Shown here piece by piece: positions 1-64,000 of a DNA stretch of 64,000 nucleotides. The stretch comes from Pycnococcus provasolii (taxonomy: Eukaryota; Chlorophyta; Pseudoscourfieldiophyceae; Pseudoscourfieldiales; Pycnococcaceae): assembly GCA_938743325.2 (NCBI GenBank), contig OW568877.1:248001-312000 (forward strand), in the 5' to 3' direction. How positions within the stretch are numbered: the stretch's first letter is position 1; each line of letters opens with the position of its first letter. The translations under genes were made by a program, and so were the position numbers. Below the pieces are notes generated by a model that saw only the letters and a program-made list of their open reading frames with translations, made no database searches and had not been told where the DNA came from.

Positions 1-106
1 CCCCTAACCCCGAACCCTAACCCCGAACCCCGAACCCGAACCCCGAATAATTCTAACCCCGAATTCTAACCCCGAATTCTAACCCCGAATTCTAACCCCG
101 AATAAT
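1..106. repeat. Degenerate telomere-like C-rich tandem repeat
   Basis: The first 106 bases alternate CCCTAA and CCCCGAA units and then settle into about four copies of a 13-bp unit CCCCGAATTCTAA. CCCTAA is the plant/algal-type telomere core, but the units are degenerate and similar tracts occur upstream of genes inside this window. It may be subtelomeric or just another interstitial tract; the sequence does not decide. Confidence 0.7.
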
Positions 107-159
107 GAATCAAGCAAGGGCATATCAACCCATGGGTTGATATGCCCTTGAATCAAGCA
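107..159. repeat. Perfect 36-bp palindrome flanked by 10-bp direct repeats
   Basis: Bases 115-150 form a perfect palindrome centred on CCCATGGG. The 10-mer GAATCAAGCA occurs at 107-116 and again at 150-159, so it brackets the palindrome like a target-site duplication. It could be a tiny foldback insertion or a protein-binding site next to the C-rich repeat. Confidence 0.7.
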
Positions 160-789
160 CGTGAGTTTGAACAGACAGCCGACAGGGACCGGTTGGTTAT
201 TAGCCTTGCAACGCCCCCTCGCCCTTTCCTTTCCGACTTCCGTCCCTCCCCTCGAGTCCCTTTTTCCGCCCTTACATCAATCATCCTACTTTACCGTGAT
301 GGTGGTGGTGGTGGCGCGTTCCCGTTCCCGTCCCGCTCATCAATGTTGGACTCTTGTGCTTTTCGTTTTTCAACTTACGTGTTTCTTGTCAATTGGGTTG
401 GTGGCCGGTGGAAGACTGCACCAAGTCAAGGGGTACCTCGAGCGCGAACGAAGGGAGGACCTCTACAGAAGGCCAGAACCAGCACGACGGAGAGCAAGAA
501 CGACGGCGCTCGCTGACAGATTTGGGGACTCAGAAGGAGTGTTGAGCAGGTACCAAAGACGGGGCTTGCGGAGTAAGGTAACCACGTGAGAAACAACGAT
601 GTTGCCACCTCAGCCGTCGACGGCAAACGCTTCGCGCGCTCGCGAGCAACCAACCTCAATTTCGCAATTCGGAACGTCAGGTGCGCCTTCGAACGCGTGG
701 CGTTACGTCAACGAACTTGGCCTTGTTACAACTAGTATTCATTTATCTACCTATACAAAAAAATAGTCCTTTTCCTCGTTCTGCCTGTT
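160..789. other. No supported gene
   Basis: This stretch between the C-rich repeat and the Patched-like gene has several short open frames on both strands with no recognisable domain and no composition favouring one. The last part is probably the 3' flank of the minus-strand gene that ends at 790. Confidence 0.4.
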
Positions 790-3492
790 CTAGCCGAGAA
801 GCCTCAGCGTGCAAGGAAGCAGCGCGAACCCGTTCAACAAACCGAACACAACAATCAGCAAGAAGCTCTTGAAGATGTCCTGATACGCCGTCGACTTGCT
901 CGCGGCTAAAAGAAGGACCGCAAGAAGCGTCGAGCAACCGCCGTGAAGGACATTCGGTCCGAGAGTCGCAAGTGTCTTCTTCACAGCCTCCGTACGGCTT
1001 TCGCCGTTCACGCTGCGACGCGTGGCAAAGCAGTCGGCGATGTGAGCGCTGTAGTCGATGGAAAATCCAACGCCGAGAACGAGGTTGACCACGGTTGCGA
1101 CATTCAGTCGAAGACCCCACAAGCTCATTCCGCCAAGCAGGCAGCAGCAGCACATGCCAACGCTTAGCGTGGTGAAGACTGCGGCACTTGGACGGAGCAG
1201 TAGGATGGAAACGAGTGCGACGCCACCAAGCGCGCCTCCGATCGTCTGCGATGTGATCTGGTCAATGCGACGGTACCTCTCGAGCCACTGCCAGTGCGCC
1301 GAAAAGACGCGCGCTCCAAGCATCGAAAATCGCGGGTCGTCAGCCACACGTCGAGCTTCGTCCACGCGCCGCACATCCTCGTCCGGATCCATCGGAACGT
1401 CGGCGGTGTACACGACGCGACTTGCAACAATGTCTCCCGACTCGTCGCGCACAACATCCGTGCGAAGGCTGGTCGCGCCCACCTCGCCCCTTGAAAGAGC
1501 TTCGTACCACACGCCACGTTCCATCTCAGCGGGCAGGGCTCGCACCCACGGCAATGCCACGGCCGTGGCGTGCAGCGATCGGATCGCCTCGAGTGTCTTC
1601 GGGTGCGTCGCATTCTGCACCCGACCTGTGAGCACCATTAGGCTCCCGACATTTCCAAAGTGTCTGTCTCTTACCTCGTATGCTTCAAGGAGGTATGAGT
1701 CTTCGGGCAGAAAGGATGCCCAATTAGCGCCACGTCTAATATGCTGTGCGCCAAGCGTATACAGCAACACAGTCATCACGCAGATCATCAGGCAGACGAC
1801 GATGCTGCGCCATGCGATGCGTTCCTCTGGTTCGGGAAACAACGTGGGAACATAGTAGTCACGAAGCAACTTCTCGAGCAGCCCATCGTCTTCTTGCCGA
1901 GACTGATCTTCGTCATTTTCCGCAGGCTTCGAGGTGACAATGCAAGGTGCAACGTCCAGCCGTCGTCGACGTTGCCTCTTCGCGTCTAGAACAAGACATG
2001 CGGCAAAAGCTGTCGTCTGCAAAATGAACACGAAGATGACAGCCACGCCGGCGACGATGCAGAAGTATCGGATCGCGGGAAGGTCGATGGCTGCACCGAC
2101 GGAGAACGCGACCGCATCTGTCAAGCTCGTGAGCAGAACGCTAGGACCCGCCTCCTCGAGAGCACGCGCAAGCCTCTTCGCGTCGCATGCAGCCTCCATA
2201 GACGCGTCGGATGCTACATCCATCGCTCCCTCATCGTCGCTGTCTCGAGCTCTTTCGAAAGCACCGTGCAGAACGAATGTGTCGTCAACGCCAACACCAA
2301 TGATGATGAAGACGCTCATAAGACTCAGCTGCGTGAAAGGCAGTCCTGCGAAGGCGCATGCGCCGAATGCCGATCCAAGCGCCATTCCCACGGTTATCAT
2401 CACACTCAGGCCGAGCATGGACTGGCTTCGCACCGCGTCGCGCGGCTTCGCGAAGGCTAGCGAAGTGTACAGGAGCATGACGCCTACGGCTCCCATCATC
2501 AGCATCGTGTCGCCCTCGAGTGCGCGTTCCTGCTCATCCTGGTAGGACCTCGTCGCCTCGCACGCAACACGAATGTTCTCGGAGATGGCTCCTGAGAACC
2601 GGCCTCGACAGAGCTGCAGAAACGTCTTCTCGAATGACAGCAGGCTCTCTGTTGACTTTGCACGATCAAGCTCGAAGCTCACGCGAACGGCCGCTGCGTT
2701 GTTCTCTCGTGTATCAATCCCGGCAGCAAGAACATCAACGGGCGCCGGCAGAATGTCCGAGGCGTTCAGCACGTTAGCCCAAGTGAGCGAGGTGGCGTTG
2801 TGCTCAAACGGGGTTAGCACGGAGGCTGTGACGCACCGCATCGACTTACGAGCGCACACGTCGTCGTATAGAGGGATTTGTGTGGTGAGCCGGTGCACGT
2901 CAGCTGCAGCTTGAAGCAATTTGCTGTCCATGTTGTTGTTGTTGTCGTTGTTGTTGGTGATGGTGGTGGCCTCTAAATACACGGTTGCCGTTCGGTTCCA
3001 CGCGCCGAAGTGGTCTCTGACGAACACCTTGTCTTTCCATGCACGGCTATGTCTCGGGTACCAAAGCTTTTCAAAGTCATTCTCAGCCTTAAGCATGATA
3101 TTGCCAGCACAGCAAGCCACAACGAACGCAACAGTCGCTATCACCGTAAGCATCGGCCTGGCACCTACGGCGAGTCCTAACGCGCGGAACGCGCGCCGAG
3201 TTAAGGTTCGCGTGCACGTCGATACAGCACTTGCCCAGTGTGCAAGGTGGTTGTGCCAGGTTGGCGCTGTTGTTGCGGAGGTTGAAACTTGTGCATGACT
3301 CGAAGCATCGCCCTCCTCTTTTACCTTTACCGTCATCTCAAGCTCATCGCAAGCTTGCAAGCTGTTGTTTTCCTCGATCTTTGGATTGGGTAGCGCCGCC
3401 GGCGCGGGACAAGGAGCTTCCGTGCCGGCCTGAACGTCCGAAAGTGAGAGTCCGGCGGGTGGTGGTGGTGGTGGTGGTGACGCCACCACCAT
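790..3492 (-). CDS. Patched-like sterol-sensing-domain membrane protein
   Basis: About 900 residues with the two-halved layout of the Patched/Dispatched/NPC1 (RND-type) family: a membrane segment near residue 110, a large extracytoplasmic loop with several N-x-S/T sites, a sterol-sensing-type block of helices including GVGVDDTFVLHG, a second loop, and a second block with GVGFSIDYSAH. The paired GxxxD motifs are the proton-relay positions of RND-like transporters. In Patched relatives the role is lipid or sterol export or movement; the substrate here cannot be read. The start chosen is the ATG at 3492, followed by a proline run; the frame stays open upstream but that part looks non-coding. It lies 227 bp downstream of the D27-like gene on the same strand. 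Family assignment is firm, the subfamily is not. Confidence 0.85.
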   Translation of the reverse strand: MVVASPPPPPPPAGLSLSDVQAGTEAPCPAPAALPNPKIEENNSLQACDELEMTVKVKEEGDASSHAQVSTSATTAPTWHNHLAHWASAVSTCTRTLTRRAFRALGLAVGARPMLTVIATVAFVVACCAGNIMLKAENDFEKLWYPRHSRAWKDKVFVRDHFGAWNRTATVYLEATTITNNNDNNNNMDSKLLQAAADVHRLTTQIPLYDDVCARKSMRCVTASVLTPFEHNATSLTWANVLNASDILPAPVDVLAAGIDTRENNAAAVRVSFELDRAKSTESLLSFEKTFLQLCRGRFSGAISENIRVACEATRSYQDEQERALEGDTMLMMGAVGVMLLYTSLAFAKPRDAVRSQSMLGLSVMITVGMALGSAFGACAFAGLPFTQLSLMSVFIIIGVGVDDTFVLHGAFERARDSDDEGAMDVASDASMEAACDAKRLARALEEAGPSVLLTSLTDAVAFSVGAAIDLPAIRYFCIVAGVAVIFVFILQTTAFAACLVLDAKRQRRRRLDVAPCIVTSKPAENDEDQSRQEDDGLLEKLLRDYYVPTLFPEPEERIAWRSIVVCLMICVMTVLLYTLGAQHIRRGANWASFLPEDSYLLEAYEVRDRHFGNVGSLMVLTGRVQNATHPKTLEAIRSLHATAVALPWVRALPAEMERGVWYEALSRGEVGATSLRTDVVRDESGDIVASRVVYTADVPMDPDEDVRRVDEARRVADDPRFSMLGARVFSAHWQWLERYRRIDQITSQTIGGALGGVALVSILLLRPSAAVFTTLSVGMCCCCLLGGMSLWGLRLNVATVVNLVLGVGFSIDYSAHIADCFATRRSVNGESRTEAVKKTLATLGPNVLHGGCSTLLAVLLLAASKSTAYQDIFKSFLLIVVFGLLNGFALLPCTLRLLG

Positions 3493-3719
3493 GACTTGAG
3501 TGAGAGAACTCAGATGCGACTGGCAGTCGCAACAACGCACGACGACGACGATGTTTCGCGCGATCGGCGTCGGATAATATGTATGATGGGGGAGGGGCGT
3601 TATTCTCGGCCGCAAAATCGGTGCCCGAAATCTGTGGCAATGCGGGGTTGGCCACACGTGACCTCCCATGGCGTGTGCGCTGGAGTGAAAAGAGTGAAAA
3701 GTGAATCATCAAAGTGTTG

Positions 3720-4886
3720 TTACAAGTCGGCTTGTGCCTTCAATAAAGGGCAAGACGTCGTCTCTGAGGATGCAGATGAGCAGTCGCCGGCGCCGGCGCG
3801 ACGCGGGCACGTCGCAACGCACGCGCTCAGCAGGCTCGGATCGTCTGCGGGTGCCTTCTGCCCGAACGTCATGACACACGTTCCCTCCTCCACGTCCGGC
3901 GTGAGCGTGACGTCGACGCCGAACGCCTCCTCGAAGAACTGCTGCGTTGGTAGTTTGCAGAAGTTTATGCAGCTGCCGGTGCACCCGCTCTCCTCCAAGT
4001 AGCGGCACTTTTTGAGCTCCACCGCGGCGAGCGCTCCGTCACCTTCGCGCGGCACAGCCTCGCACGGCCCGACGAGCCACGCGAACGCCCTGACCGTCGT
4101 CCACGCCATCATTTCGTCGATGAACTGCGAGGGTGGAAAAATCAACTTGAAGAGTTTTCGCACGACGGGTGGGATGAGCGAGAGCAGTGTGTCAACGACG
4201 AGTCTGTGTTGCTGCGGTATCGTTCTCTGCTGTCCGATGCAGTCTGCGATGGCGACTAATCTTGCGTACCCCTTGACGTTCGGGTCAATTTTTTCATGGC
4301 TGTTGACGGCGTTCTCCAGCTTGCTATTGAAGAGCGCTATGATGGCCAAGTCGATCGCGCCGTCGACGTAACGGGTCTTCAGAGTGGTGTTTTCCATAGA
4401 GGTACCAACGGTCTCTGACCCATCATCAGAGCACAAGTCATCCCCAGAAACGGAAAGCTGCGACGAGGGAGGATCCGAAGACTGCTCTCTGAACTCACGA
4501 GAACGAGGCGAAGGGTAGTAGGTGGCGGAAGATCCAAACGAATACGAAACCGTTTCCGTTTCCTGTGAACCAGCATGTGAACCCCCACTCTGTGAAGCAT
4601 CATCAGACCGTGAGGAGGAAGGAGAATCGTGAACGACAGACGCGACCACCACACAAGGTCGAGAGCGAGATCGAGAGCGACGCTGCACACGTGACCGCCA
4701 CCGACACAAACCTGACACTGAAGTGGAACAAGAAGTGCTCCGAGACCCTGAGAAGGACCTAACACTAACACAAACCCGTGAGCGTGAGAACTCGCGTGAG
4801 GATGGGAGGCTGAGACGATGACGACGCACATTAAAAGACGAGATTGAGATCGGAAGATGGGGCAGCAGCACCATGGAAGGCGCCAT
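3720..4886 (-). CDS. Beta-carotene isomerase D27-like plastid protein
   Basis: 388 residues. The C-terminal third has the D27 C-terminal domain (DUF4033): the cysteine-rich stretch CRYLEESGCTGSCINFCK, then FGVDVTLTPDVEEGTCVMTFGQ, which corresponds to the family's FG-x-P-x-TM-P...C-x-FGQ block. D27 proteins are plastid iron enzymes that isomerise all-trans to 9-cis beta-carotene, the first step toward strigolactones; several algal paralogues have unknown products. The N-terminal 80 residues are rich in Ser and Arg and poor in acids, fitting a transit peptide, followed by a low-complexity Ser-rich linker. Two in-frame ATGs (4886 and 4874) are both plausible starts. More Cys occur at the extreme C-terminus (CVATCPRR) than are usual. 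Confidence 0.85.
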   Translation of the reverse strand: MAPSMVLLPHLPISISSFNVRRHRLSLPSSREFSRSRVCVSVRSFSGSRSTSCSTSVSGLCRWRSRVQRRSRSRSRPCVVVASVVHDSPSSSRSDDASQSGGSHAGSQETETVSYSFGSSATYYPSPRSREFREQSSDPPSSQLSVSGDDLCSDDGSETVGTSMENTTLKTRYVDGAIDLAIIALFNSKLENAVNSHEKIDPNVKGYARLVAIADCIGQQRTIPQQHRLVVDTLLSLIPPVVRKLFKLIFPPSQFIDEMMAWTTVRAFAWLVGPCEAVPREGDGALAAVELKKCRYLEESGCTGSCINFCKLPTQQFFEEAFGVDVTLTPDVEEGTCVMTFGQKAPADDPSLLSACVATCPRRAGAGDCSSASSETTSCPLLKAQADL

Positions 4887-5000
4887 GATACCTTTTCAAA
4901 TTCAGTAAACGACAAGAAGAAATGACGTCACTGCTCAGCGGACAGGCGGACAGTGGGGAACTGGGGACGGGAACCCCGAATAGGAAACGAGGGATCAGAG

Positions 5001-5058
5001 GATTAGGGGTTAGGGCGAGGGCAATTAGGGGTTAGGGCGAGGGCGATTAGGGGTTAGG
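5001..5058. promoter_or_regulatory. Telomere-like 22-bp tandem repeat upstream of RAD51D-like gene
   Basis: Two full and one partial copies of a 22-bp unit beginning GATTAGGGGTTAGGG lie 135-190 bp upstream of the ATG at 5192 and about 115 bp from the D27-like start at 4886. Telo-box-like elements are known in plant promoters; a promoter role here is inferred from position. Confidence 0.5.
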
Positions 5059-5191
5059 CAATGCTGGGGGTCTGGGGAGGTGGTCTGGGACTCTGGCCTC
5101 TGGGTTCAAACTCTCCCGTTGTTGTTCGAGACTCTCCCGCCCATTATTAATGATTTGCCTGCCCTGACAAGTGACAGCCTGATAAGATAAG

Positions 5192-6172
5192 ATGCCCGCG
5201 CTTTCTTTCATGGGCATGTGTGTGTCGAAGAGTGATACTGGTGATGCTGCTGCTGATGCTGCTGGTCCTAATGATACTCCTCATCACACGCTTTTGAGCT
5301 CGTTGAAGATGTCCGGGTTTCGGACACTCGAGCAGTGCGCGTTCCACCCAGCTTCGTCGACGCGCGCTTTTGCCATCATCAACCAGCAAAATACTACGTC
5401 GCCGAACTCTGTACCACTTACAGGTAACGATACCAACATCAAATCCGTGCTCTTGAAAGGGATCAAAGATCTCGCGGCTTCAGCGACGTGGATGCGCCTT
5501 TCAGCAGACTCGACTTCCACGACAACAAACGAACAGGCAGAAGCTCTCTCAACACGACTCGACGAAGTGGACACGGCACTCGAACATCGCGGACTCAGGC
5601 GAGGCGTAGTCACGGAACTGTGCGGACCTTCCGCGTGCTACAAAACGCAAATATGCCTCAACGCGTGTGTGTCGGCACTCGCTCAGCCGACGGGCGACGT
5701 CGTGTACGTAGACACGTCGCGAGGGTGCTCTGCACAGCGTCTGCGGGACCTCGTGAAGGGTGCGGGCGTCGCCGAAGGCGAACTGGCTCGCGTGAGTGTG
5801 GCACGCCCCGCGGACGTAATCGAAGTCTTGCGCTTGTTGGACGACGTCGTCGAGCACAAGCGTGAACTCGCGCTGCTCGTCGTCGACTCGGCAGCATGCG
5901 TGCTTGCGCCGATTGTAGGCGCAAGCACGCCGCAAGCCGCTGCGCTCGTGCAGGCGGTGGGGCTGCGGTTGCGACGCGCCGCGCACGAGACGGGTGCTGC
6001 CGTGGTGGTAACGAACCACGCCGTGCGCGGCCCCGCCGCTTCGCGTCACGGCGGCGATGCGCCGCTCGTCGCCGCGCTTGGGCAGGCGTGGCTGAGCGCG
6101 CCGCACACGCGCGTCATGCTGACGCTCGACTCGGCGACGAATGCGTTGAAGGCGCGCGCGACGGTTTTGTAA
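5192..6172 (+). CDS. RAD51D: RAD51 paralogue, RAD51D-like
   Basis: 326 residues, the usual length for RAD51D. The core RecA/RAD51 fold is visible: GVVTELCGPSACYKTQICL (Walker A region), VVYVDTS, LALLVVDSAACVLAP (Walker B, with the spacing seen in RAD51D), TNHAVRG, and LGQAWLSAPHTRVMLTL, which matches the RAD51D C-terminal block LG-x-W. RAD51D works in the BCDX2 complex that loads RAD51 on single-stranded DNA. The Walker A motif is unusual: the glycine before the catalytic lysine is replaced by tyrosine (ACYKT rather than xxGKT). The first ATG (5192) is used; a second in-frame Met lies six codons on. Convergent with the hydrolase gene, 70 bp away. Confidence 0.8.
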   Translation: MPALSFMGMCVSKSDTGDAAADAAGPNDTPHHTLLSSLKMSGFRTLEQCAFHPASSTRAFAIINQQNTTSPNSVPLTGNDTNIKSVLLKGIKDLAASATWMRLSADSTSTTTNEQAEALSTRLDEVDTALEHRGLRRGVVTELCGPSACYKTQICLNACVSALAQPTGDVVYVDTSRGCSAQRLRDLVKGAGVAEGELARVSVARPADVIEVLRLLDDVVEHKRELALLVVDSAACVLAPIVGASTPQAAALVQAVGLRLRRAAHETGAAVVVTNHAVRGPAASRHGGDAPLVAALGQAWLSAPHTRVMLTLDSATNALKARATVL

Positions 6173-6242
6173 ATTACGTGTAAAATACAGTATTGCAGTA
6201 TTGTTTTCATCATTTATTACATTATTATTATTGAGTGTTCAC

Positions 6243-7253
6243 TCAACAGTCAACTAAAGACCGAGGGCTAATGTCGTTGTTCTTTGTGGCACGCAGCAGT
6301 GTGCGCACGAGCGCGTCCGCGGTCGCATTCAGCTGCGCGTCACGAGAGATCGTCGCATTTCCATCAATAAGTGGACGATCGCGAAGGCGCGATCGTCCAC
6401 TCGGATCGTAGCTGCCAAATTGCTGATGATTGCCTCCTATGATGCTCGTGAATGTCGTGTGTACGGGAAGCCGATTCAGGTTGTCGACAAAATTCGTCAA
6501 ATTTATCGAAAGATCACGATTTCCTGTAATGACGGCAGCGTGAAGGTGGTCATCTTCCTCGAAATTTGGCACTGGGACCGGACACTGAGGCATCTTCGTG
6601 ATGTACGAGCCAATCACGCCGAGCGCGACGACGCGCGGACTTGTGCCACACAACAAGGTTGCTGCCACAGCATAGCTCGCTCCTACACCGCCGTAAGAAT
6701 GACCTGCGACCATCCAAGCCGTCACGTTGGGGAAGAAGGCGTTCGTGACCGCTTCTAGCGTCATCCCATTGCAGTCAGTTGCCAAATCATTGGGGAAGAC
6801 GGGCACGATCACGTTGACACCACGCGAAGCGAGCTTGCTCGCGAGAACGCTGTAGGATCTCGGATCCACGAATGCGCCGTTGTAGAGAACAATTCCCATG
6901 ATGTCGCTCGTCGTCGCATTCGCCATCGTCGTCGTCGCTGGCCACGCAAATGCGCACGTCGTGCAGTTGCCTTGCATTTCCCACGCCTTGAATCGTAGTT
7001 TGGATACGCAGTCATCGTCGCACGCGTACGGCATGGCTTTGAGCGCTTCGGGTAGTGGCGAGGACGTGTACTTGGGCTCGCCCTTTCCGTTCGAGTAGGA
7101 CGAGACGGGGAGCGGCTGAGCTTCCACCACTCCTACTGCTGGAGCACCATCATGATGATGACGATGACGATGATAGAGGGGCAGCACTGCCGATGGCGTG
7201 ATGACGGCGAGAAGCACCGTCAAAGTTACCCCCAAGGATGTTGTTGACGCCAT
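6243..7253 (-). CDS. Secreted alpha/beta-hydrolase fold protein
   Basis: 336 residues from the ATG at 7253, which opens a clear signal peptide (hydrophobic run ending near PSAVLP), followed by a His-rich stretch. The hydrolase core shows GIVLYNGAFVDPRSY, the nucleophile elbow GHSYGG with Ser as probable nucleophile, and the distal block GGNHQQFGSYDPS carrying the likely catalytic His, a pattern seen in the Abhydrolase_5 group. A catalytic acid is not certain; EEDDH and TGNRD are candidates. Function is probably esterase or lipase-like; the substrate is unknown. The open frame continues upstream of 7253 but without a signal. The C-terminal coding part contains a perfect DNA hairpin (6370-6401). 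Confidence 0.75.
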   Translation of the reverse strand: MASTTSLGVTLTVLLAVITPSAVLPLYHRHRHHHDGAPAVGVVEAQPLPVSSYSNGKGEPKYTSSPLPEALKAMPYACDDDCVSKLRFKAWEMQGNCTTCAFAWPATTTMANATTSDIMGIVLYNGAFVDPRSYSVLASKLASRGVNVIVPVFPNDLATDCNGMTLEAVTNAFFPNVTAWMVAGHSYGGVGASYAVAATLLCGTSPRVVALGVIGSYITKMPQCPVPVPNFEEDDHLHAAVITGNRDLSINLTNFVDNLNRLPVHTTFTSIIGGNHQQFGSYDPSGRSRLRDRPLIDGNATISRDAQLNATADALVRTLLRATKNNDISPRSLVDC

Positions 7254-8368
7254 GGATTGGAAGGATGAATTGAGAGGTGGTCGCGAAGTGAACTGTGTGA
7301 AAAATGAAAATGTGCCGTACACTTTATTTTCACCCCTCGGTCGGGGCGCGGGGTAAGACAAGTGGTTTGCGCTCTATTCCGGGATACCTCGTTGGACGAT
7401 TTCCAATAAAAGGAGAAACTGCAGGAGCCCGTCGGGATCCAGCTCGAACGTGCAGCAAATAAAGTGTGCAATCATGGTCACCGGAAGAGTTGGAGGCATG
7501 GAGCTCTTACCTCGAAAGCGAACAACATCTTTTAACGAACAACCTAAACGTCGGCGTCACGAATGCAAGGATTGCCGCGCTCCACCTCCACCTCCGCGGC
7601 TCCGCCTCCGCCACCGCCGCCTCCGCCGCCGCCTATGTATTACAGTATGTTGGAATGGTCAATGGTGGCACGCGCCCTCTGGCCGTTGCCCCTAATACAG
7701 TAAAGCTTACCACAATCCCTACCGTACTGTATTTTTTACCATTCGTGAAGACAACACGCTGACTTAATCAAAATGAATATAAATTTTAAATTTCGCATCC
7801 ATTTGGTTTGTTTTGTTCTAACGCTCGTTTGCCTGCGTACGAGATAACCATTCTTCAACAAGACCACCTGCGCCAGCCATATTTGCGAAGAAGGGAATGA
7901 TGGAGTGAACACGCGCGTGACCCGATTGACCCGATTGACACGCGCGTCGGCGCGTGACTCGAATTGCTTTGGTCGAGCGATTAGGTCGGCGAAATGCTAA
8001 TGCTTTCCCATCCAATCCAAGGGGGGAACCGGGGAAGTGCTTGCTTTGGGAGAACTCGCGATTAGGTCGGCGAAATGCCTTTCCCATCCAAGGGGGGAAG
8101 ACCGGGAAGTGCTTGCTTTGGGAGAACTCGCGATTAGGTCCAAGGGGAGAAATGCTAATAATGCCTTTCCCATCTAAAAAGTACCCCCCGGGCCGGGGGA
8201 TCCTTTTTGGAGCTTCATTTCTCGCCAATAATTCGCCTCCGCCTTGCTTGAATTTTCCAGATTATTGAATTGACGAACGTTGACCAAAGGCGTCCCCCTC
8301 CCCTCCCCTCCCTCCCCCTTGGGCTTGGTGCCTCCTCCCTTAAAACTTTAGCATTCTAGAAATCCGCC
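7254..8368. other. Intergenic region with tandem repeat and proline-type low complexity
   Basis: The 1.1 kb between the divergent hydrolase and IQ/WW genes holds a CCTCCG/CCACCG low-complexity stretch (about 7580-7635), three TACAGTA-type motifs (7641, 7696, and the reverse at 7725), and a tandem repeat at 7978-8190. Short open frames here (for example 7466-7762) show no recognisable domain. Confidence 0.5.
7978..8190. repeat. Tandem repeat, about 72-80 bp unit, two full and one partial copies
   Basis: Units begin GCGATTAGGTCGGCGAAATG and continue through a CTTTCCCATCCAA block and a GGGAAGTGCTTGCTTTGGGA block. The second copy lacks about 9 bases found in the first; the third is rearranged and stops after CCTTTCCCATC. 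There is no coding sense in the repeat. Confidence 0.75.
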
Positions 8369-10555
8369 ATGTCGTCGTCGTCGGCCTTGCCCTTGCCCTT
8401 GCCCTTAGGTGATCGGGGTGGGTTAGGGCCTGTCAAGGTGGTGGGTGACCGGCCTCAGTCCGCGGCACACAGAGGTCTCTCCGGCTCTGCTCCTAATGCC
8501 GCAGTTATTCCTGCCTCTGTGTTGCACGCGCAACAAAAACAAGCAGCTACAACCATACAGGCGTCGTACAGGGCCTCGGCAGAACGGAAACGACTCGTGC
8601 AGCAAGGGGTCAAGGTGAAAACGCCTGCAGAACTTAAAGCACGTGAGACCTCAAACCAAGACAGAGAAAATGAACATGGAGGGGCAGAAAGTATACAACA
8701 GACGGTTCTCCCAGAAGGATGGGTCGCGTACTTCGACGATACGTACGCGCGAGAGTTCTACTACAACACCACAACGGGAGAAAGCTCGTGGGTGCCACCG
8801 GAGGGGACGAAGATCGTCACCACCATGCAGAAGAACTCTGCTGAAGATAGCGATAACAACATGTACGCTGACGACTCGTTCGCCACAGATCCAGAGGAGG
8901 CTGGTGTGGACGACGACGACAGTGACACGGATGAGAATGAAGAAGATGACGACGACGACGAAGACGACGAGTTGAAGTCGTCAGACGATGACGACGACGA
9001 CGAAGATGAAGAAGAAGGAGAAGAAGAAGAAGAAGAAGACAACACAGGCGGTGAAAAGCAGCTCAAAAACAAAGAGCGTTCGGCTCTCTCGCCCACGAAC
9101 AAGTCGTCTGCAGACCTGGACGAGCTCGAGGCGCAGCTTGCTGCACTCGCGGCGGAAAATGCTCAGGATCAAACCGAATTCAACATAGACGCAATAGAGC
9201 AAGGCGCAGCCACACTCATTCAGTCACACGTGCGCGGCTCGACGGCACGGAAGGAAACATCACGTCGGCGGCAGCACAAGCGAGAAAACGAAGCGGCGGT
9301 GCGCATCCAAGCAAGCTTCCGCGGCTCAAACGTTCGCCGTGGGCTTGTCAAGCAAGCGCCGCCACCACCACCACCTCCCGACGTGCCTTCACCAGCTGGA
9401 CCGCCTCCGCCACAGCCACCACTATCCGCTGATCTGCCGCGGCCGCCAGCCGCTCCTGCCGCTGTCTCCGCCGCACTTTCCATGCACCTGCCGGCGGCTA
9501 CCGCGCAACCCGCGCTCCCACGAGAGCTAAGCTTCACGGCAATGCGCCCCGCACCAATCAACCTTCGACCCGCGCATGCCGCTTCGCAGGCTACTGCGGC
9601 GCAGGCGAGCATGGCAATGCGATCGACAGTACTCGAAGACAAAATCGTCAGTCACCTTCAGGCAGGTCGTTACCACAAGCTGCCATCCTGCCTGACACAG
9701 GCGTCTGCCATCGGTTGGCCAGCGAACAACACTCTCGTCGTGTCCTCGGAGAAGAGCCTCGAATTGCTCGCAATCGCAGGACGCTTCCGCCGCGCTTGCC
9801 GCAAGCACGCGACGGCGCGGATGCGTGAGCTATTTGAGGAAGCGGAGGCGCTGGAAGTCGGACGCTCGAAGTCGCCCGTGCAGATGGCTCGTTCGAAGGC
9901 GAAGCAGGCGCTTGCCGCCTTGGACGTCTTTGCGATCGCTCGAGAGGCGGCACATCGAGAGAATGTACAGGAATTGAAGGGGGCGAAGGAACGAGCGACG
10001 ATCAAGGGGTACACGCTTGTGGCGGAGTATGCCGATGGTGTGCTTAAGCACATACAGGGTCAGCGCCATGTGCGACAGTGGCTCAAGCAAAAGGAGAAGG
10101 AGAGCCGCGATAAGGCCAAGTCGGACAAACGTGCCGCGCGTGCGGAGCGTCCGATTGCTGTCGTGAACCGTCTTCAAGAGCGCGAGGCGCAGAATGCCAG
10201 CGCATTCCGGCGATGGAAGAAGGTGAAGCGGAAAGAGGCGAGGGCCAACGCGAAAAATGAGATTACACCCACGGCGCTATCAGAGCAAGTGCGCGCCAGT
10301 GTAGCCGCTGGCACGAGCGTGCTGAACAACTGGCAAATGAAGAGTCTCTTGCATCGTGAGATGCAAGCGCGAGCGCGTAACGACAACGAGTTCAAGAAGT
10401 GGAAGGCACGCAAAGACGCGCAGGAGGCTATGGAGCGTCTGCAAGCGCAGAAGGCAAAGATGCAGGAGAATCGCGGTACGACGGGTGCGATGCGTGCCAC
10501 TCACGAGGCGGTGCGAGCCGCGTACATGTTGAGAAGGCCGTTGTTCGAAGTGTAA
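8369..10555 (+). CDS. IQ-motif and WW-domain protein
   Basis: 728 residues. In order: an IQ motif (about 58-76, TIQASYRASAERKRL), a WW domain (about 114-147, LPEGWVAYFDDTY...YYNTTTGESSWVPP, both signature Trp and the YY pair present), a very acidic Asp/Glu tract (about 165-230), two more IQ motifs (about 275-325), a proline-rich linker (about 330-400), and a long Lys/Arg/Glu-rich helical tail. IQ motifs bind calmodulin-type EF-hand proteins and WW binds proline motifs; the Trp-containing basic helices of the tail (RQWLKQKEKE, FKKWKARKDA) resemble microtubule- or cilium-associated coiled-coil proteins, which is only an inference. The start is the first ATG, 13 bases after an in-frame-free leader. 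Convergent with the EF-G gene. Confidence 0.8.
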   Translation: MSSSSALPLPLPLGDRGGLGPVKVVGDRPQSAAHRGLSGSAPNAAVIPASVLHAQQKQAATTIQASYRASAERKRLVQQGVKVKTPAELKARETSNQDRENEHGGAESIQQTVLPEGWVAYFDDTYAREFYYNTTTGESSWVPPEGTKIVTTMQKNSAEDSDNNMYADDSFATDPEEAGVDDDDSDTDENEEDDDDDEDDELKSSDDDDDDEDEEEGEEEEEEDNTGGEKQLKNKERSALSPTNKSSADLDELEAQLAALAAENAQDQTEFNIDAIEQGAATLIQSHVRGSTARKETSRRRQHKRENEAAVRIQASFRGSNVRRGLVKQAPPPPPPPDVPSPAGPPPPQPPLSADLPRPPAAPAAVSAALSMHLPAATAQPALPRELSFTAMRPAPINLRPAHAASQATAAQASMAMRSTVLEDKIVSHLQAGRYHKLPSCLTQASAIGWPANNTLVVSSEKSLELLAIAGRFRRACRKHATARMRELFEEAEALEVGRSKSPVQMARSKAKQALAALDVFAIAREAAHRENVQELKGAKERATIKGYTLVAEYADGVLKHIQGQRHVRQWLKQKEKESRDKAKSDKRAARAERPIAVVNRLQEREAQNASAFRRWKKVKRKEARANAKNEITPTALSEQVRASVAAGTSVLNNWQMKSLLHREMQARARNDNEFKKWKARKDAQEAMERLQAQKAKMQENRGTTGAMRATHEAVRAAYMLRRPLFEV

Positions 10556-10635
10556 CATAGCACGGTACATACATACACTGTTATTGAAGAAACGAAACGA
10601 AACGGAAAAAATAATGGCCGTGTTGATGGATATCG

Positions 10636-13026
10636 TTACTGCTTACTCTTGTTGGCAGCAGCAGCCTTTTTACCCACCAAATCGTCCTGAACATCCTGAG
10701 GGACGGGCGCATGCTTCAGATATTCCATGCTGAATTCGCCCTTACCCTGCGTCGCGCTGCGCAGCTCGCTGCTGTACCCAAACATGTTATTCAGCGGGAT
10801 ATTCGCCTGCATGATCACCTCGTCGCCCTGCTGCTCGCTGTCCATGATCACGCCTTTCCGTCTGTTGATCTGGCTCACGACCGCACCCTGAAATTCCACG
10901 GGAGCAACCACCTCCACGGACATGAGCGGCTCGAGCAGAACAGGCGACGCGGTCTTGATCGCCTCACGCAGCGCGTAGATTGCACACAGCTTGAAGGCGA
11001 GCTCGGAACTGTCGACGGAGTGCTCTGCGCCATCCTCCAGAACGAAACGCAACCGGTTCATCGGGTACCCAATCAAAGGGCCGCTCTGCATCGCCTCCTG
11101 CACGCCCTTGTCGACCGCTGGAACGTAGCTCTCCGAGATGCTGTTTCCCACGAGGCTATTCAAAAATTCGTATTCTTTCCCCTCCTCCTCTGTGATCGGC
11201 TCGATATACCCCGAGATTTTCGCATACTGCCCGCTGCCTCCCGACTGCTTCTTGTGCTGGTACTCAAACTTCGACTTCTGCGTGATCGTCTCCCGGAAGT
11301 TCACACGTGGCTTTCCAAGCTCGACGTCGCATTTGTACTCTCTGCGCATGCGCTCGGCGTAGATGTCAAGGTGCAGCTCTCCCATGCCGCTGATGATCGT
11401 CTCGCCAGACTCCTTGTCCACGTGAACACGGAACGTAGGATCCTCGCGCTGGAATCGCTGCAGTGCCTTGGTGAACGCCTGGCCAGTGTCTTTGCCCGTG
11501 GGCGAGATGGCAAGGCTCATAACCGGATCCTGAATGTGAATGCTCTCCATCGAGTAAGGCTTGGACCCATCCGTGAAGGTGTCTCCGCTGCTGCACTCCA
11601 TGCCAAACACGGCGGCGATTTCGCCGGATGTGACACTGTCGACATCCTCGAGCTCGTCGCTGTGCGTGCGCACGAGGCGCGGAACTTTCACCTTCTTTCC
11701 GGAGGCTATGTTGTGTATGGTCATCCCCTTCTTCAGCGTTCCCTCGTAGATGCGCACGTACGTGAGCTGCCCGTACTTGCCCTCCTCGAGCTTGAATGCG
11801 AGCGAGACGAGAGGGCCGTCAGGATCGCCGCTAAGTGCAACCCTCTGCTCCTCCATTCCCGTGCTGTTGTCGATGGCAACGTTGTCGCGCTGCAGAGGTG
11901 ACGGGAGATAGTCCGTCACGCCGTCGAGGAGCGCCTGCACGCCCTTATTCTTGAATGCCGAGCCGAGGAACACGGGCGCAAAGTCGAGTTTTCGCGTCGC
12001 GCGGTTGATGGCTGCATGGAGCATCTCCTCCGACGGATCTTCGTCGGCAAGGAACACCTCGCCTAGCTCCTCGTCGACGTCAGCGACCGCCTCGATGAGC
12101 TCGTGCCTCTTGGCAAGGCACGCTTCCATCAAGTTCGCTGGTATCTCTTCTTCTCTCACAGTTTCGCCGTGCGCACCGTCGAAGTATCGAGCACACATCT
12201 TCACGAGGTCAACGTGGCCCTCGTGTTGGTCTTCGAGTCCTATGGGATACTGCACCGCGGCGGCGTTGAGCCTCAGCTTCGTGCGCAGCTGTCCAATCAC
12301 CTTGAATGGGTCGGCACCCGCGCGGTCGCACTTGTTGACGAAGCAGAGGCGCGGCACGTTGTACCTCTTCATCTGCCTGTCGACTGTGATGGACTGGCTT
12401 TGCACGCCTCCAACGCTGCACAGCACGAGAATAGCGCCGTCGAGCACGCGCAGTGCGCGCTCCACCTCGACGGTGAAGTCGACGTGCCCTGGCGTGTCAA
12501 TGATGTTGATCTGCGTGTCTTTCCACTTGCAGAACGTCGCCGCGGACTGGATGGTGATGCCCTTTTCTCGTTCAAGTTCCATGCTATCCATTTTTGCGCC
12601 AACTCCATCCTTCCCTCTGACTTCGTGGATGTTGCGTATGCGCCCGGTGTAGAAGAGCACGCGTTCCGTGAGTGTAGTTTTTCCCGAGTCGATGTGCGCG
12701 CTGATCCCGATGTTGCGTATCGTCGAGAGCGCGTCGACGTGCTTCTTGGCGATCACGTGTTGTGCCTTCTGGGGTGCCGCTGCTTCCGCCGCTGCATCTG
12801 CTGCGGCTGAAGCTGCTGCGGCTGACGACGACGACGCGAGCAACCGCGCAAATGACACATTACCACCACCGCCGAAGAACGATGATTGAGGCACGAGTCT
12901 CAAAGACGAGCCCACAGATGATCCCACCACCGAGCCCACAGATGACGACGACGAGCCCACCAAGCCCACCCAGCTTCGGCAACCCGAAGTGACCAAGCCA
13001 ACCAACGAGGACGCGGACGACGACAT
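10636..13026 (-). CDS. GFM1: Mitochondrial elongation factor G (mtEF-G1)
   Basis: 796 residues. All EF-G GTPase signatures are intact: AHIDSGKT (G1, about residues 110-117), the switch region with [16 protein letters not shown] (G3), NKCDRAGAD (G4 with NKxD), then domains II-V ending in [20 protein letters not shown]. It catalyses ribosome translocation in the mitochondrion. The first 85 residues are Ser/Ala/Gly-rich with few acids, fitting a targeting presequence. The ATG at 13026 is the start; three codons upstream only a TTG is available. The downstream gene is convergent, 80 bp away. Confidence 0.95.
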
Positions 13027-14277
13027 GTTTCCCAACCCGGATTGTTGTGATCTCTGGGCGAGAAGAGAAGCACGGGAGATATTCTACTCAGGTGGCAGGA
13101 CTCCGAGAGAACAGGGCGCCGCCGACAAGGGGCAACGTCACGCCCGTCCAGGGGCATGATTTCGCAGTGATCTGGGGATGCATCGTTGGGTGTTTTCCGG
13201 GGTCGTCAAGGCCCTTAGGTTCTCCCTTATTAAGGGCTTGCTTGGAGTCATCAAGGCCCATTCATTCATCACCGGCAGGCTACAACAAGGCGGGGGGTCG
13301 AGCTCACCACCACGGACACATGCGCGCGCGCGTCGCTCGCCAGGACGAAGGCTTCGCGGAAGCGGCGTACCTACCTAGGAGTACTGGGAAGAACTACGGC
13401 TTCGGCCTATGCCGCGAATAGCCAAGCGGCTCGAGCAAAGAAAGGTTTCCACTACTACGACAACGCGGACACTGACGCACTCGATCCACTCACAAAGTCT
13501 AAGATCTACGCGGACCTTTTTTTTGTGCACAACGTTATGACATGAGTGTCGAAGATTTGACATCACAAGTTCAACGCCACGCAAGAGGGAAAAGCCGCCA
13601 CGGAGAAGGCAAAGCACTGGAAGGTCCTGAGATCGACAGCCGGGACGACGATGCGTCTCGCCGAAGGCGTGGATCCGCCGCCGCCGCCGGCCGCCGCCGC
13701 CGTTTCGGAGGGTGACGCACTCATGAATGCGCACTTCGACATCCAGCATCCTTGTGCAAAATCGTGCCACCGGACGAGCACGGAGCGCACGCGCTCTCGA
13801 GACGACGACCGCGGTGCGTTGCCTCCTAACAATAACGATGGCGACATTGCCAATGAGGCCCATACCACTGGCAACTGGCAAGGACCCCCCATCGCCCCCC
13901 TTCGCGGTTCACGGAGGATGCCAACCAAGGATATATTATTCTCTTCAAGGGGCACGGGGCACGGGCCCGCGGGGCGGGCCGGGTGAGTGGGAGGTCCCCC
14001 CCCCCTCCCTAAAGGTAAGCCCCCCCCCCGCCAAACAAAAGGTCAGGTGGCGTAGTGGTAATAATCTCAGTCCGGAAAGACAACACCTCCCAAGAAACAC
14101 CCCACGTACCTTAGCTAGGGCCCAGGCTGCCAGGGTGAAGGGAGGGGGGGAGGGAGAACAAGGGGTCCCGAGGTTTTCGCGCCAACCCTTGGAGTGCCCT
14201 TTTTGCCAAGGGAGGGGGAGGTTTTGTCTTTTTTTTCCCATCAAACTTCCCCATCACTTCTTCATCAATCAACCTTG
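13027..14277. other. Intergenic region, possible gene relic
   Basis: 1.25 kb between divergent genes. Several overlapping frames are open but none shows a domain. Around 13410-13545 on the plus strand one frame reads a plausible peptide ending in YADLFFVHNV and then stops, with the preceding coding-like text in another frame, which could be a decayed gene. Homopolymeric C and G runs occupy 13995-14160. Confidence 0.35.
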
Positions 14278-17200
14278 ATGTCCATGGCCATGGCCTCTCC
14301 TTCTTCTTCTTCTCCTTCTTCTTCTTCTTCCGGCCCGTCCTTACCTCCCGGCGTCGTCGGCCTTTTGCGTGGTCATATGGAACTGCAGCTCTCGCAACTT
14401 ACTTGGGCGTCAGCCTTAGATAGGGGTCTTAAGGGGGGTGCTTCTTCGTCTTCGTCTTCTTCGTCTCGTCTTCCTTCGTCGGCGCTCGTTTCTTTGAAAT
14501 GGTGGGGTGCGTCTGCTAATGTCGCAGTTCAAGTGAACGCAACGACGCACCAACTTAAGAGTTTGCAAGTTGGCGCCTCCTCCTCCGCCGCCGCCGAAGA
14601 AGAAGAAAGTCGTGATTCCGCGTCGTGGGAATCTGCAGCCTCCTTGACGTTCCCGCTTCTCAGTGGGCCGAAGTACGTCACGAGGTACCTGAGAGACGCG
14701 CAAGTACTCGTCATGCAAGTCGAAAGCGCGGAGAATAGCAGAGGGCCGCGCATACGAGGTAACGCACAACTGCCGCTCACGCAAGTAGGCGCGCACAAAC
14801 CGCTCGTCACGACGCTCGACGTACACGCACCTAACGGAAAACTATTAGCGACGATGAAAGTGCGAGTGCAGATGACGCTCAACGATACCGTCGGCGAATT
14901 TGAACGGAACGAACACCTCGCGGCTGTAGACGCATCGCTGCCGCTGCACCCGCCGGCGAACGCGAGCTTGCCGGAAGGCGCGGCGAAGCACAGAGCCGCC
15001 GCGAAACACGCCGCGGCGCGGAACGCCGCGAGGGAGGAGAACGTCGTGCTGGAGGCGCCAGGGACACCGCCGCAGCGAACGCCTGCGGCGCCGACAACGC
15101 CAAACGCAGCAGCGGTGGCGAACACGTCCGACGCTGTCGAGGGATTCTTCCGGGTGGTAGACAGCTTCCTCGAAAGTCAACGAACGCGGCTGCTCGAAGT
15201 GTTCCGAGAGTGCGACAAAAACCGCGACGGGAAACTCGAGGCGGCGGAGGTGCGACGCCTTCTTGCCAAGGTTATGGGTGGCAACCAAAATGCTCACAGG
15301 CATACGATAGAGGCGCAGGCGGCGCTGCTTACCGCGCTGCTGGACGTCGACGGCGACAGCGCTGTATCGTACGCGGAGCTCTCCTCAGCCTTCCGTGGGT
15401 GTGAGGCGGCGCTGCGATGGCACGGAACCGCGCAGGCGCGTGGTGCGGTGCGCGCAATCGCCGTGCACCTTCTCGACCACATCGCGGAAATGCCCGACTC
15501 GCTTGGGCGAGACGGCGCCTCACTGCGCGAGGCCAAGGCGTGGGTGCGGCGTGCCGCGCCATGGGCATCCGCCGTGGAAATGCAGCACTTTGTCGCCGCG
15601 CTCGTCGGCGCGCTTGCTCTTGAACAAGGCCTGACCGACCTGACGAGCGGCGAGGCTGTGCGTCCAGACGCGCTGGAGCGTTTTCTGATTGCGCAGGCAC
15701 AAAGCACGGAGGGAGATGATGCACCGAAGAGTGTTGCGCGGCGTACGGCGGTTGCGGCAACGACAACGACGAAGACAACGCGTCGGAGCGCAGCGCCCGT
15801 GGTTCACGCTGTTCCACGCCCAGTGATTTCTGCTCCTGCTCCCGCGCCCACGCCGGAGGCTTCATCGCCGGCCTGGAACGCCGAGCCAAGTGCACAAGTG
15901 GGTGGGAAGCTCAGCCAGCTTATCGAGCGCACCAAGAAGCTGCGCGCACGCGTCGACCATGCATATCAGGCTATCGATGTCAAAAGTGACACGCGGCAAC
16001 AGCGGCAGCAGCCTGAACGTCACGACGATAGGGCATTGGAAAGCGATGAAGAGCCCATGCGCGCTCACAACAAGGGTGAGGTGGATGAGATTGGCTTTCT
16101 TGACGACGACGACGGCGGCGGCGACGACAGCAGTGTTGAGTACGACGAGTACAACGACGACGACGACGACGACGAGGGTAACGTGATGCTATCTGCACAC
16201 GCTGCTGCCATGCAAGGACTCGAAGACCTTATGGAGCTTGACGATGTCGATGACGGTGCTGTGGGTGAGGATGACGCTCTGCTGAACTCGCTATTCTTCA
16301 CGCAAAATGACAATGCTCCAGCCGTGGTGCCTTCAACGGATGCAGGAAGAATGACAAGTCACACGATGCCATTGGAGTCAATTTGGGAGGTGCGATGTGA
16401 GGTGCGCGCGCTCACACTCGCAGATGCTTGCCTGCCACCTCCGGGCAATCTGGTGGCTCTTACGCTGCGCGTGCGGCATGCTTCGTCGCCCGCCTTTCCC
16501 GCATTCGTGGACGCCCGCCGCCTCGCCGAAGGTCACGAAAGCCAGCGGTCAACTCTGTGCACGCTAGGATGTGCGCTGTCTCCTGGGGTTCAGCCGCCAG
16601 AGTTCTGTGCAGTGGAGCTTCGACACGTTGTCGTGTCGCAGGCTGACGGTACGTCGCCCGCCGTGTCCGAGGGCGTTGACGGCTTGATTGGAGTTGGGAT
16701 GCTTCGAATGGACACATCGGACGAGCAGGCTTCGCACGTGCGAAATCCTCTCGAGGCGCAGCCAGTGGGTGAGATGGTGGTTTGCGCAACCACCTTGGCG
16801 GTCGAGTCGCGCAAAGAAGCAACATCAGTGGAGGCGATAAAAGCGGAGGAGATGATTGCGGATGCGAGGGCACAGAAATCGGCTCGGGCGACGTGCTCAG
16901 AGCGCGTGTACTCGTTCGAGGTAGAAGTGCGCCACGTGACGGATCTGCCTCGTGCTCCTCTCGAATGGCAGGCGCGCGAGGTACAGTACTGCATTTGCTA
17001 CCGATTCCCGAGTGAGCCGGAACCTCTAGTGACGACAAGCTCGGCACCAGCGAGCGGCGGTTGTGCATTTCGTGCGCGCGCACGTCATATCATTCGACAG
17101 CACGAGCAAAAGGCACGACAGCTCGGATACGCGGATGCGCGCGAGGAGGTTCTCAGCTTGCTGCACCAGCATGTGGATCATGACGGTGTCGCGGAGCTTC

Positions 17201-18936
17201 GCTTCGAGCTCTGGGCGACGGTAGCTGGCACCGACGAATTTGTGCACGTCGCAACTTCATCCATGCCCGTCGCTGATGTACTGGAGAGCTGCACGGCAGC
17301 ATCGTCGACACGAGGCGGATTGCATTGCGATGTGCCGTTTGACCTCGAGGCGCCGGCCATTTCCGAAGGGTGGGAAGAAAGCGGAACCGTTCCTCACCTG
17401 CACATTTCCGTGGCGTATGAGGCACGGGTGGAAGAGATTGAGGCGGAGGCGGGGGTGGACGAGATGGAGATTGAGGAGCTGAATCATGATGGAGGTGCTA
17501 TTGGTGCATATGACGAGGACGAGGAGGAGAAAGAGGGTCAGGAGGACGAGGATGAGGATGTTTCGCCGATTATTGCGCTGCAGGTGACGCGAGCATGTGG
17601 CATGCGCGACGTGTGCGAGGCGTGTGCACTCAGCCTCGACGAAAATACGTGCCGGCTTGGGCCAAATTCTTACGTCACTATATCGCTCGCTAATGTGCAG
17701 GTGGACGATGCACCGCACGACTTTCTGCTTGCACGCACGCCGCTGGTTGCGCGCAGCTACGTACCGAACTACGATTATGCGAAGGAGGTGGAGGTATCTC
17801 TGGAGCGAGACGAGCTCAGGGACCTGTACTACGACGGCGAGCTTGAAGTTGTCATTTGGCATCGCGAATTCCTCGCAAGCGGTCTGCGCAAGATGCCCGC
17901 AGGTGGACCATCGACATCGTGCGACGATGTGCCAATCGCGCACGCGCGCGTGCCGATGCGCGGGCTGCTGGACAGTTCGTGCGGCTTTCGTGGGTGGATT
18001 GCGCTTCGCCGCGCTCCGCAGCATGCGCTGCGCCAGCCGTCTGCCGAGGGCAGCGCGTCGGACACGGTGGGAGCGCTGCGCGTGTGCTTTGGCGTGCAGA
18101 ACCAGGCGCAGGTGCTGAGACGCTGCACGCTGGGTCGAGGCATACCGAAGCGAGTCGCTCCCAGCGGTCGAGTGCGCGCTACGGTATTCGTGCGTTCGGC
18201 AGTTCTGCCTCGTGGCGTACTCTCTGCGAAAGATCACAATTCTGAGGAGCTGCAGAGGGCCACCACGATTTGTGGAGTGGCGCTACGTTTCCCTGGCGTC
18301 GAGGCGCCTTCGTTCACGCGCACGCGCGTCGCCACGCCATCGGAGTCACACCGTGGTCGCCTCGCGGTGCGCATTGACGACTGCAAGACATTTGTCGTGG
18401 ATGACGCGCGCAGACTTGCCCAGACTTGCGAGACTGAGATGCTTCGCGTGGAGCTCGTACGCAGCGGAGGAGGTGGTGGAGATGGCGGCGGCGGTGGCGG
18501 CTACGAGACGCTAGGAGTTGCCGAGGTGGACCTGCTCGATCTGATTGCCGGCGGCGGCGGTGTCAGCGAAGGGGATCCAAGTAAGCGCTGGCTGTCTCTG
18601 ACTGTACCATTGGTACGGGAGGAAGCTGGGATGGTGGATCGATGTGGTGGAGCTCATGTGAAGGTGAAGGTGCTTTTGGAGATGATGACGATGACGATGA
18701 AGAAGAAGAACAAAGGAAGTAGGGAGGTGGTGGAGGAGGAGGAGGAGGTGGTGGTGGAGGTGGAGGAGCAGGAGGTGGTGGAGGTGGAGGAGCAAGAGGT
18801 GGTGGTGGAGGAGAAGAAGGAGGAGCTGACGAAGTTGGTGGAGCTCATGGAAGCTGAGAAGGAGCTGATGGACCTCACGGAGCAAGAGCTGATGCTTGTT
18901 GGTTGCTTCAGTGGTGACGACGACGAGTACCCGTAG
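14278..18936 (+). CDS. C2CD3: C2CD3-like centriolar C2-domain protein
   Basis: 1552 residues. The N-terminus (SLPPGVVGLLRGHMEL...SLKWWGAS) matches the opening C2-like domain of C2CD3 (LPP-x-V-x-G-x-LR...RWWG). Then: two EF-hands (about 302-335, ECDKNRDGKLEAAE, and about 354-375, DVDGDSAVSYAE), an acidic linker (about 600-670), and at least three further C2-like beta-rich segments (about 700-870, 1094-1245 and 1288-1458). C2CD3 caps the distal centriole and is needed for appendages and cilium assembly, so the organism or one of its stages probably builds flagella. EF-hands are not a feature I know from animal C2CD3. The tail is a Val/Glu-rich low-complexity run. The ATG at 14278 is used because the upstream extension has only a GTG. 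Confidence 0.75.
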   Translation: MSMAMASPSSSSPSSSSSGPSLPPGVVGLLRGHMELQLSQLTWASALDRGLKGGASSSSSSSSRLPSSALVSLKWWGASANVAVQVNATTHQLKSLQVGASSSAAAEEEESRDSASWESAASLTFPLLSGPKYVTRYLRDAQVLVMQVESAENSRGPRIRGNAQLPLTQVGAHKPLVTTLDVHAPNGKLLATMKVRVQMTLNDTVGEFERNEHLAAVDASLPLHPPANASLPEGAAKHRAAAKHAAARNAAREENVVLEAPGTPPQRTPAAPTTPNAAAVANTSDAVEGFFRVVDSFLESQRTRLLEVFRECDKNRDGKLEAAEVRRLLAKVMGGNQNAHRHTIEAQAALLTALLDVDGDSAVSYAELSSAFRGCEAALRWHGTAQARGAVRAIAVHLLDHIAEMPDSLGRDGASLREAKAWVRRAAPWASAVEMQHFVAALVGALALEQGLTDLTSGEAVRPDALERFLIAQAQSTEGDDAPKSVARRTAVAATTTTKTTRRSAAPVVHAVPRPVISAPAPAPTPEASSPAWNAEPSAQVGGKLSQLIERTKKLRARVDHAYQAIDVKSDTRQQRQQPERHDDRALESDEEPMRAHNKGEVDEIGFLDDDDGGGDDSSVEYDEYNDDDDDDEGNVMLSAHAAAMQGLEDLMELDDVDDGAVGEDDALLNSLFFTQNDNAPAVVPSTDAGRMTSHTMPLESIWEVRCEVRALTLADACLPPPGNLVALTLRVRHASSPAFPAFVDARRLAEGHESQRSTLCTLGCALSPGVQPPEFCAVELRHVVVSQADGTSPAVSEGVDGLIGVGMLRMDTSDEQASHVRNPLEAQPVGEMVVCATTLAVESRKEATSVEAIKAEEMIADARAQKSARATCSERVYSFEVEVRHVTDLPRAPLEWQAREVQYCICYRFPSEPEPLVTTSSAPASGGCAFRARARHIIRQHEQKARQLGYADAREEVLSLLHQHVDHDGVAELRFELWATVAGTDEFVHVATSSMPVADVLESCTAASSTRGGLHCDVPFDLEAPAISEGWEESGTVPHLHISVAYEARVEEIEAEAGVDEMEIEELNHDGGAIGAYDEDEEEKEGQEDEDEDVSPIIALQVTRACGMRDVCEACALSLDENTCRLGPNSYVTISLANVQVDDAPHDFLLARTPLVARSYVPNYDYAKEVEVSLERDELRDLYYDGELEVVIWHREFLASGLRKMPAGGPSTSCDDVPIAHARVPMRGLLDSSCGFRGWIALRRAPQHALRQPSAEGSASDTVGALRVCFGVQNQAQVLRRCTLGRGIPKRVAPSGRVRATVFVRSAVLPRGVLSAKDHNSEELQRATTICGVALRFPGVEAPSFTRTRVATPSESHRGRLAVRIDDCKTFVVDDARRLAQTCETEMLRVELVRSGGGGGDGGGGGGYETLGVAEVDLLDLIAGGGGVSEGDPSKRWLSLTVPLVREEAGMVDRCGGAHVKVKVLLEMMTMTMKKKNKGSREVVEEEEEVVVEVEEQEVVEVEEQEVVVEEKKEELTKLVELMEAEKELMDLTEQELMLVGCFSGDDDEYP
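18711..18885 (+). repeat. Purine-rich GGAGGTGGTGGAG minisatellite inside a coding tail
   Basis: A nearly pure-purine run on the plus strand, built from GAGGTGGTGGAGG and AGGAGGTGGTG units, encodes the Val/Glu-rich tail of the C2CD3-like protein. Purine runs of this kind can form triplexes or G-rich structures and change length easily. Confidence 0.7.
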
Positions 18937-19027
18937 TAGTAAGGGTAGGGCGTTTGTTAGCTCGATTTTATACCTATTGTTTTGGGTGTGTATGTACATT
19001 ATAATTATTAATTTATTGAAGCGACAC

Positions 19028-19615
19028 TCACCAAGCAACAGTTGTCCAATAGTTGTCCAACAAACCGTCGTCGCCGTCGTCGTCGGCATTATCAGTAGCG
19101 ATCAAATGGAGGGGCCTGCGGCCTCCGGGACACGCATTGAACGTGGGAAACCCTTGCCAGCACGGGAGGCCGTCGCCATCCACATCCGGGAGGAGGACGA
19201 GCACCCACTCCACCCAAAACAAGATGTCGACGTCCCAGCAACGCGCAGCTACGTCGAGCTCCATGGGTCCTTCGCCGTGCATGGCGTAGGCAGCGCTATG
19301 CACGCTTTTGTAGACTCCTTGTGAGTGCTCCGAACACCTTTCCGCGATGCCGCAGTCGATGCATCGCGGAAACCGCCGGCATACGCCGACGTACCGCGTG
19401 CGAACCAAGCGCAAAGCGCCTTTGGCGACGAGCGCATCGACGCTATCTCGTCGGCGTCGCTCGTCTTCGTTGCGGGGCGTCGGGTCGCGGCGTCGCGCAC
19501 CCGCACGCCAACGCGCCTTGTACACCACTCCGCGTGAGCGATGGCACACGGCGGCGGCGCGCATGGCGCACAACGTCATTCTCGCCCCGATCCTTAGGGG
19601 TTGGCGCGCGTACAT
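19028..19615 (-). CDS. Doubtful small gene
   Basis: 195 codons from the ATG at 19615, or shorter from the ATG at 19579. No family is recognised. The C-terminal half (GVYKSVHSAAYAMHGEGPMELDVAARCWDVDILFWVEW) reads like real protein, while the N-terminal half is Arg-rich and less convincing; a second minus frame (19249-19506) has better-looking codons over part of the same stretch, so an intron or frame change is possible. Position supports a gene: it is convergent with the C2CD3-like gene (91 bp) and divergent from the JmjC gene (228 bp). Confidence 0.3.
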   Translation of the reverse strand: MYARQPLRIGARMTLCAMRAAAVCHRSRGVVYKARWRAGARRRDPTPRNEDERRRRDSVDALVAKGALRLVRTRYVGVCRRFPRCIDCGIAERCSEHSQGVYKSVHSAAYAMHGEGPMELDVAARCWDVDILFWVEWVLVLLPDVDGDGLPCWQGFPTFNACPGGRRPLHLIATDNADDDGDDGLLDNYWTTVAW

Positions 19616-19842
19616 CCCTATCGTAGGCTTGACTCCCTCGCAATCTTGTCGTCCTCCTCCAAACGCTCTATTCACTACAACGACTATTCACTCCCGAGCG
19701 GGATCCCGGAAGGGACCAATTTTTTTTTCGACCAAGACCCCACCTTTGAGACGAACCCGAACCCCGAACTCGGGACTGTCGTTGTTTTGTTCCCGTCCTC
19801 CTCTTCCGCGCCTTTTTGTCGTCTCCATCACTTTGATGGGGG

Positions 19843-20982
19843 ATGGTGGTGGAGGACTCCTCGCACTCCGCCGACCTTAACGCGGACGCGGACGACTGCC
19901 ATGCCTTGCAGCGCCCGGACGTCGCGGCAACTTGCAGTGCGTCAGTCGTTGCCGAGACTTCTATGACGGAGAAAAAAAATAAGAGCCGCCTTGACGTCTT
20001 CTGGGAACGGATCGGAACGACGGAGTTCGCATTTCACATGCTCATGCGATCGCTCGAAGGGGAACACGCGTCGACGTCGAGCAGTAGTGATGACAGTGAC
20101 GACGACGAACGCGTGGACGATGGTGATAGCAGGTTGCTGTCAGCTAACGCAGTGGACGTCCTCGAAAATCCAAGCAGCGAGCAAGTGGAACGGTACGTCA
20201 AGGCGCGACGGCCAGTTCTCATACGAGGGTGGGCGCAGCAGTGGCCCGCGTACGAAAAGTGGGACTTGGAATACTTTCAAACTGCGCCGGTTAGCGACGT
20301 GGCGGTGGACGTTGACTACGGCGCTGACGGAGGAGGGTGGAGAAAGATGAAGCTTGGGCAGTACATCCAAGTGATTCGTGATCGTGACTGGTCGTCTTCG
20401 CCGCCGTACCTGCGTCTATGGCGCTACCAGAGAGATGCGCCCTTTCTTTCTAAGGACTTCAGCGTCGCGGCTTGCTTTCGTGACGTCGTGCCCGAGGCAA
20501 AACGGCCACCGCCACCACACTGGATTTTCATTTCTCCAGCCGGCGCGTCCACGCCACTTCACCTCGATCCGTGGCACTTTCACGCGTGGTTCGCTCAGCT
20601 GTGCGGCCGCAAGCGTTTCCTGCTGTTCCACCCTCGCGACATCGCGCGGATTGCAAATGGACGCGAGTTTGTCAATCCGCACGATCCTGACTTGAGCTCG
20701 TTTCCCGGTTTCGCGGATGCCGAGCCACTGGACGTGACTGTGCATCCGGGTGAGATTTTGTACATGCCCGCGAATTGGGCGCACGACGTGCATGCGTTGG
20801 ACGACACGGTGAGTTTGACGCAGAACTTCGTGGATGCGCGTTGCTGGAAGGCGATACGGGCGCTGTACCTGCGCTTCACGTTGGGCAAGATCGCCAGAGC
20901 AGCCGAGGGTACTACCGAAGAAGAAGAAGAAGAAGAAGAAGAAGAAGAAGAGAGCAATGCAATCAATGATGATGGCGGATGA
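19843..20982 (+). CDS. JmjC / cupin_8-type 2-oxoglutarate oxygenase
   Basis: 379 residues. The central region follows the JMJD-type cupin_8 layout: RRPVLIRGWAQQWPAY, a linker, then HLDPWHFHAWFAQLCGRKRFLLF with the iron-binding His240 and Asp242, and YMPANWAHDVHALDDTVSLTQNF with the third ligand His314. The Lys after GRKRF fits 2-oxoglutarate binding in this group. Members hydroxylate proteins or tRNA or demethylate histone residues; the target here is unknown. The first 100 residues are acidic/Ser-rich, and the C-terminus ends in a poly-Glu run coded by pure GAA repeats. The ATG at 19843 is the first in frame; the Met at residue 41 is an alternative. Confidence 0.85.
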   Translation: MVVEDSSHSADLNADADDCHALQRPDVAATCSASVVAETSMTEKKNKSRLDVFWERIGTTEFAFHMLMRSLEGEHASTSSSSDDSDDDERVDDGDSRLLSANAVDVLENPSSEQVERYVKARRPVLIRGWAQQWPAYEKWDLEYFQTAPVSDVAVDVDYGADGGGWRKMKLGQYIQVIRDRDWSSSPPYLRLWRYQRDAPFLSKDFSVAACFRDVVPEAKRPPPPHWIFISPAGASTPLHLDPWHFHAWFAQLCGRKRFLLFHPRDIARIANGREFVNPHDPDLSSFPGFADAEPLDVTVHPGEILYMPANWAHDVHALDDTVSLTQNFVDARCWKAIRALYLRFTLGKIARAAEGTTEEEEEEEEEEEESNAINDDGG

Positions 20983-21615
20983 TTGATTCATGGCATGTTG
21001 ACTGATGACTGTTGATTGATGCCATCGTTATCATTATGGACGACGACGGCGTGAATTCCCATGGATTGATGGACTGATGGATCGCGCGCAACCAGACGCG
21101 ACGCGAATCCAGATGAAGCTGCAGATGAAGCTAACGGCTGCGTGTGAGACTTTCCGACTTCCATCCATGGCGTCCGACCGGCCATGCCAGGTTCTATATG
21201 TAGTGGGAGACACAGGAATGGAAAAATTGTGGGAAGTGCCGACCAAATTTGCCGACTTGGTAATTGATTGGCCAAAACCCCAAAGGAATCCCCGACTGAA
21301 TTTTTTTTTATAAAATTCCCCGAGAAAGTTACCTAAAAACTTTTTATATTTATGGGAGGGATCTCTGAAGGGAAAGGAAAAGGGAATTCAGTTCATTCGA
21401 AAGGAAGGTGGGAATTTGTGATTTCACGCATTTAGCCATTTAGGAAGGTTCCTTGCCTTCGTTGTGGCTTCTCACCTGCACTGGCTGGTTCTGGTGTGTT
21501 TTTTTTGATAATTCCAAGTGAGTCCCTGCCACCCTGCACTACCACCTGCCCTGCCCTGGTGCCTGGATGTGAAGTTCACTTTTCCTTTCACTTTTCATTG
21601 TGAAAATTACTCTCC
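20983..21615. other. Intergenic region, no gene seen
   Basis: Between the JmjC and protease genes. AT-rich in its middle (21300-21350) unlike the flanking genes. It probably holds the protease promoter; no clear element or structured RNA is recognised. Confidence 0.4.
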
Positions 21616-22346
21616 ATGGCGCTGATGTCGGTGATGTCTGTGAAGATTTTGTTCTTGGTCGTGCTCATCACTCTCTTTGTCGTGAATGCCGTTGTTGACG
21701 CTGACGCCAGTGATGACGCCGGTGAATACAACAACGACAACGATGCGGATGTCGATGCCGATGCGGATGAGGAATACGAGATGACAGCAGAAATGTCGAC
21801 GATGAGACTGGGAGAAATGATGCCGCCGCCAAACACGGATGCGCTGCGATTTCTTAACGAGAACAAACAGCAGTACTCATACCAGCACCAGTGCGTCTCC
21901 GCGTCGAAGGTGAGTGGATTCAAAGTGAAGCCCTCGAAGAGTCTGCTCATCGGACCGTGGGAGTCCAACAACGACCTCAAGAACCAGTTTACCTCGAGCT
22001 ATGGCCCATGTGCCAATCGCCACAATCGAAACCGTGCTCTCGGCGAAGCAGGATTGCCGAACGCAACGAAGGGGGCGATGCGCCTCAGTCGCAAGGAACA
22101 CAGGTACAACAAGAAGCAAAACAAAAAAACTGGGGGTCAAACCAAGAGTTTGTGTCGCGTTCCGTACGACATTCGCAGACCACCATACGACTTCTGGGCG
22201 TTTTTGACACCGTGCAAAAACCTCTTCACCTACTGGCTCAACGTGAGGGAGTGTCTAAAATGGCGCTTCTGGTGGATCGAGAACTACTACTATGGATATG
22301 GCGGTGGACCATTTGCGCCACCATCATCAACTTTGACGACATCGAC

Positions 22347-22378
<32 letters not shown>

Positions 22379-23391
22379 AAGCGACCAATTTGCCACGCTC
22401 CCTCTGTCCGTACCCACAAGGTTTGCCCGATCGCAGCCTGTACACGGTCACTCGAAGTATGCAAGGTAGTGGAGAAGATCGCCGCATGCCAATGAGTGCG
22501 AGGACGATGGATCTGGTCATGGAATCAGACGGACGTGTGGTGACGACACGGGAGAAAGAGATCATCGAGCTGCAAGAACGGCAGTGGCGTCGTAGTCCCT
22601 GGGGATTTCGCGACATCCGACAGGAAATCACGGCAGGAACACCAGCCACAGCACGCATCATCCAAGGTGAAGCTCCTCGGCAGCGTGATCTCTACCCGTT
22701 TCTCGTGTACTTCCCCGAAGGATGTGGCGGCACAATCATATCACCAACGAAGATCCTCACAGCCGCGCACTGCATCGCCGGCGAGCGCACATTCGGCACG
22801 ATCGCGCCAGGCAGCACTGCTCTGTTGGGATGCTACGCTCGTGGCACGGACTGCGGGGAGAGCATTCGCGTCGCGAGCGTCAAGGCACATCCCGATTTCG
22901 ATCTCAGGAAGGCGGAGTACAAGACGGACAATGACGTGGCTGTGGTGACTCTCGAGCGCCCGACATCCTATCCAGCCGTTCGCACGGCGGCAGATCCTGA
23001 GATGTTCGGTGCTTACTATCGCAAGGACAATGCCGCCGTCATCATGGGATGGGGCACGACGCGGGAGGGTGACCGTAATTCCGTGGCGAACACTGTGCGA
23101 CATGCAGAATTGAAGCTCGTGAGTGATCAAATGTGTCGGCAAGTGTACGGAAGTCGATCTCTAACACGGCAGATGTTTTGCGCGGGTGGTGATGGAAAGG
23201 ACAGCTGCCAAGGTGATAGCGGTGGACCTCTGATTGTGAATCCGAAATGCGGCGGCGACGAGGTGGTGCAGCTTGGCGTTGTGAGCTGGGGGCGTGGGTG
23301 CGGACGTACGGGAGTTCCTGGGGTTTACACCAACTTGGCGAGCGAGAAGATTGCAAAGTTTGTGTACGACGAGTGGAAGAACAATAACTGA
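21616..23391 (+). CDS. Secreted trypsin-like serine protease, copy 1
   Basis: 591 residues. Signal peptide at 1-28 (ILFLVVLITLFVV core), an acidic stretch, an unrecognised basic and Cys-containing middle of about 300 residues with a threonine run (coded by ACGACG repeats), then an S1 (chymotrypsin-fold) protease domain from about residue 340: the LTAAHC His385, NDVAVV Asp440 and GDSGGP Ser535 are all present, and Asp529 in the specificity pocket predicts cleavage after Lys/Arg. The activation site may be the segment ATARIIQGE, analogous to R-IVGG. Closely related at DNA level in its 3' end to the inverted copy at 27902-29770. Confidence 0.9.
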
Positions 23392-23665
23392 AGGAGGAGG
23401 AGGAAGACTTGAGGAGGATGAGGAGAACTAGGGTGCTAGTTAGGATATGGCGGACGGGAGTTTTGTCAGTTGAGCGAGTGGCGAGAGAGCTTGTGTGAGT
23501 GAGGGTGGATGAGTTTTTGTAGTAAGGTTGCTGTGATTGCTCAACATTCAGTAATGATTCCGAGCCCAACCTCCCCCTCCCCCTGTCAGCTTGTGCATTG
23601 CTTCACACCAATCACAACATCATGCACGCGTGATAGAGCACTCTCAACCCCTGTCTGCTCTGTCT

Positions 23666-26600
23666 CTACTGCACGAGCTCTGTCTCTGCCGCGTCATACG
23701 CGACGATGTCTTCGTCGTACGTGAACGTCGTGAACACCGTGCTGTGTCCCCTCGCGAACGGGTTGTAAAATGTGGGTTGCGGGCGAGCCAGGGGACGCGC
23801 GTTGGACAGGGGGCGTCCACGGGGAGAACGGAAGAAGCTCTTTTCGAGCCAAACAGCGCCGTATTGAGCGCAGAGGGCCGAATCACACGTGTTCAGGGCG
23901 TTGCTCACCGGAGGACAGCGTAAGAGGTCGCGCGCGGTGTGCAGGCCTGCCGCGCGCGGAGGAAAGGCGTGGTCGTTGAGGGGCAAGATGCTGTACATTC
24001 CAGCCACAGCTTCTTCTGCCGCTTTCTTCAGCTCCATGCGTATTTCGAGTTTCGGATAGTCGATACAGTAGGCTCCCTTGAAAGTTCTCGGCCAGTTCAT
24101 CGAGTAGGCGGAGTGAATGGTGTCGCCGTGTCGAGAGCACGAGCTAGCGCACGCGTGAAAGGTTGTGGGAGTGTCGAAGTAGTCACTCACGTTGCTCCAC
24201 GACATAGTCCACGGTTTCAGCGCTGCCACCTCTTTAGAGACGTGCATATCGACAGCCTTGTGTCGACACTCGATGGTGATAGCACCTCGGGCAATGTGCG
24301 CTGCTAGGGCGCCGACGTGTCGCTCGAGAATGGCGATACCGGCGGTGATGAAGTCGTTGCCATTGATGCCGCTCTTGAGGCGCTCCAGGAGCAGCTCGTC
24401 GAGAGAAATGACGTGCAAGAAGCTCTCATCCATCGAGACCTCGATGCCATCTGGGAGGGCGAACATGGCAGCGCTGCCAACTTCGGCGTGGCCAAGTTGT
24501 CCTGAGATTTCGTACGAGCACAAGGCGAGACGATCGCTGCGAATCTTGCAATCTGGGAAGGGCACGACACTCTTACCAGTATTCGCGGCGAGCCAACCTG
24601 CGCGAGCTGTACGCAATGGAACGCTGTGGGCAGCGCTCCAGTGACGCAGTAGATGCAGGGTATCTTTTGGTGGGGACTTTCTGCTCGTCCCCAAGCAGCG
24701 ATCGACCGAAGCTCGAAAGTGTCTCGCAGTGGCAGTGGTCCATGCCGCGCTGAACCACGCCTGCACGACGCACGAGCTTGGAGCACCGCCACGCATCATC
24801 TCAGCGATGACGAGGGTCTTCGCGCACGCGTATACACTCATGTCGTATCCCACCCATCGCAATGGCCCTGCGGATTCGTCGCCGTTGATCTTTGCATAGA
24901 GCAGGCCGCCGAGATCGACGAAACCGACTGCGACGTGCGTCTTTCCCCAAGTCATGGACTCGTTTCGTAGCATGCAATTGCCAAAAGAATGGTGGATAGT
25001 CGGGTTGTAGCCTGGTGATGAGGAAACGCTCGGCGGGGCGATGTCCTCCATCTCGGCGCACGCCCACCACTTGAGACTTGCTTCACTGGTAGAGCCGAGA
25101 CGATGCGCCAGATCACGATATGTGAGTAAGCCATCGTATCCAGGGACAGTTCCGCTTTCGATGCCACGTTTTGACTGTTCCTTCTTAAGAGCAAGCTGAA
25201 CGCCGAACTCGCTGAAAAGGCACGAATTCTTCATGGGGAGAGCCCGAGCCAACTCATAGATGTTAGCGAGGTGACTGCGACATGCTCCTTCATCTGCGCC
25301 GAGAGGCCACGCACCGAGCTGTGAGAATTCAAGAGGGAAGTTAGGGATGGTGTCGTCGACGAGATTGAAGGGCGCTTGGCTCGATCCTTGCGACATTGTC
25401 TGCATCATCGTCAACATTTGATTGGTCACGCTCAATTCTTCAACGGTGGCATCCTCTTTGCGGCTTTGTGAGTGACGCTCACGCTCACTCACAGGTTTCG
25501 AGGATCCAGCGACGGATTTGGATGCTCGATCCTCGCGGATTCTTTCGTTTGCAGCTTTCTCCACGCGCGCGAGCAGGAGACGAAGTTCAGGTTCGTCCTC
25601 CGGGGTACACATCTTGATTCCGAGACGACAAGCGGAGTCAGAACTCTTGGTGATCGAGACGCTATGATGGGAAGGCACCGTCCCAATCAGACTGATGAGC
25701 GCACGCGTGCGACGGTGATGCGCCTTGGCGTACGAAGGATTGATCGCCACGGCAGCGGTGGCATCGAGTATCGCGTTGTACGCACCCTCACCAGCACCAC
25801 GCAAACCACACTCGGCACGATTAGCAAGGAGAATGCTCAGATCCTTTTGCAAGGGCTTCAGCGCACTCAGATACGACGAACGAGCCTCGCTGTGATTGCC
25901 TGAGCGAAAATGCATGTTTCCCTCCACGCGAAGGCTCTCGATCTGCTCAAGCGTCGCAATCTCGCATGAGTCACCGGCAGAGTCATCCATCAAAGAATCA
26001 ACACCACCAGAGCTGCCCCACTCCGCAGCAGCCAAGACAAGATCGTTGAGCGTGCCGCCACCAGCGCTCGATGAAGAACCAGCATCAGACACGAGCTTGG
26101 CAGCCACTGCGGACCCGGCCCACTTCTTCGACGTGGCGCGTTTCGAGACGTACGATGCGGCAGAGATACTTTTCTGTCGGACGAGCGCTTCGACAAGACG
26201 GTACGCTGCCTTTCCCTCTCCTGGCGCAGTGCAGAACGCCGCCAGAGCATATCCGAGAGACTCGACACTCCCTGCGACTCCTTTCTCGTTCTTTGACGGA
26301 CTGGACGTCAGTGCAAGATTTGTGAGCACCGACACGCCACCGTGAGTTTTTCCCAATACGGCGAGTGCTCGATCGTAGCACCACATGGCCTCGTCGTACT
26401 CGCTACGCGTAAAGTGGACGTTGCCCTCTCGTTTCCATCCCTCAATGGTGTCACCGCCAGGTGGACCAAGAGAGGAGAGAGTGATGACGTCCATAGGATC
26501 ATCGACTCGTACACCGACTGATCCGTCAGCCTGAGTCTTGAAGTAGGGCTCACGAATTGCGAGGAGTGTTCCCACAGAAAACAGCGAGTCTGCTTGTTGG

Positions 26601-27124
26601 ATGGCACGAATTCCACCTTCAAATCCCATCGTGAGTGCGCCGTACACAGCCACCTGCACAATAGAATCACGTTCATCCTTTAGCATGAACTGCGCTGATT
26701 TGATGACCACTGGTGGTGTGACCACCTCACCTCTCAGTACACGTCCAGGATGTTGTGCGTCAATACGCAAGGCGTTGGCAGAGATAGGTACTAGATCAGA
26801 CATACCTCGCGACGATGACTCACCTGGATGACGCTCGAGACGTCCCGAGGGTTGAGTCGTGCTGCTGAACACCGTGAATTCGCCTTTAGCACAGCTTCGA
26901 CGTTGAGTCTCTGCATCCCTAACAAACTCTCTCATGATCTTCTCACGCTCACCGAAATCTGTATCTGTCACTTGACGAAGATATTCCAGCCTATCTGCTC
27001 GATCCATCTGCTTTGCTGTCTGTTTTCCTGCCTCGGTCAGCATTTTCTCCTGCTCTTCTACACTCATCTGCTCCATCCATTGTGAGATTTGCTTCATCTT
27101 CTCAATGTCGAAGTCGCGGCTCAT
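23666..27124 (-). CDS. Large TPR-containing protein
   Basis: 1152 residues from the ATG at 27124; the frame extends 11 codons upstream only via a GTG. Two tetratricopeptide-like segments are visible: EGWKREGNVHFTRSEYDEAMWCYDRAL (about 250-290) and SLRVEGNMHFRSGNHSEARSSYLSALKPL...LLANRAECGL (about 395-480, with a following AVAINPSYAKAHHRR helix). TPRs bind partner proteins, often chaperones. The C-terminal 500 residues contain motifs such as LGAWPLGADEG and the WW-rich SLKWWACAEMED that I cannot place; some algal TPR proteins with DUF4470 or MYND-like parts look similar, but no zinc-finger Cys pattern is seen here. Sits between the two inverted protease paralogues. Confidence 0.75.
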   Translation of the reverse strand: MSRDFDIEKMKQISQWMEQMSVEEQEKMLTEAGKQTAKQMDRADRLEYLRQVTDTDFGEREKIMREFVRDAETQRRSCAKGEFTVFSSTTQPSGRLERHPGESSSRGMSDLVPISANALRIDAQHPGRVLRGEVVTPPVVIKSAQFMLKDERDSIVQVAVYGALTMGFEGGIRAIQQADSLFSVGTLLAIREPYFKTQADGSVGVRVDDPMDVITLSSLGPPGGDTIEGWKREGNVHFTRSEYDEAMWCYDRALAVLGKTHGGVSVLTNLALTSSPSKNEKGVAGSVESLGYALAAFCTAPGEGKAAYRLVEALVRQKSISAASYVSKRATSKKWAGSAVAAKLVSDAGSSSSAGGGTLNDLVLAAAEWGSSGGVDSLMDDSAGDSCEIATLEQIESLRVEGNMHFRSGNHSEARSSYLSALKPLQKDLSILLANRAECGLRGAGEGAYNAILDATAAVAINPSYAKAHHRRTRALISLIGTVPSHHSVSITKSSDSACRLGIKMCTPEDEPELRLLLARVEKAANERIREDRASKSVAGSSKPVSERERHSQSRKEDATVEELSVTNQMLTMMQTMSQGSSQAPFNLVDDTIPNFPLEFSQLGAWPLGADEGACRSHLANIYELARALPMKNSCLFSEFGVQLALKKEQSKRGIESGTVPGYDGLLTYRDLAHRLGSTSEASLKWWACAEMEDIAPPSVSSSPGYNPTIHHSFGNCMLRNESMTWGKTHVAVGFVDLGGLLYAKINGDESAGPLRWVGYDMSVYACAKTLVIAEMMRGGAPSSCVVQAWFSAAWTTATARHFRASVDRCLGTSRKSPPKDTLHLLRHWSAAHSVPLRTARAGWLAANTGKSVVPFPDCKIRSDRLALCSYEISGQLGHAEVGSAAMFALPDGIEVSMDESFLHVISLDELLLERLKSGINGNDFITAGIAILERHVGALAAHIARGAITIECRHKAVDMHVSKEVAALKPWTMSWSNVSDYFDTPTTFHACASSCSRHGDTIHSAYSMNWPRTFKGAYCIDYPKLEIRMELKKAAEEAVAGMYSILPLNDHAFPPRAAGLHTARDLLRCPPVSNALNTCDSALCAQYGAVWLEKSFFRSPRGRPLSNARPLARPQPTFYNPFARGHSTVFTTFTYDEDIVAYDAAETELVQ

Positions 27125-27365
27125 GGTGTCGATCAACACTCGGTTCTCACGATGCACAAGTTAACGGCCTGCTGCAGACCCTTTCAGGCGTGATGCTGAC
27201 GGAAGACGCGGCCGGGGATTCCGGGCGAGGGTGTGTGCAAAACTTTTATCCTCGGGTTTGCTCCGATTTCCGAACCGATTTACCGAGCCCAGCCATCTCC
27301 AAGCATCAAAAGCGTGTGCGTTGACCCATTGTTTGTGATCAACCATTCACATACATTCCGTCGCC

Positions 27366-27530
27366 ATGACGCAACCGCTGTCCTCATCGTTGCGTGCGCG
27401 CATAATCGACGCGCTCAAGAACCCGGAAGCGCGCCCGTCGGCGGTGCGCCTGGGCTACCACGTGTCCGGCACGTTCGACGTCAACGACCCGGAGCGTGGC
27501 GGCGGATCCGACGGCGCGGGGATCTACATA
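27366..27530 (+). pseudogene. 5' fragment of a class-I heme peroxidase-like gene
   Basis: The ATG at 27366 opens 55 residues: ARIIDALKNPEARPSAVRLGYHVSGTFDVNDPERGGGSDGAGI. The stretch RLGYHVSGTFD followed by GGxxGA resembles the active-site block of ascorbate/cytochrome c peroxidases (RLAWHDAGTFD...GG-x-G), including the distal His. The similarity ends at the border of the inverted-repeat element at 27531; no continuation is seen inside the element or beyond its right end, so the gene appears cut off. An intron starting here cannot be excluded. Confidence 0.45.
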
Positions 27531-27575
27531 TTAACGCTTGCATTAGATGCAGATACCCGGCCTGGTTTCGTTTTA

Positions 27576-27858
27576 TTTTGCTGCGCGCGGAGAACAAGGA
27601 GGATGGATACGAAAATCTTGATTAAGCTCTTTTTTTTAAAAACTAAAATTGGTTTGTTTTGAACTTAAAAGAAGGTCAAAACCAGGCCGGGTATATGCAA
27701 CTAATGCAAGCGTTTCGTACTTATCGTATGATAAGTACTTACATCGAACATTCCTACCCGGCTTGAGCACACACGGAGCTGCATTTGCATGCGCGCGTTG
27801 TTCAACCTAAGCACGCAGGCGTGCAACTTCTCAAAAACCTCCTCGCACAGGGTGTGCC
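27576..27858 (+). repeat. Left arm of the long terminal inverted repeat
   Basis: Begins TTTTGCTGCGCGCGGAGAAC at its outer side and ends GCACAGGGTGTGCC at its inner side. Contains an 11-bp-arm palindrome, AAGTACTTATC with its reverse (about 27717-27742), and the inner copy of the short CCGGCCTGGTTTT repeat. Confidence 0.8.
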
Positions 27859-27901
27859 ACAAAAATCAAGAAACAATAACTCCCTCGTATGTACCTCCTA
27901 G

Positions 27902-29770
27902 TTATTGCTTCCTCCACTCGTCGTACACAAACTTCGCAACCGACTCGTCCGCCAAGTTGGTGTAAACCCCAGGAAATCCCATACGTCCGCATCCTTTGCC
28001 AAAGCTCACAACGCCAAGCTGCACCACCTCGTCGCCGCCGCATTTCGGATTCACAATCAGAGGTCCACCGCTATCACCTTGGCAGCTGTCCTTTCCATCA
28101 CCACCAGCGCAAAACATCTGCCGTGTTAGAGTTCGACTTCCGTATCGACTTCGACACAACTCGTCACTCACGAGCTGTATCTCTGCATGACGCATCATGT
28201 TTGCCGCATTGCCATCCTCCCGCGTCGTGCCCCATCCCATGATGACGGCGGCATTGTTTTCACGATAGTATGCGCCAAGCTCCTGATTCGCGACACGAAC
28301 AGCCGGGGAACTCGTCGGGCGTTCGAGTGTCAAGACGGCGACGTCGTTGGTGAGACTTTTTGTCGTCTGGAACTGCCATCCAGGATGCACCGCGATGCGT
28401 GCAATGGGTATTTCTTCGCGGCAGTTCTTTCCGCGCTCGTGGCACCCAAAGTATGCCTTGGAACCGACTTTTAAACCTTTCGACATTCCGGGCTGAGCAA
28501 TGCAGTGCGCGGCTGTGAGAACCTTCGTAGGACCAATCACGGATCCGCCACAGCCACCGAGGAACACCAGAAAGGGGTAGAGATCGGGACGCAAGGCCAC
28601 TTCGCCACTGATTATGCGAAGTGTTGAATCTCCTGAGTCAATGCGCGATACTGCATCATCCGAGTCGTCGTCGGGTGGGAGAATAAGCTCGCCGTTGTCG
28701 TCAATGAACAGGCTGAGCGAGTTTTCATCGCTCATGGGCATCACCGGGGTCGTCGCGTTGTCGCCGTCGTTACTCCGAAGCAGACGAGTGGTGACGGTGG
28801 CAGGCAATGGCGATCGTTCTGGAAGGTTCCTTGGATAGTCACAAGTGGACGTCGGCAGCCTTCGGGTCACTGATGATGCGTCTGGAAGTTGTTGTGCAGA
28901 TGGGGGCTGCGGGTAGCCAAGCGACGGGTTGTAGTAAGGCCTTCCTGTTGACATCGGCGGCACTCTTCCTCCACTTCCGTATCCAGGTTCGTATGGGTTG
29001 CGATCGACGCTGTACGGCATGTTATAGGAGGAGTATGGTGTCATCGGGTTATTCGGGTATGACGATCCGCCGAAATGCGACGGTCGTCCATACGGGTTCA
29101 ACGGACGAGGTCCGTTGTTGTAGCCACCATAGTAGCCTCCTCCTGGTCTTCCTCCGACAAATGGCGGTGGCTGCGAGTAGGCGGAGCCTCCTCCTTGTCC
29201 TCCATAGCCTCCGACTGTTCCGCCACCACCAGGTGGTGGCAGAACCTGTGGTGCTGGCTGAACCTGTGGTGCTGGCTGAACCTGTTGTTGCTGAACCGGT
29301 GGTTGTCGAATCGGTGGTGGTGGCCGAACCGATGATGCCAGAAGCGGTGGTGGTGGTGGTGGCGGAAACCATGGTGACAAGATAGCGTTCAACATAGGGA
29401 AGAGTAGTCCGAAACGCAGTTCCTCATCGTCTTCCGGCCCAGGCGCAAAACCACTATCCACTTCTTCCACTTGTTCTTGGGGGACACGCGCCGCCGCCGC
29501 CGAGGGCGGAGACGGAGCGGGCGCCGGAGGCGACGTCGACGCCGCCGCCGAGGGCGGAGCCGGAGTGGCTTCATCACGAGCAACATCTTCGACTTCGTAG
29601 TAGTCGTACACCCCTGGTTCATCACTCTGGGCGCGGACGTAAGTGACTGAGCCTGAGTGGACCGATGTCGTGACGGCGAGGAAGAGAGACATGAGCAGAG
29701 TAGTGATAAGCAGCATCGTGAACGCGACACGTCCAGTGACGAGACGTGTGCTGAATTCGTTCCTCATCAT
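27902..29770 (-). CDS. Secreted trypsin-like serine protease, copy 2
   Basis: 622 residues from the ATG at 29770 (another ATG follows directly). A signal-anchor-like hydrophobic run (about 18-40), a Pro/Ala-rich region, a Gly/Tyr/Pro/Gln-rich low-complexity linker (about 150-300), then an S1 protease domain with intact triad His422, Asp476, Ser567 and the GKDSCQGDSGGP block, whose Asp predicts trypsin-like specificity. The last 250 residues are clearly paralogous to the protein at 21616-23391; the N-terminal linkers are not. It lies wholly inside the inverted-repeat unit, ending 43 bp from the inner border of the left arm. Confidence 0.9.
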   Translation of the reverse strand: MMRNEFSTRLVTGRVAFTMLLITTLLMSLFLAVTTSVHSGSVTYVRAQSDEPGVYDYYEVEDVARDEATPAPPSAAASTSPPAPAPSPPSAAAARVPQEQVEEVDSGFAPGPEDDEELRFGLLFPMLNAILSPWFPPPPPPPLLASSVRPPPPIRQPPVQQQQVQPAPQVQPAPQVLPPPGGGGTVGGYGGQGGGSAYSQPPPFVGGRPGGGYYGGYNNGPRPLNPYGRPSHFGGSSYPNNPMTPYSSYNMPYSVDRNPYEPGYGSGGRVPPMSTGRPYYNPSLGYPQPPSAQQLPDASSVTRRLPTSTCDYPRNLPERSPLPATVTTRLLRSNDGDNATTPVMPMSDENSLSLFIDDNGELILPPDDDSDDAVSRIDSGDSTLRIISGEVALRPDLYPFLVFLGGCGGSVIGPTKVLTAAHCIAQPGMSKGLKVGSKAYFGCHERGKNCREEIPIARIAVHPGWQFQTTKSLTNDVAVLTLERPTSSPAVRVANQELGAYYRENNAAVIMGWGTTREDGNAANMMRHAEIQLVSDELCRSRYGSRTLTRQMFCAGGDGKDSCQGDSGGPLIVNPKCGGDEVVQLGVVSFGKGCGRMGFPGVYTNLADESVAKFVYDEWRKQ

Positions 29771-30214
29771 CGTCACTCGTGAAAAGAAAACCTCCACAGC
29801 CCGGAATCGCAGTCAGTGAGTGACGATGATGACAAGGTTTTCAAGGGACAGGGAGGGGGGAATACGGCGGGGCCGGGGGGGGAGCGATCGATCGATGTGC
29901 AAGTGGGAAGCTGAAAAATGTGATTTCGTTCGGGAAGAAAATCTGATAGGGGGATGGTGTCATGGTGACAGAAATTGAAATTCGGGGATGGAATTCAGAA
30001 ATCGAAAAAGTGGGGAAAATTGAAAAAGCAATCCCGAAATCTCTCATTTTAGATTCTACTGTTTGACTGTAAATATCGTTCGCGTTCGGGGTTGGAGATC
30101 CGTTAAAATGGGGGACTCTTTGCAAAGTGCGATTTTGCGGGGCAATTAATTTTGTAGTTCAGTTGTTGTGACTTGTGAATATCCTGACTGTACCATGTTT
30201 CATCTTTTGGTTCC
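29771..30214. other. Upstream region of protease copy 2, no gene seen
   Basis: About 440 bases with AT-rich parts and several GAAATT/AAATT words. It probably holds the minus-strand protease promoter; no recognisable gene. Confidence 0.35.
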
Positions 30215-30475
30215 ATGCGCCCGCTCCTGCTCCTAATAGTTGTTGAGATCCTGCTGCTTCATGGTGCCGTCGTCTACGCGGCGAAGTGCAAAGATGGCGA
30301 ACCGTGCGAACAAGTAGGAAGCTCGTTATATCCCATATCATCAGCATCAGCTTCTTTGGGCGCCCGCGCTCGGAAATGTCACGCTCGCGCAGGCAGTGAG
30401 CGAGTGAGAGATTTGGATTGGGGGTTTGATTGTGGGATTGGAGCTCGCAGACCTGTGACGGCAAGGTTGACTTAA
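30215..30475 (+). pseudogene. Possible first exon or fragment of a secreted protein
   Basis: The ATG at 30215 opens a good signal peptide (RPLLLLIVVEILLLHGAVVYA) followed by AAKCKDGEPCEQ. After that a GTAGGA sequence could be a 5' splice site, and the rest of the frame looks non-coding. It is cut short by the 183-bp repeat starting at 30496. Too little remains to identify it. Confidence 0.3.
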
Positions 30476-30495
30476 GGTGTAGTGAACGGTTGGAA

Positions 30496-31380
30496 TGGCG
30501 GTTACAGTTAAGGGGAAAAGGTCCCGGTCCCGGGGAAGGGGAAAAAGGGGGGTGACAAGGACTAGGGGATCTAACTAAATCTCCCTCCACGTCATGCCCT
30601 TCCACGTCATGACCCCGGTAGGGGTTTGCACCGCCTTGGCGCCACGCCCCACGTCCCCAACTGGGGGTTTGCACCACACACCACCCCGTGGTGCGAAGGC
30701 GTGCGTGCACTGTAAACTGCCAACAAAATTTCGTTCCTCATTGCAGCACCAACTGCGAGAAGTACAGAACGGCTCCGACCGTCTGACTATTCAAAAGAAA
30801 GGCACGGCAGCTCCGACTGCCATGGCCAAAAAGATAAAACAGCAGCTCCGACTGCTGAATTCAAAAAGAAAACATGGCAGCTCCGACTGCCATGGCCAAA
30901 AAGATAAGTCAGCAGCTCCGACTGCTGAGGTCAAAAACAAAATTTGGCAGCACCAACTGCCGGAGTCAATGGCCGCCATTAGCGGTCCGAAAACGCTTTG
31001 GAGTCGGCGCGAGCGTTGAGGTCGTGCTGTTTCGCTTGGCAGTGTTAGCGTCCTCGCGAGCAACCTCACCACCCCACGACCGTAACGGTCGCTTAAGGTG
31101 TCGAATGGTACGGCCGTCCAAAGGTTTTGTCATCATATCCGCCGGGTTGTCCTTGCCCGGAATGTGGAATAACTGGTGGCGGTGTGCGCCAATGAGCTGG
31201 CGGTTACAGTTAAGGGGAAAAGGTCCCGGTCCCGGGGAAGGGGAAAAAGGGGGGTGACAAGGACTAGGGGATCTAACTAAATCTCCCTCCACGTCATGCC
31301 CTTCCACGTCATGACCCCGGTAGGGGTTTGCACCGCCTTGGCGCCACGCCCCACGTCCCCAACTGGGGGTTTGCACCACA
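30496..31380 (-). mobile_element. Ty1/copia-like LTR retroelement remnant, broken
   Basis: Two identical 183-bp direct repeats (30496-30678 and 31198-31380), each starting TG and ending CA like LTRs, bracket 519 bp whose minus strand still encodes the conserved tail of a copia-type RNase H. Nearly all of the internal region is missing, so the element is a broken fossil. The identity of its end repeats suggests a recent origin. The interior also carries short repeats with the hairpin-forming core CAGCTCCGACTGC (about 30790-30960). Confidence 0.65.
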
Positions 31381-31552
31381 AGACCCCCCCGAATCTATTT
31401 TGTTGCCCCTGGGTGGTGATGGTTTGCCTTGAGTGCCTTCCCCACCCAGAGTACGTCTTGAGTTGGGAAAGCGACAGACCCGACCAATCAGACCACGTCT
31501 TGGCTGTCACGCTGTGTTGGGGGATGGAATAATTGGGGGTTATTCAGTTCTA

Positions 31553-32010
31553 TGTTAAGGAATCACGTGATACCTCCTGAGGGATCACGTGATACCCGAA
31601 AGGGCTGAATCACGTGATACCTGGAAGGGATCACGTGACCCCTTGAAAGAAAGAGGGAGCTCGGAGAAGCCTCCCTCCCCCACCTTGTAAGGGAAGGTGG
31701 GTTCCGTGGTGGAAACAACCACGTACGGAGTTGATTATTGTTGTTAAGTGTTATCTCGTGTAACACTAGACGACCTTAAGTTACCTTTAAGTATATAACT
31801 CTCCGTGGTCCTCTCCCTCCACGTATTGGCCGGTGGTTTCCAACATGGAACCGGGTCGTGGCCGAGAAGGCCAAGTGGAACCACGGCTATCGCCGGAGGA
31901 CGCTGCGGAGGCTCGAAAGATCTTACATGCCCCGGAGGTTTCGACCGAGGTAAAAGACACCGTTCGCGAAATACTGGTGCAAGACCAAGAACGACGGCTT
32001 GGGCAGCTCA
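31553..32010. other. Possible further LTR-element debris with four TCACGTGA palindromes
   Basis: Four 8-bp palindromes TCACGTGA lie at 31563, 31585, 31610 and 31631. A plus-strand frame (31833-32036) of 67 codons runs into the right inverted-repeat arm and has no recognised domain. The arrangement could be the promoter-like end of another old LTR element, but no matching second repeat is seen in the window. Confidence 0.3.
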
Positions 32011-32270
32011 GGCACCCTGTGCGAGGAGGTTTTTGAGAAGTTGCACGCATGCGTGCTCAGGTTGATTTGCAGCTCCGTGTGTGCTCAAGCCGGGTAGGAA
32101 TGTTCGATGTAAGTACTTATCATACGATAAGTACTTAACGCTTGCATTAGTTGCATACAAACCCGGCCTGGTTTTGACCTTAAGTTTGACAACCAATTTT
32201 AGTTTAAAAAAAAAGAGAGCTTAATCAAGATTTTCGTAACCACTTTCCTTGTTCTCCGCGCGCAGCAAAA
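32011..32270 (-). repeat. Right arm of the long terminal inverted repeat
   Basis: Inverted copy of 27576-27858. Its outer end, CTCCGCGCGCAGC, runs straight into the A10 run (32267-32276) that is also the T-run following the permuted tRNA on the minus strand. The outermost 39 bp found on the left side are absent here. Confidence 0.8.
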
Positions 32271-32276
32271 AAAAAA
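32267..32276 (-). terminator. T10 run, probable RNA polymerase III terminator of the permuted tRNA
   Basis: On the minus strand ten T lie 7 bases after the last base of the tRNA 5' half (32284). RNA polymerase III stops at T4 or longer, so the transcript would end just past the 5' half, as expected for a permuted gene. Confidence 0.7.
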
Positions 32277-32283
32277 CTGTTGA

Positions 32284-32415
32284 TAACAGTCGCACGCTCT
32301 AGCCAACTGAGCTAAGGCTGACAGTAGTGTATGAGAATATTTCCTCAAGGTGTGAGAATATTTCCTCTTGAGAAAGAATCTCAGCCTGACGGGATCGAAC
32401 CGCCGACCTCGCGAT
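32284..32415 (-). tRNA. Circularly permuted tRNA-Asn(GUU)
   Basis: On the minus strand the 3' half comes first (32415 down to 32380: A38, anticodon-stem TCGCG, variable AGGTC, T-arm GGCGG-TTCGATC-CCGTC, acceptor AGGCTGA, discriminator G). A 58-base spacer follows (32379-32322), then the 5' half (32321 down to 32284: acceptor TCAGCCT, TA, D-arm GCTC-AGTTGGCTA-GAGC, G, stem TGCGA, loop CTGTTA). Joined at 37/38 the halves give a 74-nt cloverleaf: 7-bp acceptor with perfect pairing, 4-bp D stem, 5-bp anticodon stem closed by one G-U, loop CTGTTAA with anticodon GTT, and a T stem with one G-U. G73 fits tRNA-Asn. The B box lies upstream of the A box. CCA is not encoded. Permuted tRNAs mature through a circular intermediate cut by the splicing endonuclease. 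Confidence 0.9.
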
Positions 32416-32611
32416 AACCGGATTGTCGGGTAAATACATCGAATTCACGATGGATCGTCGTAGTGTCATGGTGACCGTGATAGTGTGACATGGATAATAA
32501 AGAAGAGCGTGCAGTCCCTGTCATGCATCCCTGGGATGGCGTCTGTGTGGCTCTCCCTCGCTCTTGCAGTATCTTCCTTCCTTCATTTCTATCTATCTTT
32601 TTGCGATCAAG

Positions 32612-33136
32612 ATGGTGCTGACGCTGCGAACAACAACAACCCGTGTGGCGTCGGCGGCAGCTCCACGACAACGCCACCATACCACTGCTCCTCGTCGAGC
32701 CACTACTCGTCGGCAGGCGAACACAGAGCCGCCGTCATCCTCTGTGGACCCGGCGACGATCGACGCGGATGCCGTGTACACGGGCGAGCCTGAAGTCGCC
32801 GCAAACGAAAGGCCGTCTGAGAAGTTTATGGTTCGCGACGGCAAGTTTCAGTGCACGAAGTGCAACTACGAGTACGACTCTTCGCGAGGTGATCCGGAGT
32901 ACCCCGTTTCAGCAGGCACGAACTTTGCAAACTTGCCTGATGACTGGACGTGTCCTACGTGTGGTTCCGCCAAGGCGCAGTTCAGCGTATCTCGCGAGGT
33001 GATTGCGGGTTTCGAGCAGAACCAGGGATACGGTTTTGGAACGAACAGCATGACAGGTGGTCAGAAGTCGTCGCTCATCTACGGCGCGCTGGCTTTCTTT
33101 TTCGCCTTGTTTCTTCTCGGGTACCTGCTCGACTAA
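32612..33136 (+). CDS. Membrane-anchored plastid rubredoxin
   Basis: 174 residues from the ATG at 32612. An Arg/Thr/Ser-rich N-terminus without acids (about 1-45) looks like a plastid transit peptide. The rubredoxin domain (about 70-125) has both Cys pairs, CTKCNYEYD and CPTCGSAKAQF, that hold one iron, and a single C-terminal membrane helix (IYGALAFFFALFLLGYLL) anchors it. This is the RubA/RBD1 architecture of cyanobacteria, algae and plants, where the protein is needed for photosystem assembly (photosystem I in cyanobacteria; photosystem II in green lineages). An upstream TTG in frame is not used. Confidence 0.92.
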   Translation: MVLTLRTTTTRVASAAAPRQRHHTTAPRRATTRRQANTEPPSSSVDPATIDADAVYTGEPEVAANERPSEKFMVRDGKFQCTKCNYEYDSSRGDPEYPVSAGTNFANLPDDWTCPTCGSAKAQFSVSREVIAGFEQNQGYGFGTNSMTGGQKSSLIYGALAFFFALFLLGYLLD

Positions 33137-33407
33137 GAAACCAAACGTGACCCTGGAGACACACATACATACTATGTGTATGGTGGACACGACGTACCAT
33201 GACGACACGGGTCCCATTCACACTACTACAGTATGAGTAACTTCTCTCTGAGCCTTCTCTTCTGAGAAACTACGATAAACCCGAACTACCCTACGATAAA
33301 TACAAGTATAAACAACCAACCAACCAATAACAACAACAGCAACAAACTCACATTCCGAAATCAGACGCCATAGAATCATAATATCACAACTTCAACGAAC
33401 CCTCTGT

Positions 33408-33443
33408 CCCTAACCCTAGTTGTAACCCTAACCCTAAACCCTA
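33408..33443 (+). promoter_or_regulatory. Telomere-like tract upstream of the RCC1-like gene
   Basis: CCCTAACCCTAG, then CTAGTTGTAACCCTAACCC and CTAAACCCTA, ending 65 bp before the ATG at 33508. The 28 bases at 33416-33443 recur exactly at 34615-34642 upstream of the next gene. Confidence 0.55.
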
Positions 33444-33507
33444 TTCGGGAGCCCTTTCTTTTTCTCCTCCAGAAGATGTTTTTTTCGGCTCGTCCATTCT
33501 CTGTCCC

Positions 33508-34464
33508 ATGTCAGCGGCGCCAGCGCCAGCGCCACGCCTCCAGGGAGAGTTGGCGTACGATGCGCTGCGCCTAGGATTTTTTCCGTGGCAGCGCGAACAA
33601 CGCCTCGCAAAGGAGCGTGAGCGAGCCAACATCGCGCGGTTTTCGTCGAGAATGATCGCTGCTGGTACTTTTAACTCGCTGGCTTTGCGACGCGACGGCG
33701 GCATCGCGTGCTGGGGATGGGAAGACGACGTCGACGGCGACTTCGTCGCGATCGCAGCGGGTGGCTTTCACTCGCTAGCGTTGCGAGGCGACGGAAGGAT
33801 CGCATGCTGGGGAAGCAACACCCAAGGCCAGGCGCCTCCCGACGGCGTCGACGGCGACTTCGTCGCAATCGCCGCGGGTGACGCTCACTCGCTTGCAGTT
33901 CGACGTGACGGCGGCTTCGCGTGCTGGGGAAACAACGACGAGGGCCAGGCGCCTCCCGACGGCGTCGACGGCGACTTCGTCGCAATCGCCGCGGGTGACT
34001 TTCACTCGCTTGCAGTTCGACGCGACGGCGGCGTCACGTGCTGGGGACTCAACCACCGCGGCCAGGCGCCTCCCGACGGCGTCGACGGCGAATTCGTCGC
34101 GGTCGCTGCTAGGGAATGGCGCTCGCTAGCGCTTCGAACTGACGGCACTATCGCGTGCTGGGGAGACAACATGCACGGCCAGGCGCCTCCCGCCGGCGTC
34201 GACGGCGACTTCGTCGCAATCGCCGCGGGTAGCCGTCACTCATTGGCGTTGCGACGCGACGGCAGCATCGCGTGCTGGGGACGCAACGTCGACGGCCAGG
34301 CGCCTCCCGACGGGGTCGACGGCGACTTCGTCGCAATCGCTGCGGGTCACAATCACTCGCTCGCGCTACGACGCGACGGCGGCATCACGTGCTTGGGACG
34401 CAACCTTGAAGGCCAGGCGCCTCCCGCCGGCGTTGCTGGTCCATTCAAGACGCAAGAGTTGTAA
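33508..34464 (+). CDS. RCC1-like beta-propeller repeat protein
   Basis: 318 residues. After a short N-terminal segment with a helical FPWQREQRLAKERE motif, seven repeats of about 38 residues follow the pattern AIAAG-x-x-HSLALR-x-DG-x-I-x-CWG-x-N-x-x-GQAPPDGVDGDFV, typical of RCC1/BLIP-II propellers. Seven units fit a closed seven-bladed propeller. The repeats are nearly identical in DNA too (114-bp period), indicating recent duplication or ongoing homogenisation. RCC1-type propellers bind proteins (Ran in RCC1 itself); no Ran-exchange signature is obvious and the partner is unknown. Confidence 0.85.
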   Translation: MSAAPAPAPRLQGELAYDALRLGFFPWQREQRLAKERERANIARFSSRMIAAGTFNSLALRRDGGIACWGWEDDVDGDFVAIAAGGFHSLALRGDGRIACWGSNTQGQAPPDGVDGDFVAIAAGDAHSLAVRRDGGFACWGNNDEGQAPPDGVDGDFVAIAAGDFHSLAVRRDGGVTCWGLNHRGQAPPDGVDGEFVAVAAREWRSLALRTDGTIACWGDNMHGQAPPAGVDGDFVAIAAGSRHSLALRRDGSIACWGRNVDGQAPPDGVDGDFVAIAAGHNHSLALRRDGGITCLGRNLEGQAPPAGVAGPFKTQEL

Positions 34465-34605
34465 CTGACACGACTAAGTACAAACAAATAACGAACACAA
34501 TACATGTTACAACTATTCAACGCGCGGGACGTTTGGCGACAGTCAGGCGCAACAACTAAGGACTAAGATATCACACACGAGATACCAACGAGCCCTACTT
34601 AAATA

Positions 34606-34645
34606 TAACCCTAGCTAGTTGTAACCCTAACCCTAAACCCTAACC
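34606..34645 (+). promoter_or_regulatory. Telomere-like tract upstream of the KH/WW gene
   Basis: Contains ATAACCCTAG and, at 34615-34642, the same 28 bases found upstream of the RCC1-like gene. It ends about 155 bp before the ATG at 34801. Confidence 0.55.
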
Positions 34646-34800
34646 TTGTTTCGTTGTGGTTCCTTCCCGCCGCACCCCCCCATCTGTGTCGTCACTAATT
34701 CCTTGTCCATTTTATTTTATTTTCATTTTTTATTTCTCACGCAGAGCAGAAGGAACGTTCAGTACCTGTGGCGTCTCGCTCTCACCAATAATATTGGTCA

Positions 34801-36117
34801 ATGTCGTCATCCATGTTCCCACCACCACCTCAGGCTCATCCATCTCTGCAGATGCAGATGCAGATGCACGTATCTGCAGATCCACGCATGTCCCATGGAC
34901 TCGGGGGTGGTGCCCAAGGTCCACCACAGTCACAGTTAGCAGCACAACCACCACCGGCACTCTTAGGTGCGCCTCTCATCCCACCCGGCTTCGAGCAGTT
35001 CACGCAATACCACGCGTTTTTGAAATCTGACGCGCCAGCCATCGCTCTGCAGCTCGACGGACACCGCGCAGGACGACTCATTGGAAAAGGTGGCGAGAAT
35101 ATCAAGGCGCTCATGGAAGTTTCCACGTGCGAAATCAAGGTGGGGAACCGCGATCAGGACAACCCAGCCGCACTCCGAGCAGTCACGGTACGCGCGACAA
35201 ACGCCACAACATACCAAGAAGCATACGCAAGACTTCAGCAAGGCATAAAAGCAATCTCGGAAAGTGCAGCGACGGAAACGATCGACGCGTCGAGGCAAGT
35301 CCGCCTCCCAGAGGAAGCAGCCAACCGCGTCTGCGGACCAAGTGGGCAGGGCACCTTTGCCATTGGCGCAAGAACGAACACGCAGGTGCACCTCGACCGC
35401 TCGCTAGGTGCACTCATCATCAGAGGACCCGCGCACGCGTGCATCGCCGCGTCTATCCTCGTGGACGACGTCGTCGCTGGCCGTGCGCCTACGCAGGCAC
35501 TGCCACCACCTCCCCCTCCAGGCGGCGGCGGCGGGCCACCACCAAGCTTGCCCCAACCAAACTTGGGCAACCTCGTCAACGCGAACGTGCTCGCCGCCGC
35601 GAACGCCATGGCAGCTGCTACCCCTCCAACCACCAACTTCCCACCACCTCCTGTCGGGGGCCCGCCGCCATCCACAAAAACACAACCCGCGGAGGTGCGC
35701 ATGTTGGATGCGCAGGGAATGGCTGGCCGCATCATCGGAAAGGGCGGGGAGACGATCAAGGCGATCCAGGAACGCACGGGTGCGAAAGTGCAGGTGCTCG
35801 AGGAGGGCACGAAGGTGCGCATCGCGGGAGACCCGGGGCAGGTGGATGCGGCGACGGCGGAGGTGGAGCAGGTGATTGAGGAGTCGAAAGAATACTTCGC
35901 GAACAAGGATGCGCGACGCGCCGCGGCTGGAAATGGCGGCGGCGGCAGCGTCGTCAGCAGCTTTGGCGGAGGAAACAATTTCCCACCTCCACCTCCACTC
36001 CCATCCTCAGACGGCCCACTTCCCGAAGGCTGGGAAATACACAAAGACGACGAAGGCAACGGGTATTATTTCAACGTTCTCGACGGTCGCAGCCAGTGGA
36101 CGCGCCCGACGGACTGA
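34801..36117 (+). CDS. KH-domain and WW-domain RNA-binding protein
   Basis: 438 residues. Three KH-type segments: KH1 (about 80-150) with the GRLIGKGGENIKAL loop, a degenerate KH2 (about 160-230) where the GxxG loop is GPSGQG, and KH3 (about 295-365) with GRIIGKGGETIKAI. Pro/Gly-rich linkers separate them. A C-terminal WW domain (about 403-436, LPEGWEIHKDDEGNGYYFNVLDGRSQWTRP) has both Trp and the aromatic pair. KH binds single-stranded RNA or DNA and WW binds proline motifs, as in splicing or transcription-coupled RNA proteins of the FUBP/SF1 sort; the combination here is unusual. ATG at 34801 follows the telomere-like promoter tract. Confidence 0.88.
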   Translation: MSSSMFPPPPQAHPSLQMQMQMHVSADPRMSHGLGGGAQGPPQSQLAAQPPPALLGAPLIPPGFEQFTQYHAFLKSDAPAIALQLDGHRAGRLIGKGGENIKALMEVSTCEIKVGNRDQDNPAALRAVTVRATNATTYQEAYARLQQGIKAISESAATETIDASRQVRLPEEAANRVCGPSGQGTFAIGARTNTQVHLDRSLGALIIRGPAHACIAASILVDDVVAGRAPTQALPPPPPPGGGGGPPPSLPQPNLGNLVNANVLAAANAMAAATPPTTNFPPPPVGGPPPSTKTQPAEVRMLDAQGMAGRIIGKGGETIKAIQERTGAKVQVLEEGTKVRIAGDPGQVDAATAEVEQVIEESKEYFANKDARRAAAGNGGGGSVVSSFGGGNNFPPPPPLPSSDGPLPEGWEIHKDDEGNGYYFNVLDGRSQWTRPTD

Positions 36118-36231
36118 CACCATCGCGACACCTATCGTAAATATGAACACCAAATATGAAAGTTCTTTTCTTTTTTCTTTTTTTGTTACGACCCGTTCCA
36201 CGTTCTATTCCCACACGCGTTCACCACGTGC

Positions 36232-36882
36232 TCACGCTCTGCGCGTTTGAAATCGGCTGTTGTACTCCGTGCCATCTGAGAATCGGTTGAAGCGTCCACT
36301 CTCCTTTGCCCAGTGGCTGTAGCTCTGCACCAGCTCCGGCTTCGGCTTCCTCGGCTTGAACGTGCTTGCAAATTCCGTCGGACTTGTGTCGGATGGCGGC
36401 CTGAAGGCTGACTTGGTGACGGACTCCCACTCCACCTTCACCGTCTCCGGGTTGACGACGTTGCGCGGCCCAGCCTTTGGCACTGGCACACTTCCTCCCA
36501 CCCCACTTCTCATTGCCGCACTCGCCGTCGTTTCGTACGCTGTCAAGATGCGCGGTCGTCGCGTCGCGTGGTGTCCTTTCGAGGCTGGGTGCGACCTGTC
36601 TTCGACCCAGTTGTCCTGAAGTGTGTGCTGCGTGAATGTCTTCTTCACACCACGCAGCGTGTTGGAACCCGGCCGATATGCGTGCAGCGCGAGCTTGAAT
36701 GACACGACGGACGCCGCGTCGTCGTCCAATTTCTTGCTAAACTTTTCCGTCGCGTTTTGAATATTCTTTTGTGTGTGTCCTCGCGTCAAGCGCCTTTGAG
36801 CTGAAGTCGAGGTCGTGGTGAGTGCCTCACTCTCCGCAGCAGGCGCAGCGGCAGCAGGTGGTGGTGGTTCTTCTTCCGACAT
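36232..36882 (-). CDS. Hypothetical basic protein
   Basis: 216 residues, ATG at 36882. Starts with an acidic/Pro/Ala-rich stretch, then a basic body with few hydrophobic segments: TLQDNWVEDRSH in the middle and YSHWAKESGRFNRFSDGTEYNSRF at the end. Small, soluble, Trp- and Arg-containing proteins like this are common among axonemal and microtubule-inner proteins, but I do not recognise a named family, so no function is claimed. Convergent with the KH/WW gene, 115 bp away. Confidence 0.6.
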   Translation of the reverse strand: MSEEEPPPPAAAAPAAESEALTTTSTSAQRRLTRGHTQKNIQNATEKFSKKLDDDAASVVSFKLALHAYRPGSNTLRGVKKTFTQHTLQDNWVEDRSHPASKGHHATRRPRILTAYETTASAAMRSGVGGSVPVPKAGPRNVVNPETVKVEWESVTKSAFRPPSDTSPTEFASTFKPRKPKPELVQSYSHWAKESGRFNRFSDGTEYNSRFQTRRA

Positions 36883-37603
36883 ATGTACTTCCTTAACAGC
36901 TACCTTAAGGTGATGAAGTGGAGAACGAAGTGAAGTGATGGACCTCTGTCAAAAAAGACCCAGTCTGCCAGTGAGGTGACCAGTCGACCTATTATGGATT
37001 CTGGAGGACCGACCGACCGACCAGCACAGTTTACCACGTACGTTGGGTGGCTTCTTCGCGTGATGGACTGCCTGCCTGATGGAGAAGGTTGTTTGATGGG
37101 AATTCTTGGAATTCCATCCCACCACCTAACTGATCGCACCCATGATGCGCGTGTCTGCGTGTCGGAACTCTTCCGAATACCACTACACTATCGAGACCTT
37201 CCGCCGAGACCTTCCACGGCCGAGTGCCTTCCACGGCCGAGTGACCACTGACCAGCGCCGCCGACGACCTGTTAACCTTAGGAAAGGTAAGAACTATTAT
37301 TACCACAGAAAAGGTCCGCGGGGGTTGGATCCCGAGGTTGGCGATCGAGCCAATCGATCGATCGATCAGGGATCCCTGTGCCTGTGGAGCGATCGATCGA
37401 TCGGGACACGTGAAAAAATAAAAGGAAAGTTGGATCGGCGTCCGGGTCCGGCATCGATTATTCACCTTGATTGATATCAGCTTGACCATGCATTGCTTGA
37501 CCTGGCAAGGGATAGTTGGTACATAACCGGTACCGGGTAGTCAACTCGCTCATCATCACACGTTTCTTCGTCTCTCCGGAGACATTATTCTGTGTGATAA
37601 GTG
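36883..37603. other. Intergenic region with short repeats
   Basis: 720 bases between divergent genes. Two tandem copies of CCTTCCACGGCCGAGTG lie at about 37209-37242, and ATCGATCGATCGATCAGGGATCCCTG and CGATCGATCGATCG words around 37350-37402 are partly self-complementary. No gene is seen. Confidence 0.4.
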
Positions 37604-39274
37604 ATGGCGAGCGAACTCGAAGAGCGTTTTTTTTCTTTGAAGGCGAAAGAACTCAAGACAATCTTAGGCCTTAACGGGCGAGAGATCGCAACGGCTATTA
37701 AGGATTACCAACCAAACGTCTCATTTGTATTCAACAACAGAAGAGGTAGGCCTAGGACGCGCCAAAAACTCCGCGAATGGTATCAAGACGTGCAGGCGCT
37801 GGCGCGTTGGCCCTTGAAGGAGAGAGAGGAGCGCCTCGCCGCATTTGATAAGCTCGGAGAAACGCAACTAGAGCTAGAAAATGCCCGGCAGGAGATACAG
37901 AAACTTGAGCGGAAAGTGCAGCAGTTGAGCAAAGAGCGAGACAAGGAACGAGAAAAGAACAAGCTGCCTCTGGAGTCGCCAACAAGCACACTGGACGTAA
38001 TGCCGTCACCTTCGACCACAGGGCACGACGACGAAGGCACTGCCTCAAACAAGCAGAGTCGTTCCGTGGCCAAGAATCTAGACAAGGACTTTGCGTCTGC
38101 CACTGAAGAGCAGGTCAAATGGAGTGCCGTGGAAGTAGCTGAACTCGAGGAGGTTGCAAACGTTGTGCTCGATGGTCTGGTGCGTGAGGCGTGTCGCGAG
38201 GTGCGCTTCATGCAGTGGAACCTGAAGGATCTCACCTCAACTGGCAAAGTACAAGGGCCGCTCTGGCCCGAGCGGCGGCAAAACATCATTGACACGGTGT
38301 TGGATACACGTTACATGCCAGATGTATTGGCTGTGGAGGAAGTTAAGGCACACGACGGTGGCGTTTCTGCTTTTCGTGACCTGCTCAACGATTTGGAACC
38401 GCACGGGTATACTGGTGCGTATTCAGATCCCGTGAATACAGGCACGAAAGGGGAACGCGTGGCGCTCTTCTGGCGGCGGGAGCTGGCAGCCGGGACGGCG
38501 ACTTTCATCCGTTTCAACAAAGTGCCGATTCAGAGCAAGCGGCCTGGCCGGCCGTCAGAGGAGGAGGATTGTGTGGAGGCGTGTCTCCGGAAGCTAGGCG
38601 TGTCGGAAAATGACGTAGTCAATGCAGCAAAGCTGTGTACAGATGCCTACACAGGTGTGCTTGGACGCACTGCGCAAACATTTGACCGTCACATGGTGTT
38701 GGCGACACTTCCGACATGCTTCGGCAAGCTGCTGCACGTCCTGATATTGCATCTCAGCACTGATCCACTCAAACAACGCGCCGAGACACGAGTTGCGCAG
38801 ATGTTGGCGGTGCATGCTTGGCGCGCAGGGGCGTGGCTGGTGATTATGGGCGACACCAACACGGGGCAAACCAACAACAATGACGTATGGGATACGCCAA
38901 CGAGGGTCGAGAATGGAGCGGACGAAGCAGCTAGAAATGTGGCGAGTGCCTGTGACGAGTTTGCGCGGCTCGGCACGCGCGCGTTGCCCGAGCACTTGCA
39001 CACAAACTTGTTCCCATTCATGGCTGGGCTGGCGAAATGTGCCGCGGAGCCTAAACGCAACGACGAAATCATCCTCCCGATGGGCTGGACGATCACGCCA
39101 ATGTCGGCCGTGACCGCACCTGTGTCTCCTGCGGCGCTCGCCGCATGGGCCCCCGATGCGCGCGAAGTGCGGGACAGAAATGCGCATAAAATCAACTCGC
39201 GGCTCACGATGCGTTACTCGGACCACCTGGCTTGCGTCGTCGAGGCAACGCTTCCAGGTCCAGGTGGAGACTGA
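37604..39274 (+). CDS. Endonuclease/exonuclease/phosphatase-fold protein with N-terminal coiled coil
   Basis: 556 residues from the ATG at 37604 (a GTG precedes it). The N-terminus (about 1-65) is a helical module with NNRRGRPRTRQKLREWYQD, which may bind DNA; a coiled coil (about 85-125, LELENARQEIQKLERKVQQLSKERDK is its core) follows. The C-terminal 350 residues show the EEP (DNase I/AP endonuclease-like) motifs in order: MQWNLKD, VEEVK, RHMVLATL, HLSTD, IMGDTNTG and YSDHLACVVE, so the metal-binding Asn, Glu, Asp-Asn and Asp-His residues are present. It is likely an active Mg-dependent nuclease or phosphatase. A LINE endonuclease is unlikely because no reverse transcriptase follows. Confidence 0.75.
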   Translation: MASELEERFFSLKAKELKTILGLNGREIATAIKDYQPNVSFVFNNRRGRPRTRQKLREWYQDVQALARWPLKEREERLAAFDKLGETQLELENARQEIQKLERKVQQLSKERDKEREKNKLPLESPTSTLDVMPSPSTTGHDDEGTASNKQSRSVAKNLDKDFASATEEQVKWSAVEVAELEEVANVVLDGLVREACREVRFMQWNLKDLTSTGKVQGPLWPERRQNIIDTVLDTRYMPDVLAVEEVKAHDGGVSAFRDLLNDLEPHGYTGAYSDPVNTGTKGERVALFWRRELAAGTATFIRFNKVPIQSKRPGRPSEEEDCVEACLRKLGVSENDVVNAAKLCTDAYTGVLGRTAQTFDRHMVLATLPTCFGKLLHVLILHLSTDPLKQRAETRVAQMLAVHAWRAGAWLVIMGDTNTGQTNNNDVWDTPTRVENGADEAARNVASACDEFARLGTRALPEHLHTNLFPFMAGLAKCAAEPKRNDEIILPMGWTITPMSAVTAPVSPAALAAWAPDAREVRDRNAHKINSRLTMRYSDHLACVVEATLPGPGGD

Positions 39275-40431
39275 CATGCATAGTACTACAGTATCCCATC
39301 CCAAACAAGTCGCAACAATTCATGCGAGTCAAGCTGAACGCGTGCATCTCGGTGATTCGTTGGAAGCGTGCAGCGAGCAATGAGGATTGCGAACTATCGT
39401 ATTATATTTACGCGTGCATAAGTAAGAAATAACGAACGCGACGTGTGTGTAAATAACAACAAGTGTACAGGAAGATTTTACATTCTTGTTTGCGGCTCTG
39501 TGTGAGTTTGCGCGCGTACTTTTTGCGCCATCCGCCTTCGTGTTGGACTCTCCTCTTCACAAAGTGAGAAGTAAGCAGCAGATTTGCTCCAACCGGCTTC
39601 ACATGGCCAGCACGCACCACGCGCGTGCGTATTACATAGCACAACAACAAACAGCACTTGCTTTTGTTAAGACTGCTGCCTTTTGTGATGCAACTCAACA
39701 AGTCTCCTCCTGACATCGTTTGCAACACTCTGGCGCTTCTCCGGCGTCGCGATGCTATTCCTCGCGCCGCTCACGAGCGTTTCGCCTTGATCGGACTCTC
39801 TGACGTAGAACGCGCCGTCTCCCCCGTGCTCGACGTTCTGTTGCGTTTTTTTCAGCTGCACGAGTACACCACTGGTAGGCGGCATGGCTGCTTCTAGGTT
39901 CGCCTTAAGTGCCATGAGGCGTTTCTTCATGCCTCAGCAAGGCTTGAAGTGCACTGTGACGATGAGCATCTCTGGACACACACAAAAACACCAAAACGGA
40001 GAAAACGGATGGCGCGGCTTCAGTGCTCTCAAACCACCACTTCTGATGAGAGGGAGAGGGACAACAACAACAACAAGCACCTGCGTTATACACGCGCCAC
40101 GTGTACCACGTGTACCACGAAAGCAGTCTGCTTTGTAAAGCATACCACGGTAAAACGAAGGTTGTAACGTTGTTTTCTTGACCACCATGTTGCACGTGCT
40201 CATACAGTACGGTTGAGCGTTGCCGTGTTGTTGTTCGCGTACAGTAATGAGTAAAGCATTCCAACAAGATGGTACATATGCGCAACTTGTGCGCGCGTAC
40301 GACGACTTTCCCTGTTTGTGGTGGTGGTATTTTTATGTACATTTCTCGCCTGCTTCGCCGCCTGCTTCGCTAAACCTTTACGCGTTACAATTCGTTTCGC
40401 TTCGCAAGCGATTTGCAGTATTCTCTCGTTC
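39275..40431. other. Gene-poor stretch with one small reading frame
   Basis: Apart from the small minus-strand frame at 39667-39930 nothing coding is supported. TACAGTA occurs at 39287 just after the upstream gene. Confidence 0.4.
39667..39930 (-). CDS. Small hypothetical protein
   Basis: 87 residues, ATG at 39930, preceded in frame by a TGA 6 bases upstream, ending with TAA. The sequence (RLMALKANLEAAMPPTSGVLV, then GAFYVRESDQGETLVSGARN, then a charged helical end) has balanced composition and no low complexity, better than its antisense. It could be a small assembly factor or organelle protein, but no family is recognised. Confidence 0.4.
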   Translation of the reverse strand: MKKRLMALKANLEAAMPPTSGVLVQLKKTQQNVEHGGDGAFYVRESDQGETLVSGARNSIATPEKRQSVANDVRRRLVELHHKRQQS

Positions 40432-41556
40432 ATGTCCTCCTCCGAGGCCAAACTTGCTCTCCTCGCGGCTCTGCGACTCCGTGGTGGTGACAATGGTCGT
40501 CAAATCACAACTGGTGGTGGAGATGTCGTCGACCTCATCGCCGCGTACACGTCTGACAACATCTACGCGGGAGACCTCTTCCAAAGCACAAACGCAAGAT
40601 GCGCCGTCTGTCAAGACTCCGAAGATCTCACATCTGCTTTCGACAACCTCTCAAGAGCTTCCCTCTTGGGAACTCTCGTATGGGAACAAAACGGCGCCAC
40701 GGACGCATTCGCGGTGCCTTGCTCCACAGCTGCCAAAAACGAAATTGTCATCGTGCACAACATGCCAAAAGAACGAACCATCAAGGCGGTTCGGATCACG
40801 CACAAAGTAGAAGAAGAAGGTGGTGGTCCATCACCCTCCTCCTCCTCCTCCTCGATGAACCTTGACGCGTTAGCCAAGCAACGAGGGAACGCGTACCCTT
40901 GCATCGTCAAACTCAACAACTATCTCGTAACATTTGGATCTGGCGCACTGTTTCGAACGCCTTCTGAAGGTTTTCCGCACGGCGAAGCGTGGACGCGCTG
41001 CGACGACGACTACGGCACCGTTGGCGCCGTCGACAGCCTTCACCCCACTCTTGTCAGCGACGTCGACGGGACACTGTATCTCTTCGTCACGGAGCGGCTT
41101 ACCGACGAAAACGGCCGCCACCGACTTGCGCACTACTCCCGCGACGCCGCCGAGGATGGGTGCGCAGTTCTGCGCTTGTTCGTGCGAGATGCAGCCTCCG
41201 CCGACGAGCGAGCCACTTGGAGCGAGCATGTCGCAAGTCCCGTCGCCCGTGGCGCACGTCGCGGCGTTTGCGCCGGATCATTCTTCTCCAGGGGTAACGC
41301 GCTGTATCGGATGGCAATGATCACGACGCCTTACTATGGTGTGGGCGCGAAGGCTGTGCGCGTCACGAAACTCACGCCGACAGAGTACGAGGAGGAGGAG
41401 GAGGAGGGCGACGACGACGACGATGACGCGAGCAACAGCTTAGGCAGCATCTTCGCGAGTGGCATCGAGGGTGCGTGGGGTGCACTTGCACGACCCGTGA
41501 CGTCGTTTTCACGCGTGGGCCAGTTCGCATGCGTCGTCGGATACGCGTGCACTTGA
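40432..41556 (+). CDS. Possible GH43-like beta-propeller protein
   Basis: 374 residues from the ATG at 40432, the first ATG in a frame that is open further upstream through a GTG. The early LLAALRLRGG motif suggests a short targeting peptide. The middle has YPCIVKLNNYLVTFGSG and LHPTLVSDVDGTLYLFVTE, a pattern like the blades of GH43-type propellers (DP-x-hh-x-DG-x-hYLFYE). No complete catalytic carboxylate set can be assigned. An Asp/Glu run precedes the C-terminus. Assignment is tentative. Confidence 0.5.
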   Translation: MSSSEAKLALLAALRLRGGDNGRQITTGGGDVVDLIAAYTSDNIYAGDLFQSTNARCAVCQDSEDLTSAFDNLSRASLLGTLVWEQNGATDAFAVPCSTAAKNEIVIVHNMPKERTIKAVRITHKVEEEGGGPSPSSSSSSMNLDALAKQRGNAYPCIVKLNNYLVTFGSGALFRTPSEGFPHGEAWTRCDDDYGTVGAVDSLHPTLVSDVDGTLYLFVTERLTDENGRHRLAHYSRDAAEDGCAVLRLFVRDAASADERATWSEHVASPVARGARRGVCAGSFFSRGNALYRMAMITTPYYGVGAKAVRVTKLTPTEYEEEEEEGDDDDDDASNSLGSIFASGIEGAWGALARPVTSFSRVGQFACVVGYACT

Positions 41557-41715
41557 ACTCACATCTCAACTACAGTATGTACTCATGTATATCAAATCAA
41601 TTATGCAATTTATGCATGTTGTCAAGGAATTGTTTGTTTTGTTCTTCAAAAATTGTTACTCAACTGTTGTTACTCAAATGATTTGTTGTTATTCGATACC
41701 TACTCGTGCGTGTTG

Positions 41716-43938
41716 TTAGCGAATGAAAGGCAGTATTTCGGCCAAAAGCGTGTCTCTCATCTTCTCAGCCCTGTCCTTCGCATCAGCCGCGGTATCTCCG
41801 TGAACACGAATCTCACCCATCCAAGTAGGCAGGCCGTCCGCCTTGCTGGTCACCTTGTCACCAGGGTGCACGAACACCTCCGCGCTCAGCACGTAGCTGA
41901 CCTCCGCCCACTTCATGATCACCGCCTCGGCACCTTCCGTCACCGTCCCAGTCTTCGGCGCGTTGAGTGTGTAACCAGCGACGCAGTCAAGAGGGTCGCG
42001 ATCCTCTGCCCTCCTCGACGAAGCCTCGCTGCCATCCACCGCGATACGAAACGGAGGATTGCATGGAATACCCACCGATGCGAAGATGTGCTCCTCGACG
42101 AGATCCACGCCATTCACGCGAAGGTTGATGTCGCGCACTGGCCCTCCACCCATGCGCGTGTTCACCTCGATCAGTCGAGGGCCTCGACTTGTAGCCTTGA
42201 GCTCGACGTGGAACACACCTGTTGTCAGGCCCAGCGCATGGCAGCAGTCCACCCCCACGGTCTCGAGGGCGCGCTCAATCTCCAGCCCGAGGAGGCACGG
42301 CGCGTTGTCCCCCGTCTCGTTGAACCAAGGCTCCTCGCAAGGCCAATTGTCGCTGGTGGCGTTGTACACGGACTTTCCTTCCGAGAGGATCACGTCCACG
42401 TCCACCTCCTCTCCGTCGAGGTACTCCTCGAGCATGATTGTCGGCCAGTCTTGAGCTGCATCAGCCTCAGACCTTCCACCACCGCCATTGCCGTTGGCGA
42501 CCGAGTCGACGTCGTCGTCCTCGTCGTCGCTTCCCATCACGAGTGCACCGGCGTTCACCTTTGCCCGGAACACGTCGCGGAGAACCTTCAGGTACGCCGA
42601 CGACAGCTTTTCGGCGGATTCCACCTTGAGCACACCGATGCTTGCCGCGCCGCTCACAGGCTTCATGACGAGCGGATATCCAATCTGCCCTCCAATCTCC
42701 AGCAACTTGTCCAAGTTCAGGTGTTCCTCCGTCATGTTGGCAACGAATTTCTTTCGTACGATTCGATTGTCGTGGTTAGACGGCAGGCGAACGAGCGTCT
42801 CCGGGCTTGGCAGCATGCGACTCTGCACACTCGGAAGCCCGGCGTTGGCGACAGCAATGCGTGTCGCATGCTTGTCTCGCGCGGCGTCGACGGCGGAGCT
42901 AGGATTGCCTGGAAGTCCGAATATCTCCGCCAGCCGCGACGCGAGCGGCACGGCAATCTCGCAGAACGTCGCGATACCGTCAACCTCGACGCCGTCATGA
43001 TCGATGAGTGATTGGATGGCATTTGCGCACAGCTCGAGCGTCTTGGACGAGTCCGTCATGTCAACGGGAAGGAAGCGCTCGATGACACCCTCGTCTTCGA
43101 GCACCTGCGCCCACGAGTCAGGTCCGTCGATGATGTACGTGTTGACACCGAGCTGCTCGAGGCGCTCGTAGACGAACCTCTTTCCCATGGAACCGGTGGT
43201 GATGATGACAACCGCACCCTCGCGAAGCACCTGCCTGCGCAGCTCCTGCGCCGCATGCGTTCCCTGGTGGATGAGCTCGTACGCGGCCCCGCCTTTGGCC
43301 GACGTCTTGAGTGCCTCGGAGATGGGACTGAGAATTGGAGTGACGCCGTAGCTGCTCGCCACCTCCTGCACGCTCGCATCTGCGTACGTCGTCTCGAGTT
43401 TCTTCAAGTGTGCGTCTGTGAGAAAGTTCGCCTTGACGACATCTGGCGTGAGCTTTCCCCCTAGGGTGGGAAGAACGTCGTCGCGGCTTCGTCCGTACGG
43501 CGACACGCCGAGGCTGACGAATTCCGTGTTTTGTATGTTCACGTTGTTGGTGCGTATGGGCTTCGACTCTGTCAGTTCTCGTCCCGGAAGCGAGCCTGCG
43601 CTGGAACGCGTTCCATACGACGTTCCAAGCAGCGAGCCACCTCCCGTGAAGCTCGCGGGGCTTGCGGTGTACGCCGACGCGAACGGGCGTGGCAGTGACG
43701 ACGCTCCTTGAAACGACCCCTTGGTGGAGTTCCCACCCTCTGATCCTGAGTTGTTGCCTGCAAGCGAGGGAAGCGCACCCTCCAATCCTTCGTTGATAGC
43801 ACGCATGCGATCGGCGATACGCGACCGACGCGCGTGAGCCTGAGGAGGTTCCCCATGTTCATCCCCAGGAACACCCGCCGCAAAAGCGTGGGCACCGTGA
43901 TGGGAGCCACCAACTGGTATGGCAATGGCTGACACCAT
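41716..43938 (-). CDS. ATP-grasp ligase, carnosine-synthase-like
   Basis: 740 residues. After a disordered N-terminus of about 230, a pre-ATP-grasp segment (VVIITTGSMGKRFVYERLEQLGVNTYIID) leads into an ATP-grasp domain: YPLVMKPVSGAASIGVLKV (ATP lysine and glycine-rich loop), LEEYLDGEEVDVDVILSEGK, and FHVELKATSRGPRLIEVNTRMGGGP (Mg-binding Glu and Asn). The block DVDVILSEGKSVYNATSDNWP is like CARNS1-type ligases, which join an amino acid to histidine; other dipeptide or cyanophycin-like ligases share the fold. An acidic insertion (GSDDEDDDVDSV) interrupts the domain. Product not knowable from sequence. Confidence 0.8.
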   Translation of the reverse strand: MVSAIAIPVGGSHHGAHAFAAGVPGDEHGEPPQAHARRSRIADRMRAINEGLEGALPSLAGNNSGSEGGNSTKGSFQGASSLPRPFASAYTASPASFTGGGSLLGTSYGTRSSAGSLPGRELTESKPIRTNNVNIQNTEFVSLGVSPYGRSRDDVLPTLGGKLTPDVVKANFLTDAHLKKLETTYADASVQEVASSYGVTPILSPISEALKTSAKGGAAYELIHQGTHAAQELRRQVLREGAVVIITTGSMGKRFVYERLEQLGVNTYIIDGPDSWAQVLEDEGVIERFLPVDMTDSSKTLELCANAIQSLIDHDGVEVDGIATFCEIAVPLASRLAEIFGLPGNPSSAVDAARDKHATRIAVANAGLPSVQSRMLPSPETLVRLPSNHDNRIVRKKFVANMTEEHLNLDKLLEIGGQIGYPLVMKPVSGAASIGVLKVESAEKLSSAYLKVLRDVFRAKVNAGALVMGSDDEDDDVDSVANGNGGGGRSEADAAQDWPTIMLEEYLDGEEVDVDVILSEGKSVYNATSDNWPCEEPWFNETGDNAPCLLGLEIERALETVGVDCCHALGLTTGVFHVELKATSRGPRLIEVNTRMGGGPVRDINLRVNGVDLVEEHIFASVGIPCNPPFRIAVDGSEASSRRAEDRDPLDCVAGYTLNAPKTGTVTEGAEAVIMKWAEVSYVLSAEVFVHPGDKVTSKADGLPTWMGEIRVHGDTAADAKDRAEKMRDTLLAEILPFIR

Positions 43939-43947
43939 AATCTAGAT

Positions 43948-44652
43948 ATGATTCAGCGCGTGAGATTTCTTTCGATGCCCCGGGGCGACGATGGGGCCCC
44001 TGAAGTTCGTTCCGTGGACGGTGGGTGGGGCCGTGGTTCTAAAAACCCGACGGGAGGGGGATTTTTAGAACCACGGCCCCACCGATTCCGGAACTGGCGG
44101 CCTCCCCAGTTATTTATTTGCAAGGGTGAGATTTGTGCACATGATTGCATCAAGGGGCGACCGACCGTTCCCCAACCCACCACCAAGGACCAAGGACAAC
44201 GTCTTGGGTTGCAACTTGCAACTGGCCTTCTGGTAGTCGTTCCGGAAAACATGCATGGTATTACCCGGGTAGTTCTTGGTATTCGCATTGATGATCGGGC
44301 ACGTTCTGTTCCAAAAGACATGTTTGTTGGGCGTTGCAACAGGGATGGAAGGAAACAAGTGTACTTACTGTATGGAAATGGCATGTCGGGAACAACGGTC
44401 GTTTTCAGAAACGAGTGTTTGGGGAAACGCGTCCGGCCACAGCACGATATCGCCACATCGCTCGAAAAGAACATCGAGGCGGAAAGCGACGCGCTTTTTT
44501 CGTTTTGCGACATGCAAACACGTTATTTGGTAAATATCGTGATAAATACCGTGATCCAAAAAAGGCAAAAAGACCTCGAAGAGACCACAAAAAGACACGA
44601 GGCGCAGGCGGGGTTGCAGCGCGGCGAGCGGGACCTGCAGGCGGGTGGGTAA
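43948..44652 (+). CDS. Doubtful hypothetical frame containing a perfect hairpin
   Basis: 234 codons, but the first ATG lies only 10 bp from the divergent ligase start, and the N-terminal third is made by an inverted repeat, so if real the start is later (ATG at 44251 gives 134 residues: MHGITRVVLGIRIDD...). The C-terminal part is helical and charged (KRQKDLEETTKRHEAQAGLQ). No family recognised. Confidence 0.25.
   Translation: MIQRVRFLSMPRGDDGAPEVRSVDGGWGRGSKNPTGGGFLEPRPHRFRNWRPPQLFICKGEICAHDCIKGRPTVPQPTTKDQGQRLGLQLATGLLVVVPENMHGITRVVLGIRIDDRARSVPKDMFVGRCNRDGRKQVYLLYGNGMSGTTVVFRNECLGKRVRPQHDIATSLEKNIEAESDALFSFCDMQTRYLVNIVINTVIQKRQKDLEETTKRHEAQAGLQRGERDLQAGG
44024..44083. repeat. Perfect 22-bp inverted repeat with 16-base loop
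   Basis: GGTGGGGCCGTGGTTCTAAA and its exact complement, extended by two A/T pairs, flank the loop CCCGACGGGAGGGGGA. The stem is GC-rich, 60 bp in all, 86 bp upstream of the ligase ATG. It could be a hairpin-type mobile repeat or an RNA structure in the leader. Confidence 0.8.
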
Positions 44653-44871
44653 CGCCAAAAAAAACAACGCGCACGAATCGACATGCCAGGCTGGCAAGTC
44701 TTAGTTTTTCCCTTATATGGTAGGTATGTGTATCCAATGACTTACCCGGGTAATAAGGTTGATAAAGTTCTTGATCGCGTCTAAAAAAAATGAAAGAAAA
44801 AGAATATAAAAGATAACTATGTAACTTCAAAAGAAAAAATTAAAAAGAGAAAAAAACAAGGTCAAGTCAAG

Positions 44872-46551
44872 TCAGACGAGGAACGCAACCATCACAGTGA
44901 TGTCATCCTGTTTACCGCCAACGAAAACGGGGTCGTCGTCGTCGTCATCCTCCTCCTCTTCCTCCTCGTCGTCCTCAGCGTCAGCGACAGTGTCACCCTT
45001 CTTTTTTCTCCGCAACAACTTACGCGCAGTTCGTAGCAGACTGCTTACAAATCCTCCGCCCGTTTTTCTCAAATGAGACTCGTACGAACGGGAAAATGGA
45101 CTGATGTACTCGTCATCAACAGACAAGGCGGAGGCACGCTCCAGCAGAAGGTCTGCGGCAACCTGAGCTCTTGCCCTTGCAAATCTCGTGTAGTCGGACG
45201 ACGACGATGTGCCATCATCCTCGGTGTCAAGCAGGGCGCGCGTCGTCAACTCAGCCACGTCGCTCGCGTACAAGTTATCAAACAAGCCGTCGGTGCCCAT
45301 CACCACGGCATCGCCACGCTGCAGCCGAACGTCAGACGTCGTGCCGTCCGTCACCAAGTCGGTCTCTGGATAGTACGCTTCGTAACCAAGCTGGTAGGGG
45401 CAGTTGAACGTGTGGCTCGCTGTCGCGCAGTTGTACACAATCCTGCCCCGCCGAACGACGACGAAGCCACTGTCTCCCACATTCAGCGCGGAGAGGCTAG
45501 CGTCGCTCGGAGGCTGTGGAACGGACACCTCCGTATTTTTCTCCGACGCTTGCCGGCTGCGCTCCCACGCATCCTCGTCGCCAAGCGACACGCGTGCCAG
45601 GCATGCCGTCGTCGATCCTGGCAATTCCGTGACAAGGTGCGCAAACGAAAGTGCCGTCAACGGCGAAGCTCCCGTAGCTTTCGCATCAGCCGCCATCGTC
45701 TTGGCCATGCCGTACGCCGCGGCAGCTGCCTCAGGTTCTGCCGCAAATGACATTGCGGAGGAAAGCAGCTCGCGTGCATACGCACCCGCATCCACAGACT
45801 CCTCCTCGTCGTCCCCTAAGTACTGCCCATCGCTGCCCGTGCTCCAAGCGCTCACGCCGTCGCACACGCCAAGCCAATGCTCGCGACGCCACGGGGGCCC
45901 CGCGCGCTGCTCGGCGCTTGCATCTTCGCCAGGAGAGCCAGCTGCCGCCTTGTCTGCGCGAGGAATACCGGCGCAGCCAACCGCAAGCTGCATTGGAGCC
46001 GCCATGTCCAGCCAGCGTGGAATCTCCGCCTCGGGCACGTCAACCGCCGCCTCATCAACGTCGAGGAAAGCCACCTTGTCCATCACCGCCAAGCCTTCGG
46101 AATCATCCCAAGCTGCTGACGTCCCTCCGTCCACAATGGCGCCTAGTAGACGACTTGCCGTCTCCGACGGGGAAGACTGTGTCTCGCTCGCAGTCTTGGC
46201 GATGTACATGGCACCCGCCGACGCAGCCGAGCTTGTCAAGAGAAGGCTGGCTGCTGGCAAGCCAGCCACGCTTCCGATTGCCACGGCACCGAGACCGCCG
46301 AGAAGCAGGCTTCCCGACCATTGACGTGCCTCTTGCAAGTAATCGTCGTCGCTGAGATCATCTTCTTCCACCACCGCTTTGGCGTCCCCTCTTCTGTCGT
46401 CAATGTCTAAGCTGCCGTCGTCAGGTGCTGACGCCGCCGACGCTGCGGCAGCCTTCTGTGGCGGAGTTGCTGAAGTACAATGACGGCGTGATCGTCGTCG
46501 TCGCTGTGACTGTGATGTGCTGTGTCGTCGTGGCGCGGCCACCACCTGCAT
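44872..46551 (-). CDS. Plastid-type PP2C (PPM) protein phosphatase
   Basis: 559 residues. Arg-rich N-terminus (about 1-35) suits an organelle targeting peptide; hydrophobic segments at about 79-118 (LLLGGLGAVAIGSVAGLPAASLLLTSSAA) could anchor it in a membrane. The phosphatase domain shows LGVCDGVSAW (metal-binding Asp231), TTACLARVSL, LNVGDSGFVVVRRG, GDAVVMGTDGLFDN and, at the end, KQDDITVMVAFLV with the last metal Asp. This matches the PTC7 / plant PP2C subfamily (SpoIIE-like), usually plastid or mitochondrial. An acidic insertion (EEEEEDDDDDD) precedes the last motif. Confidence 0.88.
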   Translation of the reverse strand: MQVVAAPRRHSTSQSQRRRRSRRHCTSATPPQKAAAASAASAPDDGSLDIDDRRGDAKAVVEEDDLSDDDYLQEARQWSGSLLLGGLGAVAIGSVAGLPAASLLLTSSAASAGAMYIAKTASETQSSPSETASRLLGAIVDGGTSAAWDDSEGLAVMDKVAFLDVDEAAVDVPEAEIPRWLDMAAPMQLAVGCAGIPRADKAAAGSPGEDASAEQRAGPPWRREHWLGVCDGVSAWSTGSDGQYLGDDEEESVDAGAYARELLSSAMSFAAEPEAAAAAYGMAKTMAADAKATGASPLTALSFAHLVTELPGSTTACLARVSLGDEDAWERSRQASEKNTEVSVPQPPSDASLSALNVGDSGFVVVRRGRIVYNCATASHTFNCPYQLGYEAYYPETDLVTDGTTSDVRLQRGDAVVMGTDGLFDNLYASDVAELTTRALLDTEDDGTSSSSDYTRFARARAQVAADLLLERASALSVDDEYISPFSRSYESHLRKTGGGFVSSLLRTARKLLRRKKKGDTVADAEDDEEEEEEDDDDDDPVFVGGKQDDITVMVAFLV

Positions 46552-48401
46552 GTTTTATGTTGATGTTGTTGTTTTGGTGGGTAGAAGGTTTCTTCGTCAG
46601 CTTGAGTTGATGTGCAATCATTTCAATCATCCACGCCACATCGCGCCCCACGCCTTCCATCCGACGGCGAAAAATCGCCGCAAGTCAATGATTTCTCCGC
46701 AGCGGCTTCGCACGCAGCGAATGCCGCGCACGTAGGAAGAACGAAAGTTATGTGTGAATTGCGAAATCGTCCTGTGGAAGGCTGCCCACCACCGGTCCTG
46801 TCTCTCAGCTCGTCAGAAACTTGGGTATAGTAACGAAGAAAGTGGTCTCATAGACAAAAGAGTCTCTGAAGGTGTCCTAAGAATTTGTTCTATCGAATTG
46901 TCCATCTTTCGAGCGAGGAGCAGGTTGGCTTTTTTTGTTGGTGGTGACACGCGCCAGCGGCAGCAGAAGCAGCAGAAGCAGAAGAGAGAGAGAGAAGGGT
47001 CAGGAAGAACGCAGCATACATGGTTAATCACTGTATTAGCTCAGCTCAAGTGTTGGATATCTCTAAAAGAGTTGTTTGTATTGTTTCGTCGTCACTCCCT
47101 CCTCTCTGTCTGTCTTTTGTCTCTGCCGTCTCTGCTTTGTGTGCGCGCGCCTTTCTTTTTTTCCCCTTTTTTTCTCGTGCCGTGTGAAGGTGAAGGGCAA
47201 AGCAGGTGACGTACCGACTTGTGACTTGCTGTTGAAACTTGCATGGTAAATTTGTTTTGTATGGATCTGTATTGGTGAGAGTTGTGGTTGTTTGTGAGTT
47301 TCGTTTTTTGTTTTTGTATGGCGTGTCAACCACAATGCTGCCCCTTGGTTATAGTTTGTCGAGCATCACCCGGGACCGTGCGGGTGCACACCAGTGTTAT
47401 CGATCTTCCCATAAGGCGGTTGGGGCGTGACGATCCACACGGGCTTCTTTGTAATTGTAGAGGATGAAGATTGTGGAGACACGCACGGAGATTCCGCTGG
47501 GTTAAGGAATCCAAGTTTTCTTTTTTTTTTGTTTCTTTCTTTCGGAGTGAAAGCGAAGCAAAGCAAAGAAAACAAAAAATCCGGATGTATGTGTGTGTGT
47601 ATCGAATATTCCTTCCTTATATCCAGCTTTCAGAATCGGGTAAAGCTTGCTTGTATGTATTTTGTCGTTCACTATGCTATGAAACATTCAGGTCTCAAAG
47701 ATTATATAGACATATGGAAACATCACCAAGCTGGAATATATAATATGGAATAGGACAAATGTCGAACGACTCCGGAATATTATACAGATACATACACACA
47801 CACACATAATAGTAGCAGATACACACTTAAGTGGCAAAGGCCCAAACCAGACCCAAAGCTAAACACACACACCGGTCATCAAAGGAACACCTCTGGACAC
47901 CTCCTCCTCCAAGATTCATTCGCAAAGGCAAAGGCAAAGGAAAACCAACCCAAAGCAACCAACCAACACACACCGACCAAACAAACAAACACACACATGA
48001 TGCTCATGCACAACTGAGAAACATAATAAAGAACATACCTGTTGTCAATCTGACTACGAAGAATACTGTGACTCACGGCTGCCTAGAGGAACGCAAGACT
48101 GGTAACATAAATTCAAACTATGAGGAAAGAAACACACCCGTGGATGCCGCCGCCATAGGAGATGAGATCTGCACCCCCCGGGAATGAGGGGAAAGGGAAC
48201 GCAAAAGGTGAGGGTGTTTGCGGATCCGTCTCCTGTTCAGTGGGGATCCGTCTTTGGGCTCTTTCGCCAGTACAGTATTCTTCAGACGGGGTGGGCTGTG
48301 GGGTCTTTGGGCATCCCTCGCGAGATCTACCAACTACCTTTAAGGTGATCTGGAAGGGGGAGCTCCGGGCAGCTCTTGTTAGAGTTAGGGTTTTGGAGTT
48401 A
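46552..48401. other. Gene-poor region with simple repeats and strand-biased A/C-rich DNA
   Basis: Contains CAGCAGAAGCAG and (GA)n repeats at about 46960-47000, T-rich tracts near 47150 and 47520, an (AC)n tract near 47795, and a plus-strand frame 47831-48187 whose strong A/C bias resembles the LINE coding strand downstream. It may be another LINE fragment. No host gene is recognised. Confidence 0.4.
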
Positions 48402-50824
48402 TCTTTCTTCCCTCGGAGGATCGATCCCATGGCGGGGGTCATGGTGGCGGCGGCGTTACGCAGCAGGAGGCACGCAGACAGAACGCAGCAAACGTCATTG
48501 TGTACGGTCAAGGATCCGTTGAGGTAAGGGCGGTCACCGTTGTCGCATCAAAATCATGCAGAAGCAGATCAAGGACGAGAGTGCAAACAGCGCACGGAAA
48601 GCTCTTTAGCATCAGCGACAGCGCAGGGATATCTGAAAGGGGGAGAGGCGGTTGAGCGTTCAGAGCGTCAACCGCCTTTCCCAGCAACCGCAGATATCCG
48701 ACCGGCACATACGATGCAATCTGCAAAACACAATGCATGAGGATCTCGGAGCGCGGCTTCGGTCGGGTCACAGGGCAAGTGAAACTCACTATTTTTGCTT
48801 ACACACACACCACAAAAATACCGTCCTAACGGAACCACCAAACAACCATCTCGACAACAGTAAGTCATCAACCACAACAACAACAATAACCTCAACACTT
48901 AACAGCCACACGACAAGCAACACAACAGCACCCCTAACACAAACCCAACAAACAATCACACAAACATCCCATCAACACTACAACACATCAATCAGATAAC
49001 AGCAACTGCACCAACAACACCCACACATCATCCAAACACACACACACCCACAGCATCACACCACCAACACCTTGTAATCACAACATTGAATGCGACCATG
49101 ACACCCACACAGCCAAGCCACCTCGACACACTTCCTCACTCCCGCCGTCACACCAAGCACGACGCGCGGGAACTCTAGAACTTCAAATTTCCCTCAAAAC
49201 CCTAACAACACTCCAACCCCCAAAAACCAACCTAACCATAACCCTAGCAGTAACCCTCCTGAAATCGGCAAACTCATCATTAACATCCACCCCCACGGAG
49301 CTCCTATGGGCACGATCCAAATCCTACAGATACACCCCAGCTCCTCCACGGGACCACCCTCCTGCACATGGATCCCCATCCGCATTCACAACACTCCAGG
49401 CTCGCTATACCTCCAAGCCACTTCACCTAACCCAGAAACCCACACATCAATCATCCACGCGCACCTCGACACCGGCATAAACACCCCGGCTGAACCAATC
49501 ACACAAGCGACTCCTATCAACAAGCCCGACCCTCCTCCTCTTCCAAACCCATCCACGAGCCAATGGCACCTACCAGGCCAACCCGAACTCACGGTTGACA
49601 CGGTCACCATCAGCCAAATCCACACATATCTCACCACACGAGACCTAATCCAACACAAAGGAGCGAACTCCATCCTCGACTACTGGCAACGCAAAGACGC
49701 CAACATCCCCGGACCCCCAGATCCAATCCTCCATCATGAAAAATGCACCACTGCCAACGTCCACCGCCAGCAAATCGCGCTCTCCGATGCATACTTCGCT
49801 TCAACACGAAAGCTATTCACAATGAGGGCACCCATCACCGCTCAAGCCTTATCCGGCAAAACCAATGGAAGCATACCAGATACATGCTCCACATGTCGCC
49901 ATAAGCCCACAGAACACAACACAACACCCCCCACAGAACATCTCACTCACCTGCTCAAAGAATGCCCTTATTCCATTGCAGTATGGCAAGCCATGGAAAT
50001 CACACTCACACACCTAGGCATCGACGCTGCCATCCCGATGCAGGAACTGCGATCTTCACTATTCGCCATGGCCTCAGGATTCGTTCTCAACCCCCCCTCC
50101 AACCCACAAACCACTGTAACGCCACAACCCATGTCATGGGAAGGTCAGGCTGAGGCACTCAACGCTCCTCCAATTCAACAACGACCCAAAACTCGAGACA
50201 ACCACCACCTCCCGCTATGGGCCCTTATCCACAGCATAGCCCTCAAAGCCATCTGGAACTGCAGATGCGAATGCGTCTTCCACAGCCCAGGCGAGCCACT
50301 CCCCCCATCCCCCCTCAAACGATTTCTCTTCTTCATACTCTCTTACATAACTACAGAACGATCAGTCAGACACTCCAGACGAAGCTTCCCCCTCTCAATA
50401 TGGAACCCTCTCCTAACTGCAAAATGCACGCCCACACTCTCCGCCAAACACCTACAAGAAACCAAGTTCAAAGAAGAACTAATCAATCAGATCATGAACT
50501 GCTCCCCGCCAACAATACACGAAACCCAACAAGACTCTTAAGTCTACTCAACACACGTAGGAAGAGATCCTCTCCTAACACGTCAACCAACACATGGAGA
50601 AGAGTCTGGGAGCGAAAATGGTAAATCAGGGATGTGGGAGGCTTGCTCAACTAGCAGGGGAACTTTTATGGGCTTGAATTGGGATGTTTTGAGTGTTATT
50701 TGTATGTAGGGTGGATTTGTCAGATGGTACACATACTGCATATACTTGTTCTGTCTTCGTTTAGGTACAGGAACTTCTTCTTGTAACCCCAATAGTCTGG
50801 AAAAAAAAAAAAAAAAAAAAAAAA
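48402..50824 (+). mobile_element. 5'-truncated LINE (non-LTR) retrotransposon with target-site duplication
   Basis: The element ends in a 25-base poly(A) run (about 50801-50825). The 15-mer AGGGTTTTGGAGTTA stands at 48387-48401 and again at 50825-50839, directly at the two borders, as a target-site duplication should. It contains the end of ORF2 (49306-50541). The 5' 380 bases differ in composition from the rest and include an imperfect hairpin (48627-48699), so the 5' part may be mosaic. The target was a telomere-like GTTAGGG tract upstream of the DHHC gene. Confidence 0.6.
49306..50541 (+). CDS. LINE ORF2 C-terminal part
   Basis: An open frame of 411 codons with strong A/C bias, unlike the GC-rich host genes. 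The segment CSTCRHKPTE...HLTHLLKECPYSIAVWQAM is the zinc-knuckle (zf-RVT) that follows reverse transcriptase in many LINEs, and later text (ALIHSIALKAIWNCRCECVF) matches the usual downstream helix with conserved Trp. The RT catalytic part is missing, so the copy is dead on arrival by 5' truncation. The first ATG is probably internal to the original protein. Confidence 0.7.
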   Translation: MGTIQILQIHPSSSTGPPSCTWIPIRIHNTPGSLYLQATSPNPETHTSIIHAHLDTGINTPAEPITQATPINKPDPPPLPNPSTSQWHLPGQPELTVDTVTISQIHTYLTTRDLIQHKGANSILDYWQRKDANIPGPPDPILHHEKCTTANVHRQQIALSDAYFASTRKLFTMRAPITAQALSGKTNGSIPDTCSTCRHKPTEHNTTPPTEHLTHLLKECPYSIAVWQAMEITLTHLGIDAAIPMQELRSSLFAMASGFVLNPPSNPQTTVTPQPMSWEGQAEALNAPPIQQRPKTRDNHHLPLWALIHSIALKAIWNCRCECVFHSPGEPLPPSPLKRFLFFILSYITTERSVRHSRRSFPLSIWNPLLTAKCTPTLSAKHLQETKFKEELINQIMNCSPPTIHETQQDS

Positions 50825-50825
50825 A

Positions 50826-50884
50826 GGGTTTTGGAGTTAGGGTTCTTGCGTTAGGGTTCTTGCGTTAGGGTTAGCCATAGGGTT
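50826..50884 (+). promoter_or_regulatory. TTAGGG-like tract upstream of the DHHC gene
   Basis: Contains GGAGTTAGGGTTCTTGCG, a second TTAGGGTTCTTGCG, and TTAGGGTTAGCC, 160-215 bp upstream of the ATG at 51043. The LINE insertion split this tract. A TATAAAA box occurs at about 51021-51027, 16 bp from the ATG. Confidence 0.5.
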
Positions 50885-51042
50885 CGCGTGAGGGCCCTTC
50901 TCCTTCCTCGGCCTCTTCCCCTCTCCCCCTTCCCAGAATCCCAGCACGAGCTCTGGATCCCATTCCCAAACCACTTTCATGCCCGCTACGAGGGAGGCTA
51001 CGAGGCTACGAGTAGGCTCCTATAAAACGCTAGGGTAGAGGT

Positions 51043-52212
51043 ATGGCGTTAGGTCGAAGTTTTCGCGTCGCCCATGTATGGAGCCACTTGCGTCGATGTT
51101 CCTCATGCTCGTCGTCGTCATCATCCTCGTCAACTCAGTTCATATGGTTTCTGGAAGATTGTATTGATACTTCCCTGCGCTGTCTTGGACCGATCTTTGT
51201 CACATTAGCTCTCTGCATGATACTCTTAGTCATTTATCATACAAGTATAGTGATACCTGTCATCGTTAGACAAGCTTACCAAAATGTTAATCATCATTCC
51301 AGCAACAAACATGCGTCATCAGTTTTGGGAGGTGTATCATTTCCATTCTATCTTGCGCTTTTCCACTATCTCGCTATTGTATGGCTCTCGTTCAATATTC
51401 TGTTCAACTATGTCACGTGCATCTATCACCGAGGAGGATCGGGAGGATTTCAGGCTGGACGGTCAGTGACGGATAACGTGTACGAAAGACAACAAAGGGC
51501 GGGGGACTTGGAAACTGGCAACTTGATTGGCGACGACTCCTCACACCAAAAAAAAATATATCAGACGCCTGCCGCCGCCGCACACGCACACGCTCCTGCG
51601 CCCGCGTCGGAAATGCTCGACGGAGCGCAGTGCGTTTTCCTGCCGCCGCAGGCACAACCGAGGTGGTGCTCGATATGCAACCAAACCAAGCCGCCGCTCA
51701 CACAGCACTGCTACGTCTGCAAACGGTGCGTGGCGAAGCAAGACCACCACTGCCCGTGGGTGTCCGGCTGCGTTGGGTTCCGCAACTACCGCTACTTCTT
51801 CCTCTTCATATTCTGGCTGTGGACCGGATGCGCGTACGCCGCCATCACCATGCTCTCCGCGCGCATCAGGCGCGTGGGCGTGGGCGTGCGACTCGTCGAA
51901 TTCGCGTTCACAATCAGCGTATCCGTGTTCTGCGCGCTCTCGCTGCTGCTCGGTTGGCACGTGTACCTCGTGCTTACCGCACAGACAACCGTCGAGTTTC
52001 ACAGGCAGCTTGGCAAGCGCCCCGAACGTCGCCGACGCGGAGAGACGTACGTTAACCCACTGGACCGTGGATGGGCGGACAACTGGAAACGCGCGCTCGT
52101 GCCTCGCGGCGCGAATGGCCATGGCGTCGCGTTTAACGGCAAGATGTGGTGGCTCGTGTGGATGCTTCCCCTCAAGCGCGCACCCATCGGCGATGGCGTG
52201 ATGTACTTTTGA
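51043..52212 (+). CDS. DHHC palmitoyltransferase
   Basis: 389 residues. Two N-terminal membrane helices (about 45-70 and 95-125), then the cysteine-rich domain RWCSICNQTKPPLTQHCYVCKRCVAKQDHHCPWVSGCVGFRNYRYFF (about 207-252) with the intact DHHC and all zinc cysteines, then two more helices (about 252-310) including the NYRYFFLFIFWLW turn. It S-acylates proteins on Golgi or plasma membranes. The C-terminus is basic and short. The DPG motif usually found after the second helix is not obvious; TTxE may be represented by TTVEF. Confidence 0.92.
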   Translation: MALGRSFRVAHVWSHLRRCSSCSSSSSSSSTQFIWFLEDCIDTSLRCLGPIFVTLALCMILLVIYHTSIVIPVIVRQAYQNVNHHSSNKHASSVLGGVSFPFYLALFHYLAIVWLSFNILFNYVTCIYHRGGSGGFQAGRSVTDNVYERQQRAGDLETGNLIGDDSSHQKKIYQTPAAAAHAHAPAPASEMLDGAQCVFLPPQAQPRWCSICNQTKPPLTQHCYVCKRCVAKQDHHCPWVSGCVGFRNYRYFFLFIFWLWTGCAYAAITMLSARIRRVGVGVRLVEFAFTISVSVFCALSLLLGWHVYLVLTAQTTVEFHRQLGKRPERRRRGETYVNPLDRGWADNWKRALVPRGANGHGVAFNGKMWWLVWMLPLKRAPIGDGVMYF

Positions 52213-52350
52213 TGAAAATTGTAAATAATTTGTTCTTGCAGAATTTGCTCCGAAGTCCGAACGGACCCGCACCTCGCAGGGGCAGCTTCCAAAAAGCCCC
52301 TCCCTGAGATCTCGCTGACGTCAGAATATACGCCCCAAAAACAACAGCAA

Positions 52351-53730
52351 ATGATCGGCGCATCAGCCGCATCAATGATGTCCGGCGCATCGGCGCCTGA
52401 CCTGTTCCTGCCCGCGCGGCGTCTGCTGGCATCGACGCCCGTGACGTCGATCATGCACACGCGACACGCGGGCACGCAGTGGCGTCCGCTGATCCTCTAC
52501 GGCGACAACACGATCGCTGAGGCGCTGGGCAAATTGGCGAAGCGCGAGTTGCTGTCGGCACCTGTGATGATGGCGCCTGTTGCGCCAGCTCATGCCGAAG
52601 GCTTGGCGGGCGTATCTGGAACTGCTCTCACGGATCACGCAGACTCTTCCGTCTTCTCGAGCTTCCTTGGATTCGTCGGCGTCGAAGACATCGTCGCCGC
52701 GCTCTGCGACACGGCGGTGCGACGCATGCAAATCACTGTTCCGATCTCAGCCGGACCGGGTACACCGGAATTCTGGCAGGCGGTACTGCGCGGTGACGCG
52801 GGATTTGAATGGCTCCATAAACGTCTCGACGAAATCGCATTCTCAGGCGACGGTGGCTTAATGTTCAGCGGATCGGCGCCGGATCACAACCTGTTGCGAA
52901 CTTGCTATCGAGGAATGCTGTACGGCGGACCACAAGACGCGGAGGGAAACGCGAGGATCGTCCAGCCTTGCTTTCACCGCTTTGCAATCTTTGACACGGA
53001 TGGGTCGATCGTCGACATCATCAGCCAGCACGACATAGTGCGTTTTATGCAAAGTAACGTGCATCGCCTTGGCGCACTCGCTGATGCGTCGCTGGAGAGC
53101 CTAGGATTCGTGACTGACGATGTCGTGACGGTGCCCGCGTCTCTGCCTGCACTCGAGGCGTTCGCGCAACTCAATAAAAGGCGGGTCACGTCGATGGCTG
53201 TGGTGGACGACGAGCACGGCTCGCTGCTCAGCTGTTTGAGTGGCAGCGATTTGCGCGGCATCGACGTGAATCACCTCGAGTGGCTGACAATTCCCGTCGG
53301 TGAGTACCTCAGCATTGTGCACGGTCTCGACTACGCTGGCTACCAGACGCCTCATCACACGCGTGCATACAAGGACAGCGCCGACCCGTACTTGCTCCAA
53401 CCTCGTCGTAAGGAACCCCAAGACTCGCCGGAGGGGCGCGCAGAGGAGGCGGCGAAGCGCCGCGATCGATCTGCGGCTCTTCCCGCGTGCATGCGCCGCG
53501 CGGCCCACGACGCGATCTCTCTGCCACCCTCGTCGCCATTCAAGGATGCTCTAAATCTACTCGCAAAGCGGCACGTGCATCGCATCTACGTGAAGCATCC
53601 GGTGACGAATCGACCAGTGGGTGTCGTCAGTTTGACGGACGTGCTGCGCATGGCCGTGGGCGACGAGAAGATGGATCTCGAGCACGACGAGAGGTTTGCG
53701 AAGCACGCGCTACCCCGCACGACGTCGTGA
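52351..53730 (+). CDS. CBS-domain protein, AMPK-gamma-like
   Basis: 459 residues. CBS-type modules occur at the start (WRPLILYGDNTIAEALGKLAKRELLSAPVM), the middle (RFAIFDTDGSIVDIISQHDIVRFMQ, VPASLPALEAFAQLNKRRVTSMAVVDDEHGSLLSCLSGSDLRGI) and the end (PFKDALNLLAKRHVHRIYVKHPVTNRPVGVVSLTDVLRMA), i.e. four CBS repeats as two Bateman pairs, the layout of SNF4/AMPK-gamma and related plant proteins that sense adenine nucleotides. An inserted Arg/Glu-rich linker (about 350-380) is unusual. Same strand as, and 138 bp after, the DHHC gene. Confidence 0.85.
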   Translation: MIGASAASMMSGASAPDLFLPARRLLASTPVTSIMHTRHAGTQWRPLILYGDNTIAEALGKLAKRELLSAPVMMAPVAPAHAEGLAGVSGTALTDHADSSVFSSFLGFVGVEDIVAALCDTAVRRMQITVPISAGPGTPEFWQAVLRGDAGFEWLHKRLDEIAFSGDGGLMFSGSAPDHNLLRTCYRGMLYGGPQDAEGNARIVQPCFHRFAIFDTDGSIVDIISQHDIVRFMQSNVHRLGALADASLESLGFVTDDVVTVPASLPALEAFAQLNKRRVTSMAVVDDEHGSLLSCLSGSDLRGIDVNHLEWLTIPVGEYLSIVHGLDYAGYQTPHHTRAYKDSADPYLLQPRRKEPQDSPEGRAEEAAKRRDRSAALPACMRRAAHDAISLPPSSPFKDALNLLAKRHVHRIYVKHPVTNRPVGVVSLTDVLRMAVGDEKMDLEHDERFAKHALPRTTS

Positions 53731-53813
53731 AGTGACGCGAAGGTTTTTTTGGGGGGAAATGTTTTTGACTTGAAATCTTAAAAATACATCGAGAATGAAT
53801 GAATCGTCGCGGA

Positions 53814-54497
53814 TTAGTCTCTCGTTCTTGCCCTTTGGGAGAAGCCTGAGCCTGAGACTCTCTGCTCATGTTGAGAGTCTGCTTCAGGTTTCTCAATGAC
53901 CTGTACAGGACTCCACGCTGGAATCCAGCCGCCGCTCGTAAATGACGCATAAGCGTCTTTCATCAACGATGCAGTACGGTCAAGCACGTTCGCACTCGCC
54001 TCGTTGGTAGCGTGCGGAGGACGCTTATCCGCGAGGTCCACGCTCGCGGCGATGTCCCACAGCATGTCGGACTTGAGCGTGGTGTCAGCCACGAGGTGAA
54101 CGGCTCCAGCGACAAACCCAAACAGCATCGACACACGTAACGTCCTCTGCGCCGCGTGCTCGGGCAACTTTCCGCGGAGCACGTTTTCGTACAGGCCACT
54201 CATCAGCAAGCCCGTGCCTGCTCCTGCCCTTGCCGAGACGCCGACGTCGTGCTTTTGTCCGTCCGCCGTGATCCGCATCAGTTCGCACATGACACCAAAC
54301 GTCGTTCCGACGACGGCGTAGTTGCCTGCGAGCACGAGGCGCGGGTTGTGCAAGTTAAGGCGTGGGGTGCGTTGCGTGGTGTGTATGACAGGTCCTGCAA
54401 TTGCGCCAAAGCAGGCACCGCCGAGTGCGAGAGACGCGAGCTTCTGACTGACGGACGGATCTGTGGACGAGCTGGGAACATCCACCGGCGCCGCCAT
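53814..54497 (-). CDS. Tim17/22-like membrane protein
   Basis: 227 residues from the ATG at 54497 (upstream frame has only non-ATG codons). Gly-rich hydrophobic segments (LALGGACFGAIAGPVIH, NYAVVGTTFGVMCELM, AGAGTGLLMSGLYENV, SMLFGFVAGAVHLVAD) spaced like the four helices of the Tim17/Tim22/OEP16/PMP24 superfamily. Such proteins form import channels or peroxisomal/plastid membrane proteins. No signature decides which. Convergent with the CBS gene, 83 bp away. Confidence 0.6.
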   Translation of the reverse strand: MAAPVDVPSSSTDPSVSQKLASLALGGACFGAIAGPVIHTTQRTPRLNLHNPRLVLAGNYAVVGTTFGVMCELMRITADGQKHDVGVSARAGAGTGLLMSGLYENVLRGKLPEHAAQRTLRVSMLFGFVAGAVHLVADTTLKSDMLWDIAASVDLADKRPPHATNEASANVLDRTASLMKDAYASFTSGGWIPAWSPVQVIEKPEADSQHEQRVSGSGFSQRARTRD

Positions 54498-54610
54498 TAT
54501 ATGGCGAATCTTGAGAGAAGGAGAAATAGGACAGCGGCGAAACAGGTCGGCGAAACACCTCGGCGAAACCCCGAAAATGAAATAAATGCACAACCCCAAA
54601 TCGAAATCCC

Positions 54611-54653
54611 GAACCCTAACCCTAACCCTAACCCTAACCCTAAAACCCTAAAC
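54611..54653 (+). promoter_or_regulatory. Interstitial telomere-like tract (CCCTAA)n between divergent genes
   Basis: About five CCCTAA units ending CCCTAAAACCCTAAAC lie between the Tim17-like start (54497) and the membrin start (54789), 114-178 bp from each ATG. Confidence 0.6.
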
Positions 54654-54788
54654 GTTTTTAAGTTTTCTTCTCTTTTCTTTGACGCATTTCCTTCCCTCCA
54701 ACAGTCCAAGTAATAAGTCGCCCTTCGAAGCTGCTTCATTTCCAGCAGCTTTTTTTTCCGTGTTTTGTTCAAAAAACTAATACAGTAA

Positions 54789-55499
54789 ATGTCCGCCCAC
54801 TCCCGCGCCCCTCCTGGTCCTTCTCACGGCAGTGGCACGGCGTCGGACGTGCACGGCCACTGCCGCCGGCTTATCCTACAACTCAGACAAGGCACCTTGG
54901 AGCTCGAGAACGCTGAAGGTGCGCACATGCCCATCGACGCCGCACTCGTGCAGTCCCTGCGCGACTCACTCGCGGCGCTCAGAGCTTCCGCCGAGCAACT
55001 CGACGGGCTGTGGCGCACGCAAATATCACGCGACAAGTCGCAGAGGGACATGTGGAAGAGAAAGGTGGACAATGTGACGGAGGAGGTGGGCGTGCTCACG
55101 CAAGCGCTGCAGAAGTACGAACAGAGGAGTCACAGAAGGAGGGTGGAGGAGGAGGCGAGAGACGAGCTGATGAGGAGAGGCACGGACGCCGCGGTGGCGA
55201 TCGACCTCGGCAGCAGCGACGACGTATCGGATAGAGATAAGGCGCGCATCGCAAACAGCCACAGTGTGCTTGAGGATGCGATGGCGGCGGGCAGGAGTGC
55301 TTTGTTGGCCATGACCGGTCAGCGCGAGACGTTGAAGGGCGCACACAAAAAGGCGCTGGACGTGCTGAGTCGGTTAGGTGTGAGCGAGAGTTTGCTTCGT
55401 GTTGCGGAGCGTCGTGCACGCACGGACCGCGTGCTGGCATATGGCGGGATTGTCAGCGTGTGCGCGGTCGTCGCCGTCGTCGTATTTCTCTACCGATAA
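54789..55499 (+). CDS. Membrin (Qb-SNARE, GOSR2/Bos1-like)
   Basis: 236 residues. The C-terminal 95 residues follow membrin closely: SVLEDAMAAGRSALLAMTGQRETLKGAHKKALDVLSRLGVSESLLRVAERRARTDR, with the central-layer Gln in TGQRETL, then a C-terminal membrane anchor (VLAYGGIVSVCAVVAVVVFLY). The upstream helices (IDAALVQSLRDSLAALRASAEQLDGLWRTQISRDKSQRDMWKRKVDN) match the regulatory Habc part. It works in ER-to-Golgi vesicle fusion. The ATG at 54789 is 2 bases after a TACAGTA motif. Confidence 0.88.
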   Translation: MSAHSRAPPGPSHGSGTASDVHGHCRRLILQLRQGTLELENAEGAHMPIDAALVQSLRDSLAALRASAEQLDGLWRTQISRDKSQRDMWKRKVDNVTEEVGVLTQALQKYEQRSHRRRVEEEARDELMRRGTDAAVAIDLGSSDDVSDRDKARIANSHSVLEDAMAAGRSALLAMTGQRETLKGAHKKALDVLSRLGVSESLLRVAERRARTDRVLAYGGIVSVCAVVAVVVFLYR

Positions 55500-55998
55500 C
55501 GCAGCTAAAGCCGCGCCTAGAAAGGCCAAAAAGGTAACCTAAATAAAGGAAGCCCGAACCACATGACATGAAGAAAAGAGCCCTAACCCCAAACCCCCAA
55601 ACCAAACCAAACCCCCAAATCAAACCCCCAAACGAAACTTCTTGCAGAGAACCTCCTTGGACCACTCTCCTTGGACCCCTCTCTTTGTCCTTGTTTGGTT
55701 TGGTTCGCCCCAGATGCCAGAGGAGCCCCAGGGGAGTCGGGAAAGTTTCCCCTTGCAGCGTTGATCTTCCCCTCAGGTGGAGCGAGCGATCTTTCCCCTG
55801 GAGCCATCACTTGTTGATCCCAACAAGTGACCTGGACTGGCGGCCTTAACTGGACTGTACACTTTACCTGCTGCAGGTGTGGCACGCCTTACCCTTACTG
55901 CCTTACCCTTCGCTAGCGTCAGCTTAACGACAGCGATTCTCGTGATGCCGGCCTCTCATTATCATTTTTGTATTGGTGGTGTATCTGTGGGTGTATCT
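55500..55998. other. Intergenic region with AACCCCCAAA repeats
   Basis: Between membrin and the oxidase gene. At 55579-55630 CCCTAACCCCAAACCCCCAAACCAAACC-type words repeat; CTCCTTGGACC is duplicated in tandem near 55655. The frame of the downstream gene is open back to 55945 (ATG), which is an alternative start. Confidence 0.4.
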
Positions 55999-57777
55999 AT
56001 GGCCCGTTTCTTTGTGATTTTCTTTATGGGATCCCTCTGTTTCTTTGTATCTTCTTCCTCGTTACCTTTCGAGGAGTCGTCGTCGTCGTCGTCGTCGTCG
56101 TCTTCTTCTGACAGCAGAAATAATAATATCAACAACGACAACCTCGAGACGCAATACCTAGGAGCGAACTTTGGACAGGACGAAGTGCGACCGTGGGCGT
56201 GGAGAGCAGCGGGAGATAAAAAAACGCGCGTCGCTATCGTTGGAGCGGGCGTGTGTGGAGGGGCAACCGCGCACCACGTACGAAGGCTGCTGCAAGACGA
56301 CGCGGACGTGCAGGTGTACGATGCTAGGCTCATAGGAGGGAGGGTGCAACATGTCGCCGTGCGCACAACATCTGGCGCGGAGATCAACGCAGAGTTGGGA
56401 CGAAGCGGGTACACAGCCGCGAGCTCGGAGCTGCGAGCACTCGCGAAGGTTGTGGGTCTCGACGAGGTACCCGAGCCGGCCCAGCGTGTGAGTGTGGGCG
56501 TGCACACAGCAACAGCTCCCGGGCTTGCCGCCCTAGGACGCGGCGGTCTGGTGAGGCGATACGGCATGATGGATGTGCTCGCCGTGCAGCGCGCCGTGCG
56601 ACGCGCCGAGGCTGCGATGGCTTCCGTGCGGGCAGCTGTCGCGGACGACACGCAAGCGCCCGCGTTTGACCCGTGGGACCTGCTGGCGCTGGGTGGCGGG
56701 GATGCGGCTGTGCTCGCTAACGCGACGGTGCTGGACGTGCTCTGCGACGCATTCGCACCCGGAGGTGGTGGTTCCAAGGCTTGCGGCGGCGCACAGGATG
56801 CCGCAAATCGCCCAGTTGTGCGCGATCTCGTCGCCGCTGTCGCACGTGCCGCCGGCGTGCTCGGCATCAACGGCACCCTCGATGGCACGTCCGCACTCCC
56901 AGTACTTCTGTCGCTGGCGCCACTACTTGGAGCAGGCGACACGTTTACCGCCAGCCACGGGGGCATGCGACCAGCCAGCGGCGTGAGTGAGCTGCCGCGA
57001 TCACTTCTAAAAAATGCGCGCGCCGAAGTGCACATAGACTCGCCCGTCCGCGCGGTGGTACGCTCAAGTGACGGCGGCCTTGCTCTTAAAGTGCAACGTA
57101 ACGAGCTGCCCAAGGATGCCGATCCTAAGACGCACGAGGGAGTGTTAGCAACGCGTCTCGAGGGACCCTTTGACGCCGTTGTGCTCTGCATGCCTCTCGA
57201 AGGTAGCGGCATTCGCTTCGAGGGCATGCCAGCATCTCAGTCTGAGAGCCCGCTAGCTGGCAACCGCGTGCGGCGCGCATTTTCGAGCCGAACGACGACG
57301 ATCGTGCGTGGCAAGCCGTCCACAATGCTCGCCAAAGAGCTCGATCTGATGCCGGCAGCTGCTGGCGGCGCGGTGCACCGCTTGTACGCTAAAGAGGGGA
57401 AATGGCGCATGGCCGAGCTGCTCGACGGCGGCTCTACGGATGCATTAATGCGCATCAGCTCCGATGCCGAGCTTGAAAGTGACGACCTTGTACCCTCGCT
57501 CTTTGCGAATGTCACGGGCAGAGGGTCTCAGACGTGGAATCTTGACACCTGCCGCGCGCAGGAGGACTACGCGCGCTTCGAACTTGCGCCACGCCTCATT
57601 TGGGCCGTCAGTGGGGAGTGCGCCACGTCGACGCTCGAGATGGCAGCAATTGCCGCACGCAACGCGGCAAAAATGGTGCAAATTGCGGCACACAAGCGAG
57701 CGGAGAAGAGAAGACGAAATTCTGAAGAGAATGCATCAAACAACGACACGTCGGCGCACGACGGCTCTGAGCTGTAA
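55999..57777 (+). CDS. Prenylcysteine-oxidase-like flavoprotein
   Basis: 592 residues from the ATG at 55999, which begins a signal peptide (ARFFVIFFMGSLCFFVSSS); an ATG at 55945 adds 18 residues. A Ser run precedes the dinucleotide-binding fold: VAIVGAGVCGGATAHHVRRLL...VQVYDARLIGGRVQHV, then EINAELGRSGYTA corresponding to the PCYOX block after the flavin site. The end, LIWAVSGECATSTLEMAAIAARNAA, matches the PCYOX C-terminal flavin-contact block. Such enzymes cleave prenylcysteine in the lysosome/vacuole to aldehyde and cysteine with H2O2. No other oxidase family fits as well. Confidence 0.8.
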   Translation: MARFFVIFFMGSLCFFVSSSSLPFEESSSSSSSSSSSDSRNNNINNDNLETQYLGANFGQDEVRPWAWRAAGDKKTRVAIVGAGVCGGATAHHVRRLLQDDADVQVYDARLIGGRVQHVAVRTTSGAEINAELGRSGYTAASSELRALAKVVGLDEVPEPAQRVSVGVHTATAPGLAALGRGGLVRRYGMMDVLAVQRAVRRAEAAMASVRAAVADDTQAPAFDPWDLLALGGGDAAVLANATVLDVLCDAFAPGGGGSKACGGAQDAANRPVVRDLVAAVARAAGVLGINGTLDGTSALPVLLSLAPLLGAGDTFTASHGGMRPASGVSELPRSLLKNARAEVHIDSPVRAVVRSSDGGLALKVQRNELPKDADPKTHEGVLATRLEGPFDAVVLCMPLEGSGIRFEGMPASQSESPLAGNRVRRAFSSRTTTIVRGKPSTMLAKELDLMPAAAGGAVHRLYAKEGKWRMAELLDGGSTDALMRISSDAELESDDLVPSLFANVTGRGSQTWNLDTCRAQEDYARFELAPRLIWAVSGECATSTLEMAAIAARNAAKMVQIAAHKRAEKRRRNSEENASNNDTSAHDGSEL

Positions 57778-58004
57778 GGATGATAAGGATGCGATGTAAC
57801 ACGATAACCTCATCCTGGATATTCCTTCTCGAGTTGCTCATTCAACATTATTATACATTCGCCGGGCGTAAGCGCTGAAGCGCTGTGAATGGCGCGATTG
57901 GATGGGCTGGGTGGTGAATGTGAATGGCGTGAGAGTGGACGACCGTTGGACGAAGAGTACAGAAATTCCCTCTCCACCATTGAACGAGCAATTCCAGCTG
58001 ATTA

Positions 58005-59378
58005 CTACAAGTACTGTGTATCGATCATGTCTTCTTCTTCGACGACACCACCTGGCGCAGATTTGTACATGCCGCGAGTATTTTCGCGGTTCGATTTCAT
58101 GGGGTTGCGCGGCGACAGCTCTTGTCTGCTCACCTCCACGTTCTGCACACGGCGCGGTCCGCTCTGCTTGTGCACTGCGACCTTCTGTTGTGCTTTGTTC
58201 GTTTGTTCCTTCTGTCGCGACGTAGCTTGCACGCCGCGAATATTGTGGCTCAACAGAAAATTGGAGTACGTGCTGAGGAATTGGCCAAAGCTGACAACGC
58301 CCTTTAGACTCCGATCTGCAAACTTGAAGTTGATCTCAACGTACTGCCTCACCATCGAAGGTTCCATGTTCATTTGCAGATCCATGATGATGCTCGTGAA
58401 CTCAGCCTTGGTGATGCACCCGTCCTGGTTCGAGTCGTGGCGGTTGAACTTCAGGTGCACGTCGCTCAGCAAGCGGTGAAGCACGAAGTACTCGTTGAAG
58501 CTGAGTCTGTCGTCTCGGTCGCGGTCGGCGTACGTGAAATTGTTCTGCACGTACAGTCGAAATGTGGCGTCGGGCAGATCAAGCTCTAGGGCGCGATACC
58601 GCTGCATGAGGTCGTCGAGTGTTAAGTACCCGTCGTGATCGCTGTCGTAGTGGTCGAAGACGCGCCTCGCCATCGCCTTGAACTGCTCGCTTTTCGCGCT
58701 CGTGGAGAAGTCCTCGCCGACGAGCGACCCACGCGACGCATCCGGAGGGGGGCGTGCTGACGACCCCACGTCGGTCACACTCGAGCCAAAGGGGGTGACG
58801 TCGTTGCCGTACGAGTTGCCGTCTTGTCGTGGCGAGCTGAAGCCAGTCACGTGACTTGTTTCTCTGGACTTTGGAGGCGTTGCAGGTGTTGGATATGTAG
58901 CTCCACCTCCCTGTGCTGCCATTTCTGGCTGGTACTGCTCCACCTGCTCGTATTCCTGCTCGTATTCCTGCTCGTATTGTTGCGGCATGGTATTGTAGGC
59001 AGATTGTTGTTGTTGTTGTTGTTGTTGCGGCATGTAGTTATTATTAATTAACTGCATTGGTGCGTGTACGCCTTCGTCGTCGTCGTCGTCTTTCACGGCA
59101 CGTGCTCCTCCAAAGCAGCAGAATCCGCCGCCGCTTTTCGCCTTTCCATTTCGGACGTTTGCTGATGGTGCAGGACCTCTTGGGATAGCCTTTGGATTTG
59201 TGGGTCCCATCATGCTACCCGTCGCCTGTCCCATTATGGGCGTTTCTAAAGTTGACGGGGCTGTATTTTTGGAAACGAACTGGTTGTGCGAGTACGGCTG
59301 GTTTTTGCCTGAACGAGGTATGGACTGATGTCTTCTATTGTCATCAACGTCGTCCGCGCCGCCACCGAAGAGGCCCAT
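58005..59378 (-). CDS. N-myristoylated EF-hand calcium-binding protein
   Basis: 457 residues. Starts MGLFGGG, a possible N-myristoylation site (Gly2). A disordered Gln/Pro/Tyr-rich half (Gln run at about 120-127) precedes four EF-hands (about 235-370): DHYDSDHDGYLTLDDL and DSNQDGCITKAEF have full calcium ligands, DRDRDDRLSFNEY is slightly off, and the fourth, DRSLKGVVSFGQF, looks degenerate. The layout resembles membrane-targeted calcium sensors. The basic C-terminus (TSRQKEQTNKAQQK) could aid membrane binding. Convergent with the oxidase gene. Confidence 0.82.
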   Translation of the reverse strand: MGLFGGGADDVDDNRRHQSIPRSGKNQPYSHNQFVSKNTAPSTLETPIMGQATGSMMGPTNPKAIPRGPAPSANVRNGKAKSGGGFCCFGGARAVKDDDDDEGVHAPMQLINNNYMPQQQQQQQQSAYNTMPQQYEQEYEQEYEQVEQYQPEMAAQGGGATYPTPATPPKSRETSHVTGFSSPRQDGNSYGNDVTPFGSSVTDVGSSARPPPDASRGSLVGEDFSTSAKSEQFKAMARRVFDHYDSDHDGYLTLDDLMQRYRALELDLPDATFRLYVQNNFTYADRDRDDRLSFNEYFVLHRLLSDVHLKFNRHDSNQDGCITKAEFTSIIMDLQMNMEPSMVRQYVEINFKFADRSLKGVVSFGQFLSTYSNFLLSHNIRGVQATSRQKEQTNKAQQKVAVHKQSGPRRVQNVEVSRQELSPRNPMKSNRENTRGMYKSAPGGVVEEEDMIDTQYL

Positions 59379-60492
59379 ATTGCTATTGATATCAGACGAG
59401 TGCTCAAGCCAAGAAACGAAACAGCCAGCCGCTCTTAAGGTTAAGGTTCAGGTATGATCCACCACAATGAGCACACGTGATGTCACCAGGCTGCCAGGCC
59501 GACTCTTCCAACTTCACTCAACCTGACTCAAGTCAAGGATCAGCTTACAGTAAGACGCGGTTAAGACGCGGTTAAGGCGAGAACTTCTTAAGGCGAGAAC
59601 AGCTTCACACACACCTCTGACAAGAACACAGCCTCCTGAAGACACACACACTGCTAGCACACACACAAGAAACACGCAAGCGTCTTGTCAGGACTGCTGC
59701 TTGGTGAGGCTCAATCAATGAACAATGTCCCCCGGCCGGCCGGCGCCGAGGTTTCCTGAAGCAGCTTTCCTGAACTGAAGCAGCTTTCACACTTTGGGAG
59801 CGGCGCAGCACATCTCTCCGCACAAACTCCGGGAGTCTCATGTTTATTTTTCCCTCATCATCACAAGACACTGATCATCGAAGCGTCTCAATCAACCCTT
59901 ACATACATAGATGATAGAACTATTATTGGGTTGCCACTATGTCCCCGTCTGTCACCGATGATCACCCGGTGTGAATATCACCGTTCACCGGCCCTTCTCA
60001 AGATGGCATTAAAGGTAGACTTGAGACAGGTACTTGAGACGTTCCCTTATATCTCCCCTTGCGGCTGTTTCTTGGTCTCACCCAATTGGTCTCACTGGCT
60101 GTCTGTGTGTAGCTTTTCCAAAAACCTTTGGGGTTTTGGGGCGGCGACAACCTTTGGTGAAAGAGTGGGAGAAAACTGGCAGACTGGTACATACCAGGGA
60201 GAAACCGACTTATTAGTCTAGTGGTACGATAGTTAGGGACGGCTTGGCCCGCCAAGCCTAGGCTGAAAAAAGAGCACAGCTGAAAGGAAAACCACGAAAG
60301 CTTCTCCTGGATACAGTATCCCATATCCCCTAGTGGTACAATGCTTGTGGGTTAGGGTTGGTACCCTCACGTGACCGCACGTGATCAATCTCTAGTTCTC
60401 TACATAACGGGACTCTCCGTTGAGAGATTGCACCTGGCTCCCCCGTGCATGACTCCTCCAAACAGCCATGCATGGGCGGGGGTTCCTGTTCA

Positions 60493-60795
60493 CCTGAGGA
60501 GCCCCCTGGTCATAGTGAATGTGCAACTCTGTCATAGTGAAAACAACCTGGGTTTAGGTCGGGGGCCTAACTTAGACAAAGAAATAGGTTCCATGACGAA
60601 TCCCCATTGGTCGGTATCACAGGTCGAGTGGTGTTGGCTGGTTATAAACCTACCCAACTAGCTTTGGGACGGGTGCCCTAACCTTTGGGCAGTCACTCGA
60701 CTTTGGGCAGTCAATCGACTTTGCCCCGACCTAAACCCAGGTTGTTTTCACTATGACAGAGTTGCACATTCACTATGACCAGGGGGCTCCTTAGG
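60493..60795. mobile_element. MITE-like element with 72-bp inverted arms
   Basis: Left arm 60493-60564 and right arm 60724-60795 are inverted copies with one mismatch seen, beginning CCTGAGGAGCCCCCTGGTCA. The 159-base centre has no coding sense. The near identity suggests recent insertion or gene conversion. No clear target duplication was found at its ends. Confidence 0.7.
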
Positions 60796-60807
60796 TTTCC
60801 TGTTCCA

Positions 60808-60867
60808 GGTTAGGGGTTCCAGTTAGGGTTAGGGTTTCCAGTTAGGGTTAGGGTTAGGGTTAGGGAT
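60808..60867 (+). promoter_or_regulatory. TTAGGG tract upstream of the TFIIIC gene
   Basis: Two copies of TTCCAGTTAGGGTTAGGG-type sequence, the second running into four TTAGGG units, end about 80 bp before the ATG at 60946. It starts directly after the MITE-like element. Confidence 0.6.
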
Positions 60868-60945
60868 ACGGCCTGCTTCGCTCTCTCTAGAGCTCTTTTT
60901 TGAAACTTTTGGGAATACTGTACATATCAGAGTTGCGTTGACGGT

Positions 60946-63900
60946 ATGGCGGTCTCGGAGCTCCTTGCTGACGCTGACAATGCCTTGGAGGATGACGAGT
61001 TTGGTCCACCTCAGGCGTTGATCATTGACACTTCAGGAGGTGGTGGTGGTGCAGGTGCACGTGGTGGTGGTGGTGGTGTCAGTGGTGGTGGTGGTGTCAG
61101 TGGTGCGATGGCCATGGAGGACTCCGAGCATGATGATGAGGAGGAGTTTGACGATGCGATGGGTCTTGAAGATGACGATGTTGATGACGGTCTTGAGTTT
61201 GACGACGACTTGGAGGAAGAAGAGGAGGAGTTGGAGGAGGAATTTCACGACGACGACCTTGCTCTGGGGGTTGGTGAATTTGCTGACGACGACGGCTTTG
61301 GAGACATCAACGATGATGATGATGACGACGACGACGACGACGATTTTGAAGACGACGACGACGACGACGACGACGAGGACCTCCTCGCGTACGAAGCGCT
61401 CGCGTCGCAGAAACGGTCGCAGAACAAAAGCAAAAAACCTCGTGCGGACGCCATGGACGCCGACCCAGGCGGGTCCGCGCTCGCGTCAATACCAAAAAGA
61501 ACCAAGAGAATCAAAAAGGGACGGCGAAGGTCAGTCAGCACGGGCATACGCCTGCCGCGCCACCTGCCGGAACGCGTCGTCAACGCGCTGGGGCATTCCA
61601 ACCTGCTGCTTGGCGAAAATAAACTACAGGAGGCTTTCGACGCTGTCAGCGACGTCATCAAGGAGTTTCCCATACTCCCAGAGGCGTTCGAGCAACTTAG
61701 CATCATCTGGGAGCTTATGGGCGACGTACAGAAGGCGTTCGAGACGCAGAAGCTCTGCATCAGCATCCTGAACCCGAGAAGCATGCATGCCCACGGGTAC
61801 AACCAAATCTCCGGCGATATGGATGCCAGGGCGCTGATGAACGCCGAAGTGGGTAACGCCACACAGCTCGGCGTCTCTCAGACGGCGCTCAACTCTTGGA
61901 GGCGGTACGCAAACCTGGCAGTGAAGACTGGCGACTACGTCACGGCATTGAACGCGCTGCAGCAAATCATCAAGCTCGATCCGGAGGATGACGACACGCG
62001 ATGGGACCAGGCGATGCTGTACAACGAGCAGCTAGGCAGGCCAACGCGTGCGGTGACGATTCTTGAGGAGATGCGTGAACGACGTCCGACGGATGTGACA
62101 CTGCTCACGTCCATCGCGCGGCTTAACCACCAGATCGGAAAACATGACAAGGCGACCGAGGCTGTGCAGGCTGGACTGCAGGCTATCGTCGACAGCAAAG
62201 GCGAGCAGATGCTCGATCTCACAATCGTCAACATGCTCGCGGAGCTGCGCATGGAGCGCGCGGAGTTTGCCGAGGCACTCGCCCTCATCAGCGCCGCTGA
62301 CGCCGCCTGCGCCATGCCCGGGTGCACGACTGACGAGGACACGGGGCACCTGCGGCTGTCTCAGGACGCCAATGCGCGCCTAGCGCAGGGCTGGAAGGAT
62401 AAGCAGACTGTCTCGCAGCTTGCGAAGACGGCGTACGCGCAGGAGAGCGACACGGCGTCGTCCATTCCACTTGATCTGCAGGTCAAGGCGGGTGTGTGCT
62501 GCGTATACCTCGACACCGGCGGGCAGCGCGCGGAGCGATGCCTTCGAGAACTTGCCGAGAATGCTGACAGCTTAATTGAGCGAATAGCTGCCGAGTCGGG
62601 AAGTTCTGCCGCAGCAGCAGACGAGGAGCATGCGAAGGCGCCTTGCGATGCGCTGTACGCCGAGTTTGCAGATATCAAGGACCTGCTCGCCGACGCGAGC
62701 GATGCGTACATGGCAATTGATGATAAGCGCGCCACGATGGTGTGGACTCGACGGCTGCACCTCCATGTCCCATCGCCGTCGGCAGATGTCCCATTCGTGG
62801 CCGCGCCCGCGTCATCGTCCCACTCTCTGCTGCATTCCGCGCATCTCATCGCCAAAGGCGCATCAAATTTGCTCAGATGCGGCGACGCGGCACAGGCTGC
62901 TCACACGCAGCATACCGCGCTCGAGCTGTCCATGCGCGGCTCGCACGCAATGCAGACGAAGCGGATCGTAGAGAGCTCGGCGCTTAGTCTCGCGGAGCAG
63001 GCAGCAGCGGCGCGACGTGGCGCGCTGGAGGTGGGCGCGCACGACGACGTGGCGAGCGCCACGGCTGCAGCACATGAGCTACTTGCACTGGCGAAGGCTG
63101 CAGGTGGGGCTGGTGGTGTGATATCTGCAGACGTGCGCGACGACGCGCGACGCGCTGCGGGGGAGGTTTCACGCCTTGCAGCGCGTTACGGTGCGACGAT
63201 CTCTTCCTGGTGCGACCCATTCGCTGGAGAGGAGGCGATTGCTGTGTGGACTCAGCGTCACAGCGGCGTCCTTCGCCACGCGAGCGTGCTACTGCAGCTT
63301 GAGGACCACCAGGCTTTCGTGGATGCGACGCGCAGCATCGTCATTGGCAGCATTCCTGGCGCGTGGATGGCGCTCGGCCTCGACGATGCCCCGCCCGAGA
63401 CTGAGGATCCCAATTTGACAGGGTGGGTCCCAGGTCCTAGGGCACGCGAAAGGTATCGAGGACCTCGTCACGAGCTTAACCTCATGTTCAATGAGCCGCG
63501 CCAGACCAGCCTGTTCACAGCTCACGTTCGATCGATGGCACAGATTGGCCAAGTTGAGCTGGCAAGATCGCTCCTGAACCACGTCAACGACATGTGGACC
63601 GGCAAGCAGCGCGTGGTGCCGCGCACCGAGTTGCCATGTCGTTTCGACTTGCGCATCTGCGAGCACGACATTTGGGCAATCAGTGGCGACTACGGCGCGT
63701 CGTGGAATGCCGCGTTGCAAGCAACTCGCCAGCTACCGTCAGAGCCTAGTGGCTGGAATGCGCTGGCACGCACGATACCTCACGTAGCTGGAGGAGCTCA
63801 GCGCCCCGGCGCAATGGTCGGGCCGGATCCGCTGCGTAGCTACATTCATCTTTCTCGCAGCAACGAAAAGGGTCGAAGTGCTGGCGCACACCTCGTCAAG

Positions 63901-64000
63901 GGGCATATGGAGATGATCCGCATCTCCGACGATGCATACGCTATGGCTGTTAGGCGTTACCTTCGCGCACACCGCGCCGCACCGACGGAGCCGCTTCCTC
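60946..64000 (+). CDS. TFIIIC TPR subunit (TFC4/GTF3C3-like), 3' end outside the window
   Basis: At least 1018 residues, open to the window end, from the ATG at 60946. A Gly-rich and then extremely Asp/Glu-rich N-terminus (about 30-150) and a basic patch (RSQNKSKKPRADAM, KRTKRIKKGRRR) lead into TPRs: LGHSNLLLGENKLQEAFDAVSDVIKEFPILPEAFEQLSIIWELMGDVQKAFETQ (about 205-270), WRRYANLAVKTGDYVTALNALQQIIKLDP (about 320-350) and following repeats. This acidic-N-terminus-plus-TPR layout and the LGEANLL-type first repeat are those of TFIIIC102/tau131, which binds the A-box side of tRNA genes and recruits TFIIIB. Confidence 0.82.
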   Translation, partial: MAVSELLADADNALEDDEFGPPQALIIDTSGGGGGAGARGGGGGVSGGGGVSGAMAMEDSEHDDEEEFDDAMGLEDDDVDDGLEFDDDLEEEEEELEEEFHDDDLALGVGEFADDDGFGDINDDDDDDDDDDDFEDDDDDDDDEDLLAYEALASQKRSQNKSKKPRADAMDADPGGSALASIPKRTKRIKKGRRRSVSTGIRLPRHLPERVVNALGHSNLLLGENKLQEAFDAVSDVIKEFPILPEAFEQLSIIWELMGDVQKAFETQKLCISILNPRSMHAHGYNQISGDMDARALMNAEVGNATQLGVSQTALNSWRRYANLAVKTGDYVTALNALQQIIKLDPEDDDTRWDQAMLYNEQLGRPTRAVTILEEMRERRPTDVTLLTSIARLNHQIGKHDKATEAVQAGLQAIVDSKGEQMLDLTIVNMLAELRMERAEFAEALALISAADAACAMPGCTTDEDTGHLRLSQDANARLAQGWKDKQTVSQLAKTAYAQESDTASSIPLDLQVKAGVCCVYLDTGGQRAERCLRELAENADSLIERIAAESGSSAAAADEEHAKAPCDALYAEFADIKDLLADASDAYMAIDDKRATMVWTRRLHLHVPSPSADVPFVAAPASSSHSLLHSAHLIAKGASNLLRCGDAAQAAHTQHTALELSMRGSHAMQTKRIVESSALSLAEQAAAARRGALEVGAHDDVASATAAAHELLALAKAAGGAGGVISADVRDDARRAAGEVSRLAARYGATISSWCDPFAGEEAIAVWTQRHSGVLRHASVLLQLEDHQAFVDATRSIVIGSIPGAWMALGLDDAPPETEDPNLTGWVPGPRARERYRGPRHELNLMFNEPRQTSLFTAHVRSMAQIGQVELARSLLNHVNDMWTGKQRVVPRTELPCRFDLRICEHDIWAISGDYGASWNAALQATRQLPSEPSGWNALARTIPHVAGGAQRPGAMVGPDPLRSYIHLSRSNEKGRSAGAHLVKGHMEMIRISDDAYAMAVRRYLRAHRAAPTEPLP

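Follow-up and report, generated by a model that had tools for sequence, protein, structure and literature searches.

A probable type II circularly permuted gene for tRNA-Asn(GUU)

Background

Only a modest number of circularly permuted tRNA genes has been catalogued: the table of Soma 2014 (PMC3978253) holds 34 of them, from six algae and one archaeon, with intervening sequences in the range 1–74. The same source reports, for Cyanidioschyzon merolae and for green algae, that a linear precursor passes through a circular intermediate to become a mature tRNA ending in CCA, and it describes a T-stretch behind the 5′ half of the C. merolae genes. It also gives 37/38 as the junction at which the halves of the green-algal permuted genes meet, a position shared with nuclear introns (PMC3978253). 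Furthermore, permuted tRNA genes have been reported from a second nucleomorph, that of Amorphochlora (PMC4494063). How RNA polymerase III finds permuted genes, with their A and B boxes inverted, is presented as an open question (PMC3978253). Among the matches listed from the titles and abstract beginnings of the openly licensed literature, there was no later survey of algal permuted tRNAs, and PMC13353863 mentions permuted tRNAs in its reference list only. Since ordinary finders such as ARAGORN and Rfam can miss permuted tRNA genes, each further example adds to a small set.

Here we follow up a first-pass annotation of one such candidate within a window of 64,000 nucleotides, by which we mean the whole stretch of DNA that was analysed. 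We conclude, with considerable confidence, that the locus is a working nuclear gene for tRNA-Asn(GUU), circularly permuted and of type II (37/38).

Results

Gene layout and cloverleaf

The locus has a permuted gene order, a complete cloverleaf and a T-run. The minus strand carries first the tRNA's 3′ half (positions 38–73; 32380–32415), then a 58-nt intervening sequence (32322–32379), which RNase P and tRNase Z would remove, and finally the 5′ half (positions 1–37; 32284–32321), the limits of both halves being taken from the sequence and from the ARAGORN join. The swapped order of the halves, as well as their coordinates, had been claimed in the first-pass annotation and were recovered on this strand. 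In the 3′ half we read the end of the anticodon loop, the 3′ strand of the anticodon stem (TCGCG), the variable AGGTC, the T-arm GGCGG-TTCGATC-CCGTC, the acceptor strand AGGCTGA and the discriminator G; the 5′ half comprises the acceptor strand TCAGCCT, the D-arm, the 5′ strand of the anticodon stem (TGCGA) and the loop CTGTTA with the anticodon GTT. Behind the 5′ half, a trailer TCAACAG (32277–32283, minus strand) leads into a run of ten T (T10; 32267–32276, minus strand), which probably serves as the RNA polymerase III terminator. The presumed leader or upstream region of the permuted gene (32416–32515, minus strand) is also the 5′ flank of a divergent rubredoxin gene.

Much of the intervening sequence is filled by an 18-nt direct repeat (32329–32346 and 32350–32367; 94% identical, 21-nt spacing), a possible cause of its length, and a weak hairpin can form within it (z −1.9 and −2.3).

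Joined into 74 nt (32284/32415), the two halves read TCAGCCT-TA-GCTC-AGTTGGCTA-GAGC-G-TGCGA-CTGTTAA-TCGCG-AGGTC-GGCGG-TTCGATC-CCGTC-AGGCTGA-G, which ARAGORN calls tRNA-Asn(gtt) with the anticodon loop CTGTTAA. All 21 stem pairs are present (7/7, 4/4, 5/5 and 5/5, with G-U allowed), and so are U8, A14, G15, G18 and G19, A21, U33, A37, C48 and the T-loop TTCGATC among the conserved positions. A full cloverleaf of 74 nt with a 7-bp acceptor stem, the anticodon GTT and discriminator G, as proposed earlier from the letters, is thus what the join gives. G73 and the anticodon GUU are identity elements of eukaryotic Asn tRNAs, and we take the joined tRNA to resemble those of plants.

Searches for ordinary tRNA genes and chance controls

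Conventional searches pass the locus by, as is expected for a permuted gene. Neither ARAGORN without introns nor Rfam at gathering scores finds any tRNA across the window, and Rfam at relaxed scores finds none within 31800–32900, where a single sub-threshold match, to mir-4428 at 32710, is of no weight. An ordinary or intron-containing tRNA gene was rejected for the locus, as ARAGORN with introns allowed gives nothing there; elsewhere in the window, the same setting yields a tRNA-Cys(gca) with an 81-nt intron (63010–63187, plus strand) inside the GTF3C3-like reading frame described below, which is probably a false positive. Likewise rejected was a tandem pair of full tRNA genes. Its second halves, already denied in the first-pass annotation, did not turn up when the window was scanned without gaps: the 3′ half has no second copy at an identity of at least 62%, and elsewhere the 5′ half is matched at 24/38 at best (at 53812). 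Scans of IMG/VR for both tRNA halves gave no matches, and those for the rubredoxin and KH/WW proteins encoded nearby gave 19 and 75 pattern hits, respectively, none of which was confirmed.

The two halves might be a chance likeness with no tRNA gene behind it. A scan for the permuted order, allowing an intervening sequence of 0–120 nt on both strands of the window, returned a single place, with full stem scores. When the window was shuffled 150 times with dinucleotides preserved and both strands were searched, relaxed stems did produce 8 places, so that partial likenesses do arise by chance, whereas full stems produced none in any of the 150 shuffles. A further control, which tests the fixed geometry of the permuted locus only, took 132-nt stretches at every third base of both strands, removed the middle 58 nt and closed the remainder head to tail: ARAGORN found a tRNA in 4 of 42,580 stretches, all four at the permuted locus. 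Three of these calls were Asn and one was Thr, the latter because of the sampling offset, which shifts the frame. The probability that we attach to chance likeness is next to nil.

Transcription signals

As the earlier reading had it, T10 follows the 5′ half; it lies at a distance of seven bases and is the only run of at least four T on the minus strand from 32515 to 32240, so that none lies between the tRNA halves. This bears on the proposal that the locus is an assembly artefact in which an ordinary tRNA gene had its halves swapped. Such a swap is unlikely because it would leave the terminator behind the 3′ half, yet the sequence after the 3′ half has no run of four T before T10, which sits behind the 5′ half instead. 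It is also unlikely that a swap would break within the anticodon loop, where permutation usually occurs. We consider an artefact of this kind very improbable indeed.

Upstream of the 3′ half, two possible TATA-like elements were noted on the minus strand, the AT-rich TATTTA (32436–32431) at 21 nt and TTTATTAT (32501–32494) at 86 nt. A distance of 21 nt is close for a TATA box, and these AT-rich elements are weak.

Taken together, the order of the parts, the cloverleaf, a junction compatible with 37/38, the T-stretch and the absence of flanking halves from the window support the permuted-gene reading and correspond to type II.

Junction and splicing motif

To place the junction, 100 combinations of the inner ends of the two halves were tried in ARAGORN; 13 of these, among them six of the nine with a length of 74 nt, were read as Asn(gtt). 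Two 74-nt joins keep A37 as well as all stem pairs, namely 37/38 (loop CTGTTAA) and 38/39 (loop CTGTTAT), while a third, with the loop CTGTTTA, places U at 37. Joins shifted by one or two bases to one side were rejected for that same loop and its U at 37, those shifted by three or four bases to that side for an anticodon GGT, and those shifted by at least two bases to the other side for broken stem pairs. We prefer 37/38 over 38/39 because the former is the known cut site. The 37/38 join of the first-pass annotation therefore stands in that it fits the cloverleaf, but not as the only solution, as 38/39 fits the stems equally well.

At 37/38, the central helix of a BHB-like motif would set C32 U33 G34 U35 against the leader positions i−3 to i−6, giving C-G, U-G, G-C and a U-C mismatch, that is, three of four pairs, one of them G-U, without an outer helix. 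The pair C32-G(i−3), at the position of the anticodon-intron pair, can form, and the 5-bp anticodon stem forms; the numbering of C32-G(i−3) as the anticodon-intron pair is our assumption. This helix is weak support for the junction, because 13.0% of the tetramers in the window do as well (at least three of four pairs including position 32), and 3.3% pair at all four.

ACTGTT in the 5′ half is able to base-pair with the trailer around a triloop ATC. The resulting hairpin, ACUGUU-AUC-AACAGU, has −5.0 kcal/mol (z −2.26 for the segment 32295–32270, a value equalled or bettered in 7 of 200 shuffles). Locally it is the favoured structure, and it masks both C32 and the anticodon. The incomplete junction motif and this trailer hairpin are the odd points of the permuted gene.

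Among longer foldings, the minimum free energy (MFE) of a 176-nt precursor is no better than that of shuffles (z −0.94), and that of the joined tRNA is mildly better (z −1.78). The unconstrained MFE structure of a 179-nt precursor contains the acceptor stem, the T-arm, four of the five anticodon-stem pairs and the trailer hairpin; at 206 nt, acceptor stem and trailer hairpin persist, and the T-arm and anticodon stem are lost. In all three MFE structures (joined tRNA, 179 nt and 206 nt), the D region adopts an alternative 5-bp hairpin, TAGCT/GGCTA, rather than the canonical GCTC/GAGC.

These odd points would also suit a young, non-functional relic, in which a tandem pair of tRNA-Asn genes has lost its outer halves, a loss proposed to begin permutation, and other Asn genes do the work. 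By eye, the 6-mer GTTATC is common to both open ends on the minus strand: it enters the 3′ half at 32418–32413 and leaves the 5′ half at 32287–32282, as remnants of the lost outer halves might do; it may be the trace of a tandem tRNA pair stripped of its outer halves, or may have arisen by chance. Besides this 6-mer, the incomplete junction motif and the competition from the trailer hairpin speak for a relic, and tandem duplication followed by loss of the outer parts is an origin model that has been published for permuted genes (PMC3978253). However, loss of pairs would be expected in any relic that is not very young, and here every stem pair and all of the checked conserved positions are intact and a T-stretch sits behind the 5′ half. 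We regard a relic as unlikely and keep a working permuted gene as the preferred reading.

Neighbouring genes and flanking features

The divergent rubredoxin gene starts with an ATG at 32612, 197 bp from the tRNA 3′ half. By eye, its protein has an N-terminus rich in S, T and R and a C-terminal hydrophobic segment. As this rubredoxin is of the plastid type and shows no obvious signal peptide, it suggests a primary plastid, and the source is accordingly taken to be a photosynthetic eukaryote, most likely a green alga. Other proteins of the window include D27-like, C2CD3-like, EF-hand, SNARE and EF-G proteins. These neighbours look eukaryotic, and the C2CD3-like protein hints at basal bodies.

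The window also encodes, in opposite orientation, a pair of proteins (21604–23391, plus strand, and 27902–29812, minus strand) whose C-terminal parts are trypsin-like and resemble each other and whose N-terminal parts are low-complexity or proline-rich; the assignment is based on the Pfam trypsin family for 27902–29812 and was made by eye for 21604–23391. The stretch 48000–50541 shows strong AT and GC skew over 48001–50000 and includes an open frame that resembles, by eye, the terminal part of a LINE-type retroelement, with no Pfam match. Close to the permuted gene, two inverted repeats were noted. The arms of the first (14 nt, 86% complementary; 32103–32116 and 32430–32443) flank the gene at 313 nt from each other and may be due to chance; the second, the perfect 12-bp repeat TAAGTACTTATC with a 4-nt gap (32110–32137), lies 147–174 bp downstream of the 5′ half.

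Discussion

Maturation of the tRNA

If the pathway of C. merolae and the green algae is applied by analogy to the tRNA-Asn(GUU) locus, RNA polymerase III would synthesize a single transcript, consisting of leader, 3′ half, 58-nt intervening sequence, 5′ half and trailer and ending in T10. Within this transcript, the cloverleaf would have its acceptor end closed by the intervening loop and its anticodon loop open. The tRNA splicing endonuclease would then remove leader and trailer, and a ligase would seal 37 to 38, creating a circle from which RNase P and tRNase Z would excise the intervening sequence; CCA would be added, and the tRNA would finally be charged by AsnRS. It is from C. merolae and the green algae that we infer transcription, processing, the exact 37/38 join and function of the gene.

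A TFIIIC-like gene in the same window

An open reading frame on the plus strand (60904–63999), which runs off the window, has an acidic N-terminus and TPRs. Its best PDB match besides designed TPR proteins is human GTF3C3 (8clk_D), with E 2.2e-7 over 173 residues when a 219-residue part was searched and 2.9e-4 for the whole frame. Yeast tau131 matches it at E 0.16, and its C-terminal 603 residues have no PDB match up to E 1. Judged by this similarity, a GTF3C3/tau131-like gene is present, which suggests that TFIIIC is at least partly present in the organism. For C. merolae, homologues of TFC1 and TFC3, which are other TFIIIC subunits, are described as not identified (PMC3978253). A lineage with a GTF3C3-like gene could therefore serve to test the use of TFIIIC on permuted genes.

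One may go further and combine these points into a joint reading, namely an algal lineage outside the described ones that has kept TFIIIC, that matures the tRNA at a junction other than a standard hBH and in which anticodon loop and trailer form a hairpin with the cut site at 37 in its triloop. As a whole, we find this combination doubtful. If the reading of the trailer hairpin is true, circularisation would rely on a different mode of recognition or on refolding.

Comparison with known permuted genes

The permuted tRNA-Asn(GUU) gene is rare, and it is not new in kind, because permuted type II genes are known, Asn(GTT) of Ostreococcus tauri among them. The original source for the O. tauri gene is reportedly Maruyama et al. 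2010. As tabulated, that gene agrees with the present one in isotype and anticodon, in the type II junction at 37/38, the join preferred here, and in having no intron (PMC3978253, Table 1). The two differ in their intervening sequences, 22 bp in O. tauri (PMC3978253) vs 58 here. At 58 nt, the intervening sequence would rank third longest in the Soma 2014 table, after 74 and 64 (PMC3978253).

More generally, the type II genes of Micromonas, Ostreococcus and the Bigelowiella nucleomorph share with this locus a leading 3′ half, the 37/38 junction preferred here and a short intervening sequence, but an hBH at the junction is described for them (PMC3978253), whereas here only three of the four central pairs form. 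Cyanidioschyzon merolae (Soma et al. 2007, via PMC3978253) has the same order of parts and likewise a T-stretch behind the 5′ half. Its junctions fall at four sites, in contrast to the anticodon-loop junction found here, and most of its genes are described with a TATA-like element at most 50 bp upstream (PMC3978253), whereas weak AT-rich elements are all that this locus offers. Finally, permuted tRNA genes are also reported for the green alga Auxenochlorella, with their halves reversed in the same manner as here (PMC12633428).
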